Below, piece by piece: positions 1 to 64,000 of a stretch of 64,000 nt of DNA. Under the pieces are notes generated by a model. That model had not been told where the DNA came from. It did not search any database and worked only from the letters and a program-made list of their open reading frames with translations. The DNA is from Natrialba hulunbeirensis JCM 10989 (GTDB taxonomy: Archaea > Halobacteriota > Halobacteria > Halobacteriales > Natrialbaceae). The position numbers and the translations under genes are program-made. Every line of letters begins with the position of its first letter. Position 1 is the first letter of the stretch. The DNA is taken from contig NZ_AOIM01000035.1 in assembly GCF_000337575.1 (NCBI RefSeq), forward strand, positions 235,498 through 299,497, read 5' to 3'.

Positions 1-1
1 G

Positions 2-442
2 CCGCCAGGTGCCGGAAAAACGAGTATCGCTACCCGGCTTCACCAAACGCTGGTACTCGAGTACCCCACCCACACAATCTCGCTCTTTCACTCGGATGAC
101 TACTCGCGACGCACGTACGAGCGGCTATACGAGGCGGTTCGCGAGACCGAAAGCGACGAGATTGCGATCGTGGACGGGACGTTCTACCGGCAGCGCTGGC
201 AGACACGGTTTCGGTCGTTGCCGAACGTTCGGGTTCGATTCGTGTACGTGACGGCGAGCCTCGAGACGTGTCTGGCGCGAAATCGTGCCCGCGCTGAAGC
301 GGACCGAATCGACGAGCAGGGAGTGCACGTGGTGTATCGGGAGTTCAGCGAGCCGGCTGCGGACGTGCGAGTCGAGACGGACGAGTGTTCGGTGGCGGAG
401 GCGGTCGAACGCGTGGCTGCTGCGGTCCGATCGTGGGTGTGA
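2..442 (+). CDS. P-loop kinase, adenylylsulfate-kinase-like (5' truncated)
   Basis: The reading frame is open from base 2 and the start lies outside the window. The visible 146 residues open with a Walker A loop (PPGAGKTS) and continue with a DGTFYRQRW segment and an Arg-rich lid-like stretch (RNRARAEADR). This fits the small P-loop kinase group that includes adenylylsulfate kinase (CysC), zeta-toxin-like and tRNA-kinase-like enzymes. The Walker A loop at the very start implies that only a short N-terminus is missing. The substrate cannot be assigned from this fragment. It converges on the next gene with a gap of about 50 bases. Confidence 0.7.
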   Translation, partial: PPGAGKTSIATRLHQTLVLEYPTHTISLFHSDDYSRRTYERLYEAVRETESDEIAIVDGTFYRQRWQTRFRSLPNVRVRFVYVTASLETCLARNRARAEADRIDEQGVHVVYREFSEPAADVRVETDECSVAEAVERVAAAVRSWV

Positions 443-493
443 GGGGCGTGTGCGTGTTTGCGTGGTCACTGGTGAAAACGGCACATCGGAGCT

Positions 494-1633
494 CTATGGC
501 AGGAATCGGTCCAACAACGGGAGTTCGATTTCGTGTGGGAGTTGGGCAGGTCGTTCCTGTTCCGGGAGGACGTCCCAGCCGAGGTCGTCCGTGCTGGGGT
601 CGGCGTCGGTTTCGAAGCCGGCTTCGGCGACGGGCGGCTGTTCGCGGTATTCGGCCGGTGGTGCGTCGTGTGCGTAGACGCCCTCGGGGTGGTCGATCGT
701 CCAGACGTGCATCATGCAGGGTGTGCGACAGGGAAGGGTCTTCTCGCCGTCGGTGAACTGGGTTTCGTAGGCCTGCTGGTAGAACCACCACGCGAAGCGA
801 CCGGGGAGGCCAGCGTGGTAGTGCCAGGGTGAGCAGTGGGTGTCGGTTTCGTCTCCGTGGTCGTCGTGTCCGTGCTCGTCATGTTCGTGTCCATCGTGCC
901 CGTGGTCGTCGTGTCCGTGCTCATCATCGCTGTGCTCGTGGTCGTCGTTCCCGTGCTCGTCGTCGCCATGCTCGTCGTGTCCATACCCATTCCCGTTTTC
1001 GTGCTCGTGTCCATCCCCGTGGCTGTGACTGTAACTGTCCCCCTCCCCGTTTCCGTCCCCGTGGTGTGCTCCATAGTCGTCGTCTCCATCGTCATCACGA
1101 CCAGCACCGTCCTCGTCGTACACCACCGGCGGCTCGACCGCCTCTCCGTCGCGCGTCGCGATGAACATGACACCGATGGAGCGCCAAGAGCTGTTGTCGA
1201 CGAGGACGGACTCCGGTCGCGTCGGATCCAGAACGTCGTCGTCGCCGATGAACTCCGGGTTGAGCCAGTGGGACCAGCCGTCCTCGTCGGCCACGTCGAG
1301 AGTATCGAAGTACGGTTTGAACCCCGCGTCGAGCAGCGCACCCGCGTCCGGATACTCGCTCTCGAGTGTCTGCTGGACCGCCTCCCGAAGTTCGATCGTC
1401 ACGGGGTGGTCGTCAGCACAGCCCTCCATACTCGCTCCCTCACAGTGACCCATACTCGGCCTGACCGTCGCGTCGGGGCAGCGCTCGAACGCCGCGTGAC
1501 CCTCGCCCGGTCCGTTCGCACCGTCTGCACTCGCCGCTCCCGTACCGAAAACAGAAAGTGCAGCGGCGCTCCCGGATGCTTGCAGTACTGTCCGCCGAGA
1601 GATGCGCACCCGCTCACTGTCGTCTTCGCTCAT
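494..1633 (-). CDS. Tat-exported His/Asp-rich protein
   Basis: This is a 379-residue protein. ATG 1633 was chosen because it puts the twin-arginine motif SRRTVLQ at residues 12-18, followed by an Ala-rich hydrophobic stretch ending near AASA. An upstream in-frame ATG (1669) would add 12 residues before the Tat signal. Residues about 178-263 are a low-complexity run of HGHDDHGHDG-type units with dozens of His and Asp/Glu, typical of metal-buffering sequence. The flanking parts are ordinary: Cys pairs in the N-terminal part, and an aromatic C-terminal domain with CRTPCMMHVWTIDHP. No named family was recognised. Export plus the His/acid tract suggests extracellular zinc, copper or nickel binding, which is inference only. 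Confidence 0.75.
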   Translation of the reverse strand: MSEDDSERVRISRRTVLQASGSAAALSVFGTGAASADGANGPGEGHAAFERCPDATVRPSMGHCEGASMEGCADDHPVTIELREAVQQTLESEYPDAGALLDAGFKPYFDTLDVADEDGWSHWLNPEFIGDDDVLDPTRPESVLVDNSSWRSIGVMFIATRDGEAVEPPVVYDEDGAGRDDDGDDDYGAHHGDGNGEGDSYSHSHGDGHEHENGNGYGHDEHGDDEHGNDDHEHSDDEHGHDDHGHDGHEHDEHGHDDHGDETDTHCSPWHYHAGLPGRFAWWFYQQAYETQFTDGEKTLPCRTPCMMHVWTIDHPEGVYAHDAPPAEYREQPPVAEAGFETDADPSTDDLGWDVLPEQERPAQLPHEIELPLLDRFLP

Positions 1634-1758
1634 GCCAGCATCACCACAGCAACTGGCGTTGTAAACCATGTTGGCGGTCCGAGAGACCGTCTTTTCTATC
1701 GAAAACGCGTGTCAGCAGAAATGGCTACACCACGGTGCTCGTCGACGAGCGCAGTCGA

Positions 1759-2799
1759 CTACTCGAGTTGGGCGCCAGTTCCCGGCACGTCGAGTGCGGC
1801 GAGATCGATCGTACCGTTCGGCATCGGAACGCCGTCGTAGGGGTCCTCCTCGAGCAGTAGCGAACCGTCGAGGTCGGCGTAGTCGAGCATCGGTGCGAGG
1901 TGGCAGGCCGCCGCGATGGAGGCGTTCGACTCGTTCATACAGCCACACATCACTTGCATGCCGTGAGCGCGGGCGGTGTGGATGATGCGCTTTGCTTCCT
2001 GCAGGCCGCCACACTTCATCAGCTTCAGGTTCGCGATGTCGTAACGGCCTGCAATCTGGGGCACGTCATCGACCGTAATACAGGACTCGTCGGCTGCAAT
2101 CGGCAGTGCCGCGTTCTCGTAGACGAAGCGCTGGCCCTCGACGTTCTCCGCGGGGATCGGTTGCTCGACGAACTCCAGATCGAACTCGGCGAGGCGCTCG
2201 ATCTTCGAGACGGCCTCGCGAGGCGTCCAGGCCTCGTTGGCGTCGACGTACAGGCGCGCGTCCGGCGCGACCTCTCGCAGCGTTCGAATGATTTCGATGT
2301 CCCGGTCGGTGCCGAGTTTGACCTTCAGGGTACCGTAGCCGCGTTCGACGGCGGTTTCGGTCTTTTCGCGCATCGTATCCGTGTCGTCGATCCCGATGGT
2401 GTAGGAGCTCTGGATCGTCTCCTCGGGGTCCAGTCCCCAGTACCGGTACAGCGGCTCGTCGTGGCGCTTCGCGACGAGGTCGTGCAGCGCGATGCTGACC
2501 GCACAGCGGGCCGACGGGTTGCGCTCGACGGTTTCGCGCATCCGGCGCTCGATGCGTGCGAGTTGCTGGGGATCGTTCTCGTCCTCGACGACCGCGAGCA
2601 GATCCGGCAGGAGCGCCTCGACCGTATCGAGCGTCTCGCCGTAGTGCTCGGACGGCCCCGCGCCGCCGATGCCGACGTTGCCCTCGTCGTCCTCGATGTG
2701 AACCGTGACCGTTTCCGTCTCGGTCTTCGTTCCGCGGGAAATGGTGAAGGGGTACTCGAGTGGCAGCGTGCGCCGCTGGAAGCTCGTGTGAAGACTCAT
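1759..2799 (-). CDS. Dipeptide epimerase (L-Ala-D/L-Glu epimerase family)
   Basis: This 346-residue enolase-superfamily enzyme of the muconate lactonizing subgroup has the expected catalytic layout. KVK is at 159-161, the three metal ligands are Asp186 (DANEAW), Glu212 (VEQP) and Asp237 (ADES), a Lys lies in NLKLMK (259-262), and a DLD motif at 309-311 fits dipeptide epimerases, where it binds the substrate amino group. The predicted reaction is epimerization of the second residue of a dipeptide. The start overlaps the DUF1611 gene by four bases (ATGA), so the two are co-transcribed. The exact dipeptide is not predictable by eye, and archaeal substrates need not be peptidoglycan-derived. Confidence 0.88.
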   Translation of the reverse strand: MSLHTSFQRRTLPLEYPFTISRGTKTETETVTVHIEDDEGNVGIGGAGPSEHYGETLDTVEALLPDLLAVVEDENDPQQLARIERRMRETVERNPSARCAVSIALHDLVAKRHDEPLYRYWGLDPEETIQSSYTIGIDDTDTMREKTETAVERGYGTLKVKLGTDRDIEIIRTLREVAPDARLYVDANEAWTPREAVSKIERLAEFDLEFVEQPIPAENVEGQRFVYENAALPIAADESCITVDDVPQIAGRYDIANLKLMKCGGLQEAKRIIHTARAHGMQVMCGCMNESNASIAAACHLAPMLDYADLDGSLLLEEDPYDGVPMPNGTIDLAALDVPGTGAQLE

Positions 2800-3821
2800 A
2801 GCAGCACCTCCAGGACCTCGTCGGTGTCCTGACGGATGACGTCGACGGCGGGTGCGCCGAGCTCGTCGGCGTAGTCGTCGACGGCCTTGCGGGCCGCCTC
2901 GTCGTCGTCGAGTTCGGCCGTGTTGAGTGCGCCGGCGACGACCTCGGACCCTGTCTCGGAGACGGGTTCGGCGAGGTCCTCGTAGAGGTCGACGTAGGTC
3001 TGGATCGGCGGCAGGGAGACCGATTCGTAGCCGTGGATGGCCTCGCGGCCGACCTCGTCACAGAGGACGAGTTTGTCTGGCATTGCGCCGTGGAGAATAC
3101 CACAGGTGACCGCCGAGTAGGCCGGGTGGACGATGCTGCCCTGGCCTTCGACGAAGAGGTAGTCGTGTTCGTCGCCTTTCTCGAGGATCATCTCCTCGAC
3201 CGCGCCGGCGGTGAAATCCGAGACGACGCGGTCGATCGGGTTCCCCCAGCCCTCGATCATGATGCCGGTCTGGCCGGTCGGGATGACGGCGGCGTCGTAG
3301 CCGGCGTCGCGAGCGTCGCGGGCGAGTTCCATCGAGACGGTCATCTTGCCGACCGCACAGTCGGTGCCGACGGTGAGGATGACCTCCGCGTCGACCTCGT
3401 CCGCGATGCCCTGGCTCACGGTCAGGTCTTCGGGCGGTTTGCGCACGTCCTGCAACTCACAGCCGTGCTCGTCCGCCAGTCGACTGAATTCGTCGTCCTC
3501 CGAGAGGAAGTGGTGTAGTCCCGAGATGACGTCGTAGCCGGACTCGAGTGCGGCCCTGATGTCGTCGCGCCAGCTGTCTTCGAGGCCGCCGCCGATGGGG
3601 GCGATACCGATGATGAGGGCGTCGAGGTCGTCGTCCGCGAGAGCGTCCATGCTCTCGACGATGGGTGCGTCCTGGACGTCAGGAACGTAGTCGGTGACCT
3701 GGTCGCCTGCCGTGTCGCGGTCGAGGACCGCGGCCACGTCGTAGTCGGCGTACCGGAGGATGCCAAGCGCTGTCTTGGCCCGTCCGGGGAACTGTTCGTG
3801 TGCGAGGATTGCGACGCGCAT
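2796..3821 (-). CDS. DUF1611 family P-loop protein
   Basis: This 341-residue protein has an N-terminal Rossmann-like half (MRVAILAHEQFPGRAKTALG) and a C-terminal P-loop half with GTDCAVGKMT at about 152-161. That is the domain order of DUF1611 proteins, whose function is unknown. It is the first gene of a two-gene operon with the dipeptide epimerase (four-base overlap). The pairing suggests that the two act on the same amino-acid or peptide metabolite, possibly with this protein as an ATP- or GTP-dependent partner. A TTAAGTA box on the minus strand near 3841-3850 sits about 24 bases upstream of the ATG, so the transcript is probably leaderless. Confidence 0.85.
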   Translation of the reverse strand: MRVAILAHEQFPGRAKTALGILRYADYDVAAVLDRDTAGDQVTDYVPDVQDAPIVESMDALADDDLDALIIGIAPIGGGLEDSWRDDIRAALESGYDVISGLHHFLSEDDEFSRLADEHGCELQDVRKPPEDLTVSQGIADEVDAEVILTVGTDCAVGKMTVSMELARDARDAGYDAAVIPTGQTGIMIEGWGNPIDRVVSDFTAGAVEEMILEKGDEHDYLFVEGQGSIVHPAYSAVTCGILHGAMPDKLVLCDEVGREAIHGYESVSLPPIQTYVDLYEDLAEPVSETGSEVVAGALNTAELDDDEAARKAVDDYADELGAPAVDVIRQDTDEVLEVLL

Positions 3822-3840
3822 ACCGACGAATGCACTGGGG

Positions 3841-3850
3841 GGTACTTAAC
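3841..3850 (-). promoter_or_regulatory. TATA-like box of the DUF1611/epimerase operon
   Basis: The minus strand reads CGTTAAGTAC, centred about 24-25 bases before the DUF1611 ATG at 3821. This spacing is the usual one for a leaderless haloarchaeal transcript. It was identified by eye only. Confidence 0.4.
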
Positions 3851-4033
3851 GATGGAGTTCGCAGCAGGCGATGACTGTTTCCTCCCGCCGTGTTCCCTGT
3901 AAAATGTTACTTCCCCAACTTTATTGGGCACCGATCACCACGCTCGACTGGTTACCGGCCACCGCGCTCGGCTGATCACCAGCCGCTACAGTGAACTGGT
4001 TACCAGCCAGTACACTCGCCCAGCCACTGACCG

Positions 4034-5086
4034 CTACAGCACTGACAGCTCGGTCGTCCAGAACGAGCCGTAGGCGTCCTCGAGTGCGTCCTTCGGATCG
4101 CCGGTCGCGTCGACGGCTGCGGTCGCGTCCGGTGCGAAGTTCGATTCGTCGGCCAGCGTCTCGATGACGCCGCGCTGGCCCGTAAGAAAGAGGCGTGCGT
4201 CGGGTTCGTCCGCGAGGACGTCGGCGAGGGCATCCTGACAGTCGTCGAGGTGGTCGTCGATCTGGCCGTCGCGAATCCGCTCGAAGCGGGCCTGCGAGAA
4301 ACCGCCTTTAGAGTGACTGCCCTTCACGTCGCTCTCGAATCCGCGGTAGGCGACGCGGTCGTCGCCGTCGTAGATCCCGACCGCAAACAGGTCGGTTCTG
4401 ACGAGCGCGAGCACCGAGCGCCCCGTCGGCAGGAACCACTCGCGCTCGAGTGCAAAGCGGTCTCGCCAGCCGGATTCGAAGTCGCTGGTGGTTGGGCTAG
4501 TGCTGGCGCTGGCGTTGCTATTGCTGTTTCTAGTGCCACTACGACCACCGTCGCCCGAACCTAACTCGGCCGGTAACACCGGCGGCTCGAGTACCACCGA
4601 AACGAGCCCAGCGTCGTCGACACAAAGCAGACACGGCGCGGCCTCGTCCACGAGCACGGTTCGCTCGCCGAGCACGGCCGCGAGATCGCTGTCGAACTGC
4701 GGCCCGTGGCGCTCGTTTCGCCCCGTCGAACGCAGGTCGTCCTCATCCGCGACCACCGCCGTCAACGCTCCCTCCGGCTCAGTTCGCACCGACTCGAGTC
4801 GATCCAGTACCTCTTCGAGTCGCCCGCCGCGAAGTGTTTCCTGACGGGTGTACTCGAGTCCCGTCGTCGCCGCGTCATCGTCGTCCAGGCGCTCGAGTTC
4901 GCCCTCGAGTTGTGCGATGCGGTCTTCGAGTCGGTTGACTTCCGCTTCGGCCTCCTGTCTGGCCGTCGCAGCATCGGCTCGGCGCTCGGATTCGGCCTCG
5001 TAGCGCGCCGCCAGATTGTCACGCTCCTCCTCGAGTTCGTCGATGCGCTCCTTTAACGACGCGCGGCCGAGCAACTCGTCGAGCAT
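4034..5086 (-). CDS. Vms1/Ankzf1-like (VLRF1) peptidyl-tRNA release-factor family protein
   Basis: This is a 350-residue protein. The N-terminal residues about 5-70 form a charged coiled coil (ERIDELEEERDNL). The C-terminal half contains ESDVKGSHSKGGFSQARFER with a GGFSQ loop at 261-265, resembling the GGQ-like catalytic loop of archaeal release factor 1 relatives. In the VLRF1 family (eukaryotic Vms1/ANKZF1) this Gln cleaves peptidyl-tRNA on stalled ribosomes. ATG 5086 was chosen because an ATTTAGA box lies about 27-35 bases upstream; the longer frame to 5236 would add an Arg-rich segment. A Ser/Asn/Gly linker near residues 175-200 separates the domains. The family call is confident and the in vivo role is inferred. 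Confidence 0.82.
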   Translation of the reverse strand: MLDELLGRASLKERIDELEEERDNLAARYEAESERRADAATARQEAEAEVNRLEDRIAQLEGELERLDDDDAATTGLEYTRQETLRGGRLEEVLDRLESVRTEPEGALTAVVADEDDLRSTGRNERHGPQFDSDLAAVLGERTVLVDEAAPCLLCVDDAGLVSVVLEPPVLPAELGSGDGGRSGTRNSNSNASASTSPTTSDFESGWRDRFALEREWFLPTGRSVLALVRTDLFAVGIYDGDDRVAYRGFESDVKGSHSKGGFSQARFERIRDGQIDDHLDDCQDALADVLADEPDARLFLTGQRGVIETLADESNFAPDATAAVDATGDPKDALEDAYGSFWTTELSVL

Positions 5087-5121
5087 CTGACCGAACAGGT
5101 GATCCGAGAGTACTTCTAAAT

Positions 5122-5538
5122 CTAGGTTCCGGCACCCGGGAAGTCGTCCCCGAGACGCGAGTCGGTACCGTCGCGTTGCTGGGTCAGCCCCGCGCACTCG
5201 AGTCCCGGAAAGAGCGACAGCAACTGCGTGGCACACTCACGTCGTGCGAGGAGTACCTCCCGCAGCGAGGGCGGGTTTTTGATCTCGGTGTCTGCGAGTA
5301 CCGATTCTGGGAGGGCGAGCGTGTCCGTCGGGACGGCAGCGTCACCGTGGACGGGGAAATGCTGGGTTTCGAGTTTCATCACGAGTGGTGTGTCGAGCGG
5401 TTCGACGCCGTCACCGGTCGCGTACACCGCTTCGTTGATCCGCTCGTGCTGGTCGCTGTGCATGAGCGCGTGGTCCCCGTCGGTTGGGGTCACGTACAGT
5501 CGCCCGAGGTAGTAGTTCCGCGAGAAGGCCTCGAACAT
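5122..5538 (-). CDS. DUF5802-like haloarchaeal conserved protein
   Basis: This 138-residue protein starts MFEAFSRNYYLGRLYVTP and matches a short haloarchaea-specific family (recalled as DUF5802) of unknown function. ATG 5538 is preferred over in-frame 5568 and 5553. A TATA-like box on the minus strand (about 5567-5577) puts the expected transcription start near 5545, and the family usually begins at MFEAF. The conserved part runs through NPPSLREVLLARR, and the last 30 residues look unstructured. It lies 35 bases upstream of the VLRF1 gene on the same strand, so co-transcription is possible. Confidence 0.7.
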   Translation of the reverse strand: MFEAFSRNYYLGRLYVTPTDGDHALMHSDQHERINEAVYATGDGVEPLDTPLVMKLETQHFPVHGDAAVPTDTLALPESVLADTEIKNPPSLREVLLARRECATQLLSLFPGLECAGLTQQRDGTDSRLGDDFPGAGT

Positions 5539-5731
5539 GACACTAGTACCCATGGTCCGCAGTGACATAACTATTGGCAGACAGGCTTATCCCGGTCCGC
5601 TATCAGAGCCTTTTCACGTCTATCACCCAGCATATAGGGTACTGTTTCACGTTTCACATCGGTTTCAGCCGCTGATTTCGCCCTGTTCCTGGCGAATATG
5701 CGGGTTTCAGAACTCGACGTGGACGGCCGGT

Positions 5732-5781
5732 GAACCGTTCAGAACACAGTGTATCGATCACCACTGGTGATTGAACGGTTC
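5732..5781. promoter_or_regulatory. Nested inverted repeat upstream of a secreted-protein gene
   Basis: The outer arms GAACCGTTCA (5732-5741) and TGAACGGTTC (5772-5781) pair perfectly. Inside them ATCACC (5757-5762) and GGTGAT (5766-5771) pair perfectly around three bases. The element ends about 15 bases before the TTTTTA box (5797-5802) of the gene at 5834. It could be an operator or a structured 5' element; no factor is known. Confidence 0.45.
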
Positions 5782-5833
5782 GAACGAAGGTTCGACTTTT
5801 TAGGACGTTCCGAGAGAGATGGTAGTGAACACG

Positions 5834-6913
5834 ATGAGTACTACTCGGGTCGTCGGCTTCGTCCTTCTTGCCGTCATCGGACTGACGGTCGCTCCCGTTG
5901 CGGGTGCGGCTGTCGTCCCTGCGACGCCCGACGAGATGGGGGACACGGACGCACAGGCACACGCACACGCCGTCTCGGCGCTGTTTACGAACGAGACGAG
6001 TGATACCGACGGATCAGAGTCTGGATCGGATGCGAACTCGAACGCAACGAGTCCGAACACGACCGTTGCCGAGTTTATGCAGTCGACGTCAGCAGAGGCT
6101 GAACACGCAGTCGACGACGGGTTGTTCGACGCGAGGTACGAGACGGCCGACAACGACTCGAAATCACGGCTCGTCGATGAACGCGCGACGTCGTTCGACA
6201 CTCGTCTCGCCGAACTCGAGGCCGAACGCGAGGAACTTCGCGAGCGACAGGACGAACTCTCCACGGCCGCCTATCAGGCTCGATTGACGCGGTTGACTGT
6301 CGAAATCGCCTCGCTAAACGACTCGATTGATCGAACGAAGCCGAAAGGCGTCGCGGTCGGTCACGATCCGACGCGGTTCGAAACGCTTCAGGAGAACGCG
6401 TCATCGCTCACTGGTCCGGAAGTGGCGACGACTGCACGGGGGCTTCCTGGCTTCGAGGACCACCCTGGCGTTGGTGGCGGTCCACCGGCACACGCGGGCC
6501 CAGATAGCGGTGCCGAACAGCAAGACACTGGCAGTTCGCCCGGAAACCAGGGAGCTGGCGCTGGTTCCGGACCCGATCCTGATCAGGACCAGCGGCCTGG
6601 TCAGGGTTCAGATCAGGGACAGGGACAGGATCAGAACCAGGGGAACGGTGCCAACGAAACGTCTGAATCTGCCCCCGACCAACCCGATCAACGTGCCGAA
6701 CCGGAGAACGGACAGAACGCCAGTCACACGAACGAATCGAGTCAGAACGTCTCCCAGAACTCGGAAACCGCCCCTGACCAGTCGGCTGATCACTCGAGTT
6801 CATCGACTGGCCCCGGAAACGGGACGACCGATCGCGGCGGCGACTCGACGGACGAGGACGGCAACCCAGCGCAGAACAGGGACTCGTCCGCGGAGTCGAC
6901 AGAACGCAGGTAG
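5834..6913 (+). CDS. Secreted haloarchaeal protein with Asn/Gln/Ser-rich tail
   Basis: This 359-residue protein starts with a Sec-type signal (VVGFVLLAVIGLTVAPVAGAA). Residues about 80-180 are helical and charged, including a likely coiled coil (LAELEAEREELRERQDEL). From about residue 205 to the end the protein is low complexity with repeated GQ, DQ, NQ and NAS/NVS sites, several of them N-glycosylation sequons. The second in-frame ATG (5834) was chosen because the TTTTTA box at 5797-5802 places transcription start near 5826, after the first ATG (5819). It lies just upstream of a winged-helix regulator; similar pairs occur in haloarchaea, which is a recollection. Function unknown. Confidence 0.7.
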   Translation: MSTTRVVGFVLLAVIGLTVAPVAGAAVVPATPDEMGDTDAQAHAHAVSALFTNETSDTDGSESGSDANSNATSPNTTVAEFMQSTSAEAEHAVDDGLFDARYETADNDSKSRLVDERATSFDTRLAELEAEREELRERQDELSTAAYQARLTRLTVEIASLNDSIDRTKPKGVAVGHDPTRFETLQENASSLTGPEVATTARGLPGFEDHPGVGGGPPAHAGPDSGAEQQDTGSSPGNQGAGAGSGPDPDQDQRPGQGSDQGQGQDQNQGNGANETSESAPDQPDQRAEPENGQNASHTNESSQNVSQNSETAPDQSADHSSSSTGPGNGTTDRGGDSTDEDGNPAQNRDSSAESTERR

Positions 6914-7169
6914 TCGTCAGCGCCGGAGGAAACCGAAGTCGGCTCGTCGAACTGAGTGACTGTTGCTGAACCGGATGTCGATACTGGTACCGGCGTCGGT
7001 ACTGACACAGGCGCGGACACAGACACAACCGTGGACACGGACATCGCCGCGGACGCAGGCACAGACACCCCATCTCACTACCGTTGTTCGGGAGTCCCGT
7101 GTGTGAGCACGTCACGCCTCCTCCCCCGAGCAGACACGCTTTTCAGCGGTGATACCATACCCTCCACCG

Positions 7170-7829
7170 ATGGACTCCGCCGCTTTGTTGGATCTACTGG
7201 GAAACGAGAACCGGAGGCGCATCCTCCGTCTTCTCGCTCGCAAACCCTGTTACGTGACTGAAATCTCCGAATACATTGGCGTTAGTCCCAAGGCAGTCAT
7301 CGAACACCTCCGCAAACTCGAGGAGGCCGGCCTGATCGAGAGCCACGTCGACGACCAGCGCCGGAAGTACTTCCACATCGCCCGTAACGTCCGCCTCGAA
7401 GTCACCGTCTCTCCCTACGGCTTCGCCAGCAAGAGCGCCTACCCGACCAACAACAGCTTCGATATCTCTACCTGTCGTCACCTCACCCTCGACGTCGCCT
7501 GCGACGAACTCGACGAACTCGACGAACTCCTCGGTGCACTCGAGGAACTCGAGCAACTCGAGAACGAACTGTCGCTGGCCCAGCGCTGGGTGCAGAGTCA
7601 GCTGTACGACGTGCTCGATCAGATTTCAGAAACGGTTGGTGCTGGCCCGGAGAGTCGTATTTACGCCGACTTGCTGGCGACGGTTCGAACGGAACCGAAG
7701 TCGGTTGGTGAGCTGGGTCGAGAGCTCGATGCGCCGCGAGAAGTTATCGCGGAGTTGTTAGAATCGATGGCAGACGAGGGAATCGTTCAGCGGACGGAGC
7801 GCGGCTGGGAGCTGACGACGAACGGGTAG
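7170..7829 (+). CDS. ArsR-type winged-helix transcriptional regulator
   Basis: This is a 219-residue protein. The N-terminal 65 residues (LLDLLGNENRRRILRLLARKPCYVTEISEYIGVSPKAVIEHLRKLEEAGLI) form an ArsR/HTH_5-type winged helix. A middle linker leads to a Glu/Leu-rich coiled coil (CDELDELDELLGALEELEQLE), and a second winged-helix-like segment (PKSVGELGRELDAPREVIAELLESMADEGIVQR) closes the protein. ATG 7170 was preferred over the GTG at 7149 because a CTTTTC box about 27 bases upstream fits a leaderless start. No metal-binding Cys cluster typical of ArsR sensors is visible, so the signal is unknown. Confidence 0.82.
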   Translation: MDSAALLDLLGNENRRRILRLLARKPCYVTEISEYIGVSPKAVIEHLRKLEEAGLIESHVDDQRRKYFHIARNVRLEVTVSPYGFASKSAYPTNNSFDISTCRHLTLDVACDELDELDELLGALEELEQLENELSLAQRWVQSQLYDVLDQISETVGAGPESRIYADLLATVRTEPKSVGELGRELDAPREVIAELLESMADEGIVQRTERGWELTTNG

Positions 7830-7861
7830 TTCGCGTCCGGTTATTCTGTCACGCGCTCGAA

Positions 7862-8176
7862 TCAGTCTGTCACGCGCTCGAGAATATGCCGATCGTCGAA
7901 TCGGCCCCGTTCGTCGGCCTTTCGTTCTCTCCGATCGCGAAGCTCCTGCTCGGAGACGCCTTCGAACTTCCGTATCGCGTGGAGCACCTCGAGTACGTCG
8001 GCTAACTCGTCTACATCTCGGTCGGTGACGTACTCCTCGACCTCTTCGCGCAGTTTCTTGCAGAGGTAGGCTTCGTACTCTGCGTCGCTGGCAGTTCGTG
8101 TGACTGGCGTCGCTCCGTCCTCCGAAATCAGCTCCGGAATGTCGTCTCGAACGAGTTTGTCGTACTCCTGTGGCAT
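7862..8176 (-). CDS. MazG-like/phosphoribosyl-ATP pyrophosphohydrolase-like protein
   Basis: This 104-residue all-alpha protein (MPQEYDKLVRDDIPELI...) contains the KKLREEVEEY and VDELADVLEVLHAI segments. These are the EExxE and ExxD metal ligands of the MazG/HisE-like NTP pyrophosphohydrolase superfamily. The KLVRDxIPE opening is characteristic of a small stand-alone subgroup thought to clean up non-canonical nucleotides. ATG 8176 was used rather than the in-frame 8206, because the family begins at this point. It is a single gene, and its substrate is unproven. Confidence 0.8.
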   Translation of the reverse strand: MPQEYDKLVRDDIPELISEDGATPVTRTASDAEYEAYLCKKLREEVEEYVTDRDVDELADVLEVLHAIRKFEGVSEQELRDRRERKADERGRFDDRHILERVTD

Positions 8177-8221
8177 GGTATTGGGTTCTGAAACCTGATG
8201 CAACAATATACGAGTGGCGGC

Positions 8222-8881
8222 TTACGGCACGTCTCGGACCAGTCCGTCCCGAAGGTCGCGACCGAAGTAGTAGCCGGCGACGGAGGCGACGAACCCAATC
8301 GACGCACCGATTCCGAGTAGCGTCAGGCCGGAGCCGAGTGCGAAGTAAACCGGGTCCAGCGTCGTCAGCATGCCGGCCGTGATTCCAGCGCTCGTTAGCT
8401 CCAGATACCGGCGTTTCGACGTAATCACGCCGATCAGGAAGGCGGTGGCGAAGATACCGATGAGCTGTCCGGCGACGGGGATCACCGCGCCGCCAGCGAA
8501 CAGGCCGACAGCGAAAGTTAGCACGAGGGCGAGAAACGCCTTCGGAGAGAAGTACTCCTTGAGGGAGCGTCCGCCCGTGAGTTTACCGAGGCGAGAGCCA
8601 CCTGAGTCGGCCGCCGTCCGCTCGCGTGCTTCGAGTTCGGGTTCCGGTTCCGGTTCCGGACCGGTGCCAAACTCCGAGAGGTCGTCCATTGCTGGATCGG
8701 CGGCGGTGCTCGATGTGGTGTCTGCGGTGGCTGTCCCACCTGGATCACCGGGACCACCAGTACCAGTCCCACCGCCACCACCCGTCTCCGAGAGCAACTG
8801 CTCCGTTTCTGAGAGGAGGTCATCAGTTGAGCGGGGGTCGCCGTCTCGCTGCTCGGTCACCTCGTCCGAGCGGTCGTTCAT
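8222..8881 (-). CDS. Haloarchaeal membrane protein, unknown
   Basis: This 219-residue protein has a disordered, Gly/Pro/Glu-rich cytoplasmic N-terminal half that includes a PEPEPEPE run. About three or four hydrophobic segments follow (AFLALVLTFAVGLFAGGAVIPVAG, LIGIFATAFLIGVI, ALGSGLTLLGIGASIGFVASVAGYYFG). The start at 8881 gives MNDRSDEV; the in-frame 8908 codon would add nine residues. The RSTDDLLSETEQLLSETG stretch looks like a conserved recruitment segment. Function unknown. Confidence 0.65.
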   Translation of the reverse strand: MNDRSDEVTEQRDGDPRSTDDLLSETEQLLSETGGGGGTGTGGPGDPGGTATADTTSSTAADPAMDDLSEFGTGPEPEPEPELEARERTAADSGGSRLGKLTGGRSLKEYFSPKAFLALVLTFAVGLFAGGAVIPVAGQLIGIFATAFLIGVITSKRRYLELTSAGITAGMLTTLDPVYFALGSGLTLLGIGASIGFVASVAGYYFGRDLRDGLVRDVP

Positions 8882-9000
8882 ATACGAACGCTGGATCGCC
8901 GGCACCATGGTCTTTTCCCTGTCCTGTCACCTTTCGTGACCGGGCTTCTCCTTGTTCGTGTTTGGGTACTCGAGTACCCCCGCCAGAGCACGGATGCAGT

Positions 9001-9027
9001 TTCAATTTCAATTTCAATTTCAGTTTC
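9001..9027. repeat. Short tandem repeat TTCAAT
   Basis: Three perfect TTCAAT units, a TTCAGT unit and TTC follow each other in the gap between the membrane-protein gene and the small gene at 9091. This is a microsatellite-like run, unusual against the GC-rich background, with no evident function. Confidence 0.8.
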
Positions 9028-9090
9028 CTGCCGTGACCGTCCTCACCGACACGGACGACGTTTATCACCAACGGGCTGGTAGAGAGGAGT

Positions 9091-9288
9091 GTGAACGTCG
9101 ATCTGGTCGCCTTCGGAATTATCGCCATCGCGATCGGGCTGGGGGCACTCTCTGCCGCCCGTCACTTCTACCCCCGACTCGAGTTGTCCGAGGACGCGTT
9201 GGCGACGGTTCGGCTGTTGACGGCGATGATTGCGGGCGTTCTCTTGCTCGCCGGACTCGGACTCGTCGTGATCGGCGTCGCTGGGTAG
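9091..9288 (+). CDS. Small two-helix membrane protein
   Basis: This is a 65-residue protein with a GTG start. Two hydrophobic segments (VAFGIIAIAIGLGALSAA and LLTAMIAGVLLLAGLGLVVIGVAG) flank a short polar loop, HFYPRLELSEDA. Intact coding sense across the whole frame, acidic loop composition and placement 72 bases upstream of gatD support a real gene. Function is not recognised. Confidence 0.6.
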   Translation: MNVDLVAFGIIAIAIGLGALSAARHFYPRLELSEDALATVRLLTAMIAGVLLLAGLGLVVIGVAG

Positions 9289-9360
9289 GAGCGGGTCGGG
9301 AGTCGGCTGCCGTTGGGCGGAAAGCGTGCCTTCAAGTCCGCCGACGCGCAACCCGTTCGT

Positions 9361-10653
9361 ATGAATCCAGGCGATCGCGTTCGCGTCGACCGCGCGGATC
9401 GCACGTACGAAGGCGTGTTGCTTCCCTCCAGCACGGACGAGCAGCTCGTGGTGAAACTCGAGGGCGGGTACAACGTCGGTGTCGACCGAGACGGGGCCGA
9501 CATTTCGGTTCTCGCAGAAGATGTGTACGAGATCGACGGCGACGCTGACGGCGATGACGCGGTTGACGCCGCAGAAGACGCTGACGCTGACGCTGACGAC
9601 GATGCCAGCGACGAAGTCGAGTTCGACGACGACCTCCCGACCATCTCGCTGATCTCGACCGGCGGCACCATCGCCTCGACGGTCGACTACCGAACTGGCG
9701 CGGTGACCGCTCAGTTCGACGCCGAGGACGTGCTCCGCGCCGTTCCCGATCTGGCCGGTCGTGCGAACTACCGCGGGCGCGTCGTCGCGAACATCCTCTC
9801 GGAAAACATGGAGCCGCCGATCTGGCAGGACCTCGCCGAAGCGGTCCACGAGGAGATCGAGAACGGCGCGGACGGCGTCGTCGTCATGCATGGCACCGAC
9901 ACGATGCAGTACTCCGCCTCGGCGCTCTCCTTCATGCTCGAGACGCCGGTTCCGATCGTCTTCACCGGCAGCCAGCGCTCGGCCGACCGCCCGTCTTCGG
10001 ACAACGTGATGAACGCCGTCTCGGCCGTCGAAGCCGCAAAGAGCGACTGCGCGGAGGTCCTCGTCTGTATGCACGGCACCGAGTCGGACGACGTCTGTGC
10101 GCTCCACCGCGGCACCCGCGTCCGAAAGAATCACACCTCCCGCCGCGACGCCTTCGAAACCGTCGGTGCAGAGCCACTCGGCACCGTCGACTATCACAGT
10201 GAAACTGTCAGCTTCCGGCGGGACTACCAGGAACGCGGCGAGGTCGACCTCACGCTTTCGGATGCACTCGAGTCCGACGTGGAACTGCTGAAGTTCACGC
10301 CGGGAATGGATCCGGCCTTCCTTGACGTGGTCGAGGGTGCCGAGGGACTGGTCATCGAGGGAACCGGGCTTGGACACGTCCACACGGATCTGATCCCGCG
10401 AATCGAGGAACTGATCGCAGACGGTACGACCGTCGTTATGACCAGCCAGTGTCTCGAGGGACGAGTCTGTGACAGAGTCTACGACACGGGTCGTGACCTC
10501 CTCGACGCCGGCGTCATCGAGGCCGGCGACACTCTCCCAGGGACGGCGAAGGTCAAACTGATGTGGGCGCTCGCAAACGAGGAATCGGTCACCGAGACGA
10601 TGCAGACCTCGATCGCCGGCGAACTGCAGGAGCGGTCGGTTCCCTGGGAGTGA
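9361..10653 (+). CDS. gatD: Glutamyl-tRNA(Gln) amidotransferase subunit D
   Basis: This 430-residue protein combines an N-terminal beta-barrel (NPGDRVRVDRADRTYEGVLL) with an asparaginase-like domain. The two catalytic Thr motifs are STGGTIAST and VVMHGTDTMQYSAS, and the conserved TGSQRSADRPSSD and TSQCLEGRV segments are present. GatD pairs with GatE to amidate Glu-tRNA(Gln) in archaea; it releases ammonia from glutamine or asparagine in the cytoplasm. gatE is not in the window. The domains are joined by an Asp/Ala-rich linker (DADGDDAVDAAEDADADADDD), a haloarchaeal trait. ATG 9361 was chosen over upstream 9313 because the family begins MNPGDRV. Confidence 0.95.
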   Translation: MNPGDRVRVDRADRTYEGVLLPSSTDEQLVVKLEGGYNVGVDRDGADISVLAEDVYEIDGDADGDDAVDAAEDADADADDDASDEVEFDDDLPTISLISTGGTIASTVDYRTGAVTAQFDAEDVLRAVPDLAGRANYRGRVVANILSENMEPPIWQDLAEAVHEEIENGADGVVVMHGTDTMQYSASALSFMLETPVPIVFTGSQRSADRPSSDNVMNAVSAVEAAKSDCAEVLVCMHGTESDDVCALHRGTRVRKNHTSRRDAFETVGAEPLGTVDYHSETVSFRRDYQERGEVDLTLSDALESDVELLKFTPGMDPAFLDVVEGAEGLVIEGTGLGHVHTDLIPRIEELIADGTTVVMTSQCLEGRVCDRVYDTGRDLLDAGVIEAGDTLPGTAKVKLMWALANEESVTETMQTSIAGELQERSVPWE

Positions 10654-10658
10654 TCGCG

Positions 10659-11612
10659 ATGTCGGTAGGAATTCATATCCGGCGAGCGACGCACGACGAT
10701 TACGAGGGCGTCAAGGCCTTCACCGAGAAAATCTGGGCGGACCGCGGCGGCGACTACATCCCGGCGGTCTACCACGACTGGCTCGAGGACGAGGACGACG
10801 ATCACAAGAAGACGTTCCTCGCCGACGCCGGCGACGACGTCGCGGGAATCGTCCAGGCCGTGATGGTTTCGCCCGACGAGGCCTGGTTCCAGGGGATGCG
10901 AGTCAATCCTGACTACCAGCGCCAGGGGCTGAGTGGCCGACTCAACGACGCCTGTTTCGAGTGGGCGCGCGAACAGGGTGCAACCGTCGGCCGCGTGATG
11001 GTCTTCTCGTGGAACGCGGCGTCGCTCGGTGCGGCACGAAAGAGCGGTCTCGAACCAGCGACCGAGTTCCGGTTTGCCCACCCGAAACCGGACCCCGACG
11101 CCTCGGGTCCCGACACGGTGACGAACGACCCCAGCGCCGCCTGGCGGTACTGGACCCACAGCGACGCCCGCGAGCACCTGAACGGACTCGGCTACGCGCC
11201 AGAGGAGACGTGGGCAATGCGCGAACTCACGCGACAGGATTTCCTGGACTTTGCGTCCGATTCGGGTGACGGGAACGGTACGAACGACGTAATCAACGCA
11301 GACGACGATACCGAAGTCTTCGCCGTCGAACGCAACGGGAAATACGTCGGTGCCTCCTACCGACTCCGAACCTACGAGCGCGAGAACGACGACGGCGAGT
11401 CCGAAGCGTGGGCCGAGTACGGCGTCGGTGCCTGGGAGGACGTTGAGGCAACCCGATCGCTGTTTGCCGCCATTAGCCGCGACGCCGCCGCTCTCGGTGC
11501 TGATCGGACACGGGTACTGATCCCGGAGACGGCCGCCGTCGTCAGCGACGCCTCCTACGCAGGTGCGAAAATTTCTGAGGAGCCGGATTTCGTCCTCAGT
11601 GGCGCGCTCTGA
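10659..11612 (+). CDS. GNAT family N-acetyltransferase
   Basis: This is a 317-residue protein starting MSVGIHIRRATHDDYEGVKAF. The acetyl-CoA binding motif appears as GMRVNPDYQRQGLSGRLNDA (about residues 84-103), followed by the FSWNAASLGAARKSGL helix. A second, less conserved half with FAVERNGKYVGASYRLR suggests a degenerate second GNAT fold. It starts five bases after the gatD stop, so the two genes are probably co-transcribed. The acceptor substrate is unknown. Confidence 0.85.
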   Translation: MSVGIHIRRATHDDYEGVKAFTEKIWADRGGDYIPAVYHDWLEDEDDDHKKTFLADAGDDVAGIVQAVMVSPDEAWFQGMRVNPDYQRQGLSGRLNDACFEWAREQGATVGRVMVFSWNAASLGAARKSGLEPATEFRFAHPKPDPDASGPDTVTNDPSAAWRYWTHSDAREHLNGLGYAPEETWAMRELTRQDFLDFASDSGDGNGTNDVINADDDTEVFAVERNGKYVGASYRLRTYERENDDGESEAWAEYGVGAWEDVEATRSLFAAISRDAAALGADRTRVLIPETAAVVSDASYAGAKISEEPDFVLSGAL

Positions 11613-11630
11613 GCTTCGTACTCACCCTCC

Positions 11631-11915
11631 TCACCCGCCACTGACCGGCGGAAACAGCGCGAGTTCGTCGCCTTCCTCGAGTACCGTCTCGAGTCCATCC
11701 TCTTCGACGAGCACGTTCGTTCCGTTTCGCATGACGTTGATCTGCGATCGCAGGTCGCCGTCGTCGGTGAGCACGCGGTCGCCGACGGCGGGTCGGTCTG
11801 CGACCAGTTCAGAGAGCGCGTCGTCGACGGTGTCACCGGCCGATGCGTCGACGGTGACCTGTTTGTCCCCGGCGCGTTCGGCGAGGTCTGCGAACAGTTT
11901 CCACTCCGTTGGCAT
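11631..11915 (-). CDS. MoaD/SAMP-type ubiquitin-like protein
   Basis: This 94-residue beta-grasp protein (MPTEWKLFADLAERAG...) ends in VSGG. The C-terminal Gly-Gly is the site adenylated by an E1-like enzyme. Haloarchaeal homologues either donate sulfur for molybdopterin (MoaD role) or modify Lys residues of proteins (SAMP role), and sequence alone does not decide between them. ATG 11915 gives the family length; the longer open frame upstream is antisense to the potassium-channel gene and was discarded. It converges on the GNAT gene with an 18-base gap. Confidence 0.88.
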   Translation of the reverse strand: MPTEWKLFADLAERAGDKQVTVDASAGDTVDDALSELVADRPAVGDRVLTDDGDLRSQINVMRNGTNVLVEEDGLETVLEEGDELALFPPVSGG

Positions 11916-12027
11916 AGATGGCGATATCGGTGCCGAAGGCAAGTAGCTACCGCTCCGAGGTGTGCAGTGGCGCTGCTCTGTTGCTCGACGTGTTCTGTTG
12001 CTCGACGGCTGTCGCGGACGGAGACGC

Positions 12028-12034
12028 TTAACTA
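12028..12034 (+). promoter_or_regulatory. TATA-like box of the potassium channel gene
   Basis: TTAACTA is centred about 30 bases before the ATG at 12061 and fits a leaderless transcript. Confidence 0.4.
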
Positions 12035-12060
12035 CACCCAGGCTGGAACGGTGTGTATAG

Positions 12061-13239
12061 ATGATCGGCGAGTGGGTGACCGAACGACTGCCGGAGAACT
12101 GGCGCTGGATCGTGACGACGCGCGCAGCCGTTGGACTCGCCTTGCTCGTCGCGATGCTCTCCGTCGTCATCGGCATCATTAATATCGAAACGGGGGGCGT
12201 TTCGGGACCGCTCGCACCGCACGTTCCAGAAGCCGTGCAGGACGCCGCCGGCTTTACCGGCGCGCTGACCGGCTTTCTGATGGTCGGGAGCGCACTCGCA
12301 CTGCGCCGTGGACTGCGAGCCGGCTGGTGGGCAACCCTCCTGCTCATGCCGCTGACGGCAGCTCAAGGGCTGCTCCAGGCCAGTCAGTACTCCTACCCGC
12401 TTGTCGTGCTCTCGCTCGTCTCGATGCCGACGCTGCTGTTGACCCGCCGGCAGTTCGACCGGTCGCTTTCGTTGACGACGACACAGCTCGCCGCCGGCGG
12501 CGCGCTCGTCGGCGTGCAGGCCTACGGAACCTTCGGCGCGTACGCGCTGGCCGACGAGTTCGACGGCATTGACACCCTGCTCGACGCCTTCTACTTCACC
12601 CTGATCACGTCGAGCACCGTCGGATACGGCGATATCGGTCCGGAGACGGAGATGGCGATCGTCTTCACCATGACTGTCGTCGTCCTCGGCGTCGCCAGCT
12701 TCGGTATCGCCATCGGGGCGCTCGTCGGCCCCGCGATTCAGGCCCGGATCTCAAAGACACTCGGAATCATGACCGACTCAGAACTCGAACTCCTCGAGAA
12801 CCACGTGCTCGTCCTCGGCTACGGGGACCTGACCGAACCGATCGTCACCGAACTCGCCGACGCGGACGAACAGTTCCTCGTCGTCACCAGAGACGAAGCC
12901 GCCGCGAGCGAACTATCAGAGCGCGATATCCGTGTTCTCTCCGGAAATCCAAGCGACGAGGGGCCGCTCCAGCGGGCGAAAATCGAGAACGCACGCACCG
13001 TGCTCGTCGCGACGAACAACGACGCCGAGGACGCGCTGGCGGTTCTCACCGCCCGCGAACTCCGCCCGGACGTTCGCATCGTTACCGCCGCAACCGACCG
13101 CGAAAACACGGCGAAACTCGAGCGCGCCGGTGCCGACGATGTCATCAGCCTCGCCGAACTCGGCGGCCACCTGCTCGTCCGGTCGGCGCTCGGATCCGAT
13201 GAGTCGCCTGTAGTTTCGCGGCTACTCGAGTCCGAGTAG
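12061..13239 (+). CDS. Potassium channel with RCK (TrkA-N) domain
   Basis: This is a 392-residue protein. Several N-terminal hydrophobic helices are followed by a two-helix pore with the K+ selectivity filter TVGYGD at 186-191. A cytoplasmic Rossmann-type RCK/TrkA-N domain starts near residue 236 (ENHVLVLGYGDLTEPIV) and carries an acidic residue at the end of beta-2 (VTRDEAAA). The predicted role is ligand-gated K+ flux across the membrane, important in salt-in haloarchaea. The extra N-terminal helices (residues 20-125) distinguish it from minimal MthK-type channels. Only the N subdomain of RCK is present and TrkA-C is missing. Confidence 0.9.
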   Translation: MIGEWVTERLPENWRWIVTTRAAVGLALLVAMLSVVIGIINIETGGVSGPLAPHVPEAVQDAAGFTGALTGFLMVGSALALRRGLRAGWWATLLLMPLTAAQGLLQASQYSYPLVVLSLVSMPTLLLTRRQFDRSLSLTTTQLAAGGALVGVQAYGTFGAYALADEFDGIDTLLDAFYFTLITSSTVGYGDIGPETEMAIVFTMTVVVLGVASFGIAIGALVGPAIQARISKTLGIMTDSELELLENHVLVLGYGDLTEPIVTELADADEQFLVVTRDEAAASELSERDIRVLSGNPSDEGPLQRAKIENARTVLVATNNDAEDALAVLTARELRPDVRIVTAATDRENTAKLERAGADDVISLAELGGHLLVRSALGSDESPVVSRLLESE

Positions 13240-13307
13240 CTCCAATAAATTGAGTGCTACCCCGGTGGATCGCCGTTCCCGATCGCCCTTTCTTTCAGAC
13301 ACATTCG

Positions 13308-13318
13308 AAAATATATTG
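13308..13318 (+). promoter_or_regulatory. TATA-like box of the ABC exporter operon
   Basis: The sequence AAATATATTG is centred about 29 bases before the ATG at 13342. It argues for that start over the ATG at 13324, which would be only about 10 bases from the box. Confidence 0.4.
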
Positions 13319-13341
13319 TCACTATGGCGGCGAGCACCAGT

Positions 13342-14349
13342 ATGGTCCCCATCGAAGTTTCCGGGTTGCGAAAGACGTATCCGGGCGGCGTCCTCGCCGT
13401 CGACGACCTCTCCTTCAGCGTCGACGAAGGCGAGATATTCGGCTTTCTCGGCCCCAACGGTGCCGGAAAGTCGACAACGATCAACATCCTCCTCGGCTAC
13501 GTTTCGCCGACCGCCGGCAGCGCAACGGTGCTCGGCCAGGACGTCAGCGGCGAGTTCGCGCCAACCCGCGAGCGAATCGGTGTCCTCCCCGACGGCTACA
13601 GTCTCTACGACAGACTGACTGCTCGCGAGCATCTCGAGTGGGTCATCCGAACGAAAGACGCGACCGACGACCCCGACGCCATCCTCGAGCGGGTCGGCAT
13701 CGCCGATGCAGCGGACCGCCGCGCCGGCGGCTTCTCGAAGGGCATGTGTCAGCGACTCGCCTTCGGGATGGCGCTCGTCGGTGATCCGGACCTCCTCGTG
13801 CTCGACGAGCCGTCGTCCGGGCTCGATCCAACCGGGGTACAGGAGTTGCGCGCGACGATTCAGGACCTCGCCGCCGGCGGGACGACCGTCTTCTTCTCGA
13901 GTCATGTCCTCTCCGAGGTCGAAGCCGTCTGCGACCGCGTCGCCATCATGTCCGGCGGGCGGCTGGTCGCCCTCGACGACATCGAGACGCTCCGCGACGA
14001 CCTGGAGCAGTCGTCGCGAATTCGGCTGGCACTCGAGTCGGTGCCGGAGTCGATCACCGCTGAGCTCTCTCAACTACCCGTCGTCGAGGCGGTTGCACTC
14101 GAGGGAGCGGAACTCCGCGTCGACTGCCACGACGTGGCTGCGAAGGTGGACGTGGTGCGACACGTCGACGAGCGGGCGACGGTCGCGGATATCGTCTCTG
14201 AGCCGGCCTCGATGGAGGAGTTGTTCAATCGCTACACGGGAGATGTGCCTGACGGGGGCGATAGTAGTGGTGGCGGTGGTGGCGGTAGCGCTACTGACGA
14301 CGACGGAACTGGCGATGACCGTCGGTCGTCCGCGGAGGTGTCCGTATGA
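13342..14349 (+). CDS. ABC transporter ATP-binding protein
   Basis: This is a 335-residue ABC-2-type ATPase. It has Walker A GPNGAGKST, a Q-loop-like GVLPDGYSLYDRLT, an atypical signature GGFSKGMCQRL, Walker B LLVLDEPSSGLDP and the H-loop FFSSHVL. The C-terminal extension ends in a Gly/Ser run (SSGGGGGGSATDDDG) and acidic sequence. ATG 13342 was chosen on promoter spacing; 13324 would add MAASTS. The gene overlaps the permease gene by four bases (ATGA). The pair resembles NosFY or multidrug-type exporters, and the cargo is unknown. Confidence 0.9.
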   Translation: MVPIEVSGLRKTYPGGVLAVDDLSFSVDEGEIFGFLGPNGAGKSTTINILLGYVSPTAGSATVLGQDVSGEFAPTRERIGVLPDGYSLYDRLTAREHLEWVIRTKDATDDPDAILERVGIADAADRRAGGFSKGMCQRLAFGMALVGDPDLLVLDEPSSGLDPTGVQELRATIQDLAAGGTTVFFSSHVLSEVEAVCDRVAIMSGGRLVALDDIETLRDDLEQSSRIRLALESVPESITAELSQLPVVEAVALEGAELRVDCHDVAAKVDVVRHVDERATVADIVSEPASMEELFNRYTGDVPDGGDSSGGGGGGSATDDDGTGDDRRSSAEVSV

Positions 14350-15185
14350 GTGCCCTCGACGTTGCCCGGAAGGACTTTCTGGACGCCCGTCGCTCGAAAA
14401 TCGTCTGGCTCGCCATCGCCATCTACGTGGGCTTCATCGGTTTGTTCATGGTCATCCAGCGGGACCAATTACGGTTTCACGATACTGCCCACGAGGGCGT
14501 CGTTTCGGTTCTGGTCGGCGTCGTCACCGCCGGATCGGTCCTGATTCCCGTCGTCGCGCTGGTCGCAGCCTACCTCGCCATCGCCGGCGAACGAGAGACC
14601 GGCAGCATCGCGTTCCTGCTCGGGCTGCCGAACACGCGCCGGGACGTTGTCGTAGGCAAATTTGTGAGCCGAAGTGCGGTGATCGTACTGGGTGTCGTTT
14701 GCGCCTCGCTCGTCATGGCTGTCTCGCTGCTCGCGCTGTATCCAGTTTTCCCGGTCAGGACGTATCTCGTCGCGATGGGATTGATGGCCCTCTACGCCGT
14801 CATCTACGTCGCCATCGCAATCGGTATCTCTGCGTCGGTCGCCAGTAAGGCCCGCGCGGCGGCCGTCGGCTTCGGCGTGTACGTCGCGCTGAACGTGTTC
14901 ACGTTGTTCGCTCCGATTGGCAGTCACGTACGGACGCTCCACACGGAGGTGCTCGGCTTCGCCGAAGCGCCTACGCTGTACCGTTTTGTCTCGCAACTCG
15001 TCCCCAGCGAGGCGCTCTCCCAGGTTATGCGGACAATTGACGTTGACATCGCGGGAGGTAGCCTCCCGCCAGCCGACGCGCCGTTCTACGTCCAGCCGGA
15101 GTTTGCACCCGTGGTTCTCTGTGCGTGGATCGTCGCACCGCTCGCCGTTGGGTACACGCGATTCAAATCCGCGGACGTGAGCTAA
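14346..15185 (+). CDS. ABC-2 type transporter permease
   Basis: This 279-residue protein has about six hydrophobic segments and the opening MSALDVARKDFLDARRSKIVWLA, typical of NosY-like ABC-2 permeases. GERETGSIAFLLGLPNTRRDVVVGKF is the conserved motif after the second helix. It is translated from a start overlapping the ATPase stop, and the two form a complete exporter with homodimeric ATPases. Confidence 0.88.
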   Translation: MSALDVARKDFLDARRSKIVWLAIAIYVGFIGLFMVIQRDQLRFHDTAHEGVVSVLVGVVTAGSVLIPVVALVAAYLAIAGERETGSIAFLLGLPNTRRDVVVGKFVSRSAVIVLGVVCASLVMAVSLLALYPVFPVRTYLVAMGLMALYAVIYVAIAIGISASVASKARAAAVGFGVYVALNVFTLFAPIGSHVRTLHTEVLGFAEAPTLYRFVSQLVPSEALSQVMRTIDVDIAGGSLPPADAPFYVQPEFAPVVLCAWIVAPLAVGYTRFKSADVS

Positions 15186-15234
15186 TTCTATCGGCAGTGT
15201 TCGCCGTTCTCGTTCTCCGTTTCGTTGCCTCTGT

Positions 15235-15936
15235 TTACTCCGTCTCTGTCGTCGGTGCACCCGACAGAATCTCGACCCCACTCGAGGCCCCGATTCGCTC
15301 GGCCCCGGCCTCAACCATCGCCATCGCCTCGTCGTAGCTGCCGACGCCGCCGCTGGCCTTGACTGGCAGGTACTCGCTCATCAGTTCCACATCTGCCACG
15401 GTCGCGCCCCCGCTCACGGTTTCACCGTTCGCTCGTTGATCCTCCGGATCAACGCTCGCGAATCCGGTCGAGGTCTTTACCATCGCTGCGTCTGCAGCCA
15501 CGGCGGCCTCGCAGGCGCGGTGTTTCTCCTCCTCGGTGAGGAGTGCGGTTTCGATGATGACCTTGACCGGAATCGGAACCGCGGCGACGAGTTCGGCCAG
15601 TTCGGCCCGGATGACATCGTCCTCGCCGGCTTTCAGTCGGCCGACGTTGATGACGACATCGAGTTCGTCCGCGCCGGCTTTCCAGGCGTCGACGCCCTCG
15701 CGGCGCTTGATTTCCTGGGTCTGCTGGCCGTGGGGGAAGCCGATAACCGTCGCAATGGTCAGGTCCTCGTGGGCCGTAGCAGCGTCCGCAACCGCGTAGG
15801 GCGGGATGCAGGCGTTCATGCCGTGTTCGGCTGCCTCCTCCAGTACGGCAGCCACGTCGGCCGTCGTCGTCTCGGGACCGAGGACGGTGTGGTCGATCAG
15901 CGGCGCGAGTTCGTCGCGATCCAGTTCCGGAGCCAT
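15235..15936 (-). CDS. deoC: Deoxyribose-phosphate aldolase
   Basis: This 233-residue TIM-barrel class I aldolase carries the Schiff-base Lys in MVKTSTGF, the proton-relay Lys in [11 protein letters not shown] and the ELDVVINVG strand. It splits 2-deoxyribose 5-phosphate into glyceraldehyde 3-phosphate and acetaldehyde, the last step of deoxynucleoside breakdown. It is divergent from the ribose-1,5-bisphosphate isomerase gene, sharing a 71-base intergenic region. A PfkB kinase and a nucleoside phosphorylase lie nearby, so this is a nucleoside catabolism neighbourhood. Confidence 0.95.
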
Positions 15937-16007
15937 AGCGGACCGACTCGTCGAACGATCAAAAACCCGCCCGATTACTTTTGCCTGGTGGCGTGTAACG
16001 GCGTGAC
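15937..16007. promoter_or_regulatory. Divergent promoter region deoC / ribose-1,5-bisphosphate isomerase
   Basis: This 71-base gap separates two divergent starts. On the minus strand GTTTTTGAT lies about 24 bases before deoC, and on the plus strand ATTACTTTT lies about 30 bases before the isomerase ATG. It is suited to joint control of deoxyribose and ribose branches; no clear operator was seen. Confidence 0.4.
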
Positions 16008-17063
16008 ATGGACTCGGATCCGGACCCGAACCTGAACCCCCCCGTCGTCGACCCGGCCGTCACAAGCACGGCCGACGACATCGCAGCGATGCGGATTCGC
16101 GGCGCTGCAACGATCGCAGACGCTGCCGCCGCGGCGCTCGCGACGCAGGCCGAACGCTCCGAGGCACCCGACCCGGCGGCCTTCGAGCGCGACCTCCGCG
16201 CCGGCGCACGCGAGCTCTACGAGACCCGCCCGACCGCTGTCAGCCTGCCGAACGCCCTCCGATACGTCCTCCGCGGGATGGAGGGCGAGACCGTCACCGC
16301 GCTCCGCGCGTCGACCATCGAGCGCGCCAATAGGTTTCGCACCGAACTCGAGCAGGCCCAGTCCACGCTCGGTGAAATCGGCGCGAACCGACTCCGCGAC
16401 GGTGACGTCGTGCTAACCCACTGTCACTCGACGGACGCCCTGGCGTGTATCGAGGCTGCACTCGAGTCCGGCAAGCGTATCGAAGCGATCGTCAAGGAGA
16501 CGCGCCCGAGGAAGCAGGGCCATATTACGGCGCGTCAGTTGCGCGAACTGGGCGTTCCGGTGACGCTGATCGTGGATAACGCGGCGCGGCGGTATCTGGA
16601 CGAGGCGGATCACGTGCTGGTCGGAGCCGACAGCATCGCGGCGGACGGAAGCGTGATCAACAAAATTGGGACGAGCGGGCTGGCGGTGAACGCGCGCGAA
16701 CGCGGCGTACCGGTGATGGTGGCGGCTCAGACGATCAAGCTGCATCCGGATACAATGACGGGGCATACGGTTGCGATCGAGATGCGCGACGAGCAGGAGG
16801 TGCTCTCGCTGCAGGAACGGGCGGAGATCGAGTCTCCCAGCGAGGAGTCCGAGTCCCGATCGACTGCCGTAGACGGGAACGACGACGAAGACAGTAGCCG
16901 GAGCGAGAGCGATCTCACTGTCGAAAACCCGGCGTTCGACGTGACGCCGCCGCGGTACATCGACGCGATCGTCACCGAACGCGGGCAGTTCCCGCCCGAG
17001 AGCATCGTCACCCTGATGCGCGAGTTGTTCGGCGAGACGACGGCAGAACCCTGGGAGGAGTAG
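16008..17063 (+). CDS. Ribose 1,5-bisphosphate isomerase
   Basis: This 351-residue member of the eIF2B/MtnA-like family has the archaeal R15P isomerase signatures: VVLTHCHS with Cys139, ETRPRKQG at 164-171, and [18 protein letters not shown] with Asp208. In the well-studied archaeal enzymes this Cys and Asp are catalytic. It converts ribose 1,5-bisphosphate to ribulose 1,5-bisphosphate in nucleoside catabolism. An acidic insert (about residues 275-305, ESPSEESES...) precedes the last conserved block [11 protein letters not shown] and looks like a haloarchaeal surface loop. No RuBisCO or RuBP phosphatase gene is in the window. The neighbours deoC, PfkB and the phosphorylase support the pathway role over an eIF2B role. 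Confidence 0.9.
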
Positions 17064-17130
17064 GCTCTGGCCGTCAGACGAATCGTCACTGATCGGAAAG
17101 TGTTAGTTACTGGTGTCGACAGTAGGGGGT

Positions 17131-17952
17131 ATGGTATTGCCTGAGGGTTTCGTCCTCCCGGCGTGGTACCTTCTCGTACCACTTCTCGCCGTGCTCGGGG
17201 GTGTCGTTGCGCTGCTGTGGACGTTGGGGCCGCCAGTCACCGATCGGACGGTGCTCGCGTTTGCGCCGTGGATGCTGTTCGGGTCGACGTTGCACGTTCT
17301 CCACCGGACTGAGGCGTATCCCGACTCGATAGAAGTACTGTTCGCCGCGCCGAGTGTTTACCTGGTGACGGCGACGGTTGCGGGACTCGTCTGGGTGCTG
17401 TCGATCTTTCTCTACAGCGGCGGCCTGCAGCCGACGATCGAGCGGCCGCTTGGGACGGTCGGCACCGGCTTCTTCGCCGTCTTCACGATGTTTCTCTTGT
17501 TCGAGAGCGTCGAACTCGGCACGTTCGAGCCGTTCTGGCCCGTCATCGCCGTCGTGATCTCCGGGGTCGTCACCGCACTCGCCTGGCTCGTCCTCGGTCT
17601 CTGGTTCACTGACGTTGCCGCCGTCACAGGTGCAACCGGCGTGCTCGTCGTCTTCGGCCACGCGCTCGATGGTGTCTCGACCGCAATCGGATACGACATT
17701 CTCGGTGCCGGCGAGGAAGTCCCGCTTTCGGAACTCATCCTCGACGCCGGTCACGCACTGCCGACGGCCGAGTACATCGGCGGCGGCTGGCTGTTCATCG
17801 TCGTCAAAGTCGCCCTCGCGATGGTCGTCCTCGGTCTCTTCCGCGAGTACGTCGAGGAGGCACCGCGACAGGCGCGACTCGTGCTCGCGTTCATCGCCGC
17901 CGTTGGCCTCGGCCCAGGTGTACACAACGTGCTCCTGTTCGCAGTTGCCTAG
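17131..17952 (+). CDS. DUF63 family membrane protein
   Basis: This is a 273-residue polytopic protein with about seven hydrophobic segments. Family-like motifs are PWMLFGSTLHVLHR near the N-terminus and FGHALDGVSTAIGYDI in the middle. ATG 17131 (MVLPEGFVLPAWYLL) is preferred over a GTG six codons upstream. It sits between the isomerase and the PfkB kinase on the same strand, with gaps of 67 and 32 bases, so it is probably in the operon. DUF63 has no known function, and a transport role for nucleosides is only a guess from position. Confidence 0.85.
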   Translation: MVLPEGFVLPAWYLLVPLLAVLGGVVALLWTLGPPVTDRTVLAFAPWMLFGSTLHVLHRTEAYPDSIEVLFAAPSVYLVTATVAGLVWVLSIFLYSGGLQPTIERPLGTVGTGFFAVFTMFLLFESVELGTFEPFWPVIAVVISGVVTALAWLVLGLWFTDVAAVTGATGVLVVFGHALDGVSTAIGYDILGAGEEVPLSELILDAGHALPTAEYIGGGWLFIVVKVALAMVVLGLFREYVEEAPRQARLVLAFIAAVGLGPGVHNVLLFAVA

Positions 17953-17984
17953 ACTTTTCTCACCCGCGGTCGTCGTTCCGATGA

Positions 17985-18947
17985 ATGGTCAGGGTGCTCA
18001 CTGCCGGTCACGTCAACTGGGACGTGACCCTTCGTGTCGATCGGCTCCCCGAAGCCGACCGTGAGTCGGCAATCCGCTCTCAGCACCGCTCCGGCGGGGG
18101 CAGCGCCGCGAACGTTGCCGCCGCACTCGCGAATCTCTCCCTCGATACCGGACTCATCGGCAGCGTCGGCGACGACGACAACGGCCTGCTGGCCAGCCGG
18201 GAACTCGAGTCCGCCGGCGTCTCGCTCGACGGGCTCCGGGTCGTCGAGGGCGCGGACACCGCGGTCAAGTATTTGCTCGTCGACGACGAGGGCGAGGTCG
18301 CCGTTCTCGGCAACGACGGCGTCAACGAGGCCGTTGCGCCTGCGGATCTCGACCGCGATCGGATTCGCGGCGCGGATCACGTCCACCTCACGAGTCAACG
18401 ACCCGAAACCGCCGGTGCGATCGCCCAGACGGCGAACGAAGCCGGCGTCAGCGTCAGCTTCGATCCGGGACGGCGACTCTGTGACCGCGACTACACCGAC
18501 GCACTCGCCGTCGCCGACATCGTCTTCGCGAACGATCAGGAGATTGCCAGCCTCCTCGAGGACGAGTACGTCGGCTCGGCGTTCGACGACCGGATCGTCG
18601 TCGTCAAGTACGGCGGCGACGGCGCGGAAGTGCATACGCCGGACGGCTCCTACGTCCACCCCGGATTCGACGTCGACACCGTCGACACGGCCGGCGCTGG
18701 TGACGCCTTCGCCGCGGGGTTCATCGCGACGCTGCTCGAGCAGTGTGCGGGCACGTCCCTCGGGTCTGACGACGGGGTGGGACAGCCGGAACCGTCAGCA
18801 TCCTCGGTATCGTCAGTTTCGAGTGTCGATATCGAGCGTGCACTCGAGTTCGCAAACGCTTGTGGCGCATTGACGGCGAGCGAAGAGGGGGCCCGTAGCG
18901 CGCCGTCGTTGTCGCGGGTGACCGAGTTTCTCAGTACGAGATTCTAA
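17985..18947 (+). CDS. PfkB family sugar kinase, probable ribose-1-phosphate kinase
   Basis: This 320-residue ribokinase-fold protein has the N-terminal HVNWDVTLRVDRLPE, the Gly-rich substrate motif GGGSAANVAAALA, an NxxE-like ANDQEIASL and the catalytic DTAGAGDAFAAGF with its Asp base. The insert after that motif (SLGSDDGVGQPEPSASSVSSVSSV) is low complexity. Haloarchaeal PfkB members in this neighbourhood phosphorylate ribose 1-phosphate to ribose 1,5-bisphosphate, which would feed the isomerase two genes upstream. Ribokinase activity is the main alternative. Confidence 0.85.
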   Translation: MVRVLTAGHVNWDVTLRVDRLPEADRESAIRSQHRSGGGSAANVAAALANLSLDTGLIGSVGDDDNGLLASRELESAGVSLDGLRVVEGADTAVKYLLVDDEGEVAVLGNDGVNEAVAPADLDRDRIRGADHVHLTSQRPETAGAIAQTANEAGVSVSFDPGRRLCDRDYTDALAVADIVFANDQEIASLLEDEYVGSAFDDRIVVVKYGGDGAEVHTPDGSYVHPGFDVDTVDTAGAGDAFAAGFIATLLEQCAGTSLGSDDGVGQPEPSASSVSSVSSVDIERALEFANACGALTASEEGARSAPSLSRVTEFLSTRF

Positions 18948-19087
18948 CCGCAAAATACGTCATACAAACGTCTGACGCCAGTGATGGTGCCGTCATGCGG
19001 TTCTCACCCCATGTTGTCTGACGGTAGCTATATGGGCCGCGCCGTTGGCCTCCTGAATAGAGAGTCACGGAGACGTGACGGAGAGAC

Positions 19088-19387
19088 ATGACAGATTACA
19101 GGCCACGCAAGTCCCACGGATGCGAATTCAGTCGGCGCGTCCGGTACGACCGCACAGCATCGGAACCGCCGAGTATCGCCGTCGCAACGGCGTTGGCGCA
19201 GTACCGGGACGAGGACGTGACGGAGGCGAGTACCCGACTGTACGACTACGTCGACCCGGAAGCCCTCGATTCCCTCTTCGAGGCGACGAACATGGGCCGC
19301 GAGCGCACCGTCGAGCAGGTGACGTTCCACGTCGGTGATGCCGTCGTTACGGTACATCCCGACGAAGTCATCGTGGCTTCGAACTGA
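19088..19387 (+). CDS. HalOD1 output domain protein
   Basis: This 99-residue protein shows the short haloarchaeal HalOD1 pattern: PSIAVATALAQYRDEDVTEASTRLYDYVDPEALDSLFEA, then VTFHVGDAVVTVHPDEVIV. In other proteins HalOD1 is a C-terminal output domain of signal-transduction proteins, and here it stands alone. Placed between the kinase and the nucleoside phosphorylase on the same strand, it could be a small regulator of the cluster. That is inference from position. Confidence 0.75.
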   Translation: MTDYRPRKSHGCEFSRRVRYDRTASEPPSIAVATALAQYRDEDVTEASTRLYDYVDPEALDSLFEATNMGRERTVEQVTFHVGDAVVTVHPDEVIVASN

Positions 19388-19481
19388 TGTCCATCGCTGG
19401 GGGAGATCGATACCGCCGCGTGTCGCTCACAGACGCCACCTTCTCGAACCTTTTTTCTCGCCACCCGCGGAAGGCGACGGT

Positions 19482-20210
19482 ATGGCAACCCAACCGCATC
19501 TGCTGGTCGACGAGGGAGACCTGACCGATATCGCACTGCTTCCGGGCGACCCAGGCCGTGTCGACCGCATCGCAGACCACTGTGACGAGGCCGAAACCGT
19601 CGCACAGAATCGTGAGTACAAGGTCGTCAACGCCACGTACGAGGGCCGAGAGCTGACGATCTGTTCGACCGGAATCGGCTGCCCGTCGGCGGCAATCGCG
19701 ATCGAAGAACTCGCGAACGTCGGCGTCGAGACGTTCGTCCGCGTCGGCACGACCGGTGCGCTCCAGTCCGGCATCGAAATCGGCGACATGGTCGTCGCCA
19801 GCGGCGCAGCGAAGAACGAAGGCACATCGAAGCGCTACGAGGACGTCGAGTACCCCGCCGTCCCGTCGTACGACGTGCTCTCCTCGCTCGTCGACGCCGC
19901 AGAGGCGAACGACGAGGACATCCACGTCGGTCCGATCGCCTCCGACGACGCCTACTACGCCGAAACCGACGAGGCAGTCGACGACTGGGAGGACGCCGGC
20001 CTGCTCTGCGTCGAGATGGAAGCCGCCGCGATCTTCACGCTCGCCCGCCGCAAGGGCCTGCGCGCCGGCGCGATCTGTACCGTCGACGGCAACCTCGTCG
20101 AAGGCACCCAGAAGGGAACCGACACCGAGGACGACGAACTGCCGGCAAAGGCGAAGAACAACGTCGCCCGCGCGATCGACATCGCACTCGAGTCGGCCAC
20201 CGAACTGTAG
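19482..20210 (+). CDS. Nucleoside phosphorylase (uridine/purine phosphorylase family)
   Basis: This is a 242-residue protein of the PNP/UDP family. It has the phosphate-binding LLPGDPGRVDRI, STGIGCPSAAIAIEEL, RVGTTGALQ and the ribose-binding VEMEAAAIFTLA (Met-Glu pair). It cleaves nucleosides with phosphate to give ribose 1-phosphate, the substrate of the kinase at 17985. ATG 19482 was chosen because an ACCTTTTTTC box lies about 30 bases upstream; the longer frame has an Arg-rich non-family prefix. Base specificity is not clear from sequence. Confidence 0.92.
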   Translation: MATQPHLLVDEGDLTDIALLPGDPGRVDRIADHCDEAETVAQNREYKVVNATYEGRELTICSTGIGCPSAAIAIEELANVGVETFVRVGTTGALQSGIEIGDMVVASGAAKNEGTSKRYEDVEYPAVPSYDVLSSLVDAAEANDEDIHVGPIASDDAYYAETDEAVDDWEDAGLLCVEMEAAAIFTLARRKGLRAGAICTVDGNLVEGTQKGTDTEDDELPAKAKNNVARAIDIALESATEL

Positions 20211-20236
20211 CCGGTCGTGACGACGATTGTTTGGCG

Positions 20237-21271
20237 TTACTGTGCTTCGACCAGTTCAGTCGCGAGCGCCGTCGTCCGATCAGTGAGTCGCTCGGTCGTC
20301 GCGGACGCCTCCTGAAGCGTCTCGTTTATCGCCGAAAAGAGTCGCTCGAAGTCGACGGTCGGCGAGTCTGCCCCGGACTGTTGCCACTTGCTCGTCTCCG
20401 CGCTCGTCCGTCCACACGTCGGACACGCCGTCGGCGTCGCCGGAATCTCGCTCTCGGAAAGACCACCGAAACAGCCGTGACACCGGCCCAGCCCCGCGGT
20501 TACCTGTTCGGCGAGCGAGACGAGTTCTCGAAGCGTCTCCTGTAACTCCGTCGCTGTCTCGAGAAACGCCGCGAGCGCGGGCGTCAACTCACCGGGTCTG
20601 GTGTCGTCGGTTGCCGCCGGCGCATCGTACTCGAGTTCGTCCAGTCGCGTGAGTCGCTGGTCGACGCTGGCGATGGCGAGCAGGAGGGAGCGTCGGGTTG
20701 CGACGAACTCCTGTGCGGTTTCGGCGAGGGCTGTGGTCGGATTCGACTCGTTACTTTCCTTCCTCTCGTTGTTTGCTACACCGGCATCTGCGATTTTCGC
20801 CGGGAGCGTCGTCGTGAGTGACGCGAACGAGGCGACGTCGGAGACGGTTTCGCCCTGTTTCTGGGTCGTCTCGCGGACGAGGGTGAACAGTTGCTCGCTC
20901 GTCGTGGTAGCTCCTGCGTCGGCGTCGGTCGGTTCGTCGGTTCCCTGGAATCGCTCGGCTCCCTCGGCTCCCTCGAGTTCCTCGAGTTCCTCGGGTTTGA
21001 TCGCCGTTTCACCGTCGAGTATCGCTGCACACGAGACGCAGACGGTTGCGAACGTGCTACTATGCCCCGACTCGGGGGGTGTGTTGTGGTCGGTTCCGGT
21101 TCCCGCTGCTGCCACGTCGTCGACCGAACGTGCTCGCAGCGACGTGTCCTCGCCCGCTTGCCCACAGTGCTGACAGGTGTACTCGTCTCGGTCGAATACG
21201 ACGGTCCGGCTCTGGTCCTGGTCCTGGCCCTGAATCTGAGTCTCATCAACGCGGCGCTCGCGGGAAGTCAC
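20237..21271 (-). CDS. HNH-like zinc-finger protein with C-terminal zinc ribbon
   Basis: This is a 344-residue protein. An HNH-endonuclease-like opening (SRTVVFDRDEYTCQHCGQAGE) is followed by a second CVSC pair, but the canonical HNH histidines are poorly conserved. The middle is a helical, Thr/Glu-rich region with likely coiled coils. Near the C-terminus CHGC and CPTC pairs form a second zinc ribbon. GTG 21271 was taken as start because further upstream the frame is antisense to the amphi-Trp gene; the true start could be a little downstream. DNA binding is plausible, and nuclease activity is uncertain. Confidence 0.7.
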   Translation of the reverse strand: MTSRERRVDETQIQGQDQDQSRTVVFDRDEYTCQHCGQAGEDTSLRARSVDDVAAAGTGTDHNTPPESGHSSTFATVCVSCAAILDGETAIKPEELEELEGAEGAERFQGTDEPTDADAGATTTSEQLFTLVRETTQKQGETVSDVASFASLTTTLPAKIADAGVANNERKESNESNPTTALAETAQEFVATRRSLLLAIASVDQRLTRLDELEYDAPAATDDTRPGELTPALAAFLETATELQETLRELVSLAEQVTAGLGRCHGCFGGLSESEIPATPTACPTCGRTSAETSKWQQSGADSPTVDFERLFSAINETLQEASATTERLTDRTTALATELVEAQ

Positions 21272-21397
21272 GAGCGAGCGAAGACAGCGCGCCGACAAAA
21301 ACGCTCCGGCCTCTCTACGTTCGGGTTCGGCGGCGACTCGTCCCGGACCCGGCATATCGCCGGCAATCGTTACACCGATTGCCGTCGTAGGATACCT

Positions 21398-22204
21398 ATG
21401 GACTCCGACGAGACACCTGCAGAGGCGTCCGATCCCGACGCAGACGACCGAGACGACTCCAGCCCGGACGAGGTAGAGGTCGAACACGAACACACCGTCG
21501 ACCGCGACGTACTCGTCGCTCTCTTTCACGACCTCGCCGTCGCGATCGACCATGAGCGGCCGCTTCACTTCCTCGACGACGACGACCAGACCGTCTCCGT
21601 GACGATCCCCTCGCGCGTCGACCTCGAAATCGAAGTTGAACGCGAGTACGAGTCGAGTGGTGAGGATGAAGATGAATACGAATACGAAAGCGAAAACGAA
21701 AACGAGGGCGAGAACAAAGACACAGCGGAAGCTGCAGCCGTGGATACCGGCGCAGACACAGACACCGACAACTTCCACACTGTCACCAACGAACTCGAGA
21801 TCGAACTCGAGTGGGAGGAGCCAGTCGACGACGTGAGTGTGCGGGTTGAATCACTGGAGACAGAAGCGGAGACGGAGGACGGAAAGGAAGAAGCAGGACA
21901 GGAGCGAGAGTCGGAACTGGAGCCGGTCGTTCTCTCGCCCACCGAGACTGTCGGCTCGCCCGACGACGACAGTGAGGCGACCGACGAGAACGGTTCAGAA
22001 TCGACAGCCGAACGCAGTCGAACGAGTCGCTTCGAAGTGTATCGGGACCGCGCAGACGAGTGGCGGTGGCGGCTGGTGCACTGGAACGGGAACATCATCG
22101 CCGACAGCGGTGAGGGCTACACCTCCCGGGCGAACGCCGAGCGGGCTGTTCGTGGGGTTCGGCGGGCAGTTCCGACTGCGACGGTGGTCGAGACTGACGG
22201 GTGA
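21398..22204 (+). CDS. amphi-Trp domain / DUF1508 (YegP-like) protein
   Basis: This is a 268-residue protein. Residues about 30-85 and 125-145 (VLVALFHDLAVAIDHE..., NELEIELEWEEP) form an amphi-Trp-type domain interrupted by an extremely acidic, Glu/Asp/Tyr/Asn-rich insert (SSGEDEDEYEYESENENEGE). The last 55 residues (RFEVYRDRADEWRWRLVHWNGNIIADSGEGYTSRANAERAV) are a DUF1508/HVO_2922-like domain. The role of both domains is unknown. A second, stand-alone amphi-Trp gene is at 46334. It is divergent from the HNH-like gene. Confidence 0.8.
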   Translation: MDSDETPAEASDPDADDRDDSSPDEVEVEHEHTVDRDVLVALFHDLAVAIDHERPLHFLDDDDQTVSVTIPSRVDLEIEVEREYESSGEDEDEYEYESENENEGENKDTAEAAAVDTGADTDTDNFHTVTNELEIELEWEEPVDDVSVRVESLETEAETEDGKEEAGQERESELEPVVLSPTETVGSPDDDSEATDENGSESTAERSRTSRFEVYRDRADEWRWRLVHWNGNIIADSGEGYTSRANAERAVRGVRRAVPTATVVETDG

Positions 22205-22300
22205 GTGGACGGGACGAGAACGGAAAGAACGGAAAAGGGCAGGTGAGGACGGAATCGAACCGACCAGACCGGCAGCTGATGGGAGACGACCGATAACCCG

Positions 22301-23227
22301 TTATCCTGCCGGCGAGCCGCTCTTTGGCTGTTGCCCAGTGTATCGATGCCGGCAGGCCAGATAGGTAACGGCGACGAGCCAGACCGCACCGATGAACGTG
22401 AAGATGGCGTAGCCGGGCGGGTACGAGACGCCCTGGGAGTATGCTGCGGCGTAGACGAGCGCGGCCGGTCCAACCGCTCCGAGGACGTGTAGTCGCCAGT
22501 CGGCCCATCTTGCCGTCCTCGACGGGCCGAGCGTTCCGATATCCTTCGCGAGTGCGAGCAGGGTTCCCACCGAGCCGAACACCATAGCGAACATCGCGAG
22601 CGCGACGACGGCAACTCCCGGTCCGGCCTCGGGGTTCACGACAAGCGTGTAGACGAGGGCCGGCGGGACGATCACGCCGTAGGCGGCGACGAACAGCCAC
22701 GAGCGCGAGCGCTGGGTCGTGTGGCCGGACTCGGTCGTCGTCATCGGCGCTGCCGCGTCGCCATCTGACTGCGTTTGATTCGGCCCCGGCGCACCACCGT
22801 TCTCGAACCACTCGCCGAAAACCGCCGCAACTGTTGTCAGCACAACCGTCAGCCCGACACCAAGCAGTCCCAGAATCGGTGTGAGGACCGACGCAACGAT
22901 TGCGATCTCGACCGACTCCGTGAGTATCGTCGTGTACGCCGTCCCGAGATAGACGACCAGCACGCCGATCGAACTCACGAGTCCTGTTCGAACGCTCGCC
23001 TGCCGAGTTGGGGTCGGCCGATCACTGTAGTAGTAGCCGACGATGAACCCGGACAGGAGAATCGGCGCTCCCGAAACCGACCCGCCGGCCACTGTGTTCG
23101 TCTCACCAGCAGTTCCCCAGGCGGGGACAACGATGAACGGAATCGCGAGCAGCCCCACGAGCGTTGCCACTCGCAGCTGCTCGTCCGTGACCCACTCGAG
23201 TACGCGCTGGCGGGGACCAGAACTCAT
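22301..23227 (-). CDS. Multi-helix membrane protein (DUF5518-like N-terminal part)
   Basis: This 308-residue protein has about eight hydrophobic segments in two groups separated by a polar linker (PGPNQTQSDGDAAAPMTTTESGHTTQRSRS). The first half, with GAPILLSGFIVGYYYSDRPT, resembles the haloarchaeal DUF5518 pattern. The second half (LFVAAYGVIVPPALVYTLVV...) is not recognised. It may be a fusion of two small membrane modules. No motif points to a transported substrate. Confidence 0.6.
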   Translation of the reverse strand: MSSGPRQRVLEWVTDEQLRVATLVGLLAIPFIVVPAWGTAGETNTVAGGSVSGAPILLSGFIVGYYYSDRPTPTRQASVRTGLVSSIGVLVVYLGTAYTTILTESVEIAIVASVLTPILGLLGVGLTVVLTTVAAVFGEWFENGGAPGPNQTQSDGDAAAPMTTTESGHTTQRSRSWLFVAAYGVIVPPALVYTLVVNPEAGPGVAVVALAMFAMVFGSVGTLLALAKDIGTLGPSRTARWADWRLHVLGAVGPAALVYAAAYSQGVSYPPGYAIFTFIGAVWLVAVTYLACRHRYTGQQPKSGSPAG

Positions 23228-23371
23228 TGGATGGGTGTCAGGTACTGAAGCCAGCGTCTTGTAGATGTCGCTGTTGGCGGTGGGGGTGGCGACGACGGTG
23301 TGTGCTGTGGGTAGTGCGAACCGACCGATGCCGGGCCCGGTTTTATCCCGCCGCTCGTGGTCTGCTTGTCC

Positions 23372-24391
23372 GTGAACATCAGCAAGGGCTATCTCCTGAC
23401 GCTCGTGCTCATCTTCGCGTACCTCTCCTGGCAGCTCGTCGTTCCCTTCCTGCAGTACGTCCTGCTTGCCATCCTCCTCGCGTTTCTCCTGTTTCCACTC
23501 CAGAAACGGCTCGAGTCGTACATTTCACCGATGCTCGCCGCACTGGTGCTCGTTCTCCTCGCCATCGTCGGCTTCATCGTCCCGTTTCTCCTCGTTGCCG
23601 CCGTCATCGCAGACGACGCGGCGAACCTGCTGCAATCGATCGATGCAGAGACGCTGCAGGTGAGCGAACTCGAGTCCGCCATCGAAGACCAGACCGGGAT
23701 CGAGGTCGACCTGCTCGCGACGGCTGCTGACTCCGCCCAGGAGGTCGGTACCATGGTCCTCGAGCAGGCAACCGCCTGGTTCAGCGCACTCACACACGCC
23801 GTCATCGGGCTCGGATTAGCCCTGTTCTTGCTCTACTACCTGCTCAAGAACGGTGACAACCTACTCGAGTGGGTCCGCGAAATGACGCCGCTGCCGTCGG
23901 ACGTACAGGACGACCTCTACGGCGAGTTGAACGACGTGATGTGGGCGGTCCTCGCCGGTCACGTCCTGATTGCGATTGTCGAGGGCGTTATCGCGGGACT
24001 CGCCCTGTTCGTCGTGGGAATCCCGAACGCTGCGTTCTGGACGTTTATCATGGTAATTCTCTCGCTGGTGCCACTGATCGGCGCGCCGCTCGTCTGGATC
24101 CCCGCCTCGATCTACCTCGTCGTGATCGGTGAGCCGTTGCTCGCGGCCGGATTGGCGATCTACAGCGCGATCGTCGTCGGTGTCGCGGACGACTATCTGC
24201 GCCCGATCGTCGTCGACCGCTACGCCGAGATTAGCCCGGCGGTAATCATCCTCGGCGTCCTCGGCGGTATCTACGCCTTTGGGATCATGGGGCTGTTCTT
24301 CGGGCCGGTCGTCGTCGGTGCACTGATCACCGTCCTCGAAGTTCTAGACGAGGAGTACGACCGCCTCGAGGAAGAACACGGCATGACGTGA
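23372..24391 (+). CDS. AI-2E family transporter (PerM-like)
   Basis: This is a 339-residue polytopic protein with the PerM/AI-2E pattern. Paired N-terminal helices (YLLTLVLIFAYLSWQLVVPF, YVLLAILLAFLLFPL) precede a long soluble loop with amphipathic helices. The C-terminal block then contains PLIGAPLVWIPASIYLV and LRPIVVDRYAEISPAVIILGVLGGIYAFG...FFGPVV. The GTG at 23372 (MNISKGYLL) is the likely start; a second GTG 15 bases upstream adds MVCLS. The family exports varied small molecules or ions, and AI-2 itself is not implied. Confidence 0.88.
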   Translation: MNISKGYLLTLVLIFAYLSWQLVVPFLQYVLLAILLAFLLFPLQKRLESYISPMLAALVLVLLAIVGFIVPFLLVAAVIADDAANLLQSIDAETLQVSELESAIEDQTGIEVDLLATAADSAQEVGTMVLEQATAWFSALTHAVIGLGLALFLLYYLLKNGDNLLEWVREMTPLPSDVQDDLYGELNDVMWAVLAGHVLIAIVEGVIAGLALFVVGIPNAAFWTFIMVILSLVPLIGAPLVWIPASIYLVVIGEPLLAAGLAIYSAIVVGVADDYLRPIVVDRYAEISPAVIILGVLGGIYAFGIMGLFFGPVVVGALITVLEVLDEEYDRLEEEHGMT

Positions 24392-24455
24392 CGCCGTGAC
24401 TGTGGATGCGGTGCGTGCGTCTGCCTGTTCGGTCTCCAGCAGACGTGTCGGGAGC

Positions 24456-24461
24456 TATAAG
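24456..24461 (+). promoter_or_regulatory. TATA-like box of the moxR gene
   Basis: TATAAG is centred about 27 bases before the ATG at 24486. It supports that codon over the in-frame ATG at 24477 as a leaderless start. Confidence 0.45.
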
Positions 24462-24485
24462 TTTCCGCGCACACCGATGCTCGGT

Positions 24486-25496
24486 ATGACGCAGTCAGTC
24501 CCCGATGCCGCGACGACGGCTGACGCCGTTGTCGAGGAAATCCTCTCCGCCGTTGTCGCCGACCGCGCCGTGCTCGAAGATATCGTCGCTGGTATCCTCG
24601 CCCGCGGCCACGTGCTCCTGGAGGACGTTCCAGGCACTGGCAAGACGCTCACCGCCCGCTCGTTCGCAACGGCACTCGGACTCGAGTTCTCCCGGATTCA
24701 GTTCACGCCGGATCTCATGCCCGCGGACGTCACCGGCTCGTACGTCTTCGAGGAAGAGACTGCGGACTTCCATTTCACGCCGGGGCCGGTGTTCGCGAAC
24801 GTGGTCCTCGCCGACGAGATCAATCGTGCGCCGCCGAAGACGCAGTCGGCGCTACTCGAGGCGATGGAGGAAGGACAGGTGACGGTCGACGGTGAGACCC
24901 ACGCACTGCCGGACCCCTTCATCGTCATCGCGACGCAGAACCCCGTCGAGCAGGAGGGAACGTTCGAACTGCCGGAGGCCCAGCGCGACCGCTTTATGAT
25001 CAAGACCTCGCTCGGCTATCCCGACGCCGACGGGACGCGAGAACTGATCGACCGTCGTGCCGACCGTGACCGGCCGGATCCGACCGTCGAGTCGGTCGTC
25101 GGCCGCGAGACCGTCCGCTCGCTCCAGCAGGTACCCGAAACCGTCACCGTCGAGGGGCCGCTCCGAGAGTACATCGGCAGCCTCTGTCGTGCGACGCGCA
25201 CCGACGGCCGTGTTGACGTTGGTGTCTCGCCGCGTGGCGTTCAGCGACTGTTCGAAGTGAGTCGCGCCCGCGCCGTGCTCGCCGGCCGCGAGTACGTCGT
25301 TCCCGACGATGTCAAGCGTATCGCCGGTCCCTCGTTGGCCCACCGACTCGTCCTCGACCCGGAGGCGAGCATGCAGGGCCTGCGCCGACGTGCCGTCATC
25401 GACAGCGTCCTCGATACCGTCGAAGTCCCGGCCATGGAGGCGGACGCCGAGACAGAGACTGCAGTAGAGGGTACGGAAACTCCGTCAACGCAGTAG
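24486..25496 (+). CDS. MoxR family AAA ATPase
   Basis: This 336-residue AAA+ ATPase has Walker A VPGTGKT, a MoxR-specific TPDLMPADVTGS, Walker B VVLADEINRAPPK, sensor IATQNPVEQEGTFELPEAQ and the RVDVGVSPRGVQRL arginine region. MoxR chaperones act with DUF58/VWA proteins to mature or insert metal centres or membrane complexes. A DUF58 gene lies just beyond its 3' end, but on the opposite strand, and the two stop ends overlap by 12 bases (25485-25496). That convergent arrangement differs from the usual co-directional moxR-DUF58 operon. Confidence 0.93.
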   Translation: MTQSVPDAATTADAVVEEILSAVVADRAVLEDIVAGILARGHVLLEDVPGTGKTLTARSFATALGLEFSRIQFTPDLMPADVTGSYVFEEETADFHFTPGPVFANVVLADEINRAPPKTQSALLEAMEEGQVTVDGETHALPDPFIVIATQNPVEQEGTFELPEAQRDRFMIKTSLGYPDADGTRELIDRRADRDRPDPTVESVVGRETVRSLQQVPETVTVEGPLREYIGSLCRATRTDGRVDVGVSPRGVQRLFEVSRARAVLAGREYVVPDDVKRIAGPSLAHRLVLDPEASMQGLRRRAVIDSVLDTVEVPAMEADAETETAVEGTETPSTQ

Positions 25497-26888
25497 GACA
25501 CGAGCACCGACGACGAGCACACCGAAGCCGACAACGACGCCGACGGTCGCCGGCACGGACAGCGTCGGCTGGAACACCGTCGCGAGCCAGAACCCACAGA
25601 CGGCCCCGACGACGCCACCGCTTGCGACAGCGCCACTCCACCCGATTCGGACGAGTTGCGGTGTCGACGACGCGCCGACGGCACCGATCTCGCGCGCGAA
25701 ACTCCGGCCGTGGCGGCCGAGGTCATAACACACCAGCGCTGCAGCGATTACGACGAACGTCGGCAGCCCGGCCCAGACCGCAGTGAGTCCAGTCCCCGTT
25801 CGCTCCTGTTCGGCGAGCACGCCGAGGATGAGTCCGCTCGTCGCGAGCGTTGTGGCGACGATGTACGGCGACTTCGACACCGTCCCCTTACCCAGCGCTC
25901 CCGCGTGCCAGACGACGACGCTTCCGATCATCAACACGATCATCGTAACGGCGAACAACGCGCCAACCGTCTCGACTGCCGCCAATCCTCGCTGTACCCC
26001 GATCCCACCTGCGAGCAGAACGGTCAGTGTCGTGCCGACCGTGGTTCCCACTACAACCGGTACGATCGCAGACGTCGCGTTCGCACCGTTCGTCCGGTCC
26101 CAGAACCGGCGGACGATGCTTCCGAGCGCCGCGATGGTGACACCGACGACCGTGAGGGCGAGGAGAGCCCCACGAACGAGGTCGCTGGCGAGCACCAGTT
26201 CGACCAGCCAGCCGACCGGCGGCAGATACCAGCCAAGAACGACCAGCGCTACTGTGCCCACGAGCGTCGCAACCAGAAGGACGCCGATCGAACGCGCCAG
26301 CCCGTACCGTATCACGTTCGCCTGGTCGCGCCGTCGTGCGGTCGTGAACACCGCGTCCGGAAGCGCCGCGACGGCGGCGACGCCCGCCAGCGCTGTCACG
26401 ACGAGTGCGCTGAACAGCCCTCCCACTCCGTCCCCGGTCCGCCAGCGGAGGTACTCGAGTACAGCCTGCAGGCTCCCGAACTCCTGGAGTGCAAAGGTGG
26501 CGAGTGCAGCGATGGCGGTGAACACCGTAGCGAGGACCATCGCGACTGCAGCGCGGTCTCGGGCGACGGCCGCAGACGTTCCGAAGAGTGTTCCGCCGAC
26601 GCCAGCTCCGAGGAGGACACCAACGACGGTGAGCGCGACGACGGCTCGCGTGGCTGGCTGGATGACGACTGCAGTGGTTACCAGCGTGAGCGCGGGCAAC
26701 AGCGCTGCCGCGAGTGCGATCTGGCGGGGTGATCGCTCGAATCGGATCACCGTCGCGCTGAGTGCCAGTCCGCAGAGGGCGGCGACGGCGACCGCGGGTT
26801 CGACACTCGCCAGCGCGACCGTCGCCCCACCGGCAACGACCGCAATCGCGCGTGCGGTCGTCTGCGGGAGGCGCGTCCGCTCGTTCAT
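25485..26888 (-). CDS. Haloarchaeal polytopic membrane protein (DUF7519-like)
   Basis: This 467-residue protein is almost entirely hydrophobic, with about twelve or more helices and short Arg-rich loops (TTARRRDQANVIRYGLARS; IVRRFWDRTNGANAT). It is the last gene of a five-gene minus-strand operon, overlapping the DUF58 stop by four bases, and its 3' end overlaps moxR. Proteins of this sort accompany MoxR/DUF58 loci in haloarchaea (recalled as DUF7519). Function unknown. Confidence 0.7.
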   Translation of the reverse strand: MNERTRLPQTTARAIAVVAGGATVALASVEPAVAVAALCGLALSATVIRFERSPRQIALAAALLPALTLVTTAVVIQPATRAVVALTVVGVLLGAGVGGTLFGTSAAVARDRAAVAMVLATVFTAIAALATFALQEFGSLQAVLEYLRWRTGDGVGGLFSALVVTALAGVAAVAALPDAVFTTARRRDQANVIRYGLARSIGVLLVATLVGTVALVVLGWYLPPVGWLVELVLASDLVRGALLALTVVGVTIAALGSIVRRFWDRTNGANATSAIVPVVVGTTVGTTLTVLLAGGIGVQRGLAAVETVGALFAVTMIVLMIGSVVVWHAGALGKGTVSKSPYIVATTLATSGLILGVLAEQERTGTGLTAVWAGLPTFVVIAAALVCYDLGRHGRSFAREIGAVGASSTPQLVRIGWSGAVASGGVVGAVCGFWLATVFQPTLSVPATVGVVVGFGVLVVGARVLLR

Positions 26889-28540
26889 CGGGGCTGCACC
26901 TCCGTGAGTGCCTCCTGGAGGACGAGTCCGATCGGTCGCTCCAGCTCCCAGTCGATGACGCGAGCGCCGTTCGCCCGCGCTTTGGCGAGTCTGGCATCGC
27001 GATCGAGCGCCTCAAGACGGGCTCCAGTGTCGCGTTTCGTCTCAGGTGAGTCGTCAGCCCTGTTGTTCTCGGTTTCACTCTGTGTACCCTGTGTACCCCG
27101 TGTACTCCGTGCACTCCGCGTGCTCCCCACCACATTGGGGCTCACAACTCGCACCGCATACCCCATCGTCCGCAGTCGCTTGACGATTGCAAGTGCGCCG
27201 TCGTCGACGAACGACGAGAAGAACACCATCTGTGCCTCACCAGGGAGCACCCGCGGCAGGCACTCGACCGGCGACCCGAACACCGACTGTAGCCAGTCGC
27301 TCTCACTCGTTTTTTGTGTCCGGACGTGCTGGAGATGCTCCGTAATCTGTCGGCGCGTCTCCGTCCCCGCCCCGGGCGAGACGCCACACACCCGCCGAAC
27401 GTGCAGCGTCACGAGACCGGTCGGATAGCCCGCATCGAGCAGCGACTCACTTGCTCGCTCTGCTGCGCTTGCCGAAAGTTCGGCCGCAGAGAGTGTACTC
27501 ACGGTCGCCGCGCGTCGCTGGCTCGTCCGATTGTCGACGACACAGACGACCCGTGTTGACCGTTCCGCTCGGTACTCGACCGTCGCCAACTCACGCGTCC
27601 GCCCGTACCGTCGCCAGTCGATCGACCGCGCCGGATCGCCTGCCGCGTACTCTCGAATCGAGTGGAACTCGATCCCACTCCCGCTCTCGGTTGTCGGCAC
27701 ATCGCCTGCGTACTCGTCGACCCCGCTCGTCACCGGCATCTCCTCGACCGTCGGCCAGCACCGCACCCGTGTCGCACCGTCGACCGGCTCTGTCCGCGTC
27801 TCCGTGACCGTCCCCGTCAGGTCACGCGCTCGCATCGCCGCCGCCTCGAACTCGTGGTCGCCCCTGCGTAGTTCGACATCGTACTCGAGTGTCGCCGTCG
27901 CGCCGGGCTCGAGTGTCGTCGCCAGCCGCGGCGTACCGTCGACGACGGGGAGGGCGTCTGGCACGCTGTCGACGATTCGGAGGTCGACGAGCGACGCGTC
28001 ACCGGTGTTTTCGACGGTGGTTCGGACGGTGACGGTGTCACCGGGGCCGCCGGAGAGGGTGGTGTCGGCAGCGTCGCGCTCGGTGGCGACAGCGACGCCG
28101 CCGTCGGTGCCGACTTGCGGCGCTGCGTGGTGTTCGGTCGCTGCTTCGGGCGGTGCTCCCTCTGCACCCGTCGGTACGCCATCGCTGGTCTCGGCACTGT
28201 CACCTGTGTTGAACGCTCGGTGCACCCGAACCGAGGGTTCCTGGCGCGTGCGAAACACTGCTGCCCCAACGTAGCACAATGGTATCGTTGCCGCTGCAAC
28301 CAGCACGCGTACACCGAGGAACAACCCTGTCCCTGCGAGGACGAGCGCGGCGAACAGCGCCCACTCACCGTGATCGACGTGGTGTCGTTGGGTGTGTGCC
28401 TGTTCGTGATCACGCGTCTGAGCGGTCCCCTCGCGTGTGCCGCCTCTCACGGTCTGGTTGCCAATTTTCGTTTTCGTTTCCGCTTCCGTTCCGGGTTCCG
28501 CTTTCGCTCTCGTTCCAGTATCAGTCTCTGTGTCACTCAT
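26885..28540 (-). CDS. DUF58 domain protein
   Basis: This is a 551-residue protein. Residues 60-95 hold one or two membrane segments (GEWALFAALVLAGTGLFLGVRVLVAAATIPL). A CARDB/DUF11-like beta domain follows (TVRTTVENTGDASLVDLRIVDSVP). The DUF58 core FHSIREYAAGDPARSIDWRRYGRTRELATVEYRAE leads into a VWA-like region with VVCVVDN. In MoxR systems DUF58 proteins are the membrane-linked partners of the ATPase. Four-base overlaps on both sides (26885-26888 and 28537-28540) indicate tight coupling. Confidence 0.9.
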   Translation of the reverse strand: MSDTETDTGTRAKAEPGTEAETKTKIGNQTVRGGTREGTAQTRDHEQAHTQRHHVDHGEWALFAALVLAGTGLFLGVRVLVAAATIPLCYVGAAVFRTRQEPSVRVHRAFNTGDSAETSDGVPTGAEGAPPEAATEHHAAPQVGTDGGVAVATERDAADTTLSGGPGDTVTVRTTVENTGDASLVDLRIVDSVPDALPVVDGTPRLATTLEPGATATLEYDVELRRGDHEFEAAAMRARDLTGTVTETRTEPVDGATRVRCWPTVEEMPVTSGVDEYAGDVPTTESGSGIEFHSIREYAAGDPARSIDWRRYGRTRELATVEYRAERSTRVVCVVDNRTSQRRAATVSTLSAAELSASAAERASESLLDAGYPTGLVTLHVRRVCGVSPGAGTETRRQITEHLQHVRTQKTSESDWLQSVFGSPVECLPRVLPGEAQMVFFSSFVDDGALAIVKRLRTMGYAVRVVSPNVVGSTRSARSTRGTQGTQSETENNRADDSPETKRDTGARLEALDRDARLAKARANGARVIDWELERPIGLVLQEALTEVQPR

Positions 28541-29268
28541 CGACTCACCTCCTCGGACGCGAGTTCCTCCGCCGTCGTGATCGCAGTCGCCGACCCGGAT
28601 CGCTCGCTCGTCACAGCGCCGTTGTCGTACTCGACGGCTGTAATCGCCGAGATCGTCCGATCGACTCGGTGGTAGTAGGCGTCACCGGGGTCGACCGCGT
28701 TTCGGACTTGCTCGGCGAGCGGCAGCGGCCGCTCAGTCGAAAGGAACGCCGCAGCGACCGGATCGTCGGTCCACGTTCCGTTTTCAACCCGTTCACGGGC
28801 CGTCTCGCGGTCGAGCCCGCGTCTCGTTCGCACGATCCGAATCGCGTTCTCGGTGAGTCGGGTCCGGATCTCGTAGGCCGAACTGGTGCCATTGCAGCGA
28901 TACTGGGCCATCGACGCGATTTCGAGACTGTGCTCCGTACTTCGGCCGACCGGCTCGAGCGGTCCCGTCTCCCCCCGCTCGGGGGCCGGCCCGCGGTGGA
29001 TCGGCTGGGGAGAGACGTAACTCGTGTTCCACACCCACCAGAGCGTGAGCGCGAGCACACCCAGTCCGAACGCGGGAAACAACAGGGCGAGCGGATACAG
29101 AACCCCAACGAACTGCGAGCCGACTCCCGGCAGATACCCGCCGAGTGCGATCACTGCGATCGCCCCCAGACTGCCGACACCGACGAGTCCGATCGCAAGC
29201 CGGTCCGTCTCGATCCCACTCGCTCGCTCTCGCAGTCGCCGTACCGCGCCCAGTGGATTCCGGCTCAT
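28537..29268 (-). CDS. Two-helix membrane protein of the MoxR/DUF58 locus (DUF7269-like)
   Basis: This is a 243-residue protein. Two hydrophobic helices (LAIGLVGVGSLGAIAVIALGGYLPG and GVLYPLALLFPAFGLGVLALTLWWVW) precede a soluble domain with ENAIRIVRTRRGLDRETARERVENGTWTDDPVAAAFLS and VDPGDAYYHRVDRTISAI. It is translationally coupled on both sides. The position between DUF58 and DUF4129 is the standard order for this haloarchaeal locus (family recalled as DUF7269). Function unknown. Confidence 0.72.
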   Translation of the reverse strand: MSRNPLGAVRRLRERASGIETDRLAIGLVGVGSLGAIAVIALGGYLPGVGSQFVGVLYPLALLFPAFGLGVLALTLWWVWNTSYVSPQPIHRGPAPERGETGPLEPVGRSTEHSLEIASMAQYRCNGTSSAYEIRTRLTENAIRIVRTRRGLDRETARERVENGTWTDDPVAAAFLSTERPLPLAEQVRNAVDPGDAYYHRVDRTISAITAVEYDNGAVTSERSGSATAITTAEELASEEVSR

Positions 29269-31037
29269 TGGCCTTCTCCCCCTGATTCGTTGGCGTTCTC
29301 CGTCTCGTCTGCCTCCGCCGTGTCGGCGGACGCGGCGGACGCGGCGGACGCAGCGGACCCGGCGGTCTCGTCCGGCTCAGACTCCATCACGTTCGCCGCC
29401 GCAGCGCGCGCACTCAACACGCGATCGGCGGACGGCTCGCGGTCACCGTACTCGAGTTCCCGGAAGACAGTCGCGAGTCGGCGCATGCTCACGCTGGGGT
29501 ATCCTCGGTCGAGTGCGTCACGGGTGACCTCGCCTGGCGTCTGCGTTTCGCGATTGTGCACTCCCAGTCGGTCGAGGACGGCGTGCCAGATGGCGCGCAC
29601 TTCGGAGCGAGGAGAGCGGGGCTCGAGTGGTTCCTCGCTGTACAGGGATCCGGTACCGGCGGCTGACTCGGCGTCGGTGTGGTCATCGGCAGTGCGGTCG
29701 TCGTCGGTGTCAGTGTCGGTGTCGGTGTCGCTGTCGCGGCTGAGAATCGAGCCGAGGCGACGATTCCGATCGGACGACCCACCCCAGTCGAGCAACCAGA
29801 CCGACGACAGTAGACGACCGACGGGCGGAGCGGATGGGAGGGACGGGACGAGACGTGGCAGTGTGAGTCCGAGACGCGGACGCGACAGGAGTCGATTCGA
29901 CGCGGGACTCATCCTGGGCCAAGAGGCGTTTCGAAGGCTGTGAGAAAGTCTGCCAGCGACAGTTGCGAGATCGTCGAACACGCCCGCGAGGCCGACGAAC
30001 AGAGCCGAGAGCTGCTGTCGGTTGTGCTTGTGCCTGGAGGGAACGACGCGCACGTACGTCACGACCGCACCGAGCACGAAGCCGGGGACGATGACCACGA
30101 GGGTCGTCAACCGGAGATAGAGGTCGTCGACGCTGGCCGTCGCGGTCTCCGCACCGACTGTGCTGGTCACGGTCGCCTCGTCGTCGAACGGGAGACGAAC
30201 TCGCGCCGTCCCATCGGCACCGGTCGTCGCCGAGTCGCCCGAATCGACTGCGACGCTCGCATTGGGCACTCCGGTACCCTCCGCGGAAACCTGAACTGGG
30301 GCCGGCATTCCGGGGAGCAACAGCGGTGAGGCGAACTCGACGGTCGGCTCCTGGACGTCGATCGTCCGCTCGCCGCTCACGGGGCCGCGTTCGACGCGCA
30401 CCGTCGTCGGCCCCGCAGTATCCGGTAGCGCCACGGTCGTCATTCCATTTTCGGCGGTCGTCCCGATCCGTTCGCCGTCGTGGTAGACTGTCCCGTTCGC
30501 GACCGACGTCGACCCGACAGCCGCCGCGATTTCTAGGTCTCGGTTTGGTGCCGCACCGGGCGCTGGCTCGATCGTCACGTCCGTCTCGATGTCGACCGTT
30601 TTTGATTGGTTCGTTTCGACGACCCCGACCGTCATCTCCTCGGCGTATGGGACGGAAACGTCGACCTGACCGTTGTGGTCCGTCTCGCCGGCCTCTACTC
30701 CGTCGACTTCGACCGTTCGATCAGTGATGTGGTCTGCATCGGCGATCCTAACCGTAAGCTGACTTCCTGGTTCGGGAGCGCCGTCCAGTTCGATCGGCGC
30801 TGTGGGTCCCTCGTCGTCTCTCTCATCGGATTCTGTCTCACCTGCCTCTGAGGTGTTGGTAATCAGCTCTATCGGATCAGTTGACTCTGCGAGGGTGTCC
30901 CAGCTGCCCGTTGTCGTCACGCTCTCCTCGCTTCCTGGCGCATCGAGTCGGGGGTCGGCTGCCGGGAGCGCGCTGGCGGCTGCGAGCAGGCAGACGAGAC
31001 AGCCCGCGACGAACAGGAGTCGCCGGGCATCGCTCAC
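29265..31037 (-). CDS. DUF4129 domain protein with Ig-like repeats
   Basis: This 590-residue protein opens with a Sec-type signal (RRLLFVAGCLVCLLAAASALPAA). The ectodomain contains at least three Ig/carboxypeptidase-regulatory-like beta repeats (QLTVRIADADHITDRTVEVDGVEAG; LEIAAAVGSTSVANGTVYHDGERIGTT; PVQVSAEGTGVPNASVAVDSGDSATTG). A membrane helix follows near residue 310 (LTTLVVIVPGFVLGAVVTYV). The C-terminal DUF4129 segment is EVRAIWHAVLDRLGVHNRETQTPGEVTRDALDRGYP, a domain usually found with transglutaminase and MoxR/DUF58 proteins. A TDTDTDTD run is encoded near 29700. Coupled to both neighbours. Confidence 0.88.
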   Translation of the reverse strand: MSDARRLLFVAGCLVCLLAAASALPAADPRLDAPGSEESVTTTGSWDTLAESTDPIELITNTSEAGETESDERDDEGPTAPIELDGAPEPGSQLTVRIADADHITDRTVEVDGVEAGETDHNGQVDVSVPYAEEMTVGVVETNQSKTVDIETDVTIEPAPGAAPNRDLEIAAAVGSTSVANGTVYHDGERIGTTAENGMTTVALPDTAGPTTVRVERGPVSGERTIDVQEPTVEFASPLLLPGMPAPVQVSAEGTGVPNASVAVDSGDSATTGADGTARVRLPFDDEATVTSTVGAETATASVDDLYLRLTTLVVIVPGFVLGAVVTYVRVVPSRHKHNRQQLSALFVGLAGVFDDLATVAGRLSHSLRNASWPRMSPASNRLLSRPRLGLTLPRLVPSLPSAPPVGRLLSSVWLLDWGGSSDRNRRLGSILSRDSDTDTDTDTDDDRTADDHTDAESAAGTGSLYSEEPLEPRSPRSEVRAIWHAVLDRLGVHNRETQTPGEVTRDALDRGYPSVSMRRLATVFRELEYGDREPSADRVLSARAAAANVMESEPDETAGSAASAASAASADTAEADETENANESGGEGQ

Positions 31038-32167
31038 GCCTGTCCCACCCGCGTTCGTGTCTGCTCCTCGTCGGCCGCGAGCGCGGCAAGTCGCTCAATG
31101 CGCTCGTCGATCGGCGGATGTGTTCGCGTTTCGCCCGCCGTCTGGTCGACCGACGACGGCGTCGCTCCGTCGAGCCACGCTCGAACCCGCTGTTCGCGAT
31201 GTTCGTCGTCCGGCGCCGCCGATATTGGCGGCAGTGATGAACTCTCGGTGCCGTTCACGAGCGCCGAGGGGACGATACACAACGCACGTATTTTGGCCGT
31301 CCGGAGGTCCGTCGCGGGCGTCTCCGCCGCATCCGTGAGGTCGATCAGCGCCGTCGCGAGGGCGAGAGGATCGCCCGCGATTTCGGCCGCCGCGGCGTCA
31401 GCGGCGAACTCCCGGGTCTGGGAGAGTGTTCGCGTCGCCCAGTCGGCCACCCGCGGAAACAGCCAGAGAATCGGCGCGACGAACACCGACGTGAGCGCGA
31501 TGAGTGGTAAGAACCACGTCAGCGCCGCTCGGTCTTGCTCCGAGAGACTGGCGGGATTCACCACCGCCCGTCGCGCGAGCATCGAACTGTGGTAGACCCG
31601 GTCCGTAATCTCCAGAAAGAGCGTCGTGACCGTCATCAGGGTCACGTCCCGGTTTGCGATATGGCCGATCTCGTGTGCGAGGACGGACTCGAGTTCGGCT
31701 GCATCGAGACGGTCGATCAGACCCGTTGTGACGACGATGGTCGCGTCGGTGAACCGGCCGATGGTGTAGCAACTGGGGGTGTCGTCGTCGACGACGCGGA
31801 TGGTTGGTTCCGGGATGTCGGCGGTCATCGAGAGACGACGGACGATACGGTCCACCGTGTGGCCGTCCGCACCGCTTTCTCCAGCCCCGCGGGCGCTGGT
31901 TCGGTGGCCGGCGTGTGCGAGCACCCGCCGGTAGCCGTAGTAGAGCTGGCCGGCGAGAAAGAGGCCGACGAGGAGGAGGGCAGTCGGCCACGAAACGGGA
32001 AACTGGAGTAATGAGAGGGCGAGACGGCCGTCGGAGAGGAGGACGAACGTGCCGCCGACGATCGCCGGGAGCAAGACGCCGTACGCCCACACGACTGCGA
32101 GGACGAAGAGGGCGTTCACCGCGACGAAGACGCCGAGGACGGCAGCGATCCGGAGGCGGAGGCGCAT
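31034..32167 (-). CDS. M48 family membrane metallopeptidase (HtpX-like)
   Basis: This 377-residue protein has the zinc motif HEIGH (LESVLAHEIGHIANRDV) and the downstream Glu ligand in REFAADAAAAEIAGDP. Hydrophobic helices lie at the N-terminus (two), before the active site and in the middle. It is the first gene of the five-gene operon, so a membrane protease is expressed with the MoxR/DUF58 machinery. HtpX enzymes degrade misfolded membrane proteins. A C-terminal extension with DEEQTRTRVGQA is acidic. Confidence 0.9.
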   Translation of the reverse strand: MRLRLRIAAVLGVFVAVNALFVLAVVWAYGVLLPAIVGGTFVLLSDGRLALSLLQFPVSWPTALLLVGLFLAGQLYYGYRRVLAHAGHRTSARGAGESGADGHTVDRIVRRLSMTADIPEPTIRVVDDDTPSCYTIGRFTDATIVVTTGLIDRLDAAELESVLAHEIGHIANRDVTLMTVTTLFLEITDRVYHSSMLARRAVVNPASLSEQDRAALTWFLPLIALTSVFVAPILWLFPRVADWATRTLSQTREFAADAAAAEIAGDPLALATALIDLTDAAETPATDLRTAKIRALCIVPSALVNGTESSSLPPISAAPDDEHREQRVRAWLDGATPSSVDQTAGETRTHPPIDERIERLAALAADEEQTRTRVGQA

Positions 32168-32305
32168 GGAGGGAGTTTCCTGTAGGTTCTCAATGAATTA
32201 CCAAAAATGTTGTGTGACGGTCATCTCCCGGCCTGGAACCGGCGAGCACAGTGACTGCGATCCGTCGGGCTTTTGGCCGCCCGGATCCGATACCGGTGTA
32301 CGACG

Positions 32306-33559
32306 ATGGCCCGGTATCACATCGAAACGTACGGCTGTACGTCCAATCGCGGGGAGAGTCGCGAGATCGAGCGACGGCTCCGCGATGCGGGCCACTACCG
32401 GGTCGACGGACCGGACGACGCCGACGTCGCCATTCTGAACACCTGCACCGTCGTCGAGAAGACAGAGCGAAATATGCTTCGCCGGGCTGAGGAGCTCTCC
32501 GCGGAGACAGCCGACCTCTTTATCACCGGCTGTATGGCCCTCGCACAGGGCGAAGAGTTTGCCCAGGCCGACGTCGACGGCCAGGTGCTTCACTGGGACG
32601 AGGTCCCCGAGGCCGTCACGAACGGCGAATGTCCGACGACGACCCCCGACGCCGAACCGATTCTGGACGGCGTCGTCGGCATCCTCCCCATCGCCCGGGG
32701 CTGTATGTCCGACTGCTCCTACTGCATCACGAAGAAGGCGACCGGTAAGATCGACTCGCCCTCGATCGAGGAAAACGTCGAAAAGGCCCGCGCGCTCATC
32801 CACGCCGGCGCGAAGGAAATCCGGATTACCGGCCAGGACACCGGCGTCTACGGCTGGGACGAGGGCGAGCGCAAGCTCCACCGCCTGCTCGAGGAAATCT
32901 GTGCCATCGAGGGCGACTTCCGCGTCCGCGTTGGCATGGCCAACCCAAAGGGCGTCCACGGCATCCGCGAGGAACTGGCCGACGTGTTCGCCGCCAACGA
33001 CGAACTCTACAACTTCCTGCACGCTCCCGTCCAGTCCGGCAGCGACGACGTCCTCGGCGACATGCGCCGCCAACACCAGGTGAGTGAGTATCTCGAGGTG
33101 ATCGAGACGTTTGACGACGTACTCGAGTACTGGACGCTGTCGACGGACTTCATCGTGGGGTTCCCGACGGAGACGGACCACGACCACGAGCAGTCGATGG
33201 CGCTGCTGCGCGAGACGCGCCCGGAGAAGATCAACGTCACGCGGTTCTCGAAGCGACCGGGCACTGACGCGGCGAACATGAAGGGTCTTGGCGGCCAGGT
33301 CAAGAAGGATCGGTCGAAGGAGATGAGCGCAGCGAAGCGCGAACTCGTCGGCGAGGCCTACGCTGAGATGGTTGGCGAGACGCGCGAGGACGTGCTGGTC
33401 GTCGAGCAGGGGACTGCCGACTCCGTGAAGTGTCGGGACGCCGCCTACCGGCAGCTCATCGTGCAGAATGCGAGCGAGTACGGACTCGAGCCCGGCGATT
33501 TCGTCGATCTCGAAGTGACCGCCCACGAGACGATGTACGCCTTTGGAACGCCGGTCTGA
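32306..33559 (+). CDS. tRNA-t6A37 methylthiotransferase (MtaB/CDKAL1 family)
   Basis: This is a 417-residue radical-SAM enzyme. The N-terminal methylthiotransferase domain has its three Cys ligands in YGCTSNRG, NTCTVVEKTE and TGCMA. The radical SAM cluster is CMSDCSYCITKKATG, and a C-terminal TRAM domain ends MYAFGTPV. It installs the 2-methylthio group on t6A37 of ANN-decoding tRNAs. It is divergent from the htpX operon (138-base gap). A CTTTTGG box lies about 35 bases before the ATG. A partial, deleted second copy of the gene with its upstream region lies at 35650-36015. Confidence 0.93.
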   Translation: MARYHIETYGCTSNRGESREIERRLRDAGHYRVDGPDDADVAILNTCTVVEKTERNMLRRAEELSAETADLFITGCMALAQGEEFAQADVDGQVLHWDEVPEAVTNGECPTTTPDAEPILDGVVGILPIARGCMSDCSYCITKKATGKIDSPSIEENVEKARALIHAGAKEIRITGQDTGVYGWDEGERKLHRLLEEICAIEGDFRVRVGMANPKGVHGIREELADVFAANDELYNFLHAPVQSGSDDVLGDMRRQHQVSEYLEVIETFDDVLEYWTLSTDFIVGFPTETDHDHEQSMALLRETRPEKINVTRFSKRPGTDAANMKGLGGQVKKDRSKEMSAAKRELVGEAYAEMVGETREDVLVVEQGTADSVKCRDAAYRQLIVQNASEYGLEPGDFVDLEVTAHETMYAFGTPV

Positions 33560-33566
33560 CACTTGA

Positions 33567-33973
33567 GTTTCCTACTGGACTCTGTTTACAAATGCTGGCG
33601 TAAAAGCCGATCAAATAGCTCGTGACAACGATCTATCTATTGGCGAAACCGTTCGAAATCCACTCGCGCGAGAACCCCTCTACCATTTGCGTGGACTTGA
33701 CGAAGCATCTCGAAACCGTGTGTTTGCGTGTGCAATCGACGTTCACGACTGCCCTATTACGGGAACGAGAGAACCCCTCACGTTTGTACAATTAATCCTG
33801 TGCAGGGAACCGATCGCGCGTACAAACTCGATACTGTTTGTATTGTCAATCCGAGCTTTCGATTCACGTTCGGATCGGTGGCCCTAGAGGGGAGAGATAC
33901 TGACGAGTTGGCGGATGCTTTTCGCCAACTGGTCTCAAAAGTCTGCGAGTACGCCGAAATCAATCGACTCTAA
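33567..33973 (+). pseudogene. Probable frameshifted gene remnant
   Basis: From 33567 one frame reads protein-like sequence (GVKADQIARDNDLSIGETV, then REPLYHLRGLDEASRNRVF) without any start codon. Near 33790 it becomes random. At about that point the next frame takes over with INPVQGTDRAYKLDTV, FRFTFGSVALEGRDTDEL and LVSKVCEYAEINRL before TAA at 33971. Together they look like one coding region with a single-base shift and a lost 5' end, but no family was recognised. A 10-3-10 perfect hairpin follows the stop. Alternatively the downstream 81-codon frame (33728-33973) could be an intact small gene. Confidence 0.35.
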
Positions 33974-33976
33974 GAT

Positions 33977-33999
33977 GACGTATTCGACGCGAATACGTC
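33977..33999. terminator. Perfect 10-3-10 inverted repeat
   Basis: GACGTATTCG (33977-33986) and CGAATACGTC (33990-33999) form a perfect hairpin three bases after the stop codon of the remnant at 33567-33973. There is no T tract after it. It may be a terminator-like or element-derived palindrome. Confidence 0.4.
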
Positions 34000-34310
34000 G
34001 CCCACGGCGGCGGCGAATACGCTAATAGAGGCGTTCACGTCAATACTTCGAAAGCCATGGATGGTTGGCGCGATTCTGACTCTCCCCCATAGAGTCGTCT
34101 CCAAAGACCGGTTTGCGTCGTATCTCAGAGCGGTCCAACTTCGCTGTTGTGTCTATCGAAAAAAGAAGCACTCAAAACCGCGTTTTGAGTCACCAACAAC
34201 TATATTACAAATATTCCGCCTATATATTATAACAGAAATAGTATAATTACCAATCATTCTCTAATAACAACAGACTTATTAATGTCGTTCTATTAACTAT
34301 AAATTGGACA
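34000..34310. other. AT-rich intergenic stretch in the island
   Basis: No convincing gene is seen. Bases about 34195-34310 are markedly AT-rich for this genome (runs such as CTATATATTATAAC and TATTAACTATAAAT). The end of this stretch carries promoter-like boxes (CTTATTAATG near 34275 and TTAACTATAAAT near 34293) for the exported-protein gene at 34311. The low GC marks the stretch as transferred DNA. Confidence 0.55.
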
Positions 34311-35288
34311 ATGAGGCGCAGATCAGTGTTACGACAGATTGGACCGTTCGCCATCGGAGGAGGCCTTCTTGGAACTGGAAGTGCTGCAGGCCAAGAGGCT
34401 AACCAAAATGAGACAGACGCTGCAAGTGTAGATGAGATTGAACTCAGTAGCTCATCCACAGCCGACACCGTACCCTCGATCACAGAGGAGTCTGAACTCT
34501 ACCTAACTTCGTTAGATGAGAATGGGGGCTCTACAAGCTCTGTGGATGGATCTAACTCAAGTACAAAGATCGTCGATCAAGATCCTGCACAAAATGGTTA
34601 CGTAGGGTTTTCAGTCGGCTCTTTTAGCGAAAGTAGAGTTTATCAAAAGAAATATGCTACCGCTGCAGCCTGGGTCGAGTGGGAAACGGACATCGACGAA
34701 CCAACTTCATTTGAAGTCAAGCCAAAGTATAGTTATATATCACTTGCTGGGAGTGGTTCCGTTTCACCTTTTAACGAGAAGGAGGAAACTTCAGAATGGA
34801 AGTATAGTGAAACTAAGACAGAGAATAATGATCCGGATCCATCAAAGGATGAAGTGAATTCTGAGTATGCTAGAGTCGTAGTTCCTGTTCTTTCCGGATT
34901 AATAAGTGGGAGTGGTAGTGATGCTGGCTATTCCATATCGTTCGTGTTGCAAAAACTAAATGTCAGTAGCGATTCAGCAGCAATCGTGGAAGAGGTAGAG
35001 GTAACAGCGCAAAGTGCTGATTCTGAAGAGCACCAAGAGGAAGAAATACGAATTATCACGGAGACTCTTGATACTGACTCACAATACCGCCTAGTGTGCA
35101 TCAGCCATGCTGAATCAAGGGCGATCGGACTTGCGGGCGGTGGTGGTTATGTCGCATCAGGTGGTGGAGATGGTCTACTTCCTGGATTGTGGATCCACCA
35201 AGTCAAAGTAAGTCCTCAGGGATATGATGGAAGTGATCCAATTTGCCACCCTGGAGAGCCTTGTCCCGATAAAGTAAAAAATAATTAA
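34311..35288 (+). CDS. Tat-exported protein of unknown function (island gene)
   Basis: This 325-residue protein opens MRRRSVLRQIGPFAIGGGLLGTGSAAG, a twin-arginine signal with cleavage likely near residue 27. A Ser/Asp/Glu-rich region (28-85) is followed by a beta-rich, Ser/Gly-rich body with many aromatic residues (YVGFSVGSFSESRVYQKKY; AAAWVEWETDIDEP). Near the C-terminus come a glycine cluster (GLAGGGGYVASGGGDG) and ICHPGEPCP, giving three Cys in all. Codon use is AT-richer than in neighbouring genes, indicating acquisition. It is followed 30 bases later by a small membrane protein. No family was recognised. A halocin-like or adhesive secreted protein is possible, but there is no direct support. 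Confidence 0.7.
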   Translation: MRRRSVLRQIGPFAIGGGLLGTGSAAGQEANQNETDAASVDEIELSSSSTADTVPSITEESELYLTSLDENGGSTSSVDGSNSSTKIVDQDPAQNGYVGFSVGSFSESRVYQKKYATAAAWVEWETDIDEPTSFEVKPKYSYISLAGSGSVSPFNEKEETSEWKYSETKTENNDPDPSKDEVNSEYARVVVPVLSGLISGSGSDAGYSISFVLQKLNVSSDSAAIVEEVEVTAQSADSEEHQEEEIRIITETLDTDSQYRLVCISHAESRAIGLAGGGGYVASGGGDGLLPGLWIHQVKVSPQGYDGSDPICHPGEPCPDKVKNN

Positions 35289-35318
35289 ACTTTTAATTGT
35301 TCTACCCACATAAGTTTC

Positions 35319-35546
35319 ATGGACGTATTTGAACCAGATTCGGCCCAATCATCATCAGATATCGCAAATTGGTTGTTTCTAAGATCCACTATTTTATTTA
35401 TTCTCTGTCTTAATGGTGCTATTTTCGCTGAATCCATGGTTGGTACTGGTATACCCATCTGGGTGATTGGGCTTTGGTTCTGGCTTCAGTTGCTGTTCCG
35501 GTCGATTGATGCGTATCTGGTCGACAATGAGGTGAGCCCCACATAG
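35319..35546 (+). CDS. Small two-helix membrane protein (island gene)
   Basis: This 75-residue protein has two hydrophobic helices (WLFLRSTILFILCLNGAIFA and GIPIWVIGLWFWLQLLF), a short loop with GTG and a polar tail (SIDAYLVDNEVSPT). It follows the Tat-exported protein by 30 bases on the same strand and shares its AT-rich codon use, so the two form an operon-like pair. Small helical-hairpin proteins next to secreted toxins are often immunity proteins, but that role is only inferred here. Confidence 0.6.
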   Translation: MDVFEPDSAQSSSDIANWLFLRSTILFILCLNGAIFAESMVGTGIPIWVIGLWFWLQLLFRSIDAYLVDNEVSPT

Positions 35547-35649
35547 ACCTCGATTTGTGAGAGTATTAGTTAGTTACACTCGGGGTGAACGATATGGATC
35601 GTGATCGCTCAAACGAGCCCAGCCACATTGCTTCCGTCCGTCGGTCACT

Positions 35650-36015
35650 GCAACCGCGATCCGTCGGGGCTTTTACCCGCGCGCTTGTGACTCTGCATCA
35701 CCGGCCAGGACACCGGCGTCTACGGCTGGGACGAGGGCGAACGAAAACTCCACCGACTCCTCGAGGAAATCTGTGCCATCGACGGCGACTTCCGCGTCCG
35801 CGTCGGCATGGCCAAGCCAAAGGGCGTCCACGGCATCCGCGAGGAACTGGCTGACGTGCTCGCCGCCAACAACGAACTCTACAACTTCCTGCACGCCCCG
35901 GTCCAGTCCGGCAGCGACGATGTCATCGGCGACATGCGCCGCCAGCATCAAGTGAGCGAGTACCTCGAAGTGATCGAGACGTTCGACGATGTACGTCTTT
36001 GGAACACCGGTCTGA
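35650..36015 (+). pseudogene. Internally deleted copy of the tRNA methylthiotransferase gene
   Basis: The copy starts with the upstream region of the gene at 32306 (GCGATCCGTCGGGGCTTTT near 35656, compared with the same sequence with one G fewer near 32258). It then joins a piece at the radical-SAM Cys region (CTGCATCAC). It jumps to the GQDTGVYGWDEGER region and runs collinear for about 280 bases. Finally it jumps to the last codons (VFGTPV-type end with TGA at 36013-36015). Joints fall at short shared sequences (TGCATCAC, GACGATGTAC), typical of deletion at microhomology. In the collinear part about 24 bases differ by eye, most of them synonymous. Confidence 0.85.
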
Positions 36016-36326
36016 CCCGATTCGGCCTCGTTCAGTTCAAAGTGGGCAGTACCTCCTCTTCGTGAGTCACTACTGAACGCTGGTCTCGCTCTCCGTACTG
36101 GCCGCTTTCTCCTCTCACGATGTTTTTGTCTGTGTTACGTGCTGAGGACCGTACTCGAGTTGGTGTATGGTTGCACACTCGCTGCCTCGGTTACGGTGAG
36201 TAGTACTGTCGGCCCTGACGGATTCGATCCTTGTCCAGACGTGCTCGCTTCGCTGCGCGCGACTGGCCTGGGTTGAACCGTCAGCGATCAATTCCGCAAC
36301 CCTCGCGAATTGCTCGGTTCGCTCCA
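36016..36326. other. Gap with partial tRNA 3'-end repeat (attachment-site scar)
   Basis: No gene is supported. Bases 36211-36227 repeat exactly the 17 bases at 36329-36345, which are the T-arm/acceptor end of the adjoining CAU tRNA. On the minus strand, i.e. downstream of the tRNA, the order is tRNA 3' end, about 70 bases, GCGAAGCGAGC (near 36241-36253), about 15-20 bases, then the partial tRNA end. This is the pattern expected of an att site left by tRNA-targeting integration. Confidence 0.55.
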
Positions 36327-36432
36327 TGGGCCCTGACGGATTCGAACCATCGACCACTCGGTATCCCACACAACCGAACCGAGCCGATCGTGTTATGAGC
36401 CGAGCGCTCTAACCAGACTGAGCTAAGGGCCC
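36327..36432 (-). tRNA. tRNA with CAU anticodon and intron (Ile2-type, possibly elongator Met)
   Basis: On the minus strand a full cloverleaf forms. Acceptor GGGCCCT pairs with AGGGCCC and the discriminator is A. The D stem is GCTC/GAGC, the anticodon stem CTCGG/CCGAG, and the T arm GATGG-TTCGAAT-CCGTC. The loop reads C-U-C-A-U-A-A once an insert of 31 bases (36363-36393) is removed after position 37, the canonical archaeal intron site. ACAC/GTGT inside the insert can pair, consistent with a bulge-helix-bulge. The GGGCCC acceptor and CUCAUAA loop fit tRNA-Ile2, read with agmatidine; annotation as tRNA-Met(CAT) is the alternative. Integrated DNA adjoins its 3' end. Confidence 0.88.
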
Positions 36433-36627
36433 CGTCTACGCGGAAGGAAACGGGGATTGTAGTTAACCCTTACTCTCCGGCTTCCATGACGGCATCGTCT
36501 GGCCACATATCGAGCCGATTGCGCGTGGCTTTCGTTCGGACTCGAGTACACCGTTCCACAGCCCACGTGTAGTCGTGCGCAGCGACGGGCCTATGTGGCA
36601 GGCGGCCGAACGAGAACCAGTACTAGT

Positions 36628-36939
36628 ATGTCGGATGAGCGTCGGCTCGAGCGGTTCCTTCGGTCGAAATTGCAAGAGGCGGGCGAGCAGTACGAACAGT
36701 TTCGGGAGTCGACGGATCGACAGCTCGAGGAGGCACAGCAGGCGTACGAAGTGGCGAAAAACGCACGACAGCTCCCCTCGGACGATGAGGGGCGTGTGAA
36801 ACTGGTCTGCCGGCGGTATGCAGAGCGGCGAGCGGCGATGCTCGACGAGGAGTATCGACCGGCGTGTTACGAGGCGGGACACCCGGACTGTGAGGGCTGT
36901 GCGGAGGACGTTCGCGAGGGGCGCATCGAGACGTGGTGA
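36628..36939 (+). CDS. DUF7091-like small haloarchaeal protein
   Basis: This 103-residue protein has an N-terminal coiled coil (RLERFLRSKLQEAGEQYEQFRESTDRQLEEAQ) and a Cys-containing C-terminal part: VCRRYAERRAAMLDEEYRPACYEAGHPDCEGCAEDVREGRIETW. The four Cys and one His could bind a metal. This matches a conserved haloarchaeal small-protein family (recalled as DUF7091). ATG 36628 gives the family start; the ATG-like upstream extension is rejected. Function unknown. Confidence 0.72.
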   Translation: MSDERRLERFLRSKLQEAGEQYEQFRESTDRQLEEAQQAYEVAKNARQLPSDDEGRVKLVCRRYAERRAAMLDEEYRPACYEAGHPDCEGCAEDVREGRIETW

Positions 36940-36974
36940 GCGGGCTGTGTTGCTGTATCGTTATCACGCTCCGA

Positions 36975-38051
36975 TCACACGTTCGCCCGTAGCTGTTCGA
37001 CGTCGCGCTCGAGTCGGGTTGCGTACTCGAGTCGGAGGTCACGTGCCTTTGTGAGCGAGATGGAACTGTCCGTATCGAACTCCGCTGTCAACGGCTCGTA
37101 GCGATTCGGCTGGAATCCCAGTCGGTCGAGGTAGTCGACGACTGCCGGTGAGTCGAGGCCATCGATCATCGCGGCGTCGACGTACTCCTGTAGTGAGTCG
37201 AACGTGGGGAGTACGATCTCGTCTGCGTCACGCTTTGCGGTTTCGCCGCCAATGGTGACGTTTGCGTGGTGGAGGTCCTCCATGATCGAGTCGACGTCCG
37301 CAACGAGCCGAAGGAGCTGACTCGGGAGCGTTGCGTCTGGTGAGCGCCACTCGACGGTCGGCATCTCATCACGGAGTCGGACTGGCGACCAGACGGCGTT
37401 GTCGGCCGTGAAGTGGTCCGTAATCTGTGCTTCGTCGATTCCCGTCGCCGCCGCTCGTTCGATGAACTCCTCCAGGCAGTCTTCGAGTCGGCGGTGCCAC
37501 TCGGCGACGGTGTCGACGTAGGTCCAGAGCTGGCCGTGATTCGGGAGCTCCGCATAACAGCGCTTGCGGTAGATGTACGCGCGAGCGCTGCTTGCGACGT
37601 ACTCTCCCTGAAAGTACGGCGACGAGTTACAGAGTGCGAGCGCCGGGTCGAGCGCGATGAGCGTGTTGAGCTGATCGGTGACGTTTCGCTTCTCGAAGTG
37701 GAGATGCGTTCCAGCGCAGTGTTTTGCGTAGTCGAAGTTCGTTCCAAGTAGTTTGCGCTGGATCTGACCGCGTTCGTCGGCTCGGAGTTCGATCGAGTCA
37801 CTGTTGAGCGGTGTCCCGAGCGGGACGAGCGACTTGTCGAGTTCGGCTGCCCGGTCGAGTACCTCGCACAACTGTTCGATGAACGTCCGTCGAAGTTCGG
37901 CAATCGTTTCACACGGTGGGGTCTTCAACTCGAAGAGGCAGTCGACGAACTCCGTCTCAGTGAACTCGGAGATATCGACCAGTTCACCGGGCGCTGTGAG
38001 CGCTCCGTCGCTATCGACGACCCAGTACTCGACCTCGATACTCTTTTGCAT
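36975..38051 (-). CDS. Glutamate-cysteine ligase family 2 (GCS2)-like protein
   Basis: This 358-residue protein has the GCS2 pattern: an N-terminal KSIEVEYWVVDSDG (Glu-rich metal/ATP site), FELKTPPCETIAELR, the GTHLHFEK His-rich strand and NSSPYFQGEYVASSARAYIYRK. The family ligates glutamate to cysteine or other amines with ATP; haloarchaea use gamma-glutamylcysteine as their main thiol. The opening differs from the better known haloarchaeal GshA (IEEEF), so this may be a paralogue with another amine substrate. It stands alone, convergent with the DUF7091-like gene. Confidence 0.8.
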   Translation of the reverse strand: MQKSIEVEYWVVDSDGALTAPGELVDISEFTETEFVDCLFELKTPPCETIAELRRTFIEQLCEVLDRAAELDKSLVPLGTPLNSDSIELRADERGQIQRKLLGTNFDYAKHCAGTHLHFEKRNVTDQLNTLIALDPALALCNSSPYFQGEYVASSARAYIYRKRCYAELPNHGQLWTYVDTVAEWHRRLEDCLEEFIERAAATGIDEAQITDHFTADNAVWSPVRLRDEMPTVEWRSPDATLPSQLLRLVADVDSIMEDLHHANVTIGGETAKRDADEIVLPTFDSLQEYVDAAMIDGLDSPAVVDYLDRLGFQPNRYEPLTAEFDTDSSISLTKARDLRLEYATRLERDVEQLRANV

Positions 38052-38252
38052 TAGCTGTCGCAGAGCGGTGGGGGTAACAGAGAGTCAGCGGGCTGGTACT
38101 CGAGTTGCGCTGTCGTTCGATTGACGTGCATACAGAGACTGGTGTGGGGCGGTCTGGTCAACGGATGACTGTGTAGGGCAGGACGCTGCGAATCCCCGTT
38201 GCTTGCGAGTGCCACCTGCACGCACAGGAACCGGACGGCCAACTAGTCGGGT

Positions 38253-39752
38253 ATGCCGCTTCGACCGCCGACGAAAGCCATCTTCGACGACCTCGGCGAC
38301 GAACTGTTTCTCGATCTGACTGACGAGGAACTCGAGTCCTTCGTCGAGCTAGCCAGGGAGAAACGCGACGCCTACGAGACGGTGATGCACTACGAGCCAA
38401 CGCCGCGACTCGGCGGTACAGAGCGACGCGAGCGCAGTGGCGGCACGCGGGTCCCACCGGCGGAGAACCCGCACAACGCCTGGGTGAGCGCCTGTTACGT
38501 CGGTGGCGATGACGGCGGTGATCTGGACGGCTGGGAGATCGGTATCAAGGATAACGTCTGCGTCGCCGGCGTCGAGATGACCTGTGGGTCACAGGTCGTC
38601 GCAGGCTACGTGCCCAACCGCGACGCGACGATCGTTACACGACTCCTCGAGGCCGGTGCGGACATCGTTGGGAAGACGAACATGGACGATATGGCGATGA
38701 CATCGACGGGCCACAGCGCGTTCGGTCCGATTACGAACCCGCATGACGAAGACTACCTGGCGGGTGGGTCGAGCGGCGGGAGCGCGGTCGCTGTCGTTCG
38801 CGACGAGGTCGACGCCGCAATTGGCTCCGATCAGGGTGGGAGCGTCCGCGTCCCCGCGGCATTCTGTGGTATCGTTGGCCACAAGCCAACGTACGGACTC
38901 GTTCCCTACACGGGCTGTATCGGCATTGAGCACGCGATCGACCACCCCGGGCCGATGGCCGCTGACGTGGAGACTGTCGCCCGACTGCTCACCGTTATTG
39001 CCGGCAGCAACGAACGCGACCTCCGCTCGCACGCACCCGTGCCGACCGAACGATACGAGGACGCCCTCGACGGAGACATCTCCAATCTCACGATCGGTGT
39101 CCTCGAGGAAGGCTTCGAGAGAGACGGCGCGAACGAAGCGGTACTCGAGACGGTCCGCGATTCGATCGACGATCTCGAAGCGGCGGGGGCGACGATCGAA
39201 GACGTTTCCGTGCCGATGCATTTGGACGCGAAGGACATCCACGACGTCTGTACGTCGGAGGGCCTGCTCGATGCGATGCTCGGTGAGGGGCTGGGCCACG
39301 GCTGGAAGGCGTGGTACAGTCGGTCCTGGATCGAGACCTTCGGCAAGGCGCGTCGTGCACAGAGCAACGACCTCCCTGCACGGCTCAAACTCCTGTTGCT
39401 CATGGGCGCGTACACGAACAGCGAGTACCACTCGCGCTACTACGCCCAGGGAATGAATCTCGTCGTCGAACTCACCGAACGATACGATTCGGTACTCGAA
39501 ACCGTCGACCTGCTCGCGATGCCAACAGCGGTCACGAAACCGCCCGAACACGACCCCGACCACGATCAGTACGACCGCCTGCACGACTCCTCCCTGGTCC
39601 ACAACGCAACGCCATTCAACCGCACCGGCCATCCGGGTGTCAGCGTTCCCGCCGGATCCGTCGACGGTCTTCCCACCGGCCTCATGCTCGTCGGCCAGCG
39701 GTTCGACGACGCGACAGTGTTGAACGCAGCGAGTGTACTCGAGTCCGGATGA
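38253..39752 (+). CDS. Amidase signature family protein
   Basis: This is a 499-residue protein with the Ser-cisSer-Lys triad: Lys in EIGIKDNVCV, the GGSSGGSAVAV amidase signature, and the nucleophile region GSDQGGSVRVPAAFCG. The N-terminal 60 residues (ELFLDLTDEELESFVELAREKRDAYE) are helical and lie outside the core, as in GatA-like amidases from haloarchaea that are not tRNA-dependent. It hydrolyses an amide, but the natural substrate is not evident. It is not linked to gatB or gatC, which argues against a GatCAB role. Confidence 0.9.
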   Translation: MPLRPPTKAIFDDLGDELFLDLTDEELESFVELAREKRDAYETVMHYEPTPRLGGTERRERSGGTRVPPAENPHNAWVSACYVGGDDGGDLDGWEIGIKDNVCVAGVEMTCGSQVVAGYVPNRDATIVTRLLEAGADIVGKTNMDDMAMTSTGHSAFGPITNPHDEDYLAGGSSGGSAVAVVRDEVDAAIGSDQGGSVRVPAAFCGIVGHKPTYGLVPYTGCIGIEHAIDHPGPMAADVETVARLLTVIAGSNERDLRSHAPVPTERYEDALDGDISNLTIGVLEEGFERDGANEAVLETVRDSIDDLEAAGATIEDVSVPMHLDAKDIHDVCTSEGLLDAMLGEGLGHGWKAWYSRSWIETFGKARRAQSNDLPARLKLLLLMGAYTNSEYHSRYYAQGMNLVVELTERYDSVLETVDLLAMPTAVTKPPEHDPDHDQYDRLHDSSLVHNATPFNRTGHPGVSVPAGSVDGLPTGLMLVGQRFDDATVLNAASVLESG

Positions 39753-39948
39753 GAATCGGGTGCTGGTGGGAGATTGTCTCCAGGGTACTCGAGCAGCAAC
39801 TGCAACTACTGCACACTTCGTGACTGATCCGCCCCTCTGCCGTAACGATCCAGGGGTTTGGTGGATGTCTTTCGATTAGTAGGCTAATCTCCAAACGATA
39901 TTATTGAAATATTCGACATACTTACATAGAATCGTTCGAATGGATATG

Positions 39949-40125
39949 TGCAGAGGAACACATCCACCAACTGTCGTTGCCACCGAACGACAAGTCTGTC
40001 CAGGGGACTCCTCTGCAATGCCACCGCTACAGTCAGAGCACGGTCAGGGCGAGTACTCACCCACTGTACCCGCCTGCAGTCCGCAACCGGTCCTCCACCA
40101 CCGGTTTCAGAGGCACACCGTTTTT
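39949..40125 (+). ncRNA. Candidate structured RNA element 1 (nested hairpins, then T5)
   Basis: Outer arms TGCAGAGGA (39949-39957) and TCCTCTGCA (40009-40017) enclose inner arms TGTCGTT (39972-39978) and AACGACA (39986-39992). A second hairpin, AACCGGT (40085-40091) with ACCGGTT (40100-40106), follows and is succeeded by five T at 40121-40125. The arrangement resembles element 2 at 40646-40797. There is no expression or covariation evidence, and the strand is assumed from the T tract. Confidence 0.3.
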
Positions 40126-40645
40126 GCTGGCTACGCCACACTGCTGCTGACTGAGGATGAACTTCGATTTTTGGTGACTTAATCGCTGTTGCGAGGAGTC
40201 TATCTGATTCTGTGTCGTCGTGACAAGTATTCTCTCTCCGTTGCAGTGATTGCACTGGTGGAGCCCGAACACGGTCGCCAGCAGGACAATGAGGTCCTCC
40301 TAGCGACTCGGTCCGTGTGCCCAGTCCCAGAGACGAGCACAGGCCCGCTCATCCGAATGTGGATGGCGTGTCTCCGTCTGAAGACGTCGGAACGGCGAGG
40401 AAACTAATTCGTCGGGTGTTCGTTGTGGCAACGACAATCCGTGATGGCTTCCTCGCCAGTGTATCGGTTCGCACACACGCGCATCAACTTGTTGGCCGAT
40501 TGAGTACTATCGCCCGGCTACGAGCATTAGTGTCTTCCAAGACGATAACTACTGAGACGGGGATGTGGTCCAACAAAAAGTCATGAAGTGGAACACCTTC
40601 CTAAAACATCCTATCTACTTATGTTATTGTACATCGACATCCTCT

Positions 40646-40797
40646 CACGGGAGACAACAATCCATTGGCGACCGCCCCTCAGTGATGCGGTCACCGCTCC
40701 CAGTAGATTGTCTCCCGTGCACCCATCACGACGGTGGTGACATGCTCACCCCACACTCCCCACCAAGCCAAAACCGGCTGCACCCACACTGGTTTTT
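40646..40797 (+). ncRNA. Candidate structured RNA element 2 (nested hairpins, then T5)
   Basis: Outer arms CACGGGAGACAA (40646-40657) and TTGTCTCCCGTG (40708-40719) pair over 12 bases. Inner arms GGCGACCGC (40667-40675) and GCGGTCACC (40687-40695) pair with one mismatch. A second stem AAAACC/GGTTTT (40770-40775, 40791-40796) runs directly into five T at 40793-40797. The order matches element 1, although the sequences differ. A non-coding RNA or element-derived structure is inferred. Confidence 0.35.
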
Positions 40798-41001
40798 GCT
40801 GTCGTTCTTCGGGGATCGGTGTGAGTGTCTGTAATACGCAGTGTTGCCATCACTGCTCCCACCCCTGCCACATATCATCCAACGCTACTGACTCTGTTTC
40901 GTTGATGGTCCTGCTAGAAACTTGATTTTTAACAGCCGTCAGCAGCGTGCTGACTGGTGAAATGGGATTCTTCAATACTAAAACGCTACCGAGAAATTCG
41001 A

Positions 41002-41073
41002 AGCCTAGGCCGGGATTTGAACCCGGGCTCTCGTCCTTACCAAGGACGCGCTTTACCGCTAAGCTACCCAGGC
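41002..41073 (-). tRNA. tRNA-Thr (GGT)
   Basis: The minus strand folds as a 72-base tRNA. Acceptor GCCTGGG pairs with CCTAGGC (one G-U) and the discriminator is U. The D arm is AGCTTAGCGGTAAAGC. Anticodon stem CGTCC/GGACG has loop TTGGTAA, giving anticodon GGT, and the T arm is CCGGG-TTTGAAT-CCCGG. There is no intron and no encoded CCA. Confidence 0.93.
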
Positions 41074-41424
41074 GCGCATTTAGATTGAGTAGTGCCATGG
41101 GTTATATCCCTTTCCATCTACGGCAGCCGTGTCAGGCGATTTCACGTCACTAGTCGATGCGCTTTCGCTGCCCTGACTGCACGATGCACGGAGAATACAG
41201 AGAGTCCTGCCGATCCAGATCCGACCAAGTCCTGGTGGCACTCTGTTCAGCGACAGCTCAGCAGCGATAGCTCAGACTGGATAACAACTGGACGGGTCCC
41301 GGCCGAATCGAACCGGAAAATCTGCGGGAGAGTTTTGTTCCGTTCTACCCCGTTCAATCGGAGCTCGGTCAGCGTGAGTCGGTCAGTTGTGGACTTATCT
41401 GATTCTGTTCCACGCAATCCCGTC
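41074..41424. other. Intergenic stretch upstream of tRNA-Thr
   Basis: No gene is supported. Bases about 41295-41320 contain a T-arm-like sequence on the minus strand (GGTTCGATTCGGCC), and a D-arm-like TAGCTCAGACTGG lies near 41267 on the plus strand. The two are on opposite strands and do not form one tRNA. Confidence 0.4.
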
Positions 41425-42354
41425 TCAGGGGTCCGTCGCTGGTGTGATGTGGTCGGTAGGGCACTCCTCGGGTGAGTGGTCGGTTGCCGTCGGGTCGAGT
41501 GTGAACTGACACGTTTCGACGGGTGGGAACGCTGGTGGCGCGGTCGTCGTGAGTCTGGCGGCGAGCGTGTCAACGTGTTCGAGCACCTGTGGTGACGAGG
41601 TTTCGTCGACCGCAGCGGCACCGGTTCGAACGGCGAGTTCGATGATGTCACGCTCGAGATTGGTGTCGAGTGTGGTCGGTGATGGCGGGTGTGCGTTGGT
41701 GTTCGTCTCGATATCAGTACCGGTCCCGCCATCCGTGTCGATGTCGCCAGTGTCCGCCTCGAGTTCACAGGCGACGTTCGCTTCGCTGACCGGCGTTCCG
41801 CCGTCTGATGCGGCGGCTGGCGACCGTGTGGCGAGTTCGGTACGTCTGGTCTGGTCGTGTCCGAACGCCTGGACGGTTTGGACGGCCTTTTCGGCGGCGT
41901 CAGTATGTGCGAGGAGATAGAAGCCGCGAGCGACGAGAATATCTGCGGCGAGAATCGCGAGATCAGCAGTTGCTGGGTCCATGCCGTCCGACACCTCGTC
42001 TGCCGTTGTCGGTCGCTCCCAGGGTTCCTCGTGAGCGAGCGTTCGCGTGAGTCGCAGTCCCTCGTAGATCAGTTGGACACCGGCAGCGTGTGTGTGCAGG
42101 GCCTCAGAGTCGACACCGGCGGGTGTCTCGGTAGCCGAAGCAGTGTCCGTCGTGTCTGCGGTATCGGTGGTCTCAGTGGTGCGCTCATCGGCGTCACCAG
42201 CCGGCGCGTGAATCGTCGCACTCTCGATCGTCAGTGCTCCCGGTACCATCGACGCCTCGTCGAGAACGGCGTCGACGAGCCCGGACAATCGCGGCGGTTC
42301 GACGTCCGCGACAGCATCGGAGGCGGCACGCCGACAGGAGTCGGCTTTGTCCAT
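41425..42354 (-). CDS. DUF7114-like haloarchaeal helical protein
   Basis: This is a 309-residue protein. The conserved halves are MDKADSCRRAASDAVADVEPPRLSGLVDAVLDEASMVPGALT with AGVQLIYEGLRLTRTLAHEEPW, and DLAILAADILVARGFYLLAHTDAAEKAVQTVQAFG followed by RDIIELAVRTGAAAVDE. They are split by Thr/Asp-rich inserts (TTETTDTADTTDTASATET and DIDTDGGTGTDIETNTNA). The helical pattern resembles a polyprenyl-synthase-associated or DUF7114 protein (recalled name); catalytic DDxxD motifs are absent. ATG 42354 was chosen because the upstream extension is Arg/Gly-rich and antisense to the next gene's region. Confidence 0.65.
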   Translation of the reverse strand: MDKADSCRRAASDAVADVEPPRLSGLVDAVLDEASMVPGALTIESATIHAPAGDADERTTETTDTADTTDTASATETPAGVDSEALHTHAAGVQLIYEGLRLTRTLAHEEPWERPTTADEVSDGMDPATADLAILAADILVARGFYLLAHTDAAEKAVQTVQAFGHDQTRRTELATRSPAAASDGGTPVSEANVACELEADTGDIDTDGGTGTDIETNTNAHPPSPTTLDTNLERDIIELAVRTGAAAVDETSSPQVLEHVDTLAARLTTTAPPAFPPVETCQFTLDPTATDHSPEECPTDHITPATDP

Positions 42355-42414
42355 TAGCGGGACGTTACGAGGGCGGAGGCAAAGACCTTTGGAAACGCCG
42401 GATCGACTCTCGGC

Positions 42415-43221
42415 ATGATCGACAGTTTCGATGGGTTGGACCCCGCTAATAGTGAGGACACCGATAGCTCTCGCACGGGCGGCGACCCCACTCCCTCTCA
42501 CGAATCCACTGCCCCCGATCACTCTCGCATCCAAACGATCGCCCTCGATCGCCCCGAGGCACGAAACGCGCTCACCGTCGACGGACTCGAGTCCCTCGCC
42601 GCGACGATCGAGTCACAGTCAACAGGCACAGACTCCCCCGCAGTCATCTACCTTCACGGCCGTGGCCCCGCCTTTTGCGCCGGCGCGGATCTCACCGCTG
42701 TCGCCGATCTCGACGGCGACCGCGACGCAGCCCGGGAGTTCGCCCGCCTCGGCCAGCGTGTCGCCCGCGCGATCGAAACCTGTCCGTCGATCGTCGTCGC
42801 TGGCATCGACGGCCCCGCGATGGGCGGTGGCCTCGAACTCGCCCTGGCTTGTGACGTTCGCGTCGGCACGCCCGCGTCGACCTACGGCGAGCCCGGTGTC
42901 ACCTTCGGCCTCTTTGGCGCCTGGGGCGGCACGGCCCGGCTCCCGAAGCTGGTCGGTCAGGGCAACGCACTCGAGTTCGCTCTCTCTGGACGAACTGTCG
43001 ACGCGGAGGAGGCGCGTCGGATGGGGCTCATTTCGCGCATCGAGGACGAGCCCCGCGAGGTGGTGGCGTCGATTGCCGAGCATCCGGGTGAGACGCTCGC
43101 TGTGTTGAAGCGTCGTCTTCGGGACGACAGCACGCAAGCAGAACAGGAACGCCGGGAGGCGGATGCGTTCGGGGATCTGGTGGCTGCGCACGCGGATGAG
43201 ATTGAGTCGGTTCTGGAGTGA
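42415..43221 (+). CDS. Enoyl-CoA hydratase/isomerase family protein
   Basis: This 268-residue crotonase-fold protein has the oxyanion-hole segments PAFCAGADLTAVADL and IDGPAMGGGLELALACDVRV, followed by FGLFGAWGGTARLPKLVGQGNALEFALSGRTVDAEEARRMGLI. A Glu suited to hydratase chemistry (YGEPGVTFGLF) is present. The N-terminal 30 residues are a haloarchaeal acidic extension. Its exact acyl-CoA substrate is not predictable. It is divergent from the DUF7114-like gene by 60 bases. Confidence 0.9.
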   Translation: MIDSFDGLDPANSEDTDSSRTGGDPTPSHESTAPDHSRIQTIALDRPEARNALTVDGLESLAATIESQSTGTDSPAVIYLHGRGPAFCAGADLTAVADLDGDRDAAREFARLGQRVARAIETCPSIVVAGIDGPAMGGGLELALACDVRVGTPASTYGEPGVTFGLFGAWGGTARLPKLVGQGNALEFALSGRTVDAEEARRMGLISRIEDEPREVVASIAEHPGETLAVLKRRLRDDSTQAEQERREADAFGDLVAAHADEIESVLE

Positions 43222-43475
43222 TTGTGGGAGCGGTGTGGTGGTAGCGGTGTGGCGGCGGTGGTAGCAGTGTGACGGCGGTCGTGGTGTGACAGTGTGGCAG
43301 TGCCGGCGGTGATATGGTGGCAGTGTGGCGGTGTGGTAGCGGTGGTAGCAGTGTGAGGTGTGGTGACAGCGGGAGCGGTGTGGTGGCGGTACCGATACCG
43401 GCGCTACTGCCAGCACTGGCCGAGCCAACCGAGCCGTATCGCGAAAACCGCCTGTTGATGTTGAAGCGGACGAGC
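43222..43475. repeat. GGTGTGGTGG-rich low-complexity stretch
   Basis: From about 43229 to 43395 the plus strand is a degenerate run of units like GGTGTGGTGG, AGCGGTGTGG and GGTAGCAGTGTG, almost free of A-T pairs on one side. The open frames antisense to it are Pro/His-rich and not gene-like. It lies between convergent genes and could be a slipped-repeat expansion. Confidence 0.7.
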
Positions 43476-44270
43476 CTATGACAGCGGTTCTGGTGACGGC
43501 GGAACCTGACGTTTGTGCTCGCTGCGCTCGTACATCCTGCGAACGCGTTCGACGGTGTCTGGTTCGACATCGAGTTCACGACTGGTTGCGGCGACCGAGA
43601 GCGGGCCGTCGACGTGTGAAACGAGGATGGAATCGAGCGTTTCGTAGCTGAGTCCCATCTCGTCTTCGTCGGTCTGGTTGGCCCACAGCTCTGCGGTCGC
43701 CGGCTTGGCCGCGAGATCCTCGGGAACGCCGACGTGGCGCGCGAGTTGGCGAACCTGTGCCTTGTAGAGGTTTCCGATCGGATGGCAGTCGACTGCGCCG
43801 TCACCGTACTTCGTGAAGTAGCCGACGGCGGCCTCGCTGCGGTTGCCCGTCCCCAGTACGAGGCGGTTCTCGTGGTTCGCGACGAGGTAGTTGAGAACCG
43901 CCCGAACGCGGGCGCGAGCGTTACCCACGGCTTCGCGGTCGCCTTCGGCTTCGGGATAGGCTGAGAGCAGCGAGTCGACGATCGGCTCGATTTCGATGAC
44001 GTCGTAGGAGAGGCCCAACTCTCGTGCAACCCGTTCTGCGTCGCTCATGTTCTCGTCGCCGCTGACGACAGCAGGGAGGACAAGACCGTGCAGGTTCTCG
44101 GCACCGAGTGCATCCGTGGCGAGATAGGCAGTGAGTGTGCTGTCGATACCACCCGAGAGACCGAGAACGGCACCGTCAACGCCCGCCGCATCGAGTTGGT
44201 CCCGAATGAACGTCGTGATGTGGTCGTACTGCTGGTCGAGTTCGGTCTCCGAGAACCGCGGATCGATCAT
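43476..44270 (-). CDS. nadE: NAD+ synthetase
   Basis: This 264-residue N-type ATP pyrophosphatase has the PP-loop GLSGGIDSTLT (about 37-47), LVLGTGNRSEAAVGYFTKYGDGAVDCHPIGNLYKAQVR and the substrate loop PATAELWANQTDEDEMGLSYETLD. No glutaminase domain is attached, so it is the ammonia-dependent form. It makes NAD+ from deamido-NAD+. A perfect palindrome sits between its TATA-like box and the start codon. Confidence 0.95.
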   Translation of the reverse strand: MIDPRFSETELDQQYDHITTFIRDQLDAAGVDGAVLGLSGGIDSTLTAYLATDALGAENLHGLVLPAVVSGDENMSDAERVARELGLSYDVIEIEPIVDSLLSAYPEAEGDREAVGNARARVRAVLNYLVANHENRLVLGTGNRSEAAVGYFTKYGDGAVDCHPIGNLYKAQVRQLARHVGVPEDLAAKPATAELWANQTDEDEMGLSYETLDSILVSHVDGPLSVAATSRELDVEPDTVERVRRMYERSEHKRQVPPSPEPLS

Positions 44271-44271
44271 A

Positions 44272-44288
44272 GGTCGCTATACGCGACC
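44272..44288. promoter_or_regulatory. Palindrome overlapping the nadE transcription start
   Basis: GGTCGC-TATAC-GCGACC is a perfect 6-5-6 inverted repeat ending one or two bases before the nadE ATG. A CAAATATG box at about 44294-44301 on the minus strand puts transcription start inside it. That geometry suits a repressor operator. Confidence 0.45.
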
Positions 44289-44418
44289 AGGTGTCAAATA
44301 TGCTGTCCACACGGGCAATTGTTGGACGAGTGGTCACTCATGATCCGTTCTTATAGCCGAACCCCTGCAGAGGTGGGAGTACAGCAGTGAGTTCATCGAC
44401 TCGCGAAGCGAATCGCAA

Positions 44419-46143
44419 TCACAGGTACCCGAACAGCGTCCCGACGAGCACCAGTATCCACGTGCCGGCACCGACGAGGAGCATATCGTTGAACCGACTC
44501 TCGCGTGTCGCTCGCCGTGTAGCGCCGCCGGCGATTAGTCCGAGTGCCACGACGACGAGCATCCGCTGGACGATCACGTCGAGCGGCAGCACGTCGACGC
44601 CGAGCAGGCTGTAATCGAGCCAGATTGCGACCGCAAGCGACGTCGACGCCGCGAGCGCCGCATCGAGTCGGCGCTCGAGTCCGCTCGCGATCACGTACGT
44701 CGAAATCGGCAATCCGAGCGCGATGAGCGGGTAGAGCGACGCTGCGATCATGTGCACGGTCATGAACGAGAGCGTCCGATCGAAGGCGATGCCGAGGATC
44801 CTGACGCCGAGGATGATCGTGAGGATCGTCCCCGCGAGGACCAGGTGTCGTGCCTCGATGCGAGCTGCGGCTGCAGCAAGTCGCTCCCGATCGCTCTCAG
44901 TGAGGCGGTCGTCGAGTTCGGCGTTGATCTGCGCTTCGATCCCCTGTGCTGGTCGCTCTCCGTCGTCGTAAGCGCGTTCCCGTGGATCGATCGAGGAGAG
45001 CCGTCGCCAGCCACGACTGCCACGCCCATCTCGACCGTCCGACCTGCCACCGCGGAGTCGCAGACCGGTTCGGCGATGCAGGAGCATCCCGAGCATCAGC
45101 GGCACGACGAGCGCGGGTGAGAACGTCAGATCGACCTTCGTCGCCCACCCGTCGGCATCTGACGGCCCGCTGTTATCGAGGTAGATTCGCTGGAGGTCCT
45201 CCTGCTGGTCGACGCCCGGAATCGCCATCAGATCCTGTTCGAGACGCGACTGTGCACCCTCGACACCGTCAACGCGGTGTCGCAGTGTGAACCAGTCGAA
45301 GTGTTCGGAGTGTGTCTGCATGACGACCCACTGGTCGTCCGGGTTCGGACTCTCGTAGAGTCGGATGTGATACCGGTAGCCGTAGTACTCACCGTCCTCG
45401 AGTTGCAGCGTTTCGGTCGTCCAGTAGCCCTGCTCATCAGGACCCGGGTCGAGGTAGGCAAAACGGGTCGCACCGTCGGCCTGCGACCACGGGATATTCG
45501 TCGGCGAGACGGGGCGAAGCGCGTGCTCGTGGCCGGCTCCGGACTCGTTTTCGGGCTCGGTCTCGGTCGGTTCCGTTCCCTCAGTGCGCTCGACACCGGT
45601 CGAACTGTCGCCGCCCTCGCTCGTCTCGCCTGCGTCGTTCCCAGTTTCCGTCTCGGTCTGTGCAGTCGTACTCGAGTTCGGGGCGGTCTGTGCGTCAGCG
45701 TGTGTGTCTGTGTGGGATTCTTGTTCTGTGTTTGTGTTTGTGTCTGCGTCTGTGTCCGTATCTGCGTCCGCCTCTGTGCCGGTCTGGTCGTCTGTTGTAC
45801 TCTCGTTCTGAGCGAAGCCGACGAGGTCGTCCGTATCGAAGTGGTCGTGATCGGTTTCCTCCCAATCACCGCCGCCGTAGGCGGCCAACAACTGGACGAT
45901 CGTTTCGGTTTCGCCGCGCACGACGACGTTGAGCGGACTGCGCTGTTCGTGTGCCTCTCGGGCGTTGAGGTACGGCCAGAAGCCACTCTCGCTGTCGTCG
46001 AACGAGATGATTTCGGGGGTTGGTTCGTCTTCCGTTTCGGGGGCCACGTCGCTTGTCGATGGTGAGAACAACAGCGAGGGGCCACCGATGAGCAAGACGG
46101 TGGCCACCAGTAGGATGGCACCAATGACGATCGAACGACGCAT
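44419..46143 (-). CDS. Haloarchaeal membrane protein with Thr/Asp-rich insert
   Basis: This is a 574-residue protein with an N-terminal signal anchor (IVIGAILLVATVLLIGGPSLLF). An extracytoplasmic region is interrupted by a long TDADTDTDADTNTNT-type insert (about residues 115-190) and continues with GYWTTETLQLEDGEYYGYRYHIRLYESP and THSEHFDWFTLRHRVDGVE. Single helices and a C-terminal four- or five-helix bundle (LAGTILTIILGVRILGIAF; MIAASLYPLIALGLPISTYV; WLDYSLLGVDVLPL; MLLVGAGTWILVLVGTLFGYL) follow. No family name was recognised. The HFDWFTLRHRV segment looks conserved. Confidence 0.68.
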   Translation of the reverse strand: MRRSIVIGAILLVATVLLIGGPSLLFSPSTSDVAPETEDEPTPEIISFDDSESGFWPYLNAREAHEQRSPLNVVVRGETETIVQLLAAYGGGDWEETDHDHFDTDDLVGFAQNESTTDDQTGTEADADTDTDADTNTNTEQESHTDTHADAQTAPNSSTTAQTETETGNDAGETSEGGDSSTGVERTEGTEPTETEPENESGAGHEHALRPVSPTNIPWSQADGATRFAYLDPGPDEQGYWTTETLQLEDGEYYGYRYHIRLYESPNPDDQWVVMQTHSEHFDWFTLRHRVDGVEGAQSRLEQDLMAIPGVDQQEDLQRIYLDNSGPSDADGWATKVDLTFSPALVVPLMLGMLLHRRTGLRLRGGRSDGRDGRGSRGWRRLSSIDPRERAYDDGERPAQGIEAQINAELDDRLTESDRERLAAAAARIEARHLVLAGTILTIILGVRILGIAFDRTLSFMTVHMIAASLYPLIALGLPISTYVIASGLERRLDAALAASTSLAVAIWLDYSLLGVDVLPLDVIVQRMLVVVALGLIAGGATRRATRESRFNDMLLVGAGTWILVLVGTLFGYL

Positions 46144-46256
46144 CTCACCACACTATCGACTGTATTCATATTAATCTACCTCTCAGACAGTGTTCTCCCA
46201 ACGGGGCCGACATGACTGGTGGTGAGGGCGACGGGACGACAGAAACGGCAGAATCG

Positions 46257-46303
46257 ACGGAAACGGACCGAAACGGCGGAATTGACAGAAACGGACCGAA
46301 ACG
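46257..46303. repeat. Direct repeat GAAACGGACCGAAACG
   Basis: Two copies of GAAACGGACCGAAACG, 27 bases apart, lie in the gap after the membrane-protein gene start. They are probably slippage-derived. No function is apparent. Confidence 0.55.
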
Positions 46304-46333
46304 CAGTCATGACGAGACCGCTGGAACCGACAG

Positions 46334-46579
46334 CTACTGTTCCGGCTTCCAGTTCAACTCGATCCGTACCGTTTCCCGGTTTCCCCGGAACATCGTTGAC
46401 CGCTCGATCACATCGATCGATGTCTCGACCGTTTCAGGTGGGGACAGTGCCACTGTCTTGTTTCCAACGTCGATATTGACCTGTTCGCCGCCGGCTCTGA
46501 ACTCTGCAGCAAGGTGCTCGAAATAGGCCGCAAGCTCGTCTCGTGACTGTGCCTGATCAACCGTCGTGCGCTGTGCCAT
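46334..46579 (-). CDS. amphi-Trp domain protein
   Basis: This 81-residue protein reads AQRTTVDQAQSRDELAAYFEHLAAEFRAGGEQVNIDVGNKTVALSPPETVETSIDVIER, ending in IELNWKPEQ. It is a stand-alone amphi-Trp domain of the kind widespread in haloarchaea, with unknown function. ATG 46579 was chosen; the in-frame 46636 codon would add a non-family prefix. The conserved Trp lies four residues from the end. Confidence 0.8.
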   Translation of the reverse strand: MAQRTTVDQAQSRDELAAYFEHLAAEFRAGGEQVNIDVGNKTVALSPPETVETSIDVIERSTMFRGNRETVRIELNWKPEQ

Positions 46580-46639
46580 AGTCGCTGGTACCCTCGGATT
46601 CGGAAAAGTATGGACTGCAAACGGAGACCTAGTCACGGT

Positions 46640-46748
46640 TTACTTCGGGTCGGAACGCCCACGGCATCACAGGAGCACTGTCTCTTCGAGTGTTTCGTCC
46701 ACGATGACACGCAGCGAGCGGAAGCCCACCCTTCAGGGGTGGAAGGAT
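46640..46748 (+). mobile_element. Probable relic of a TnpB (IS200/IS605-type) right end
   Basis: The sequence GGAAGCCCACCCTTCAGGGG, completed by TGGAAGGATGTCA, contains a perfect stem CCACCC (46726-46731) / GGGTGG (46737-46742) followed by AAGGATGTCA. This closely matches the 3' end of haloarchaeal TnpB/IS1341-type elements, where the hairpin is the end of the omega (sot) RNA scaffold. The frame leading into it (VGTPTASQEH...DDTQRAEAHPSG) resembles a decayed TnpB C-terminus. No transposase body remains. It lies about 50 bases before the NAD kinase gene. Confidence 0.45.
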
Positions 46749-46800
46749 GTCAATCCGAACCGGGCATGACTTTTTGCCACCGGCGACGGTACTCGAACCG

Positions 46801-47736
46801 ATGGCAGACGTCTCGAGTGCCACTGTCGATGTCGGTATCGTCGCCCAGCGAGCAAACGACCGAGCCTACGATCTCGTGACTGCGCTCAGGACTGCACTCG
46901 AGAACCGGGCCGCCGTCGAGACTACCGTCGCGGTCGACGAACTGACTGCCGAACACGTTTCGGTGCCGGGTGTTCCTGTCGCGATGATGGCCGAGTTCGA
47001 CCTCGTCGTGAGTATCGGTGGGGATGGAACGCTCCTGTTCGTCGCCCGTGAGGTTGGCGAGACGCCGATTCTCGGCGTCAACCTTGGAGAGGTTGGGTTT
47101 CTCAATGCCGTTGCACCGTCGGATGCGCTGGATATCGTCCCCGATGTCGTCTCCCAGCTACATGCAGCGGACGATCTGGGGACACAGCGGCGAACGCTGC
47201 GGCGATTGACGGCGACACCAGCCGGTGCTGGTGGCGAGAATGGTGCCACTGCACCCACGGGCGCAACCGAATTAACCGACACCGGACCCCAACCCAACTG
47301 GACGCTCGAACCCGCACTCAACGAAATCGTCGTTCATGGTCCGCGGCGGGGCCACGGCGGCGGCGCAACGATTCGTGTCGCCGTCGACGGCCGACAGTAC
47401 GCTTCCGGACACGCTGACGGCATCCTCGTTTCGACACCGACCGGCTCCACCGCGTACAATCTGAGCGAGGGCGGCCCGCTCGTCCACCCCAACGCCGACA
47501 CACTCATCGTCACACAGATGGCCGCTGCGGACGGCCGACCACCGCTCGTCGTCGACGCCGATGCGACGGTCACGATCACCGTCGAGGACGCAGCGACGGC
47601 GTTCGTGATCAGCGACGGCCGCGACCGCCAGAAACTCGAGCCACCCGCAAGCGTCACCGTCACCACCGCATCCGAGCCGACGACGCTCGTCGGTCCCCAG
47701 TCCGATTTCTTCGCTGCACTCGATAAACTCGAGTGA
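46801..47736 (+). CDS. NAD+/NADH kinase
   Basis: This 311-residue protein has the NAD-kinase GGDG motif in VVSIGGDGTLLFVARE, GVNLGEVGFLN and STPTGSTAYNLSEGGPLVHP. It phosphorylates NAD(H) to NADP(H) in the cytosol. A variable insert (about 135-165, AGAGGENGATAPTGATELTDTGP) is haloarchaeal. ATG 46801 was chosen because a GACTTTTTG box lies about 29 bases upstream. nadE lies about 2.5 kb away on the opposite strand. Confidence 0.92.
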   Translation: MADVSSATVDVGIVAQRANDRAYDLVTALRTALENRAAVETTVAVDELTAEHVSVPGVPVAMMAEFDLVVSIGGDGTLLFVAREVGETPILGVNLGEVGFLNAVAPSDALDIVPDVVSQLHAADDLGTQRRTLRRLTATPAGAGGENGATAPTGATELTDTGPQPNWTLEPALNEIVVHGPRRGHGGGATIRVAVDGRQYASGHADGILVSTPTGSTAYNLSEGGPLVHPNADTLIVTQMAAADGRPPLVVDADATVTITVEDAATAFVISDGRDRQKLEPPASVTVTTASEPTTLVGPQSDFFAALDKLE

Positions 47737-47811
47737 CCGCGACGTCAGTCGAACCGGTCGCGGTCTTTCTGCGGGCTCACAGCGGTATCTGTCCGCTCAC
47801 TCCCAGTCCCG

Positions 47812-48465
47812 TCACCGCTTATTCGCGTCGCCACCCGACTCGACCAACTGAGCGAGTTGCGTCGGTGCGACGGCACCGCGTGCGGCCGTCCCGTCGACGA
47901 CGAACGTCGGCACACCGGTGATCCGGCGTTGCTGGGCTGTCTGAAACAGGTCTTCGAGTTCGCTTCGAAGTGATGAGTCGTCGAGTGCCGATCGAACCTC
48001 GTCGACCGGGAGCCCAACGTCGGCTGCGAGGTCGGTCAGCACGTCTGCCTCGCCGATGTCACGACAGTCCTGCCAGAGCGCCGCGTAGATGGCCTCGTCG
48101 AAGGCCGCCCACTGCTCGGGGTACGCCTGCGAGACGTACCACGAGGCCTGTTGGGCTGGCAGCGAGTCGACCTCGATGGCGAGTTCCTGTGTCATCTCGA
48201 CGTCGTACCGTTCCTGGAGTCGGCGGACGTTCTCACGAGCCTGGTCGAAGTACTCGTCGTCCTTGCCGTCCTCGGCGTCGTGATCAATCGTGCCATCGGG
48301 GTTGCGCTTCCCACGGCGCAGATCGAACGGTCGCCAGTCGACCTCGAGTGGCTCCTCGCGCGTCTCGCGGTACTGCTCGAGTGTGCGCGTGCCGAGGTAA
48401 CAGAAGGGGCAAACGTAGTCGGCGTACAGGACGAGGGTGTCCGCGGAATCGCTATCGGTACTCAT
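47812..48465 (-). CDS. DsbA family oxidoreductase (FrnE-like)
   Basis: This 217-residue thioredoxin-fold protein has an N-terminal CPFC redox motif (YADYVCPFCYLGTRTLEQY), an inserted helical domain, and a C-terminal GVPTFVVDG cis-Pro loop. FrnE-like DsbA proteins are cytoplasmic and act in thiol exchange or polyketide-type chemistry; the absence of a signal peptide fits that. It is the downstream gene of rpoEps on the same strand (130-base gap). Specific partners are unknown. Confidence 0.9.
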   Translation of the reverse strand: MSTDSDSADTLVLYADYVCPFCYLGTRTLEQYRETREEPLEVDWRPFDLRRGKRNPDGTIDHDAEDGKDDEYFDQARENVRRLQERYDVEMTQELAIEVDSLPAQQASWYVSQAYPEQWAAFDEAIYAALWQDCRDIGEADVLTDLAADVGLPVDEVRSALDDSSLRSELEDLFQTAQQRRITGVPTFVVDGTAARGAVAPTQLAQLVESGGDANKR

Positions 48466-48595
48466 TGCCTGCTATTGGGTGGCTGGCGGGAAAGGGCCAC
48501 CGTCTGTCGAGTAGCAGTGGTGGCGCGCGGACACGGGAGGAACGCGTAGACGGGAGAGGACGGTCCAGACACCGGTGGTCGAACGTGCCGGTGGG

Positions 48596-49432
48596 TCAGT
48601 TGGAAGGTGCGTCGTCACCGGGGTCCGTATCGGTGGTGGTGGAATCGAGATCGGTACCAGGTCCGACATCGCTCGTCCCATCGCCACCCTCACCACTTGC
48701 ATCCACGTTGGTCGCAGCCGGCAGATTCGGATCCCGGAACGGATTCCGGCCGTACGCCGGCAACTCGTCGTCGAGCTGGGACTTCAGCACCCGTCGAAGG
48801 CGGTTGAGACTCGTCGTATCGAGGCCGTGATCCGCTGCGAGGCGTTTGAACGTCGGCTCGTCGGTGATGTCGTGCGCGCGGTACTGGCCGAACAGTTCGT
48901 CCATTCGATCGGCCGACAGCGTCTGGGCGTCGATATCGTCGAGCCCAAAGTAGGCCCGGCGGTCGAGATCGACGACGTGGCGAATCACCACCAGCGCGAC
49001 CTTGGGGATCGCCCGCTGGCTGCCGAACTCCGTCAGGTCGATCTCGTCCATGACGCCGAGTGCGAGGTCGCGCTGCCAGGGGGTGAGCTCGAGTGCGTTG
49101 CACAGCGCCTGCGTCGTCCGCAGTCGGTCGAGGTGGTGGGCACGCTCGCTGTAGCCCGGCGTGGCGGCGTGTTGTTCGTCGTGGAGGCGGCGAACGCTCT
49201 CCGAGAGGTCCGAATCGGGTGATTCCGCGCGCCCGATGACGGTCGCACTCGGCGTCACGATACCCCATTGGCGGACCGTCGTATCTCGCTTCGCGGCCGC
49301 TCGCGAGAGCGTCCCCGCACCGGGACGGGTCTCCAGCGGACGCTCGGGGCGCTCTCGAGGGCGATCAGGGCGGGCAGTGACGGCTCCCGCCCGCTCGGGA
49401 ACTGGACCGCGGTCGGCACCGTCGTCGTACAT
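48596..49432 (-). CDS. DNA-directed RNA polymerase subunit epsilon (haloarchaeal)
   Basis: This is a 278-residue protein whose core reads KRDTTVRQWGIVTPSATVIGRAESPDSDLSESVRRLHDEQH and LDRLRTTQALCNALELTPWQRDLALGVMDEIDLTEFGSQRAIPKVALVVIRHVVD. This is the halophile-specific protein named RNA polymerase epsilon, which co-purifies with the enzyme; its exact role is unknown. The helical PKVALVVI region resembles a cyclin-like fold. The N- and C-terminal ends are Pro/Arg- and Asp/Thr-rich. ATG 49432 was used; the longer frame upstream is Arg/Ser-rich. Confidence 0.88.
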   Translation of the reverse strand: MYDDGADRGPVPERAGAVTARPDRPRERPERPLETRPGAGTLSRAAAKRDTTVRQWGIVTPSATVIGRAESPDSDLSESVRRLHDEQHAATPGYSERAHHLDRLRTTQALCNALELTPWQRDLALGVMDEIDLTEFGSQRAIPKVALVVIRHVVDLDRRAYFGLDDIDAQTLSADRMDELFGQYRAHDITDEPTFKRLAADHGLDTTSLNRLRRVLKSQLDDELPAYGRNPFRDPNLPAATNVDASGEGGDGTSDVGPGTDLDSTTTDTDPGDDAPSN

Positions 49433-49610
49433 TGTCTGTCGCTCAGACAGGGAGACAGAAAAAGGCTCGCTCGTTTTGCGCCGCGTTTCAAGACGACTGA
49501 CAGTCGATCCGACAGCTCTCCGGGAACTGGTAACTGATTCCACCTTACTCGAGTTGAACGGAAGCCAGCGCAGTCGCTCTCCGAGCGTAGTTGTCCCGCG
49601 AAAAGCCCTT

Positions 49611-49643
49611 CGTAGCTACACCTTGTGACCAGAGGCACTTAAA
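49611..49643. repeat. 33-base dispersed repeat, copy A
   Basis: This is the first of four near-identical copies with core CTACACCTTGTGACCAG, followed by AGGCACTTAAA here. It differs from the others at one position after CCAGA. It lies between rpoEps and the nucleotidyltransferase gene. On the minus strand the end reads TTTAAGTGC, a possible promoter box. Confidence 0.9.
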
Positions 49644-49747
49644 GAATCCTTGCCGGTGCGAGACGAACGGCGATAGATAGCCAATGGACAGTCGAACGAC
49701 TACTCGATTCGAACGAACCGACGCAAAACAGCGCGTCGGTGACCCGT

Positions 49748-49780
49748 CGTATCTACACCTTGTGACCAGAAGCACTTAAA
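49748..49780. repeat. 33-base dispersed repeat, copy B
   Basis: This copy, starting CGTATCTACACC, overlaps the last codons of the nucleotidyltransferase gene, whose TAA stop is supplied by the repeat's TTA (49776-49778). It is on the same strand and orientation as copies A, C and D. Confidence 0.9.
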
Positions 49781-50819
49781 GAACTGCTGCGAGCAACGCG
49801 TCGGTAAACTCGTCCAGCCGCGCCGGCTCCGGGCCCGAACGCGCGTGAATCGCCGGCTCGATCTCGACTGACGGGTGGGCGAACTCGCGACCGACGACGT
49901 CGCCGACCATTGCCTCGCCCTCGCCACGGCGCTTTCGCTCGAGCAGGTCCCACGCGCGCTCGATTCGTTCAGTGTCGAAGACCGCTGGTGCCTGCTCGGT
50001 GAGAAACTGATCGAACTCGAGTGCTGGCAGGTCGTGGCTGGTTGAGCTGGTTGGGCTGGTGGGGTTGCTGGGGGTGTCGCCAGCCGCTCCACACTCACCA
50101 GTCGCCTGCAGATAACGTGCGGCCATCGCCGCGCGATAGATTGTGAGATTGCGCTTGACGGTGGGCTTCGTCTGCGTTTCGGTGAATCGGTCGTCGTCCG
50201 CAGCGATGGTCATGGTGGTCGTGTCGTCGCTCGCCGTGCCGTCGCTTGGCTCGTCAGTCGCTCGTTCGACGACGTAGCCATCCGCACTCCGCTCCACGAT
50301 AGGAAACAGCTCGTCGTCTGTACGCACGAGATGGTGTGAAATGTACTTACGGTAGTTACTCGCCGCGATCCCGCGGTAGGCGTGATAGAGGTCCATCGGG
50401 TTGTACGTGTGTTCGACGTAAGTCCGGAGTTCGTCGAGGACAGACGGCTCACACGCGACTCGGTACCGGATCGGGCTCCGAACGAGGTCGAGGGCACCGT
50501 CGTTCGACCCCGCGAGCAGGCTCGCGAATTTCCGGACGTTCCAGCCCTGGTAGTCGACGTCGTCTTCGCCACTGAACTGTGTGACGAGGGTGTCGTCGGG
50601 GCGCTCGAGATGTGCGTACTGCCGGAGATCGGTCGGCGCAAAGACGAATCCAACGTCGTAGTCGCTCGCCGGACTCGCCCCACCCCAGGCGTGGCTTCCG
50701 CGAGCGACGGCCAGCACGACTTTGACGTCGTGGGCGCGCTCGATACGCTCAAGCTGACACTCGACGGTGGCTCGAACACGCGCTGGTACTCGTGCGGAAG
50801 CTGCTGGCGCTGTTGGCAT
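49776..50819 (-). CDS. Nucleotidyltransferase (DNA polymerase beta-like, YcgL/RlaP family)
   Basis: This 347-residue protein has the nucleotidyltransferase signature VLAVARGSHAWGGASPASDYDVGFVF (Gly-Ser, then Asp-x-Asp) near residues 30-55. Family-typical segments YQGWNVRKFASLLAGSNDGALDLVRSP and YRGIAASNYRKYISH follow. Such proteins of the PF10127 type are linked to RNA repair or nucleotide addition, and the target is unknown. An insert of Thr/Asp/Ser (DEPSDGTASDDTTT) and a variable tail distinguish it. ATG 50819 starts MPTAPAASARV. Its 3' end runs into repeat copy B. Confidence 0.85.
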   Translation of the reverse strand: MPTAPAASARVPARVRATVECQLERIERAHDVKVVLAVARGSHAWGGASPASDYDVGFVFAPTDLRQYAHLERPDDTLVTQFSGEDDVDYQGWNVRKFASLLAGSNDGALDLVRSPIRYRVACEPSVLDELRTYVEHTYNPMDLYHAYRGIAASNYRKYISHHLVRTDDELFPIVERSADGYVVERATDEPSDGTASDDTTTMTIAADDDRFTETQTKPTVKRNLTIYRAAMAARYLQATGECGAAGDTPSNPTSPTSSTSHDLPALEFDQFLTEQAPAVFDTERIERAWDLLERKRRGEGEAMVGDVVGREFAHPSVEIEPAIHARSGPEPARLDEFTDALLAAVL

Positions 50820-50882
50820 AATTCGTTTACCGTAACTGAAACCGCCAGTCGACAAGAAGCCGTATGGCCGCGCAGTGCCGTT

Positions 50883-50915
50883 CGTAGCTACACCTTGTGA
50901 CCAGAAGCACTTAAA
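50883..50915. repeat. 33-base dispersed repeat, copy C
   Basis: This copy, starting CGTAGCTACACC, lies between the divergent starts of the nucleotidyltransferase gene and the SDR gene. Orientation is the same as copies A, B and D. The sequence after TTAAA differs from that of the other three. Confidence 0.9.
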
Positions 50916-51066
50916 CGGCGATGGGGGAACGGCTGTGACCGACGACCTGTCCTCCCTTCCTGAAGGAATTTCGTCCGGTACTCGAGTAGCCGCCTGCAAT
51001 TGGGGACGTCTCGCTTCGCTTTCCGGCTTCTCGAGGCTTTTTGGTGGTTCCCGACGGGACAGTAGT

Positions 51067-51828
51067 ATGGGTACTGAGGACACACTACATGGAAAGGCGG
51101 CGCTGGTCACTGGAGCGAGCGCGGGAATCGGACGGGAAACTGTTCGAGCACTCGCAGACGAAGGAATGAACGTCGCACTTGCGGCACGGCGTGCCGACGA
51201 GTTAGATGCGCTGGCGGCGGATGTCGAAGCGGAGTACGGTGTCGACACGCTCGTCGTTCCAACCGATGTGACGGACGAGGAGGCGGTCGAACAGCTGGTG
51301 GCCGAGACGGTCGACACCTTCGGCGGACTCGACGTAGTGGTCGCCAACGCGGGAACGGGAACCGAACGCGGCGTCGGAATCGACGAACTGGACACGGAAC
51401 AGTACCGGACCGTGATGGAGGTCAACACCGACGGCATGTTCTTTACGACGCGAGCGGCCGTTCCGCATCTCGAGGAATCGGCTGGGACGATTGTATTCGT
51501 CGGCAGTTTCGCGGGGAAGTTTCCGCGGTCGGGAAGCCCGGTCTACGCGGGAACGAAGTGGTGGACTCGCGGGTTCGCGCTGAGTCTGGCGGCACAGGTC
51601 GGCCCAGATGAGATCGGTGTCACGGTCATCAATCCGTCCGAGGTCAGAACTGAGTTCGGCAAGGAGTACCGCGACGAGGCGGAGTTATCGAAACAGCGGT
51701 ACGATCCGGGAGAGATTACCGAACCTGCGGACATCGCGGCGGCGGTCGTCTTCGCCGCACAACAGGAACCGCCAAACGCCGTGACTGAGATCGACCTCTA
51801 CCGGCGAGATAAGTTCGAGATGTTGTAG
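51067..51828 (+). CDS. Short-chain dehydrogenase/reductase
   Basis: This 253-residue classical SDR has the coenzyme motif TGASAGIG, DVVVANAGTG, and the catalytic Ser (VGSFAGKF) plus Tyr-x-x-x-Lys (YAGTKWW). The arginine after beta-2 (LAARRADEL) favours NADP(H). ATG 51067 gives MGTEDTLHGKAALVTGAS; the longer upstream frame includes repeat copy C and is rejected. The alcohol or ketone substrate is unknown. Confidence 0.92.
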   Translation: MGTEDTLHGKAALVTGASAGIGRETVRALADEGMNVALAARRADELDALAADVEAEYGVDTLVVPTDVTDEEAVEQLVAETVDTFGGLDVVVANAGTGTERGVGIDELDTEQYRTVMEVNTDGMFFTTRAAVPHLEESAGTIVFVGSFAGKFPRSGSPVYAGTKWWTRGFALSLAAQVGPDEIGVTVINPSEVRTEFGKEYRDEAELSKQRYDPGEITEPADIAAAVVFAAQQEPPNAVTEIDLYRRDKFEML

Positions 51829-51991
51829 CGAACTGATTGAGCGCCAAACTGACGGGATACTGAACTGCTGGATACCGAACCGACCAGATTCCGGATTGAG
51901 TGGATATCGAACCAACTGGTATCCGATAGAGCCCCAGTCTTCCCAGTCTGAACAAGGGAGAGAGTGACTCCGCAGAACGACGCTCCTCCGT

Positions 51992-52024
51992 CGTATCTAC
52001 ACCTTGTGACCAGAAGCACTTAAA
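51992..52024. repeat. 33-base dispersed repeat, copy D
   Basis: This copy, starting CGTATCTACACC, lies between the SDR gene and mptA, about 120 bases before the mptA start. It is identical to copy B over the core. Confidence 0.9.
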
Positions 52025-52145
52025 GAGCCGTCGCGCTGGAGTGGGTCCACTGTGGCCCACAGCGCAACCGGTGCCGTCTGCCGGTATTCGGCAGTGAACT
52101 GTCCGTTCCGAAAGGCATAATCGCGCGCTCCCCTGAATGCGGGCA

Positions 52146-53078
52146 ATGAGTCACCAGTTGCCGGACGTGCAGGCGTCCTCGCCGGACGTCACCGTCGGCC
52201 TGAGCCAGGTCGGCGTCACCGGTGTCGAAAAGCTCGTCAAGCTCGCCCGGGAGGACAAGCGCCCGATCGTCCTCACCGCCGAGTTCGAGGTCTTCGTCGA
52301 CCTCCCCGCCTGGCGCAAGGGCGCGGACATGAGCCGCAACATGGAGGTTATCGACGAGATTCTGGAAGACGCCACGCGCGAGGAAGCCTACCGCGTCGAG
52401 GATGTCTGTGGCGACGCTGCAGAGCGCCTCCTCGAGAAGCACGACTACACGTCGAAGGCACAGGTCTCGATGGAAGCCGAATTCATGCGCCGCGAGCAGA
52501 CACCGGCGAGCGACCGCGAGACCCAGCACACCGTCGATATCATCGCCTCAGCGACGGCGACGGAGGACGGCACGCGCGAAGAGATTGGTGCGGAAGTGAC
52601 CGGCATGACCGTCTGTCCGTGCTCGCAGGGGATGTCGGCCGCGCGCGCAAAGCAGACACTCGAGAACCTCGGCGTCGAGGACGAGACGATCACGCAGTTC
52701 CTGGAGGAAGTGCCACAGCCGGGCCACTCCCAGCGCGGGCACGCGACGCTCACCGTCGAGGCGGGCGGCGACCCCGACGTGGATCTGAACGACATTATCG
52801 ACATCGCGCGCGATTCGATGAGCGCGCGGATCTACAACCTGGCCAAGCGCCCCGATGAGGACCACATGACCTACGAGGCACACGCGGACGCGAAGTTCGT
52901 CGAGGACTGTGTGCGCTCGCTTGCGGAGGGCGTCGTCGACGAGTTCGACCAGTTGCCGGACGATGCAGTCGTGACGATGAAGCAGTCGAACGACGAGTCG
53001 ATCCACCAGCACAACGCCCATGCCGAGCGTATCGTCGAGATGGAGACGCTGCGCGAGGAAATCGCGGCCGACGAGTAA
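52146..53078 (+). CDS. mptA: GTP cyclohydrolase MptA (type IB)
   Basis: This 310-residue T-fold enzyme of the FolE2/MptA group has [26 protein letters not shown], the Cys-containing [27 protein letters not shown] and [15 protein letters not shown]. In archaea it converts GTP to 7,8-dihydroneopterin 2',3'-cyclic phosphate with Fe(II). In haloarchaea it supports folate and, through the pterin pathway, archaeosine synthesis. ATG 52146 gives MSHQLPDVQ. It converges on the TrmB gene, with 11 bases between stops. Confidence 0.95.
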
Positions 53079-53089
53079 GCGAAACGCAG

Positions 53090-53893
53090 CTAGAACGTCA
53101 GCGGCTCTGCATCCTCCCATCGCGGCGCGAACTCGTCGTGGACGTTCGCCGCGAACTCGGGATCTTTGAGGTCGATCATGCCGAACGCGTCGCCCGACGA
53201 GAGCGGGTTCGGCACCTGAATACAGACTTCGGCGTCGTCGATGAGGTTGAACGACCCGGTCACTTCTTCGCTCGTGCGTACGTCGAAATCATCACGCGCC
53301 TGCAGCGTCGAGCGATACCGCTCGCCGACGTTCTGGGAGAGCGAGTTGACCAGTCGGCGCGTCATCAACACGTCGACCGAGACGCCGCGATCGAGGGCGT
53401 CCTCGAGTGTCGCCAGCACGTCGTCGCCGACAGTCTGCATGTCTCGCTGTGGAACGGGGTCTGCGGCGACCATGACGATGGTCTGATCGGCGGCAGCGAG
53501 GCGCTCTAAGAGGAGGTCGATCGTCTCCTCCGGACCGACTGCGGCGGTCCAGAACTGCTCTTCGACCGGATCGGCCGCGTCGAGTTCGTCAGAGAGGTCG
53601 TCGACGATGGATTCGTACTGATCTGCTTTCTCGTCGAGTTCGCGTTTCTTGTCCTCGAGCAGGCGGTCGAGCGCGGTCGAGGGTTCGACGGCGACGTACT
53701 TTTTCGGTCTGCTCGCGGTCTGCGTTCGGACGAGATTGTACTGCTCGATGCTGTTTAACACGTCGTAGATACGGCCCATGGGAACGTCACTGGCGCGTGA
53801 CAACTCTTTGGCCGTTGTCGGGCCGGTGTTCAACAGTGCTCGATACGCTCGCGCCTCGTACTCCGAGAGCCCGAGGTCCCTGAGGCTGGCCAT
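53090..53893 (-). CDS. TrmB family transcriptional regulator
   Basis: This 267-residue protein has an N-terminal winged helix (LRDLGLSEYEARAYRALLNTGPTTAKELSRASDVPMGRIYDVLNSIEQYNLV) and a coiled-coil linker (EDKKRELDEKADQYESIVDDLSDEL). The C-terminal regulatory domain resembles a phospholipase-D-like sensor (AADQTIVMVAADPVPQRDMQTVGDDVLATLEDALDRGVSVDVLMTRRLV). The founding members sense sugars and control sugar transport and gluconeogenesis; the ligand here is unknown. An AAACATAAAC box about 27 bases before the ATG suits a leaderless transcript. Confidence 0.88.
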   Translation of the reverse strand: MASLRDLGLSEYEARAYRALLNTGPTTAKELSRASDVPMGRIYDVLNSIEQYNLVRTQTASRPKKYVAVEPSTALDRLLEDKKRELDEKADQYESIVDDLSDELDAADPVEEQFWTAAVGPEETIDLLLERLAAADQTIVMVAADPVPQRDMQTVGDDVLATLEDALDRGVSVDVLMTRRLVNSLSQNVGERYRSTLQARDDFDVRTSEEVTGSFNLIDDAEVCIQVPNPLSSGDAFGMIDLKDPEFAANVHDEFAPRWEDAEPLTF

Positions 53894-53915
53894 GTACTCA
53901 CCAATCCGACCGGAG

Positions 53916-53925
53916 AAACATAAAC
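53916..53925 (-). promoter_or_regulatory. TATA-like box of the trmB-type regulator gene
   Basis: The minus strand reads GTTTATGTTT, centred 27 bases before the start at 53893. It was identified by eye. Confidence 0.45.
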
Positions 53926-53973
53926 GCTGTGGTGGTTTGCGATCGAATCGAGCCGGCCCGTTTCAGCCCCCGA

Positions 53974-55662
53974 CTAGTCGAGAACGGACTGCACTGCCTC
54001 GCTCAACTCAGTTGGAGTTTCAGCGACGGCCGAACTGCGCTCGCCGAGGATCACGCGGGCAGTTCCTGTCTCGACTCCGGGCTCGATATCGACTGTCTCC
54101 GCGTCAGGAACAACGACTTTCTCGTGGTCGGCCATCCGCAACGCGGCCCGGTGCAAGTCAGCACCCGGCTCGTCGCCAACCGCAATGACGAGCGGCCCCT
54201 CGAGTAGCCGCGACGTTGCCGTCGCGTACTGGGCGATCTGGACACCGAACCGATCGCTCGCGCCGGCGAAGGACTCGAGTACCTCCCGGGCAACGGTGCG
54301 GTACGTTCCGTCACCGGTGAGTGCCGTGAGGTCGAGCAGCGCATCGGCGAGTACGACGTTCGAATCGAGCGGGCGAAGCGGGTGATCGAGGAGTCCCGCG
54401 CCCGTCTCCGGTCCGTCGACGAACGAGTCGTCATCGCGCAACTGATCGATCGTTGCGTCGGCGACGGCGGTCGCGGTCGGCAAGACGTCTGGGTCGAGAA
54501 CACTCGCAGCCGTCGTCAGCGCCGAGAGCGTCCGGGCCTGCGTCGCGAGTAACGGCGCGGTTGCACCAGCGCCGCTGGCGACGGTGTCGGGATGGGCGTG
54601 TGTAACGACACCCTCGTCGATCAACTCGGAGCGGAGCGTCTCGAGTGCACGCGTTGCGTACCGCCGGGCGCGCTCGTCGTCGGTGTAGGCCGCGTAGGTG
54701 GCCAGCCCCTCGATCGCGAGCGCGTTCGGGCCTGCGAGGACGGCGTCGTCGACCGGCGGCTCGGCCGCCGCCTCGCGATCCGTTGCATCGAGGCCGTGGG
54801 CGTCAGTCTCGCCCGGCGCCTGGCTGTTCGCGAAGGCGTCGACGGCGTCGTTCCAGAGTGTCGTCGTCAGGAACTCGACCGTCCGCGCGGCCGGCTCGCG
54901 GTACTCGTCTCTCCCAGTGAGCAGATACGCGTTCGCGAACGCGCGCACGAGCGCGCCGTTCGAATCCAACAGCTTCTCGTGCTGGAGGCCGGACCAGTCG
55001 GGGTCCGTCGCGAAGCGATAGAAGCCGCCGTCGTACTCGTCGAGCAAGTTCGCACTCACCGCGTCGAACGAGCGCAGCGCCATCTCCCGGTCGCGCTTCA
55101 GGGCGAACTCGAGTGCGTCGGGCAGCGGGAACTTCGGTTGCTGGCCCCAGCCGCCTGCGGTCTCGTCGTACGCCTCGGTGAGTTGGCCGAGCATGGCGGA
55201 TTCGATGTCCGGCGTGAGCTCTCCGGCGGGTGGGTTGTCCTCGCGCAGCGGACGTGGGACGCGACCGGCACCGCTGCCCTTCGTGTCCCACATGGTGCGG
55301 ACGCTGTCGAGGACCTGTCGCATGCCGTCGTGGCCGAGGTAGCCCGCGCCGGTCAGCACCGAGCCGTCGGGTGCCAGAAAGACAGTCGAGGGGAAGCCGC
55401 CCATGTTGTACCGATCGCGCACGCGTGGGCGACGATCGACGTCGACGCGGACGGGTACGAAACTATCGTTGACGTTCGCTGCAATCCGCGGTTCTGCGTA
55501 GGTCTCTTCGTCCATCTCGTGACAGTGGTCACACCACGTCGCAGTGAGCGAGAGCAAGATGGGGAGCTCTGCCTTCGCTGCCTCGTCGAAGGCCTCCTGG
55601 CCCCACTCGCGCCACTCGACGCGCGTTCCGTCGTCGCGGTCACTGCCCATACCGATACCCAT
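53974..55662 (-). CDS. Thioredoxin-domain DUF255 (YyaL-like) protein
   Basis: This 562-residue protein has an N-terminal thioredoxin-like DUF255 domain with CDHC at 44-47 (LSLTATWCDHCHEMDEETYAEPRIAANVND, then GGFPSTVFLAPDG). A long helical (alpha/alpha)6-barrel-type domain follows (GGWGQQPKFPLPDALEFAL; DEYDGGFYRFATDPDWSGLQHEKLLDSNGALVRAFANAYLL). This is the architecture of YyaL/SPATA20, of unknown catalytic role. Another ATG at 55650 is in frame four codons in. It is divergent from the fxsA-like gene. Confidence 0.92.
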   Translation of the reverse strand: MGIGMGSDRDDGTRVEWREWGQEAFDEAAKAELPILLSLTATWCDHCHEMDEETYAEPRIAANVNDSFVPVRVDVDRRPRVRDRYNMGGFPSTVFLAPDGSVLTGAGYLGHDGMRQVLDSVRTMWDTKGSGAGRVPRPLREDNPPAGELTPDIESAMLGQLTEAYDETAGGWGQQPKFPLPDALEFALKRDREMALRSFDAVSANLLDEYDGGFYRFATDPDWSGLQHEKLLDSNGALVRAFANAYLLTGRDEYREPAARTVEFLTTTLWNDAVDAFANSQAPGETDAHGLDATDREAAAEPPVDDAVLAGPNALAIEGLATYAAYTDDERARRYATRALETLRSELIDEGVVTHAHPDTVASGAGATAPLLATQARTLSALTTAASVLDPDVLPTATAVADATIDQLRDDDSFVDGPETGAGLLDHPLRPLDSNVVLADALLDLTALTGDGTYRTVAREVLESFAGASDRFGVQIAQYATATSRLLEGPLVIAVGDEPGADLHRAALRMADHEKVVVPDAETVDIEPGVETGTARVILGERSSAVAETPTELSEAVQSVLD

Positions 55663-55785
55663 ACCGGAGGTGGGTGGGTGACTGGGGTAAGCCCTTCGTT
55701 CGGCCGTGCTAGCCGTCGCAGTGAGCCTGCTCGTCAGGTGTGATGAGAGTAAAGGGTTTTCACCCTTCGCTGGCTATATTGCGGT

Positions 55786-56463
55786 ATGCTCCGGTGGATC
55801 TTCGCGTTGTTGCTCATCCCGTTTCTCGACGCGGTGCTTCTCGCGGTCGTCGTCAGTCAGACGGGCCACATCGGCTGGGTCGGCATGGTGCTTCTCGTCG
55901 TCCTCACCGGCCTCGTCGGGATGCTCCTCGTCCGTGCAGAGGGCCGCAGGACGCTCCGGAAGATGCAGCGCTCGCTCGTCCAGGGTGAACCGCCGACGAA
56001 TCAACTCCTCGATGGGGCACTCCTGATCGCAGCCGGCGCGTTCTTGCTCACGCCCGGTCTCGTCACGGACCTCATTGGGTTCCTGATCGCGATTCCGATC
56101 ACCCGAATCCCGATCCGAACCGTCCTCAAGCGGTACGTGGTCATCCCCTACGCTGACAAGAAGACCGACGGTCTCGCGAGCGGAGCCGTCTGGACGTTCG
56201 GCTTCCCCGACGACGGCCATCCGGACGCAAGCGGCGCCGGCACAACACAGGAGACCACCGGAACCGGTGTCGGAACCGGCACCGCAGGTGGCACGTACGA
56301 TCTCGGCACCGACGACTACTCGGTAGACACTGGCTCCAGTTCCGAAACGGACGGCGGAAGCAGCCGCGACAGCGCTAGCGACGGCACCACGATCGATCTC
56401 GGGGCAGGCGAGGAGAGCGAGAATCCGGATGACAGCGACGAAGACAGTCACCACGCGCGGTAG
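55786..56463 (+). CDS. FxsA family membrane protein
   Basis: This is a 225-residue protein. The conserved FxsA block (WIFALLLIPFLDAVLLAVVVSQTGHIGWVGMVLLVVLTGLVGMLLVRAEG, then GALLIAAGAFLLTPGLVTDLIGFLIAIPITR) gives two to four helices. A long disordered Gly/Thr/Ser/Asp-rich tail (about residues 140-225) ends in SDEDSHHAR. FxsA suppresses phage F exclusion in E. coli when overexpressed; the archaeal role is unknown. A tRNA gene follows after 68 bases. Confidence 0.88.
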   Translation: MLRWIFALLLIPFLDAVLLAVVVSQTGHIGWVGMVLLVVLTGLVGMLLVRAEGRRTLRKMQRSLVQGEPPTNQLLDGALLIAAGAFLLTPGLVTDLIGFLIAIPITRIPIRTVLKRYVVIPYADKKTDGLASGAVWTFGFPDDGHPDASGAGTTQETTGTGVGTGTAGGTYDLGTDDYSVDTGSSSETDGGSSRDSASDGTTIDLGAGEESENPDDSDEDSHHAR

Positions 56464-56490
56464 CGCGTCGCACAGGGCATGGAGAAAGAA

Positions 56491-56500
56491 ACGCTTAAAC
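56491..56500 (+). promoter_or_regulatory. TATA-like box upstream of tRNA-Ile
   Basis: ACGCTTAAAC lies about 35-40 bases before the 5' end of tRNA-Ile. This spacing is compatible with a short 5' leader. Confidence 0.35.
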
Positions 56501-56531
56501 ATCCCACCGAGCAACTACCGAGTGCAGACGC

Positions 56532-56605
56532 GGGCCAATAGCTCAATCAGGTTGAGCGCCACTCTGATAAGGTGGAGGCTCTCGGTTCAAATCCGAGTTG
56601 GCCCA
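56532..56605 (+). tRNA. tRNA-Ile (GAT)
   Basis: The plus strand folds as a 74-base tRNA. Acceptor GGGCCAA pairs with TTGGCCC and the discriminator is A. The D stem is GCTC/GAGC, anticodon stem CCACT/GGTGG has loop CTGATAA, giving anticodon GAT, and the T arm is CTCGG-TTCAAAT-CCGAG. There is no intron and no encoded CCA. Bases 56584-56605, the T-arm/acceptor end, recur at 56721-56742. Confidence 0.95.
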
Positions 56606-56857
56606 CTTCTTACGGCGAACAAGCTCGTGAGCCGCAAGCACGTGCTGCCGCGAGGATTTGAATTACGGAAGTCGCAGCCCGCACAGTGAGCGAAGCGAGC
56701 GAGCAGGATCGTCTTCAGGTGGTTCAAATCCGAGTTGGCCCATCCTTTTCCGACGAACAAACTCGTGACCTGAAGATATCGAATCCGACTCGAGTTGAAA
56801 TAGAGAAATCGCAGTCGACACAGTGAGCGAAGCGAACGAGCAGAATGGTCTTCAGGT
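56584..56857. repeat. Two tandem 137-base units carrying the tRNA-Ile 3' end
   Basis: The 22 bases ending the tRNA (56584-56605) recur at 56721-56742, and GGTT begins again at 56858, giving a period of exactly 137. The best-conserved internal block in each unit is CACAGTGAGCGAAGCGA followed by an RCGAGCAG-type end (56682 and 56819), then GTCTTCAGGT just before the next tRNA end. The middle of each unit diverges. This is the expected pattern of repeated integration at, and tandem copying of, a tRNA attachment site. Confidence 0.8.
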
Positions 56858-56957
56858 GGTTTGGCTTCGAGTGAGTGCTACGGCGTACTGAGTGTCTGGT
56901 TGCGCCACTTCGATAGCTGGATACCTGTCGCAGTCGGCCGGCTTCCGAATACTTTTG

Positions 56958-56971
56958 ACTGACTGGTCAGT
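56958..56971. promoter_or_regulatory. Probable TetR operator
   Basis: ACTGAC-TG-GTCAGT is a perfect 6-2-6 palindrome ending 16 bases before the ATG of the TetR gene, at the position of its promoter. TGACTNNNNNGTCA-type repeats are common TetR-family operators. Autoregulation of the TetR-MATE operon is inferred. Confidence 0.6.
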
Positions 56972-56987
56972 ACGTTACCGTACTCGA

Positions 56988-57320
56988 ATGGACGATACGG
57001 AACGAACGATTTTCGAAGCGACCAACCGCGTTCTCTGGGAACACGGCTATGCGGACCTGACAATGCAGTACATCGCGGACGAATCGGAGTTGAGCAAGGC
57101 GACTATTCACTCCCACTACGGCAGCAAGGAGCGTCTCTTTGCGGCATTTCTCACGTCTCTCGACGAGCGGTACTCGGATCGACTGGACGAAGTCTCTGAG
57201 AAGACCGCGCGTGAGCAACTCGAGGAGTTGCTCACGATGCAACTCACAGAGACGGCAGATAACCGTGGTATCGACGACACGTCTGCCATCGGTGAGACGC
57301 CGTCAGAGGTGACCACCTGA
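56988..57320 (+). CDS. Short TetR/AcrR family regulator
   Basis: This is a 110-residue protein. The DNA-binding N-terminus is intact (TERTIFEATNRVLWEHGYADLTMQYIADESELSKATIHSHYGSKERLFAAFL), but the ligand-binding domain usual for the family (about 190 residues in total) is reduced to roughly 55 residues ending SEVTT. The stop overlaps the start of the MATE gene by one base (TGATG). It could be a natural short regulator or a truncated one. A perfect palindrome lies in its promoter. Confidence 0.8.
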   Translation: MDDTERTIFEATNRVLWEHGYADLTMQYIADESELSKATIHSHYGSKERLFAAFLTSLDERYSDRLDEVSEKTAREQLEELLTMQLTETADNRGIDDTSAIGETPSEVTT

Positions 57321-58822
57321 TGGGGATCAGAAAATCCGTCGACTCGCTGTTCAAGGGACCGGAGGATCTCGATCTCACCTCGGGTGAGATTGGCCGACCG
57401 CTGTTTTACCTTTCGCTGCCGATCATTATCCAGAACCTCTTTCAGGTGCTGTACAACCTGGCTGACACCTTCTGGCTCGGTCGCCACAGCACGGAGGCGC
57501 TGTCTGCGATTACGTTTGCGTTCCCGATCGTCTTCCTGATGATCTCGCTCGCGCTGGGCGTCTCGGTTGCAGGGAGCGTCCTCGTCGCCCAGCACACCGG
57601 GGCGGGCAACGAGAAGCGTGCCGCGTACGCCGCCTCACAGACGATGGCGTATGCGTTCATCATCTCTGTCGTGCTTGGCATCCTGGGATACATCTTCGTC
57701 GACGATATTACTGCGCTTCTCGGCGTGAACGAGACCGTCGCGCCGCTGGTCGTCGAGTACATGCGCATCTACGCGGTCGGTCTGTTCGCCGTCTTCGGCT
57801 TTGCGGTCTTTATGGCGCTCATGCGCGGCTACGGCGACACGGTGACACCAATGTACGTCATGGCCGGCTCGGTCGTCATCAATATCCTTCTCGATCCGAT
57901 TCTCATCTTCGGCTTCGAGGCGAATCCGCTGTTTGGCTTCCTCGGACTCGCTGGGCTCGAGGCGGCGGCACTCGACGCGACCGGGTTCGACGGCTGGGGG
58001 ATTGGCGGCGCTGCGGTCGCAACGGTGTTCTCGCGAGCGGTCGCGCTGGTGATCGGACTCGCCATCCTGTTCCGCGGCAATCACGGCGTGCAGATCCGCC
58101 TCTCGGAGATGGGGCCGGATCTCGAGTTTGGGCGGACGATCGTCACCATCGGACTCCCGGCCTCCGTCGAGGGTGCGGCCCGATCGCTCTCTATCACGCT
58201 GCTTCTCGTCGTCGTCGCGACCTTCCCGAACGCGGTCAGCGGGGCGTACGGCATCGGGACGCGAATCTTTTCGGTGATCTTCCTCCCGGCGCTCGCCGTC
58301 TCCCAGGGGATCGAGACGATGACCGGCCAGAACATCGGGGCCGAGGAACTGGACCGCGCCGAAGAGACGAACCACTTCGGGGCGCGTGCCATGCTCGTCC
58401 TCCTCACGATCGGTGGCGGACTCATCATGCTCGCCGCGAGACCGATCGCCGGTATCTTCTCACCGGATCCGGCGGTGGTCGACCACGCCACGACCTTCCT
58501 GCGCGTGACCGGGCTCACATTCGGGTTCATCGGCGTCATGCGCGCCTACACCGGTGGCTTCCGCGGTGCCGGTCACACGATGATCGCAGCCGTCGTCTCC
58601 CTCATAACGCTCGGGTTCATCCGGCTGCCAGTTGCCTGGGTCGCGTCGGGCCCACTCGACGTGATGGGGCTCTGGATCGCATTCCCCATCTCGAACATCG
58701 TGGGAGGGATCGTTGCGTACCTCTGGTTCAAACGCGACACCTGGCGTGATGGTAACCTGACCGAGAGCGGCCCGTCACCCGACGGAATCGAATCGAGCGT
58801 CGCATCGACCGACGACGATTAA
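57320..58822 (+). CDS. MATE family efflux transporter
   Basis: This 500-residue protein has two six-helix MATE halves. The first is IGRPLFYLSLPIIIQNLFQVLYNLADTFWLGRHSTEALSAITFAFPIV and the second is centred on ETMTGQNIGAEELDRAEETN and GVMRAYTGGFRGAGHTMIAAVVS. It exports cationic compounds using an ion gradient, probably Na+ in haloarchaea. It is co-transcribed with the short TetR gene that overlaps its start, a typical drug-efflux pair. The C-terminal tail is acidic. Confidence 0.93.
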   Translation: MGIRKSVDSLFKGPEDLDLTSGEIGRPLFYLSLPIIIQNLFQVLYNLADTFWLGRHSTEALSAITFAFPIVFLMISLALGVSVAGSVLVAQHTGAGNEKRAAYAASQTMAYAFIISVVLGILGYIFVDDITALLGVNETVAPLVVEYMRIYAVGLFAVFGFAVFMALMRGYGDTVTPMYVMAGSVVINILLDPILIFGFEANPLFGFLGLAGLEAAALDATGFDGWGIGGAAVATVFSRAVALVIGLAILFRGNHGVQIRLSEMGPDLEFGRTIVTIGLPASVEGAARSLSITLLLVVVATFPNAVSGAYGIGTRIFSVIFLPALAVSQGIETMTGQNIGAEELDRAEETNHFGARAMLVLLTIGGGLIMLAARPIAGIFSPDPAVVDHATTFLRVTGLTFGFIGVMRAYTGGFRGAGHTMIAAVVSLITLGFIRLPVAWVASGPLDVMGLWIAFPISNIVGGIVAYLWFKRDTWRDGNLTESGPSPDGIESSVASTDDD

Positions 58823-59354
58823 CCACGCCAGTCACGACGATTCCCAGACCAACCAGCCACAATCTCGACACCAGCAGTCGTCGGCCCTATCGCTGCCGTC
58901 CTCACTCTCACCGCGATCCGGATAGCTATAGAACAACTGCAACTATTTACACACTGATCGCACAGCAGTCGTGCGATCAGGTGTGCATTGACTTGCAGTG
59001 GCTACTATATCGACCGGGTACTCGAGTACTGATCACACGAGAGATAATTCGGTGTGAGAGAGTACAGACTACTCTAGGAACATATCAGAGTAAATTGTAT
59101 TTCTCGGAGATGGGGAGGGTCGAGAGGTTCGACTGTGGTGTATACGGGTCAGTGTGGACGTGAGTCGACTTTCTGATGGGAATAGGGGACAATTAATCGG
59201 AGAGCCGCATATAGAGATACTACTCCCAAAACCGCTTTTGAGGATTGTCTGCGTCCGTACTCGAGAGGTATCGATAACTGAGGACTAAATAGGCAGGTAG
59301 CTATGATATTTAGAGCAGGTATCTAGCTAATCCGGTACCAACGGTGAAATCACC
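58823..59354. other. Intergenic stretch between convergent mate and surface-protein genes
   Basis: No gene is supported; the small open frame 58981-59163 lacks haloarchaeal composition. A strong hairpin (58949-58985) lies about 130 bases after the mate stop. The remainder is AT-richer than average and shows no other repeat. Confidence 0.5.
58949..58985. terminator. Hairpin downstream of the MATE gene
   Basis: ACACACTGATCGCAC pairs with GTGCGATCAG plus GTGTG across a seven-base loop (AGCAGTC), with a single bulged base. No T tract follows. It could be a terminator-proximal structure or an att-like palindrome. Confidence 0.4.
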
Positions 59355-62072
59355 TCACGACAGATTCGCAATAACGAGTCCTTCAGCCCGGAGGACGACA
59401 CCAACGTCGCCGTTGTCGCCCTGAAACACCTCTTCGTGGGACGTAATATCGTCGACACCGGCACCGACTCGGAACTGTTCTGCGTCCGGCAGGGAGGCGA
59501 GCGTCCGTCGCTCATCTGGCTGTAACTCGAGATCCTGCATGAAGACCGTGTCCTCGGCCGTCTGACACCGCACGCGCACCGTCGCCGCCCGCGGCAGTTT
59601 GTTCTGGACGACCAGCGTCCCTGCACCGAGTCCGACGACTCCCTTTAGGGTCGCCACGAGCATCGAGAGATTCGTCGCACGAATCTGATTCGATATTTTG
59701 GTGACCTCCTCCTCGAGTATCCCTGGGACGGCGGCCGGTTCCGGCGGGAAGTTCTCCGGATCGTTGCGGTAGACGAGCAGGGTAAGCGAGGAGACGAGGA
59801 CGCCGAGCAGTCCGAGGAGGATAAGGAACCACGGCAGCCCAGCCTCGTCTTCTGGGGGGTCAGTCGTCGAGTCGGATTCGTTAGTCGAACTCGAGTCGGA
59901 CTGGTTGGACGGCGGTTCATCCGGGTCGTCCGAACCGTCGGAATCATCGACCGGTTCGTCGTCGATAATCTCGACGCCGACACCGACTGTCGAAGCGGCG
60001 GTTGCGTCGTTCGTTTCAACGGCAAAGTCGTATGCACCGATGTCTTCTGGGGCGTCAATCGTCGTGGAAACGGTCGTCGATTCCCACGGGCCGAGCGTCA
60101 CCCGGTCGACGTAAACGAGTTCGTCATCAAGCATGAACTCGACGTACTGGTCACCGGGTTCAGTACCGGTATTGTTAATCTCTGAGGAGAGCGTTAGCTC
60201 ACGGTCGGTGTCGTTGTTGTAGTCCCCAGTCAGATTCTGTGGCTCGTAGTGGGTGCTTTTGGATCGGACCGTGGCATTCGCAAGCGCCTCGTCGTTGTTG
60301 CTGAGGATTGCAACCTCGATCATCGGAACGTCGGTCTCACTGGGACGGTAGAAGAACTGTTCAGTTGTCCGTTCACCGACATCGAGTGAGACGTTTTCCC
60401 GGTCACGAATTTGTCTCAACGTCCGATCCGAATCGGAGATTCCGCTATCGATTCGCAGTCGGACCTCCTGCTCGCCCGCAATCTCACCGGTGTTCTCGAT
60501 CACCGCAGTCGTGATGAGTTCCTCGCTCGCGTTGACCGGATCATTGACCTCCTCGATAGTCACCTCGAAGCCGCTTCCGGTGATTCGGGGCTCGTCGGTG
60601 TCTCCGGAGCCAGGCGTGATCAGTTCGGCAGCAACACGCGGGGCATCACCCTGTTCTGTTTCGTACTCGAACGTTTCGGTAATTGTCTCATCTCCGTCTA
60701 GCTCGACAGTCCGGTTTTCGATGTGTTCATCGTCGATATAGAACTGCACTGGATACTCCTGTGGTTCGTCCGGTATTCGATCCCACCGGTCATATCCGAT
60801 CTCAGCGGTGAGTTCGAGCGTCTCGCCTTCGTCAGGATCGTTTTGATCGATGAACGTCGCCTCGACGTTCTCTTCGTGAGTTGCCTGACCGAGAACGTCG
60901 ACTGACGCCGTGTGTGAATTGTAGCCACTCTTGACTGTCGCCTCGACGGATGGTGAATCATCCTCTGAGGTTTCGTAGGTAAACGTCTCGACGGTCTGCT
61001 CGCCGGGGCTAAGTGCGACTGGTCTCGTAGTCACGTGCGAATCGTCAATCAGGAAGTCGATGATGTACTCCTGCTCGCCATCCGGGATGTTGCCGTGACG
61101 AGTGATCTCAACAGGGACTTCAAGTTCGTCACCCGCAGCGGGGAATCGCGTCCAGTCGTCGGTGATTTCGACATCGACACTGGCTTCGTTGACGGTGATT
61201 TCGGTCGTGTCCGTACTCCCATCCTCGGTACGCACACGAGCGCTTTCGATTACGTCGTCGCCTTCTTCGGTTTCGTAGTCGAACGTGACCGTCCCCGAGT
61301 CATCACCATCTAACGAGATTGAGTCCGTAAGGGTCTCTTTGATCTCGTCGTTGCCATCGCGCAGGAAGAGTTCGAGTTCCTGGTCATCTGACCCGTAGTG
61401 TGGATTCGTGACTTCGACAGTGATAGAGAGCGTCTCCCCTTCTCCAGGACTGTTCGTCTCGGTAATATTGGGCTGGAAGTCGACCGTATCGTGCTCCGTA
61501 TACTCGACAGTATTGCCGTCCGCCTCGACTGTCGAGCCACCGTTGACAGTCTGGACCGTGCCGTCGTCGGTGAGCTCGAGTGTATCATTGAGGTAGACAC
61601 CATCTGTGACGACGAGATCAGGATCGTTCTCCGCGACGCGGACTTCGTTGTCAGCGACCATGACTGGTTCACACGATTCTGTCACCACGGTGCCGTTATC
61701 GAGGTCGACGACCAGCGCCTCATCGTCAGCGGAAACGACGGGATCAGGAGGTAACGACTCTGCATCCGCACTTGAACCCGTGATAACGTTCTCATCGTCG
61801 AACGTAACGACTACCGTATTCGAGTAGTCGTCCGACGGATCGGTACACTGCTGTGTCACAGCCGGCTGTAGTGATGGTGAGGGGCCATCGAGAGTCGTCG
61901 ATCCGCTCGTCTCTGCTGTCGGCCCACCGGCTATGTTGGTTGCACCAGCTGTACCGGCACCGAGAGCGACGAGCAGCACTGTCAGCACGAGCATCGCACC
62001 GAGTGATCGCGGGACACGCCGACCGAAGCACAAACACGACTCGGTGTCCGAAGTTGCGTCCCCGTTCGTCAT
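59355..62072 (-). CDS. Large surface protein with CARDB-like repeats
   Basis: This is a 905-residue protein. The N-terminal hydrophobic segment (LGAMLVLTVLLVALGAGTAGA) is preceded by Arg residues. Several CARDB/Ig-like repeats of about 100 residues follow, each with a [VL]EVTNPxxG or AEIGYDRWDRIPDEPQEYPVQFYIDDEHIENRTVELDGDE-type core. Sequons such as NDTL, NVSL and NATV suggest glycosylation. A Ser/Asp linker leads to a membrane helix (LPWFLILLGLLGVLVSSLTLLVY, about 745-768) and a 130-residue cytoplasmic domain containing MLVATLKGVVGLGAGTLVVQNKLPRAATVRV. Function unknown; a cell-surface architecture is clear. Confidence 0.82.
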   Translation of the reverse strand: MTNGDATSDTESCLCFGRRVPRSLGAMLVLTVLLVALGAGTAGATNIAGGPTAETSGSTTLDGPSPSLQPAVTQQCTDPSDDYSNTVVVTFDDENVITGSSADAESLPPDPVVSADDEALVVDLDNGTVVTESCEPVMVADNEVRVAENDPDLVVTDGVYLNDTLELTDDGTVQTVNGGSTVEADGNTVEYTEHDTVDFQPNITETNSPGEGETLSITVEVTNPHYGSDDQELELFLRDGNDEIKETLTDSISLDGDDSGTVTFDYETEEGDDVIESARVRTEDGSTDTTEITVNEASVDVEITDDWTRFPAAGDELEVPVEITRHGNIPDGEQEYIIDFLIDDSHVTTRPVALSPGEQTVETFTYETSEDDSPSVEATVKSGYNSHTASVDVLGQATHEENVEATFIDQNDPDEGETLELTAEIGYDRWDRIPDEPQEYPVQFYIDDEHIENRTVELDGDETITETFEYETEQGDAPRVAAELITPGSGDTDEPRITGSGFEVTIEEVNDPVNASEELITTAVIENTGEIAGEQEVRLRIDSGISDSDRTLRQIRDRENVSLDVGERTTEQFFYRPSETDVPMIEVAILSNNDEALANATVRSKSTHYEPQNLTGDYNNDTDRELTLSSEINNTGTEPGDQYVEFMLDDELVYVDRVTLGPWESTTVSTTIDAPEDIGAYDFAVETNDATAASTVGVGVEIIDDEPVDDSDGSDDPDEPPSNQSDSSSTNESDSTTDPPEDEAGLPWFLILLGLLGVLVSSLTLLVYRNDPENFPPEPAAVPGILEEEVTKISNQIRATNLSMLVATLKGVVGLGAGTLVVQNKLPRAATVRVRCQTAEDTVFMQDLELQPDERRTLASLPDAEQFRVGAGVDDITSHEEVFQGDNGDVGVVLRAEGLVIANLS

Positions 62073-62362
62073 GCTGTATTCGCTCCGTGCATTGCCGTCG
62101 CTGGTTCGGCTCCAGCCCGTTCAACGGGACGTCTCGCCGGCTGTTCGCCAGCGTCCCAATGCTGCTCTGTCATAGTTTCTTCTTTCCGCGTCGCCTCGAA
62201 CCACATCGAGTCGAGCTGCTCTTGGCGAGCAGTAGGAAATCCATTCATATCATATTGCCGGCCCCGCGAACGACGTTCTGCCAGCAGGGGGCCGAAACAG
62301 TTACCCGTACACACCGAACGGCCGACGAATTTTTCACGGTCTGGTGTGACGGCATCGTAACG

Positions 62363-63328
62363 ATGCCACGATATCCTGGGGAGCGCTCTGTTTGCGACGA
62401 CGAGAGTGACCGGGACTCTTTGCGAGATCGATCACCGACTTCCGCACCGACAACACGGCCCGCTGCCACTGCCGACTCGAGTTCGACTCCCCACTCGAGT
62501 ACCGGTACTGGACGCAGTGGTCTGACTCGCCGCACTGCGCTGGGTGCGGTGACGACTGCAGCGGTTGGATTGACGGCGGGCTGTCTCGATTCGATCCGCC
62601 ACATCGGCCAGACGCGAGTGCCAGTCGATCCCGAAGACCCGGGTGACGATCCGGATGCAACGCCGGGTGAATTCTACCACCTTCTCGAGGAGAACGATAT
62701 TGCGGTCAATGAACTGTATCACGATACGGAAGACGACGACTGGATTCTGTTCTACGAGTCTGCGGCGTCGGATGCGGTCGAATCGGACGACGAGATTGCG
62801 CTCATCTATCGTGTGTTCAGCGAGGGGATGGTTGACCGCGGTGCGGAGGTCAACCACCTTTACACTGAAGTCGAAGACCGGTTCGATGGGCAGGTAGAAG
62901 GCTGGGCGGTCAACGCCCAGTGGGCCGAAGAGCACCTTGACGGAGAGGCCTCGGATATCGAACTGTGGAACGCGATTGCTGGAACGAAGCAGTACGAAGA
63001 TGGCGAGGAGCCGGGTGCGGATGCAAACGAGTCCGACGAAGGAGGCGGTGAGTTGTCGGAGGGGGACGACGAAGACGTGGGCGATTCTGATGCGGATGAG
63101 GAGAGTGGTGACGGAGACGGCGATGGTGATAGTGATGGTGGTAGCGACGGTAGCGACGGTGACGACGGTGACGATGGCGACGATGGTGAGGGTAGTGAGG
63201 AGAGTGAGACTGATGAGGACAACACCGAGGACGAGACCGATGAGAGCGACGAAACCGATGACAACGACGGCTCGTCGGACGACTCATCCACCAACGAGAC
63301 AACAAATGGCACCGAAAGCGACGAGTAG
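62363..63328 (+). CDS. Tat lipoprotein (DUF8159-like)
   Basis: This 321-residue protein has a twin-arginine motif (GLTRRTALGAVTTAAVGLTAGCLDS) with a lipobox LTAGC, so it is exported folded and lipidated. The body contains LLEENDIAVNELYHDTEDDDWILFYESAASDAVESDDEIALIYRVFSEG and VEGWAVNAQWAEEHLDGEASDIELWNAI, matching a haloarchaeal family recalled as DUF8159. From residue about 220 the sequence is Gly/Asp/Glu (DGDGDGDSDGGSDG...), ending in sequons. ATG 62363 was chosen because the longer frame upstream is antisense to the surface-protein gene. Confidence 0.75.
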   Translation: MPRYPGERSVCDDESDRDSLRDRSPTSAPTTRPAATADSSSTPHSSTGTGRSGLTRRTALGAVTTAAVGLTAGCLDSIRHIGQTRVPVDPEDPGDDPDATPGEFYHLLEENDIAVNELYHDTEDDDWILFYESAASDAVESDDEIALIYRVFSEGMVDRGAEVNHLYTEVEDRFDGQVEGWAVNAQWAEEHLDGEASDIELWNAIAGTKQYEDGEEPGADANESDEGGGELSEGDDEDVGDSDADEESGDGDGDGDSDGGSDGSDGDDGDDGDDGEGSEESETDEDNTEDETDESDETDDNDGSSDDSSTNETTNGTESDE

Positions 63329-63432
63329 GTGCACCCGGTGTCACAACCGACCCCGAACCGCCACCGTGAGAGCACAACCAGAACCTGCACCGCGGAGACG
63401 GGCTTCTGGCCCCCACCGGTGATCCCGTAGCT

Positions 63433-64000
63433 ATGGCGTTATTCGAACTCGAGCGCAACGCGAACTTCGAACAACTCATCCGGCACCTCGAGGCCAGTTC
63501 CAACCCGGACATCCGTCGCCGCGCCGCCGAAATTCTCGGTAGTCTCGAGACGAGTGCGGACGACGTCGTCACCGAGGGACAGCCCCGATCCGTTCGGGAC
63601 GATGTCGTCGATGCGCTGATCACCGCCTCACAGGAGGACGAGGACGACGAGGTCCGGGCCGCGGCGATCGACGCCCTGGACCAGTACGGCCAGGATGCAC
63701 TCGAGGAGTTCATCGGCGAACTCTCGGGGCAGGACTTCGAGAACCTCGCGGAGTGGAAGAAGGCGAAGGTGCTCGCGCGCGGGCTGTCGGCCGATCGGGC
63801 CGAACTTCGGATGGCCGCCGCGACCGGACTCGGACGGATCGGCGAGGACAACGTCGTAAAAGCGCTCGTCAACCGACTGGACGATCCGGACGCACGCGTC
63901 CGAAAGCGTGTCGCCCGCGCACTGGGTCGTATCGAGTCCGCAGGGAGCGTCCCCGCGCTTGCGAAACGGTTTCACGCCGACACCTACGCCGTCCGGATCG
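63433..64000 (+). CDS. HEAT-repeat protein (3' truncated)
   Basis: This is a 189-residue fragment running off the window. It starts MALFELERNANFEQLIRHLEASSNPDIRRRAAEILGSLE and shows at least four HEAT/PBS-lyase-like units (DDEVRAAAIDALDQYGQDALE; RAELRMAAATGLGRIGEDNVVKAL; DPDARVRKRVARALGRIESAGSVPAL). Such alpha-solenoid proteins in haloarchaea are often associated with chromosome or phycobilin-lyase-like functions, not assignable here. Confidence 0.88.
   Translation, partial: MALFELERNANFEQLIRHLEASSNPDIRRRAAEILGSLETSADDVVTEGQPRSVRDDVVDALITASQEDEDDEVRAAAIDALDQYGQDALEEFIGELSGQDFENLAEWKKAKVLARGLSADRAELRMAAATGLGRIGEDNVVKALVNRLDDPDARVRKRVARALGRIESAGSVPALAKRFHADTYAVRI

Follow-up and report, generated by a model that had tools for sequence, protein, structure and literature searches.

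A gap-free, TATA-containing DNA element of about 62 bp co-occurs almost perfectly with the gene for RNA polymerase subunit epsilon (rpoeps) across the sampled haloarchaeal genomes, and is probably a DNA target of epsilon. We found it as four copies in a 64-kb stretch of a Natrialba genome (the window, meaning the whole stretch analysed). Epsilon is an extra subunit of the haloarchaeal polymerase that has been known for decades and whose role is still called enigmatic; it is found in some haloarchaea, Hbt. salinarum among them, it is reported to associate physically with RNA polymerase in Hbt. salinarum and others, and polymerase with epsilon transcribes native templates efficiently, whereas polymerase without it does not (PMC8305020). 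An element that appears and disappears with epsilon over about 400 genomes, and accompanies even its remote plasmid paralogues, is a concrete substrate for testing the role of this subunit. If epsilon does read the element, haloarchaea own a polymerase subunit that confers promoter specificity.

The repeat at the Natrialba locus and its limits

The sequence CTACACCTTGTGACCAG occurred exactly four times in the window, always on the plus strand, at 49616, 49753, 50888 and 51997, and no further site was found there even with three mismatches tolerated. The chance expectation from the shuffled window was 0.06, and four copies were reached in none of 100 shuffles. A 63-nt repeat family was also recovered independently in the window (Table 1). 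A sequence-only reading had described these copies as four 33-base repeats in one orientation with a shared TTAAA end. Exact matches located all four at its coordinates, and the common orientation and the TTAAA end are correct, as is the minus-strand sequence TTTAAGTGC, whose resemblance to a TATA box looks meaningful. Copy 2 indeed gives the nucleotidyltransferase (RlaP-like) gene its stop codon (TAA, minus strand, 49776-49778, inside TTAAA), and the stop codon of this gene lies inside the element in part of Natrialba. The repeat is real but extends past the 33 bases. The genome-wide count proposed in the same reading gave five copies in the Natrialba genome (4.16 Mb, 48 contigs), the one outside the window being at C37:3037. 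This fifth copy sits between two convergent genes, one of which appears from its sequence to be geranylgeranyl-reductase-like. The window's assignment to Natrialba agrees with its named relatives, Natrialba asiatica, aegyptia, taiwanensis and chahannaoensis.

Table 1 Element copies and neighbouring genes in the window
Feature	Position	Strand	Basis or remark
rpoeps, haloarchaeal DNA-directed RNA polymerase subunit epsilon	48596..49432	-	RefSeq plasmid orthologues, OE_1279R position, element co-occurrence
Element copy 1	49591..49653	+	core ACCTTGTGACCAGAGGCACTTAAAG at 49620-49644
Element copy 2	49728..49790	+	core at 49757-49781
RlaP-like nucleotidyltransferase gene	49776..50819	-	Pfam PF10127 RlaP, E 1.2e-31
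Element copy 3	50863..50925	+	core at 50892-50916; between divergent RlaP-like gene and SDR gene
Short-chain dehydrogenase (SDR) gene	51067..51828	+	Pfam PF00106, E 9e-51
Element copy 4	51972..52034	+	core at 52001-52025; between SDR gene and mptA
mptA, GTP cyclohydrolase	52146..53078	+	TIGR00294, E 4e-125

The limits of the element were taken from a gap-free alignment of 178 copies from 60 loci, with positions counted from the A of ACCTTG. Conservation runs from about -29 to +33 without length variation. The strong core of about 43 bp (-15 to +27) reads (CCCGTCGTATCT or CCCTTCGTAGCT)-NN-ACCTTGTGACCAGANNCACTTAAAGAA and is followed by a weaker GG at +32/+33, past which conservation ends. The skeleton CNTTGTNNCNAGANNNACTTAAA is kept in other families, with lineage-specific letters between. 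A weak dyad, GACG..CGTC around -15, matched in 404 of 712 pairs against 340 ± 9 in permuted ones, a comparison confounded by the lineage types.

The element was present in all seven Natrialba genomes, and a strict pattern found it in 103 of the 125 Natrialbaceae genomes, covering 24 of the family's 29 genera. Genomes carry about 1 to 13 copies. These are intergenic, only 28 of 431 lying inside called ORFs (ORFs cover 82% of the DNA), and they often form tandem arrays on the same strand, in which 183 of 184 close spacings were at least 100 bp and most were 105-150 bp. Gene calls at the fetched loci of relatives are computational. Copy 1, the nearest to rpoeps, has a "type 1" upstream half, GCGAAAAGCCCTTCGTAGCT. 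In the arrays at L095, L097, L103 and L116, the upstream half is GCGAAAAGCCCTTCG in the copy closest to the divergent gene (rpoeps or RlaP-like) and GACGNCTTCCCGTCG in later copies.

Co-occurrence of the element with the epsilon gene

The minus-strand gene next to copy 1 belongs to a gene cluster (c0) that adjoins the arrays in every family examined (60 loci). Four plasmid-borne orthologues with 57-62% identity are annotated in RefSeq as "DNA-directed RNA polymerase subunit epsilon". OE gene numbering, calibrated on rpl43e (OE_1373R) and aroB (OE_1475F), predicted OE_1279R (rpoeps) at about 472.5 kb of the contig on the plus strand, and the Hbt. salinarum orthologue was found at 472.9-473.6 kb on that strand. 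By this indirect match through gene numbering, the window gene is the predicted orthologue of rpoeps (OE_1279R) of Hbt. salinarum.

The position of the copies relative to genes had been called inconsistent in the sequence-only reading, a judgement that took the wrong genes as reference; with respect to rpoeps the orientation is near-constant. Among the named epsilon loci in GTDB, 74 of 80 had the element, in 72 cases upstream of the gene and on the opposite strand (divergent). Several families have an extra copy 3' of the epsilon gene, in either orientation. Hbt. salinarum has two copies, which border rpoeps and the dsbA-like gene.

We compared 392 Halobacteriales genomes, one per species, with epsilon identified by profile search and the element by a strict and a lineage-neutral pattern. 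Of the 180 genomes with a strong epsilon, 177 contained the lineage-neutral core, against 6 of the 212 others (2.8%); these are raw counts that ignore kinship. A reversed control pattern, taken as background, matched 9 of the 392. All 119 genomes positive for the strict pattern carried epsilon. Two of the three exceptions with epsilon (G203 and G246) have a variant element beside the gene at two mismatches. Of the six genomes that deviate in the reverse sense, G262 (87% complete) carries four perfect cores, and no epsilon was detected in it; in three others (G273, G342 and G401), about 140-150 bp separate the match from a remote homologue of epsilon. Some changes of presence are separate events. 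G323, with eight element copies, is the only genome with a strong epsilon in group f5 (probably Haloferax and Halorubrum), and in group g11 three genomes (G035, G037 and G039) lack both element and epsilon, which are both present in the congeners G036 and G038. These differences in presence are independent events and support the link between the element and epsilon.

Diverged epsilon paralogues are also accompanied by the element. In Hbt. hubeiense, Natrinema thermotolerans and Halarchaeum, plasmid paralogues with 27-32% identity have a variant element upstream, no more than a few hundred bp away, against an expectation of 0.04 per locus. On plasmid pSTJ003 of Halobacterium hubeiense (L302), the variant element is about 200 bp upstream of the paralogue, which is close to a plasmid TATA-box-binding-protein gene. 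The remote homologues of G273, G342 and G401 (loci L294-L298; profile E about 1e-20) adjoin integrase-like, conserved hypothetical or repeated genes, and a variant element lies 3' of each homologue. In G401 the homologue is duplicated on a single contig. We read these loci as epsilon-carrying mobile elements.

Copies at unlinked sites resemble each other within genomes. Unlinked copies in one genome were 79% identical, compared with 72.5% for epsilon-adjacent copies between genera, in 15 of 15 genomes, and their flanks were at the random level (26% identity). Therefore, the copies evolve together, as the sites of one trans-acting factor would. We regard this as evidence for a putative shared trans-acting reader, to which within-genome amplification could contribute.

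In Natrialbaceae, the element has a second regular neighbour, mptA. This gene was rejected as the real partner because outside Natrialbaceae the element adjoins epsilon without mptA at the fetched loci. Between epsilon and mptA, many genera of Natrialbaceae have the RlaP-like gene as an insert, always flanked by element copies; its product belongs to the RNA repair polymerase beta family of nucleotidyltransferases. The SDR gene is present at this place only in part of Natrialba.

Orientation and resemblance to promoters

Arrays near mptA have their plus direction toward mptA in 50 of 50 cases, and arrays near the RlaP-like gene have their minus direction in the sense of that gene in 41 of 41, a bias that follows from the common arrangement epsilon - arrays - mptA. 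Among 105 arrays away from epsilon, a gene in the sense direction was found only on the minus side in 25, only on the plus side in 18, on both sides in 52 and on neither in 10. The minus direction has no clear BRE, and the plus direction has AGAA beside the TATA-like box and no conserved start-site signal. Overall, neither direction of the element is clearly preferred (25 versus 18). Between the element and the ATG, each of rpoeps, mptA and the RlaP-like gene seems to retain a promoter-like sequence of its own, for example CCGAAAGGCATAATC just upstream of mptA. The element is therefore not simply the core promoter of its neighbours; for mptA and the RlaP-like gene that role was rejected, as other promoter-like sequences are closer to both starts.

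One close likeness is to the class I intergenic repeats of halovirus HF2, which are 56-58 bp long and are promoters proven by reporter assay (PMC8707807). Both are intergenic repeated modules of about 60 bp that recur several times in a genome and keep their place and orientation. The HF2 TATA core, TCTTTAAGT, is identical to the minus strand of the element, and both have a conserved block with (T)AGA (AGAT in the element) about 27 nt from the TATA sequence, which is where HF2 transcription starts. However, HF2 repeats have an AAA-type BRE upstream of TATA, which the element lacks, and another sequence between TATA and the start. Of the HF2 gamma block CGTCTNNTAGAG, the element shares only the AGA/TAGA part, and the position weight matrix of the element found no match in HF2 (best score -10.8). 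In addition, HF2 promoters function in Hfx. volcanii without viral factors, whereas f5 genomes are mostly without a strong epsilon. As for spread by viruses, it was rejected: the 16 IMG/VR matches to the core were judged compatible with chance, and phage records contained no epsilon.

The element resembles archaeal BRE/TATA core promoters, which are bound by TBP and TFB, in its 8-bp TATA-like end and the AGAA adjoining it in the plus direction, but it fixes far more sequence (about 43 bp, gap-free) and has only about 1-13 copies per genome. At archaeal core promoters, transcription is expected to begin 22-27 nt from the TATA box. It also resembles the operator arrays of autoregulated factors, with tandem same-strand sites upstream of the presumed factor's gene and a few remote sites. 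Here, however, the presumed factor co-purifies with RNA polymerase, and the units are at least about 100 bp apart with a TATA-like box inside.

A proposed role in epsilon-dependent transcription and its alternatives

We consider it probable that the element is a dedicated transcription-control element of epsilon, a TATA-containing promoter/operator module. That epsilon recognises it directly seems somewhat better than an even chance, and for promoter activity of the element rather than a pure operator function the balance is even. The unit would consist of double-stranded DNA, about 62 bp long, in which one end resembles a TATA box (ACTTAAAG / CTTTAAGT) and the specific half is long and free of gaps. 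Epsilon-carrying RNA polymerase together with TBP and TFB would assemble on it, and epsilon would recognise the specific half within the initiation complex. Through the tandem copies upstream of rpoeps, epsilon would control its own gene; feedback control is the simplest reading because the arrays sit on the gene of epsilon itself. Stray copies would place mptA, the RlaP-like gene, a DsbA-like gene (in Halobacterium) and a few further genes or non-coding transcripts under this control as well, so that rpoeps would be autoregulated together with a small regulon.

Searches with the epsilon sequence found no relative in the PDB and matched no Pfam or NCBIfam family. The structure model contains one confident helical domain (residues 94-225) behind an N-terminal 90 residues of low confidence. 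Structural matches to this domain include single cyclin repeats from TFIIB, Brf2 and archaeal TFB, and also cyclins; the values were Z 9.6 and rmsd 3.1 over 100 residues for 1d3u_B, and Z 10.9 and rmsd 2.6 over 96 residues for 5n9g_F. For helical models, a Z of about 10 falls short of the caution limit. Members of the TFIIB/TFB family have two cyclin repeats and an N-terminal zinc ribbon; the confident part of the epsilon model matches a single repeat. A TFB-like polymerase subunit and a TATA-containing element may form a coherent pair. Going further, it is conceivable, and we put it forward tentatively, that epsilon is a promoter-specificity factor made of a single TFB-like cyclin repeat and that the element is its dedicated promoter class. 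This would be a sigma-like, autoregulated alternative initiation system in archaea, in which mobile plasmid paralogues carry their own diverged, orthogonal promoters.

The element might instead be the operator of another conserved haloarchaeal transcription factor for which rpoeps is merely the most constant target. Operator arrays are common, the element precedes what look like the core promoters of neighbouring genes, and the co-occurrence could also result if epsilon were the target gene of another regulator. We consider this rather unlikely, as genomes lacking epsilon show the element only at the background rate, and each plasmid or mobile paralogue, at about 30% identity, comes with a variant element of its own. 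A host regulator would need to track epsilon through its losses and transfers.

Less likely still is a family of small-RNA genes, with the element as promoter of a short non-coding RNA and the 60-100 nt spacers that separate tandem copies as the RNAs. It would suit the TATA-like end, the tandem units of about 120-140 bp, and the copies between convergent genes (10 of the 105 arrays without an epsilon neighbour, and the fifth Natrialba copy). However, conservation stops at +33, Rfam gave no match, and the folding of candidate transcripts does not exceed that of shuffled sequences (mean z -0.28 and 0.01); alifold also gave no consensus RNA structure for the element on either strand. These results bear on the family of short RNA sites suggested in the sequence-only reading, of which the family of short sites stands and the RNA is unsupported. 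The other suggestion made there, a mobile short repeat, is not supported either. That the element is a spreading repeat or a recombination site, with the intervening genes as cassettes, is very unlikely, even though these genes vary (RlaP-like, SDR, ABC transporters) and the segment between inverted copies beside epsilon appears inverted in one locus of the Halorhabdus group (L135) relative to L138, L134 and L136. Copy number is low, sites are conserved across genera while the flanks of unlinked copies are unrelated, no recombinase is associated at chromosomal loci, and the element depends strictly on epsilon; the dispersed, variable positions and copy numbers of MITE or REP-like repeats were not seen. 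A recent functionless local duplication in the Natrialba strain, which that reading had named as an outcome that would count against it and which four copies in 2.4 kb might suggest, is excluded for practical purposes by the conservation of the element in relatives (all seven Natrialba genomes, 24 of 29 family genera).

Two further features of the arrays were observed. In several genera (L114, L117, L118 and L121), a second array locus precedes an acetyltransferase-like gene, after which come thiE/thiM-like genes. In Natrialba, an inverted repeat, CCGACGC-N(6-8)-GCGTCGG, precedes the second-copy type (window 49664-49756). Its version in G006, CTGACGC..GCGTCAG, is a compensatory change, and on the minus strand a T-rich sequence follows in some species. 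This inverted repeat may be a terminator.
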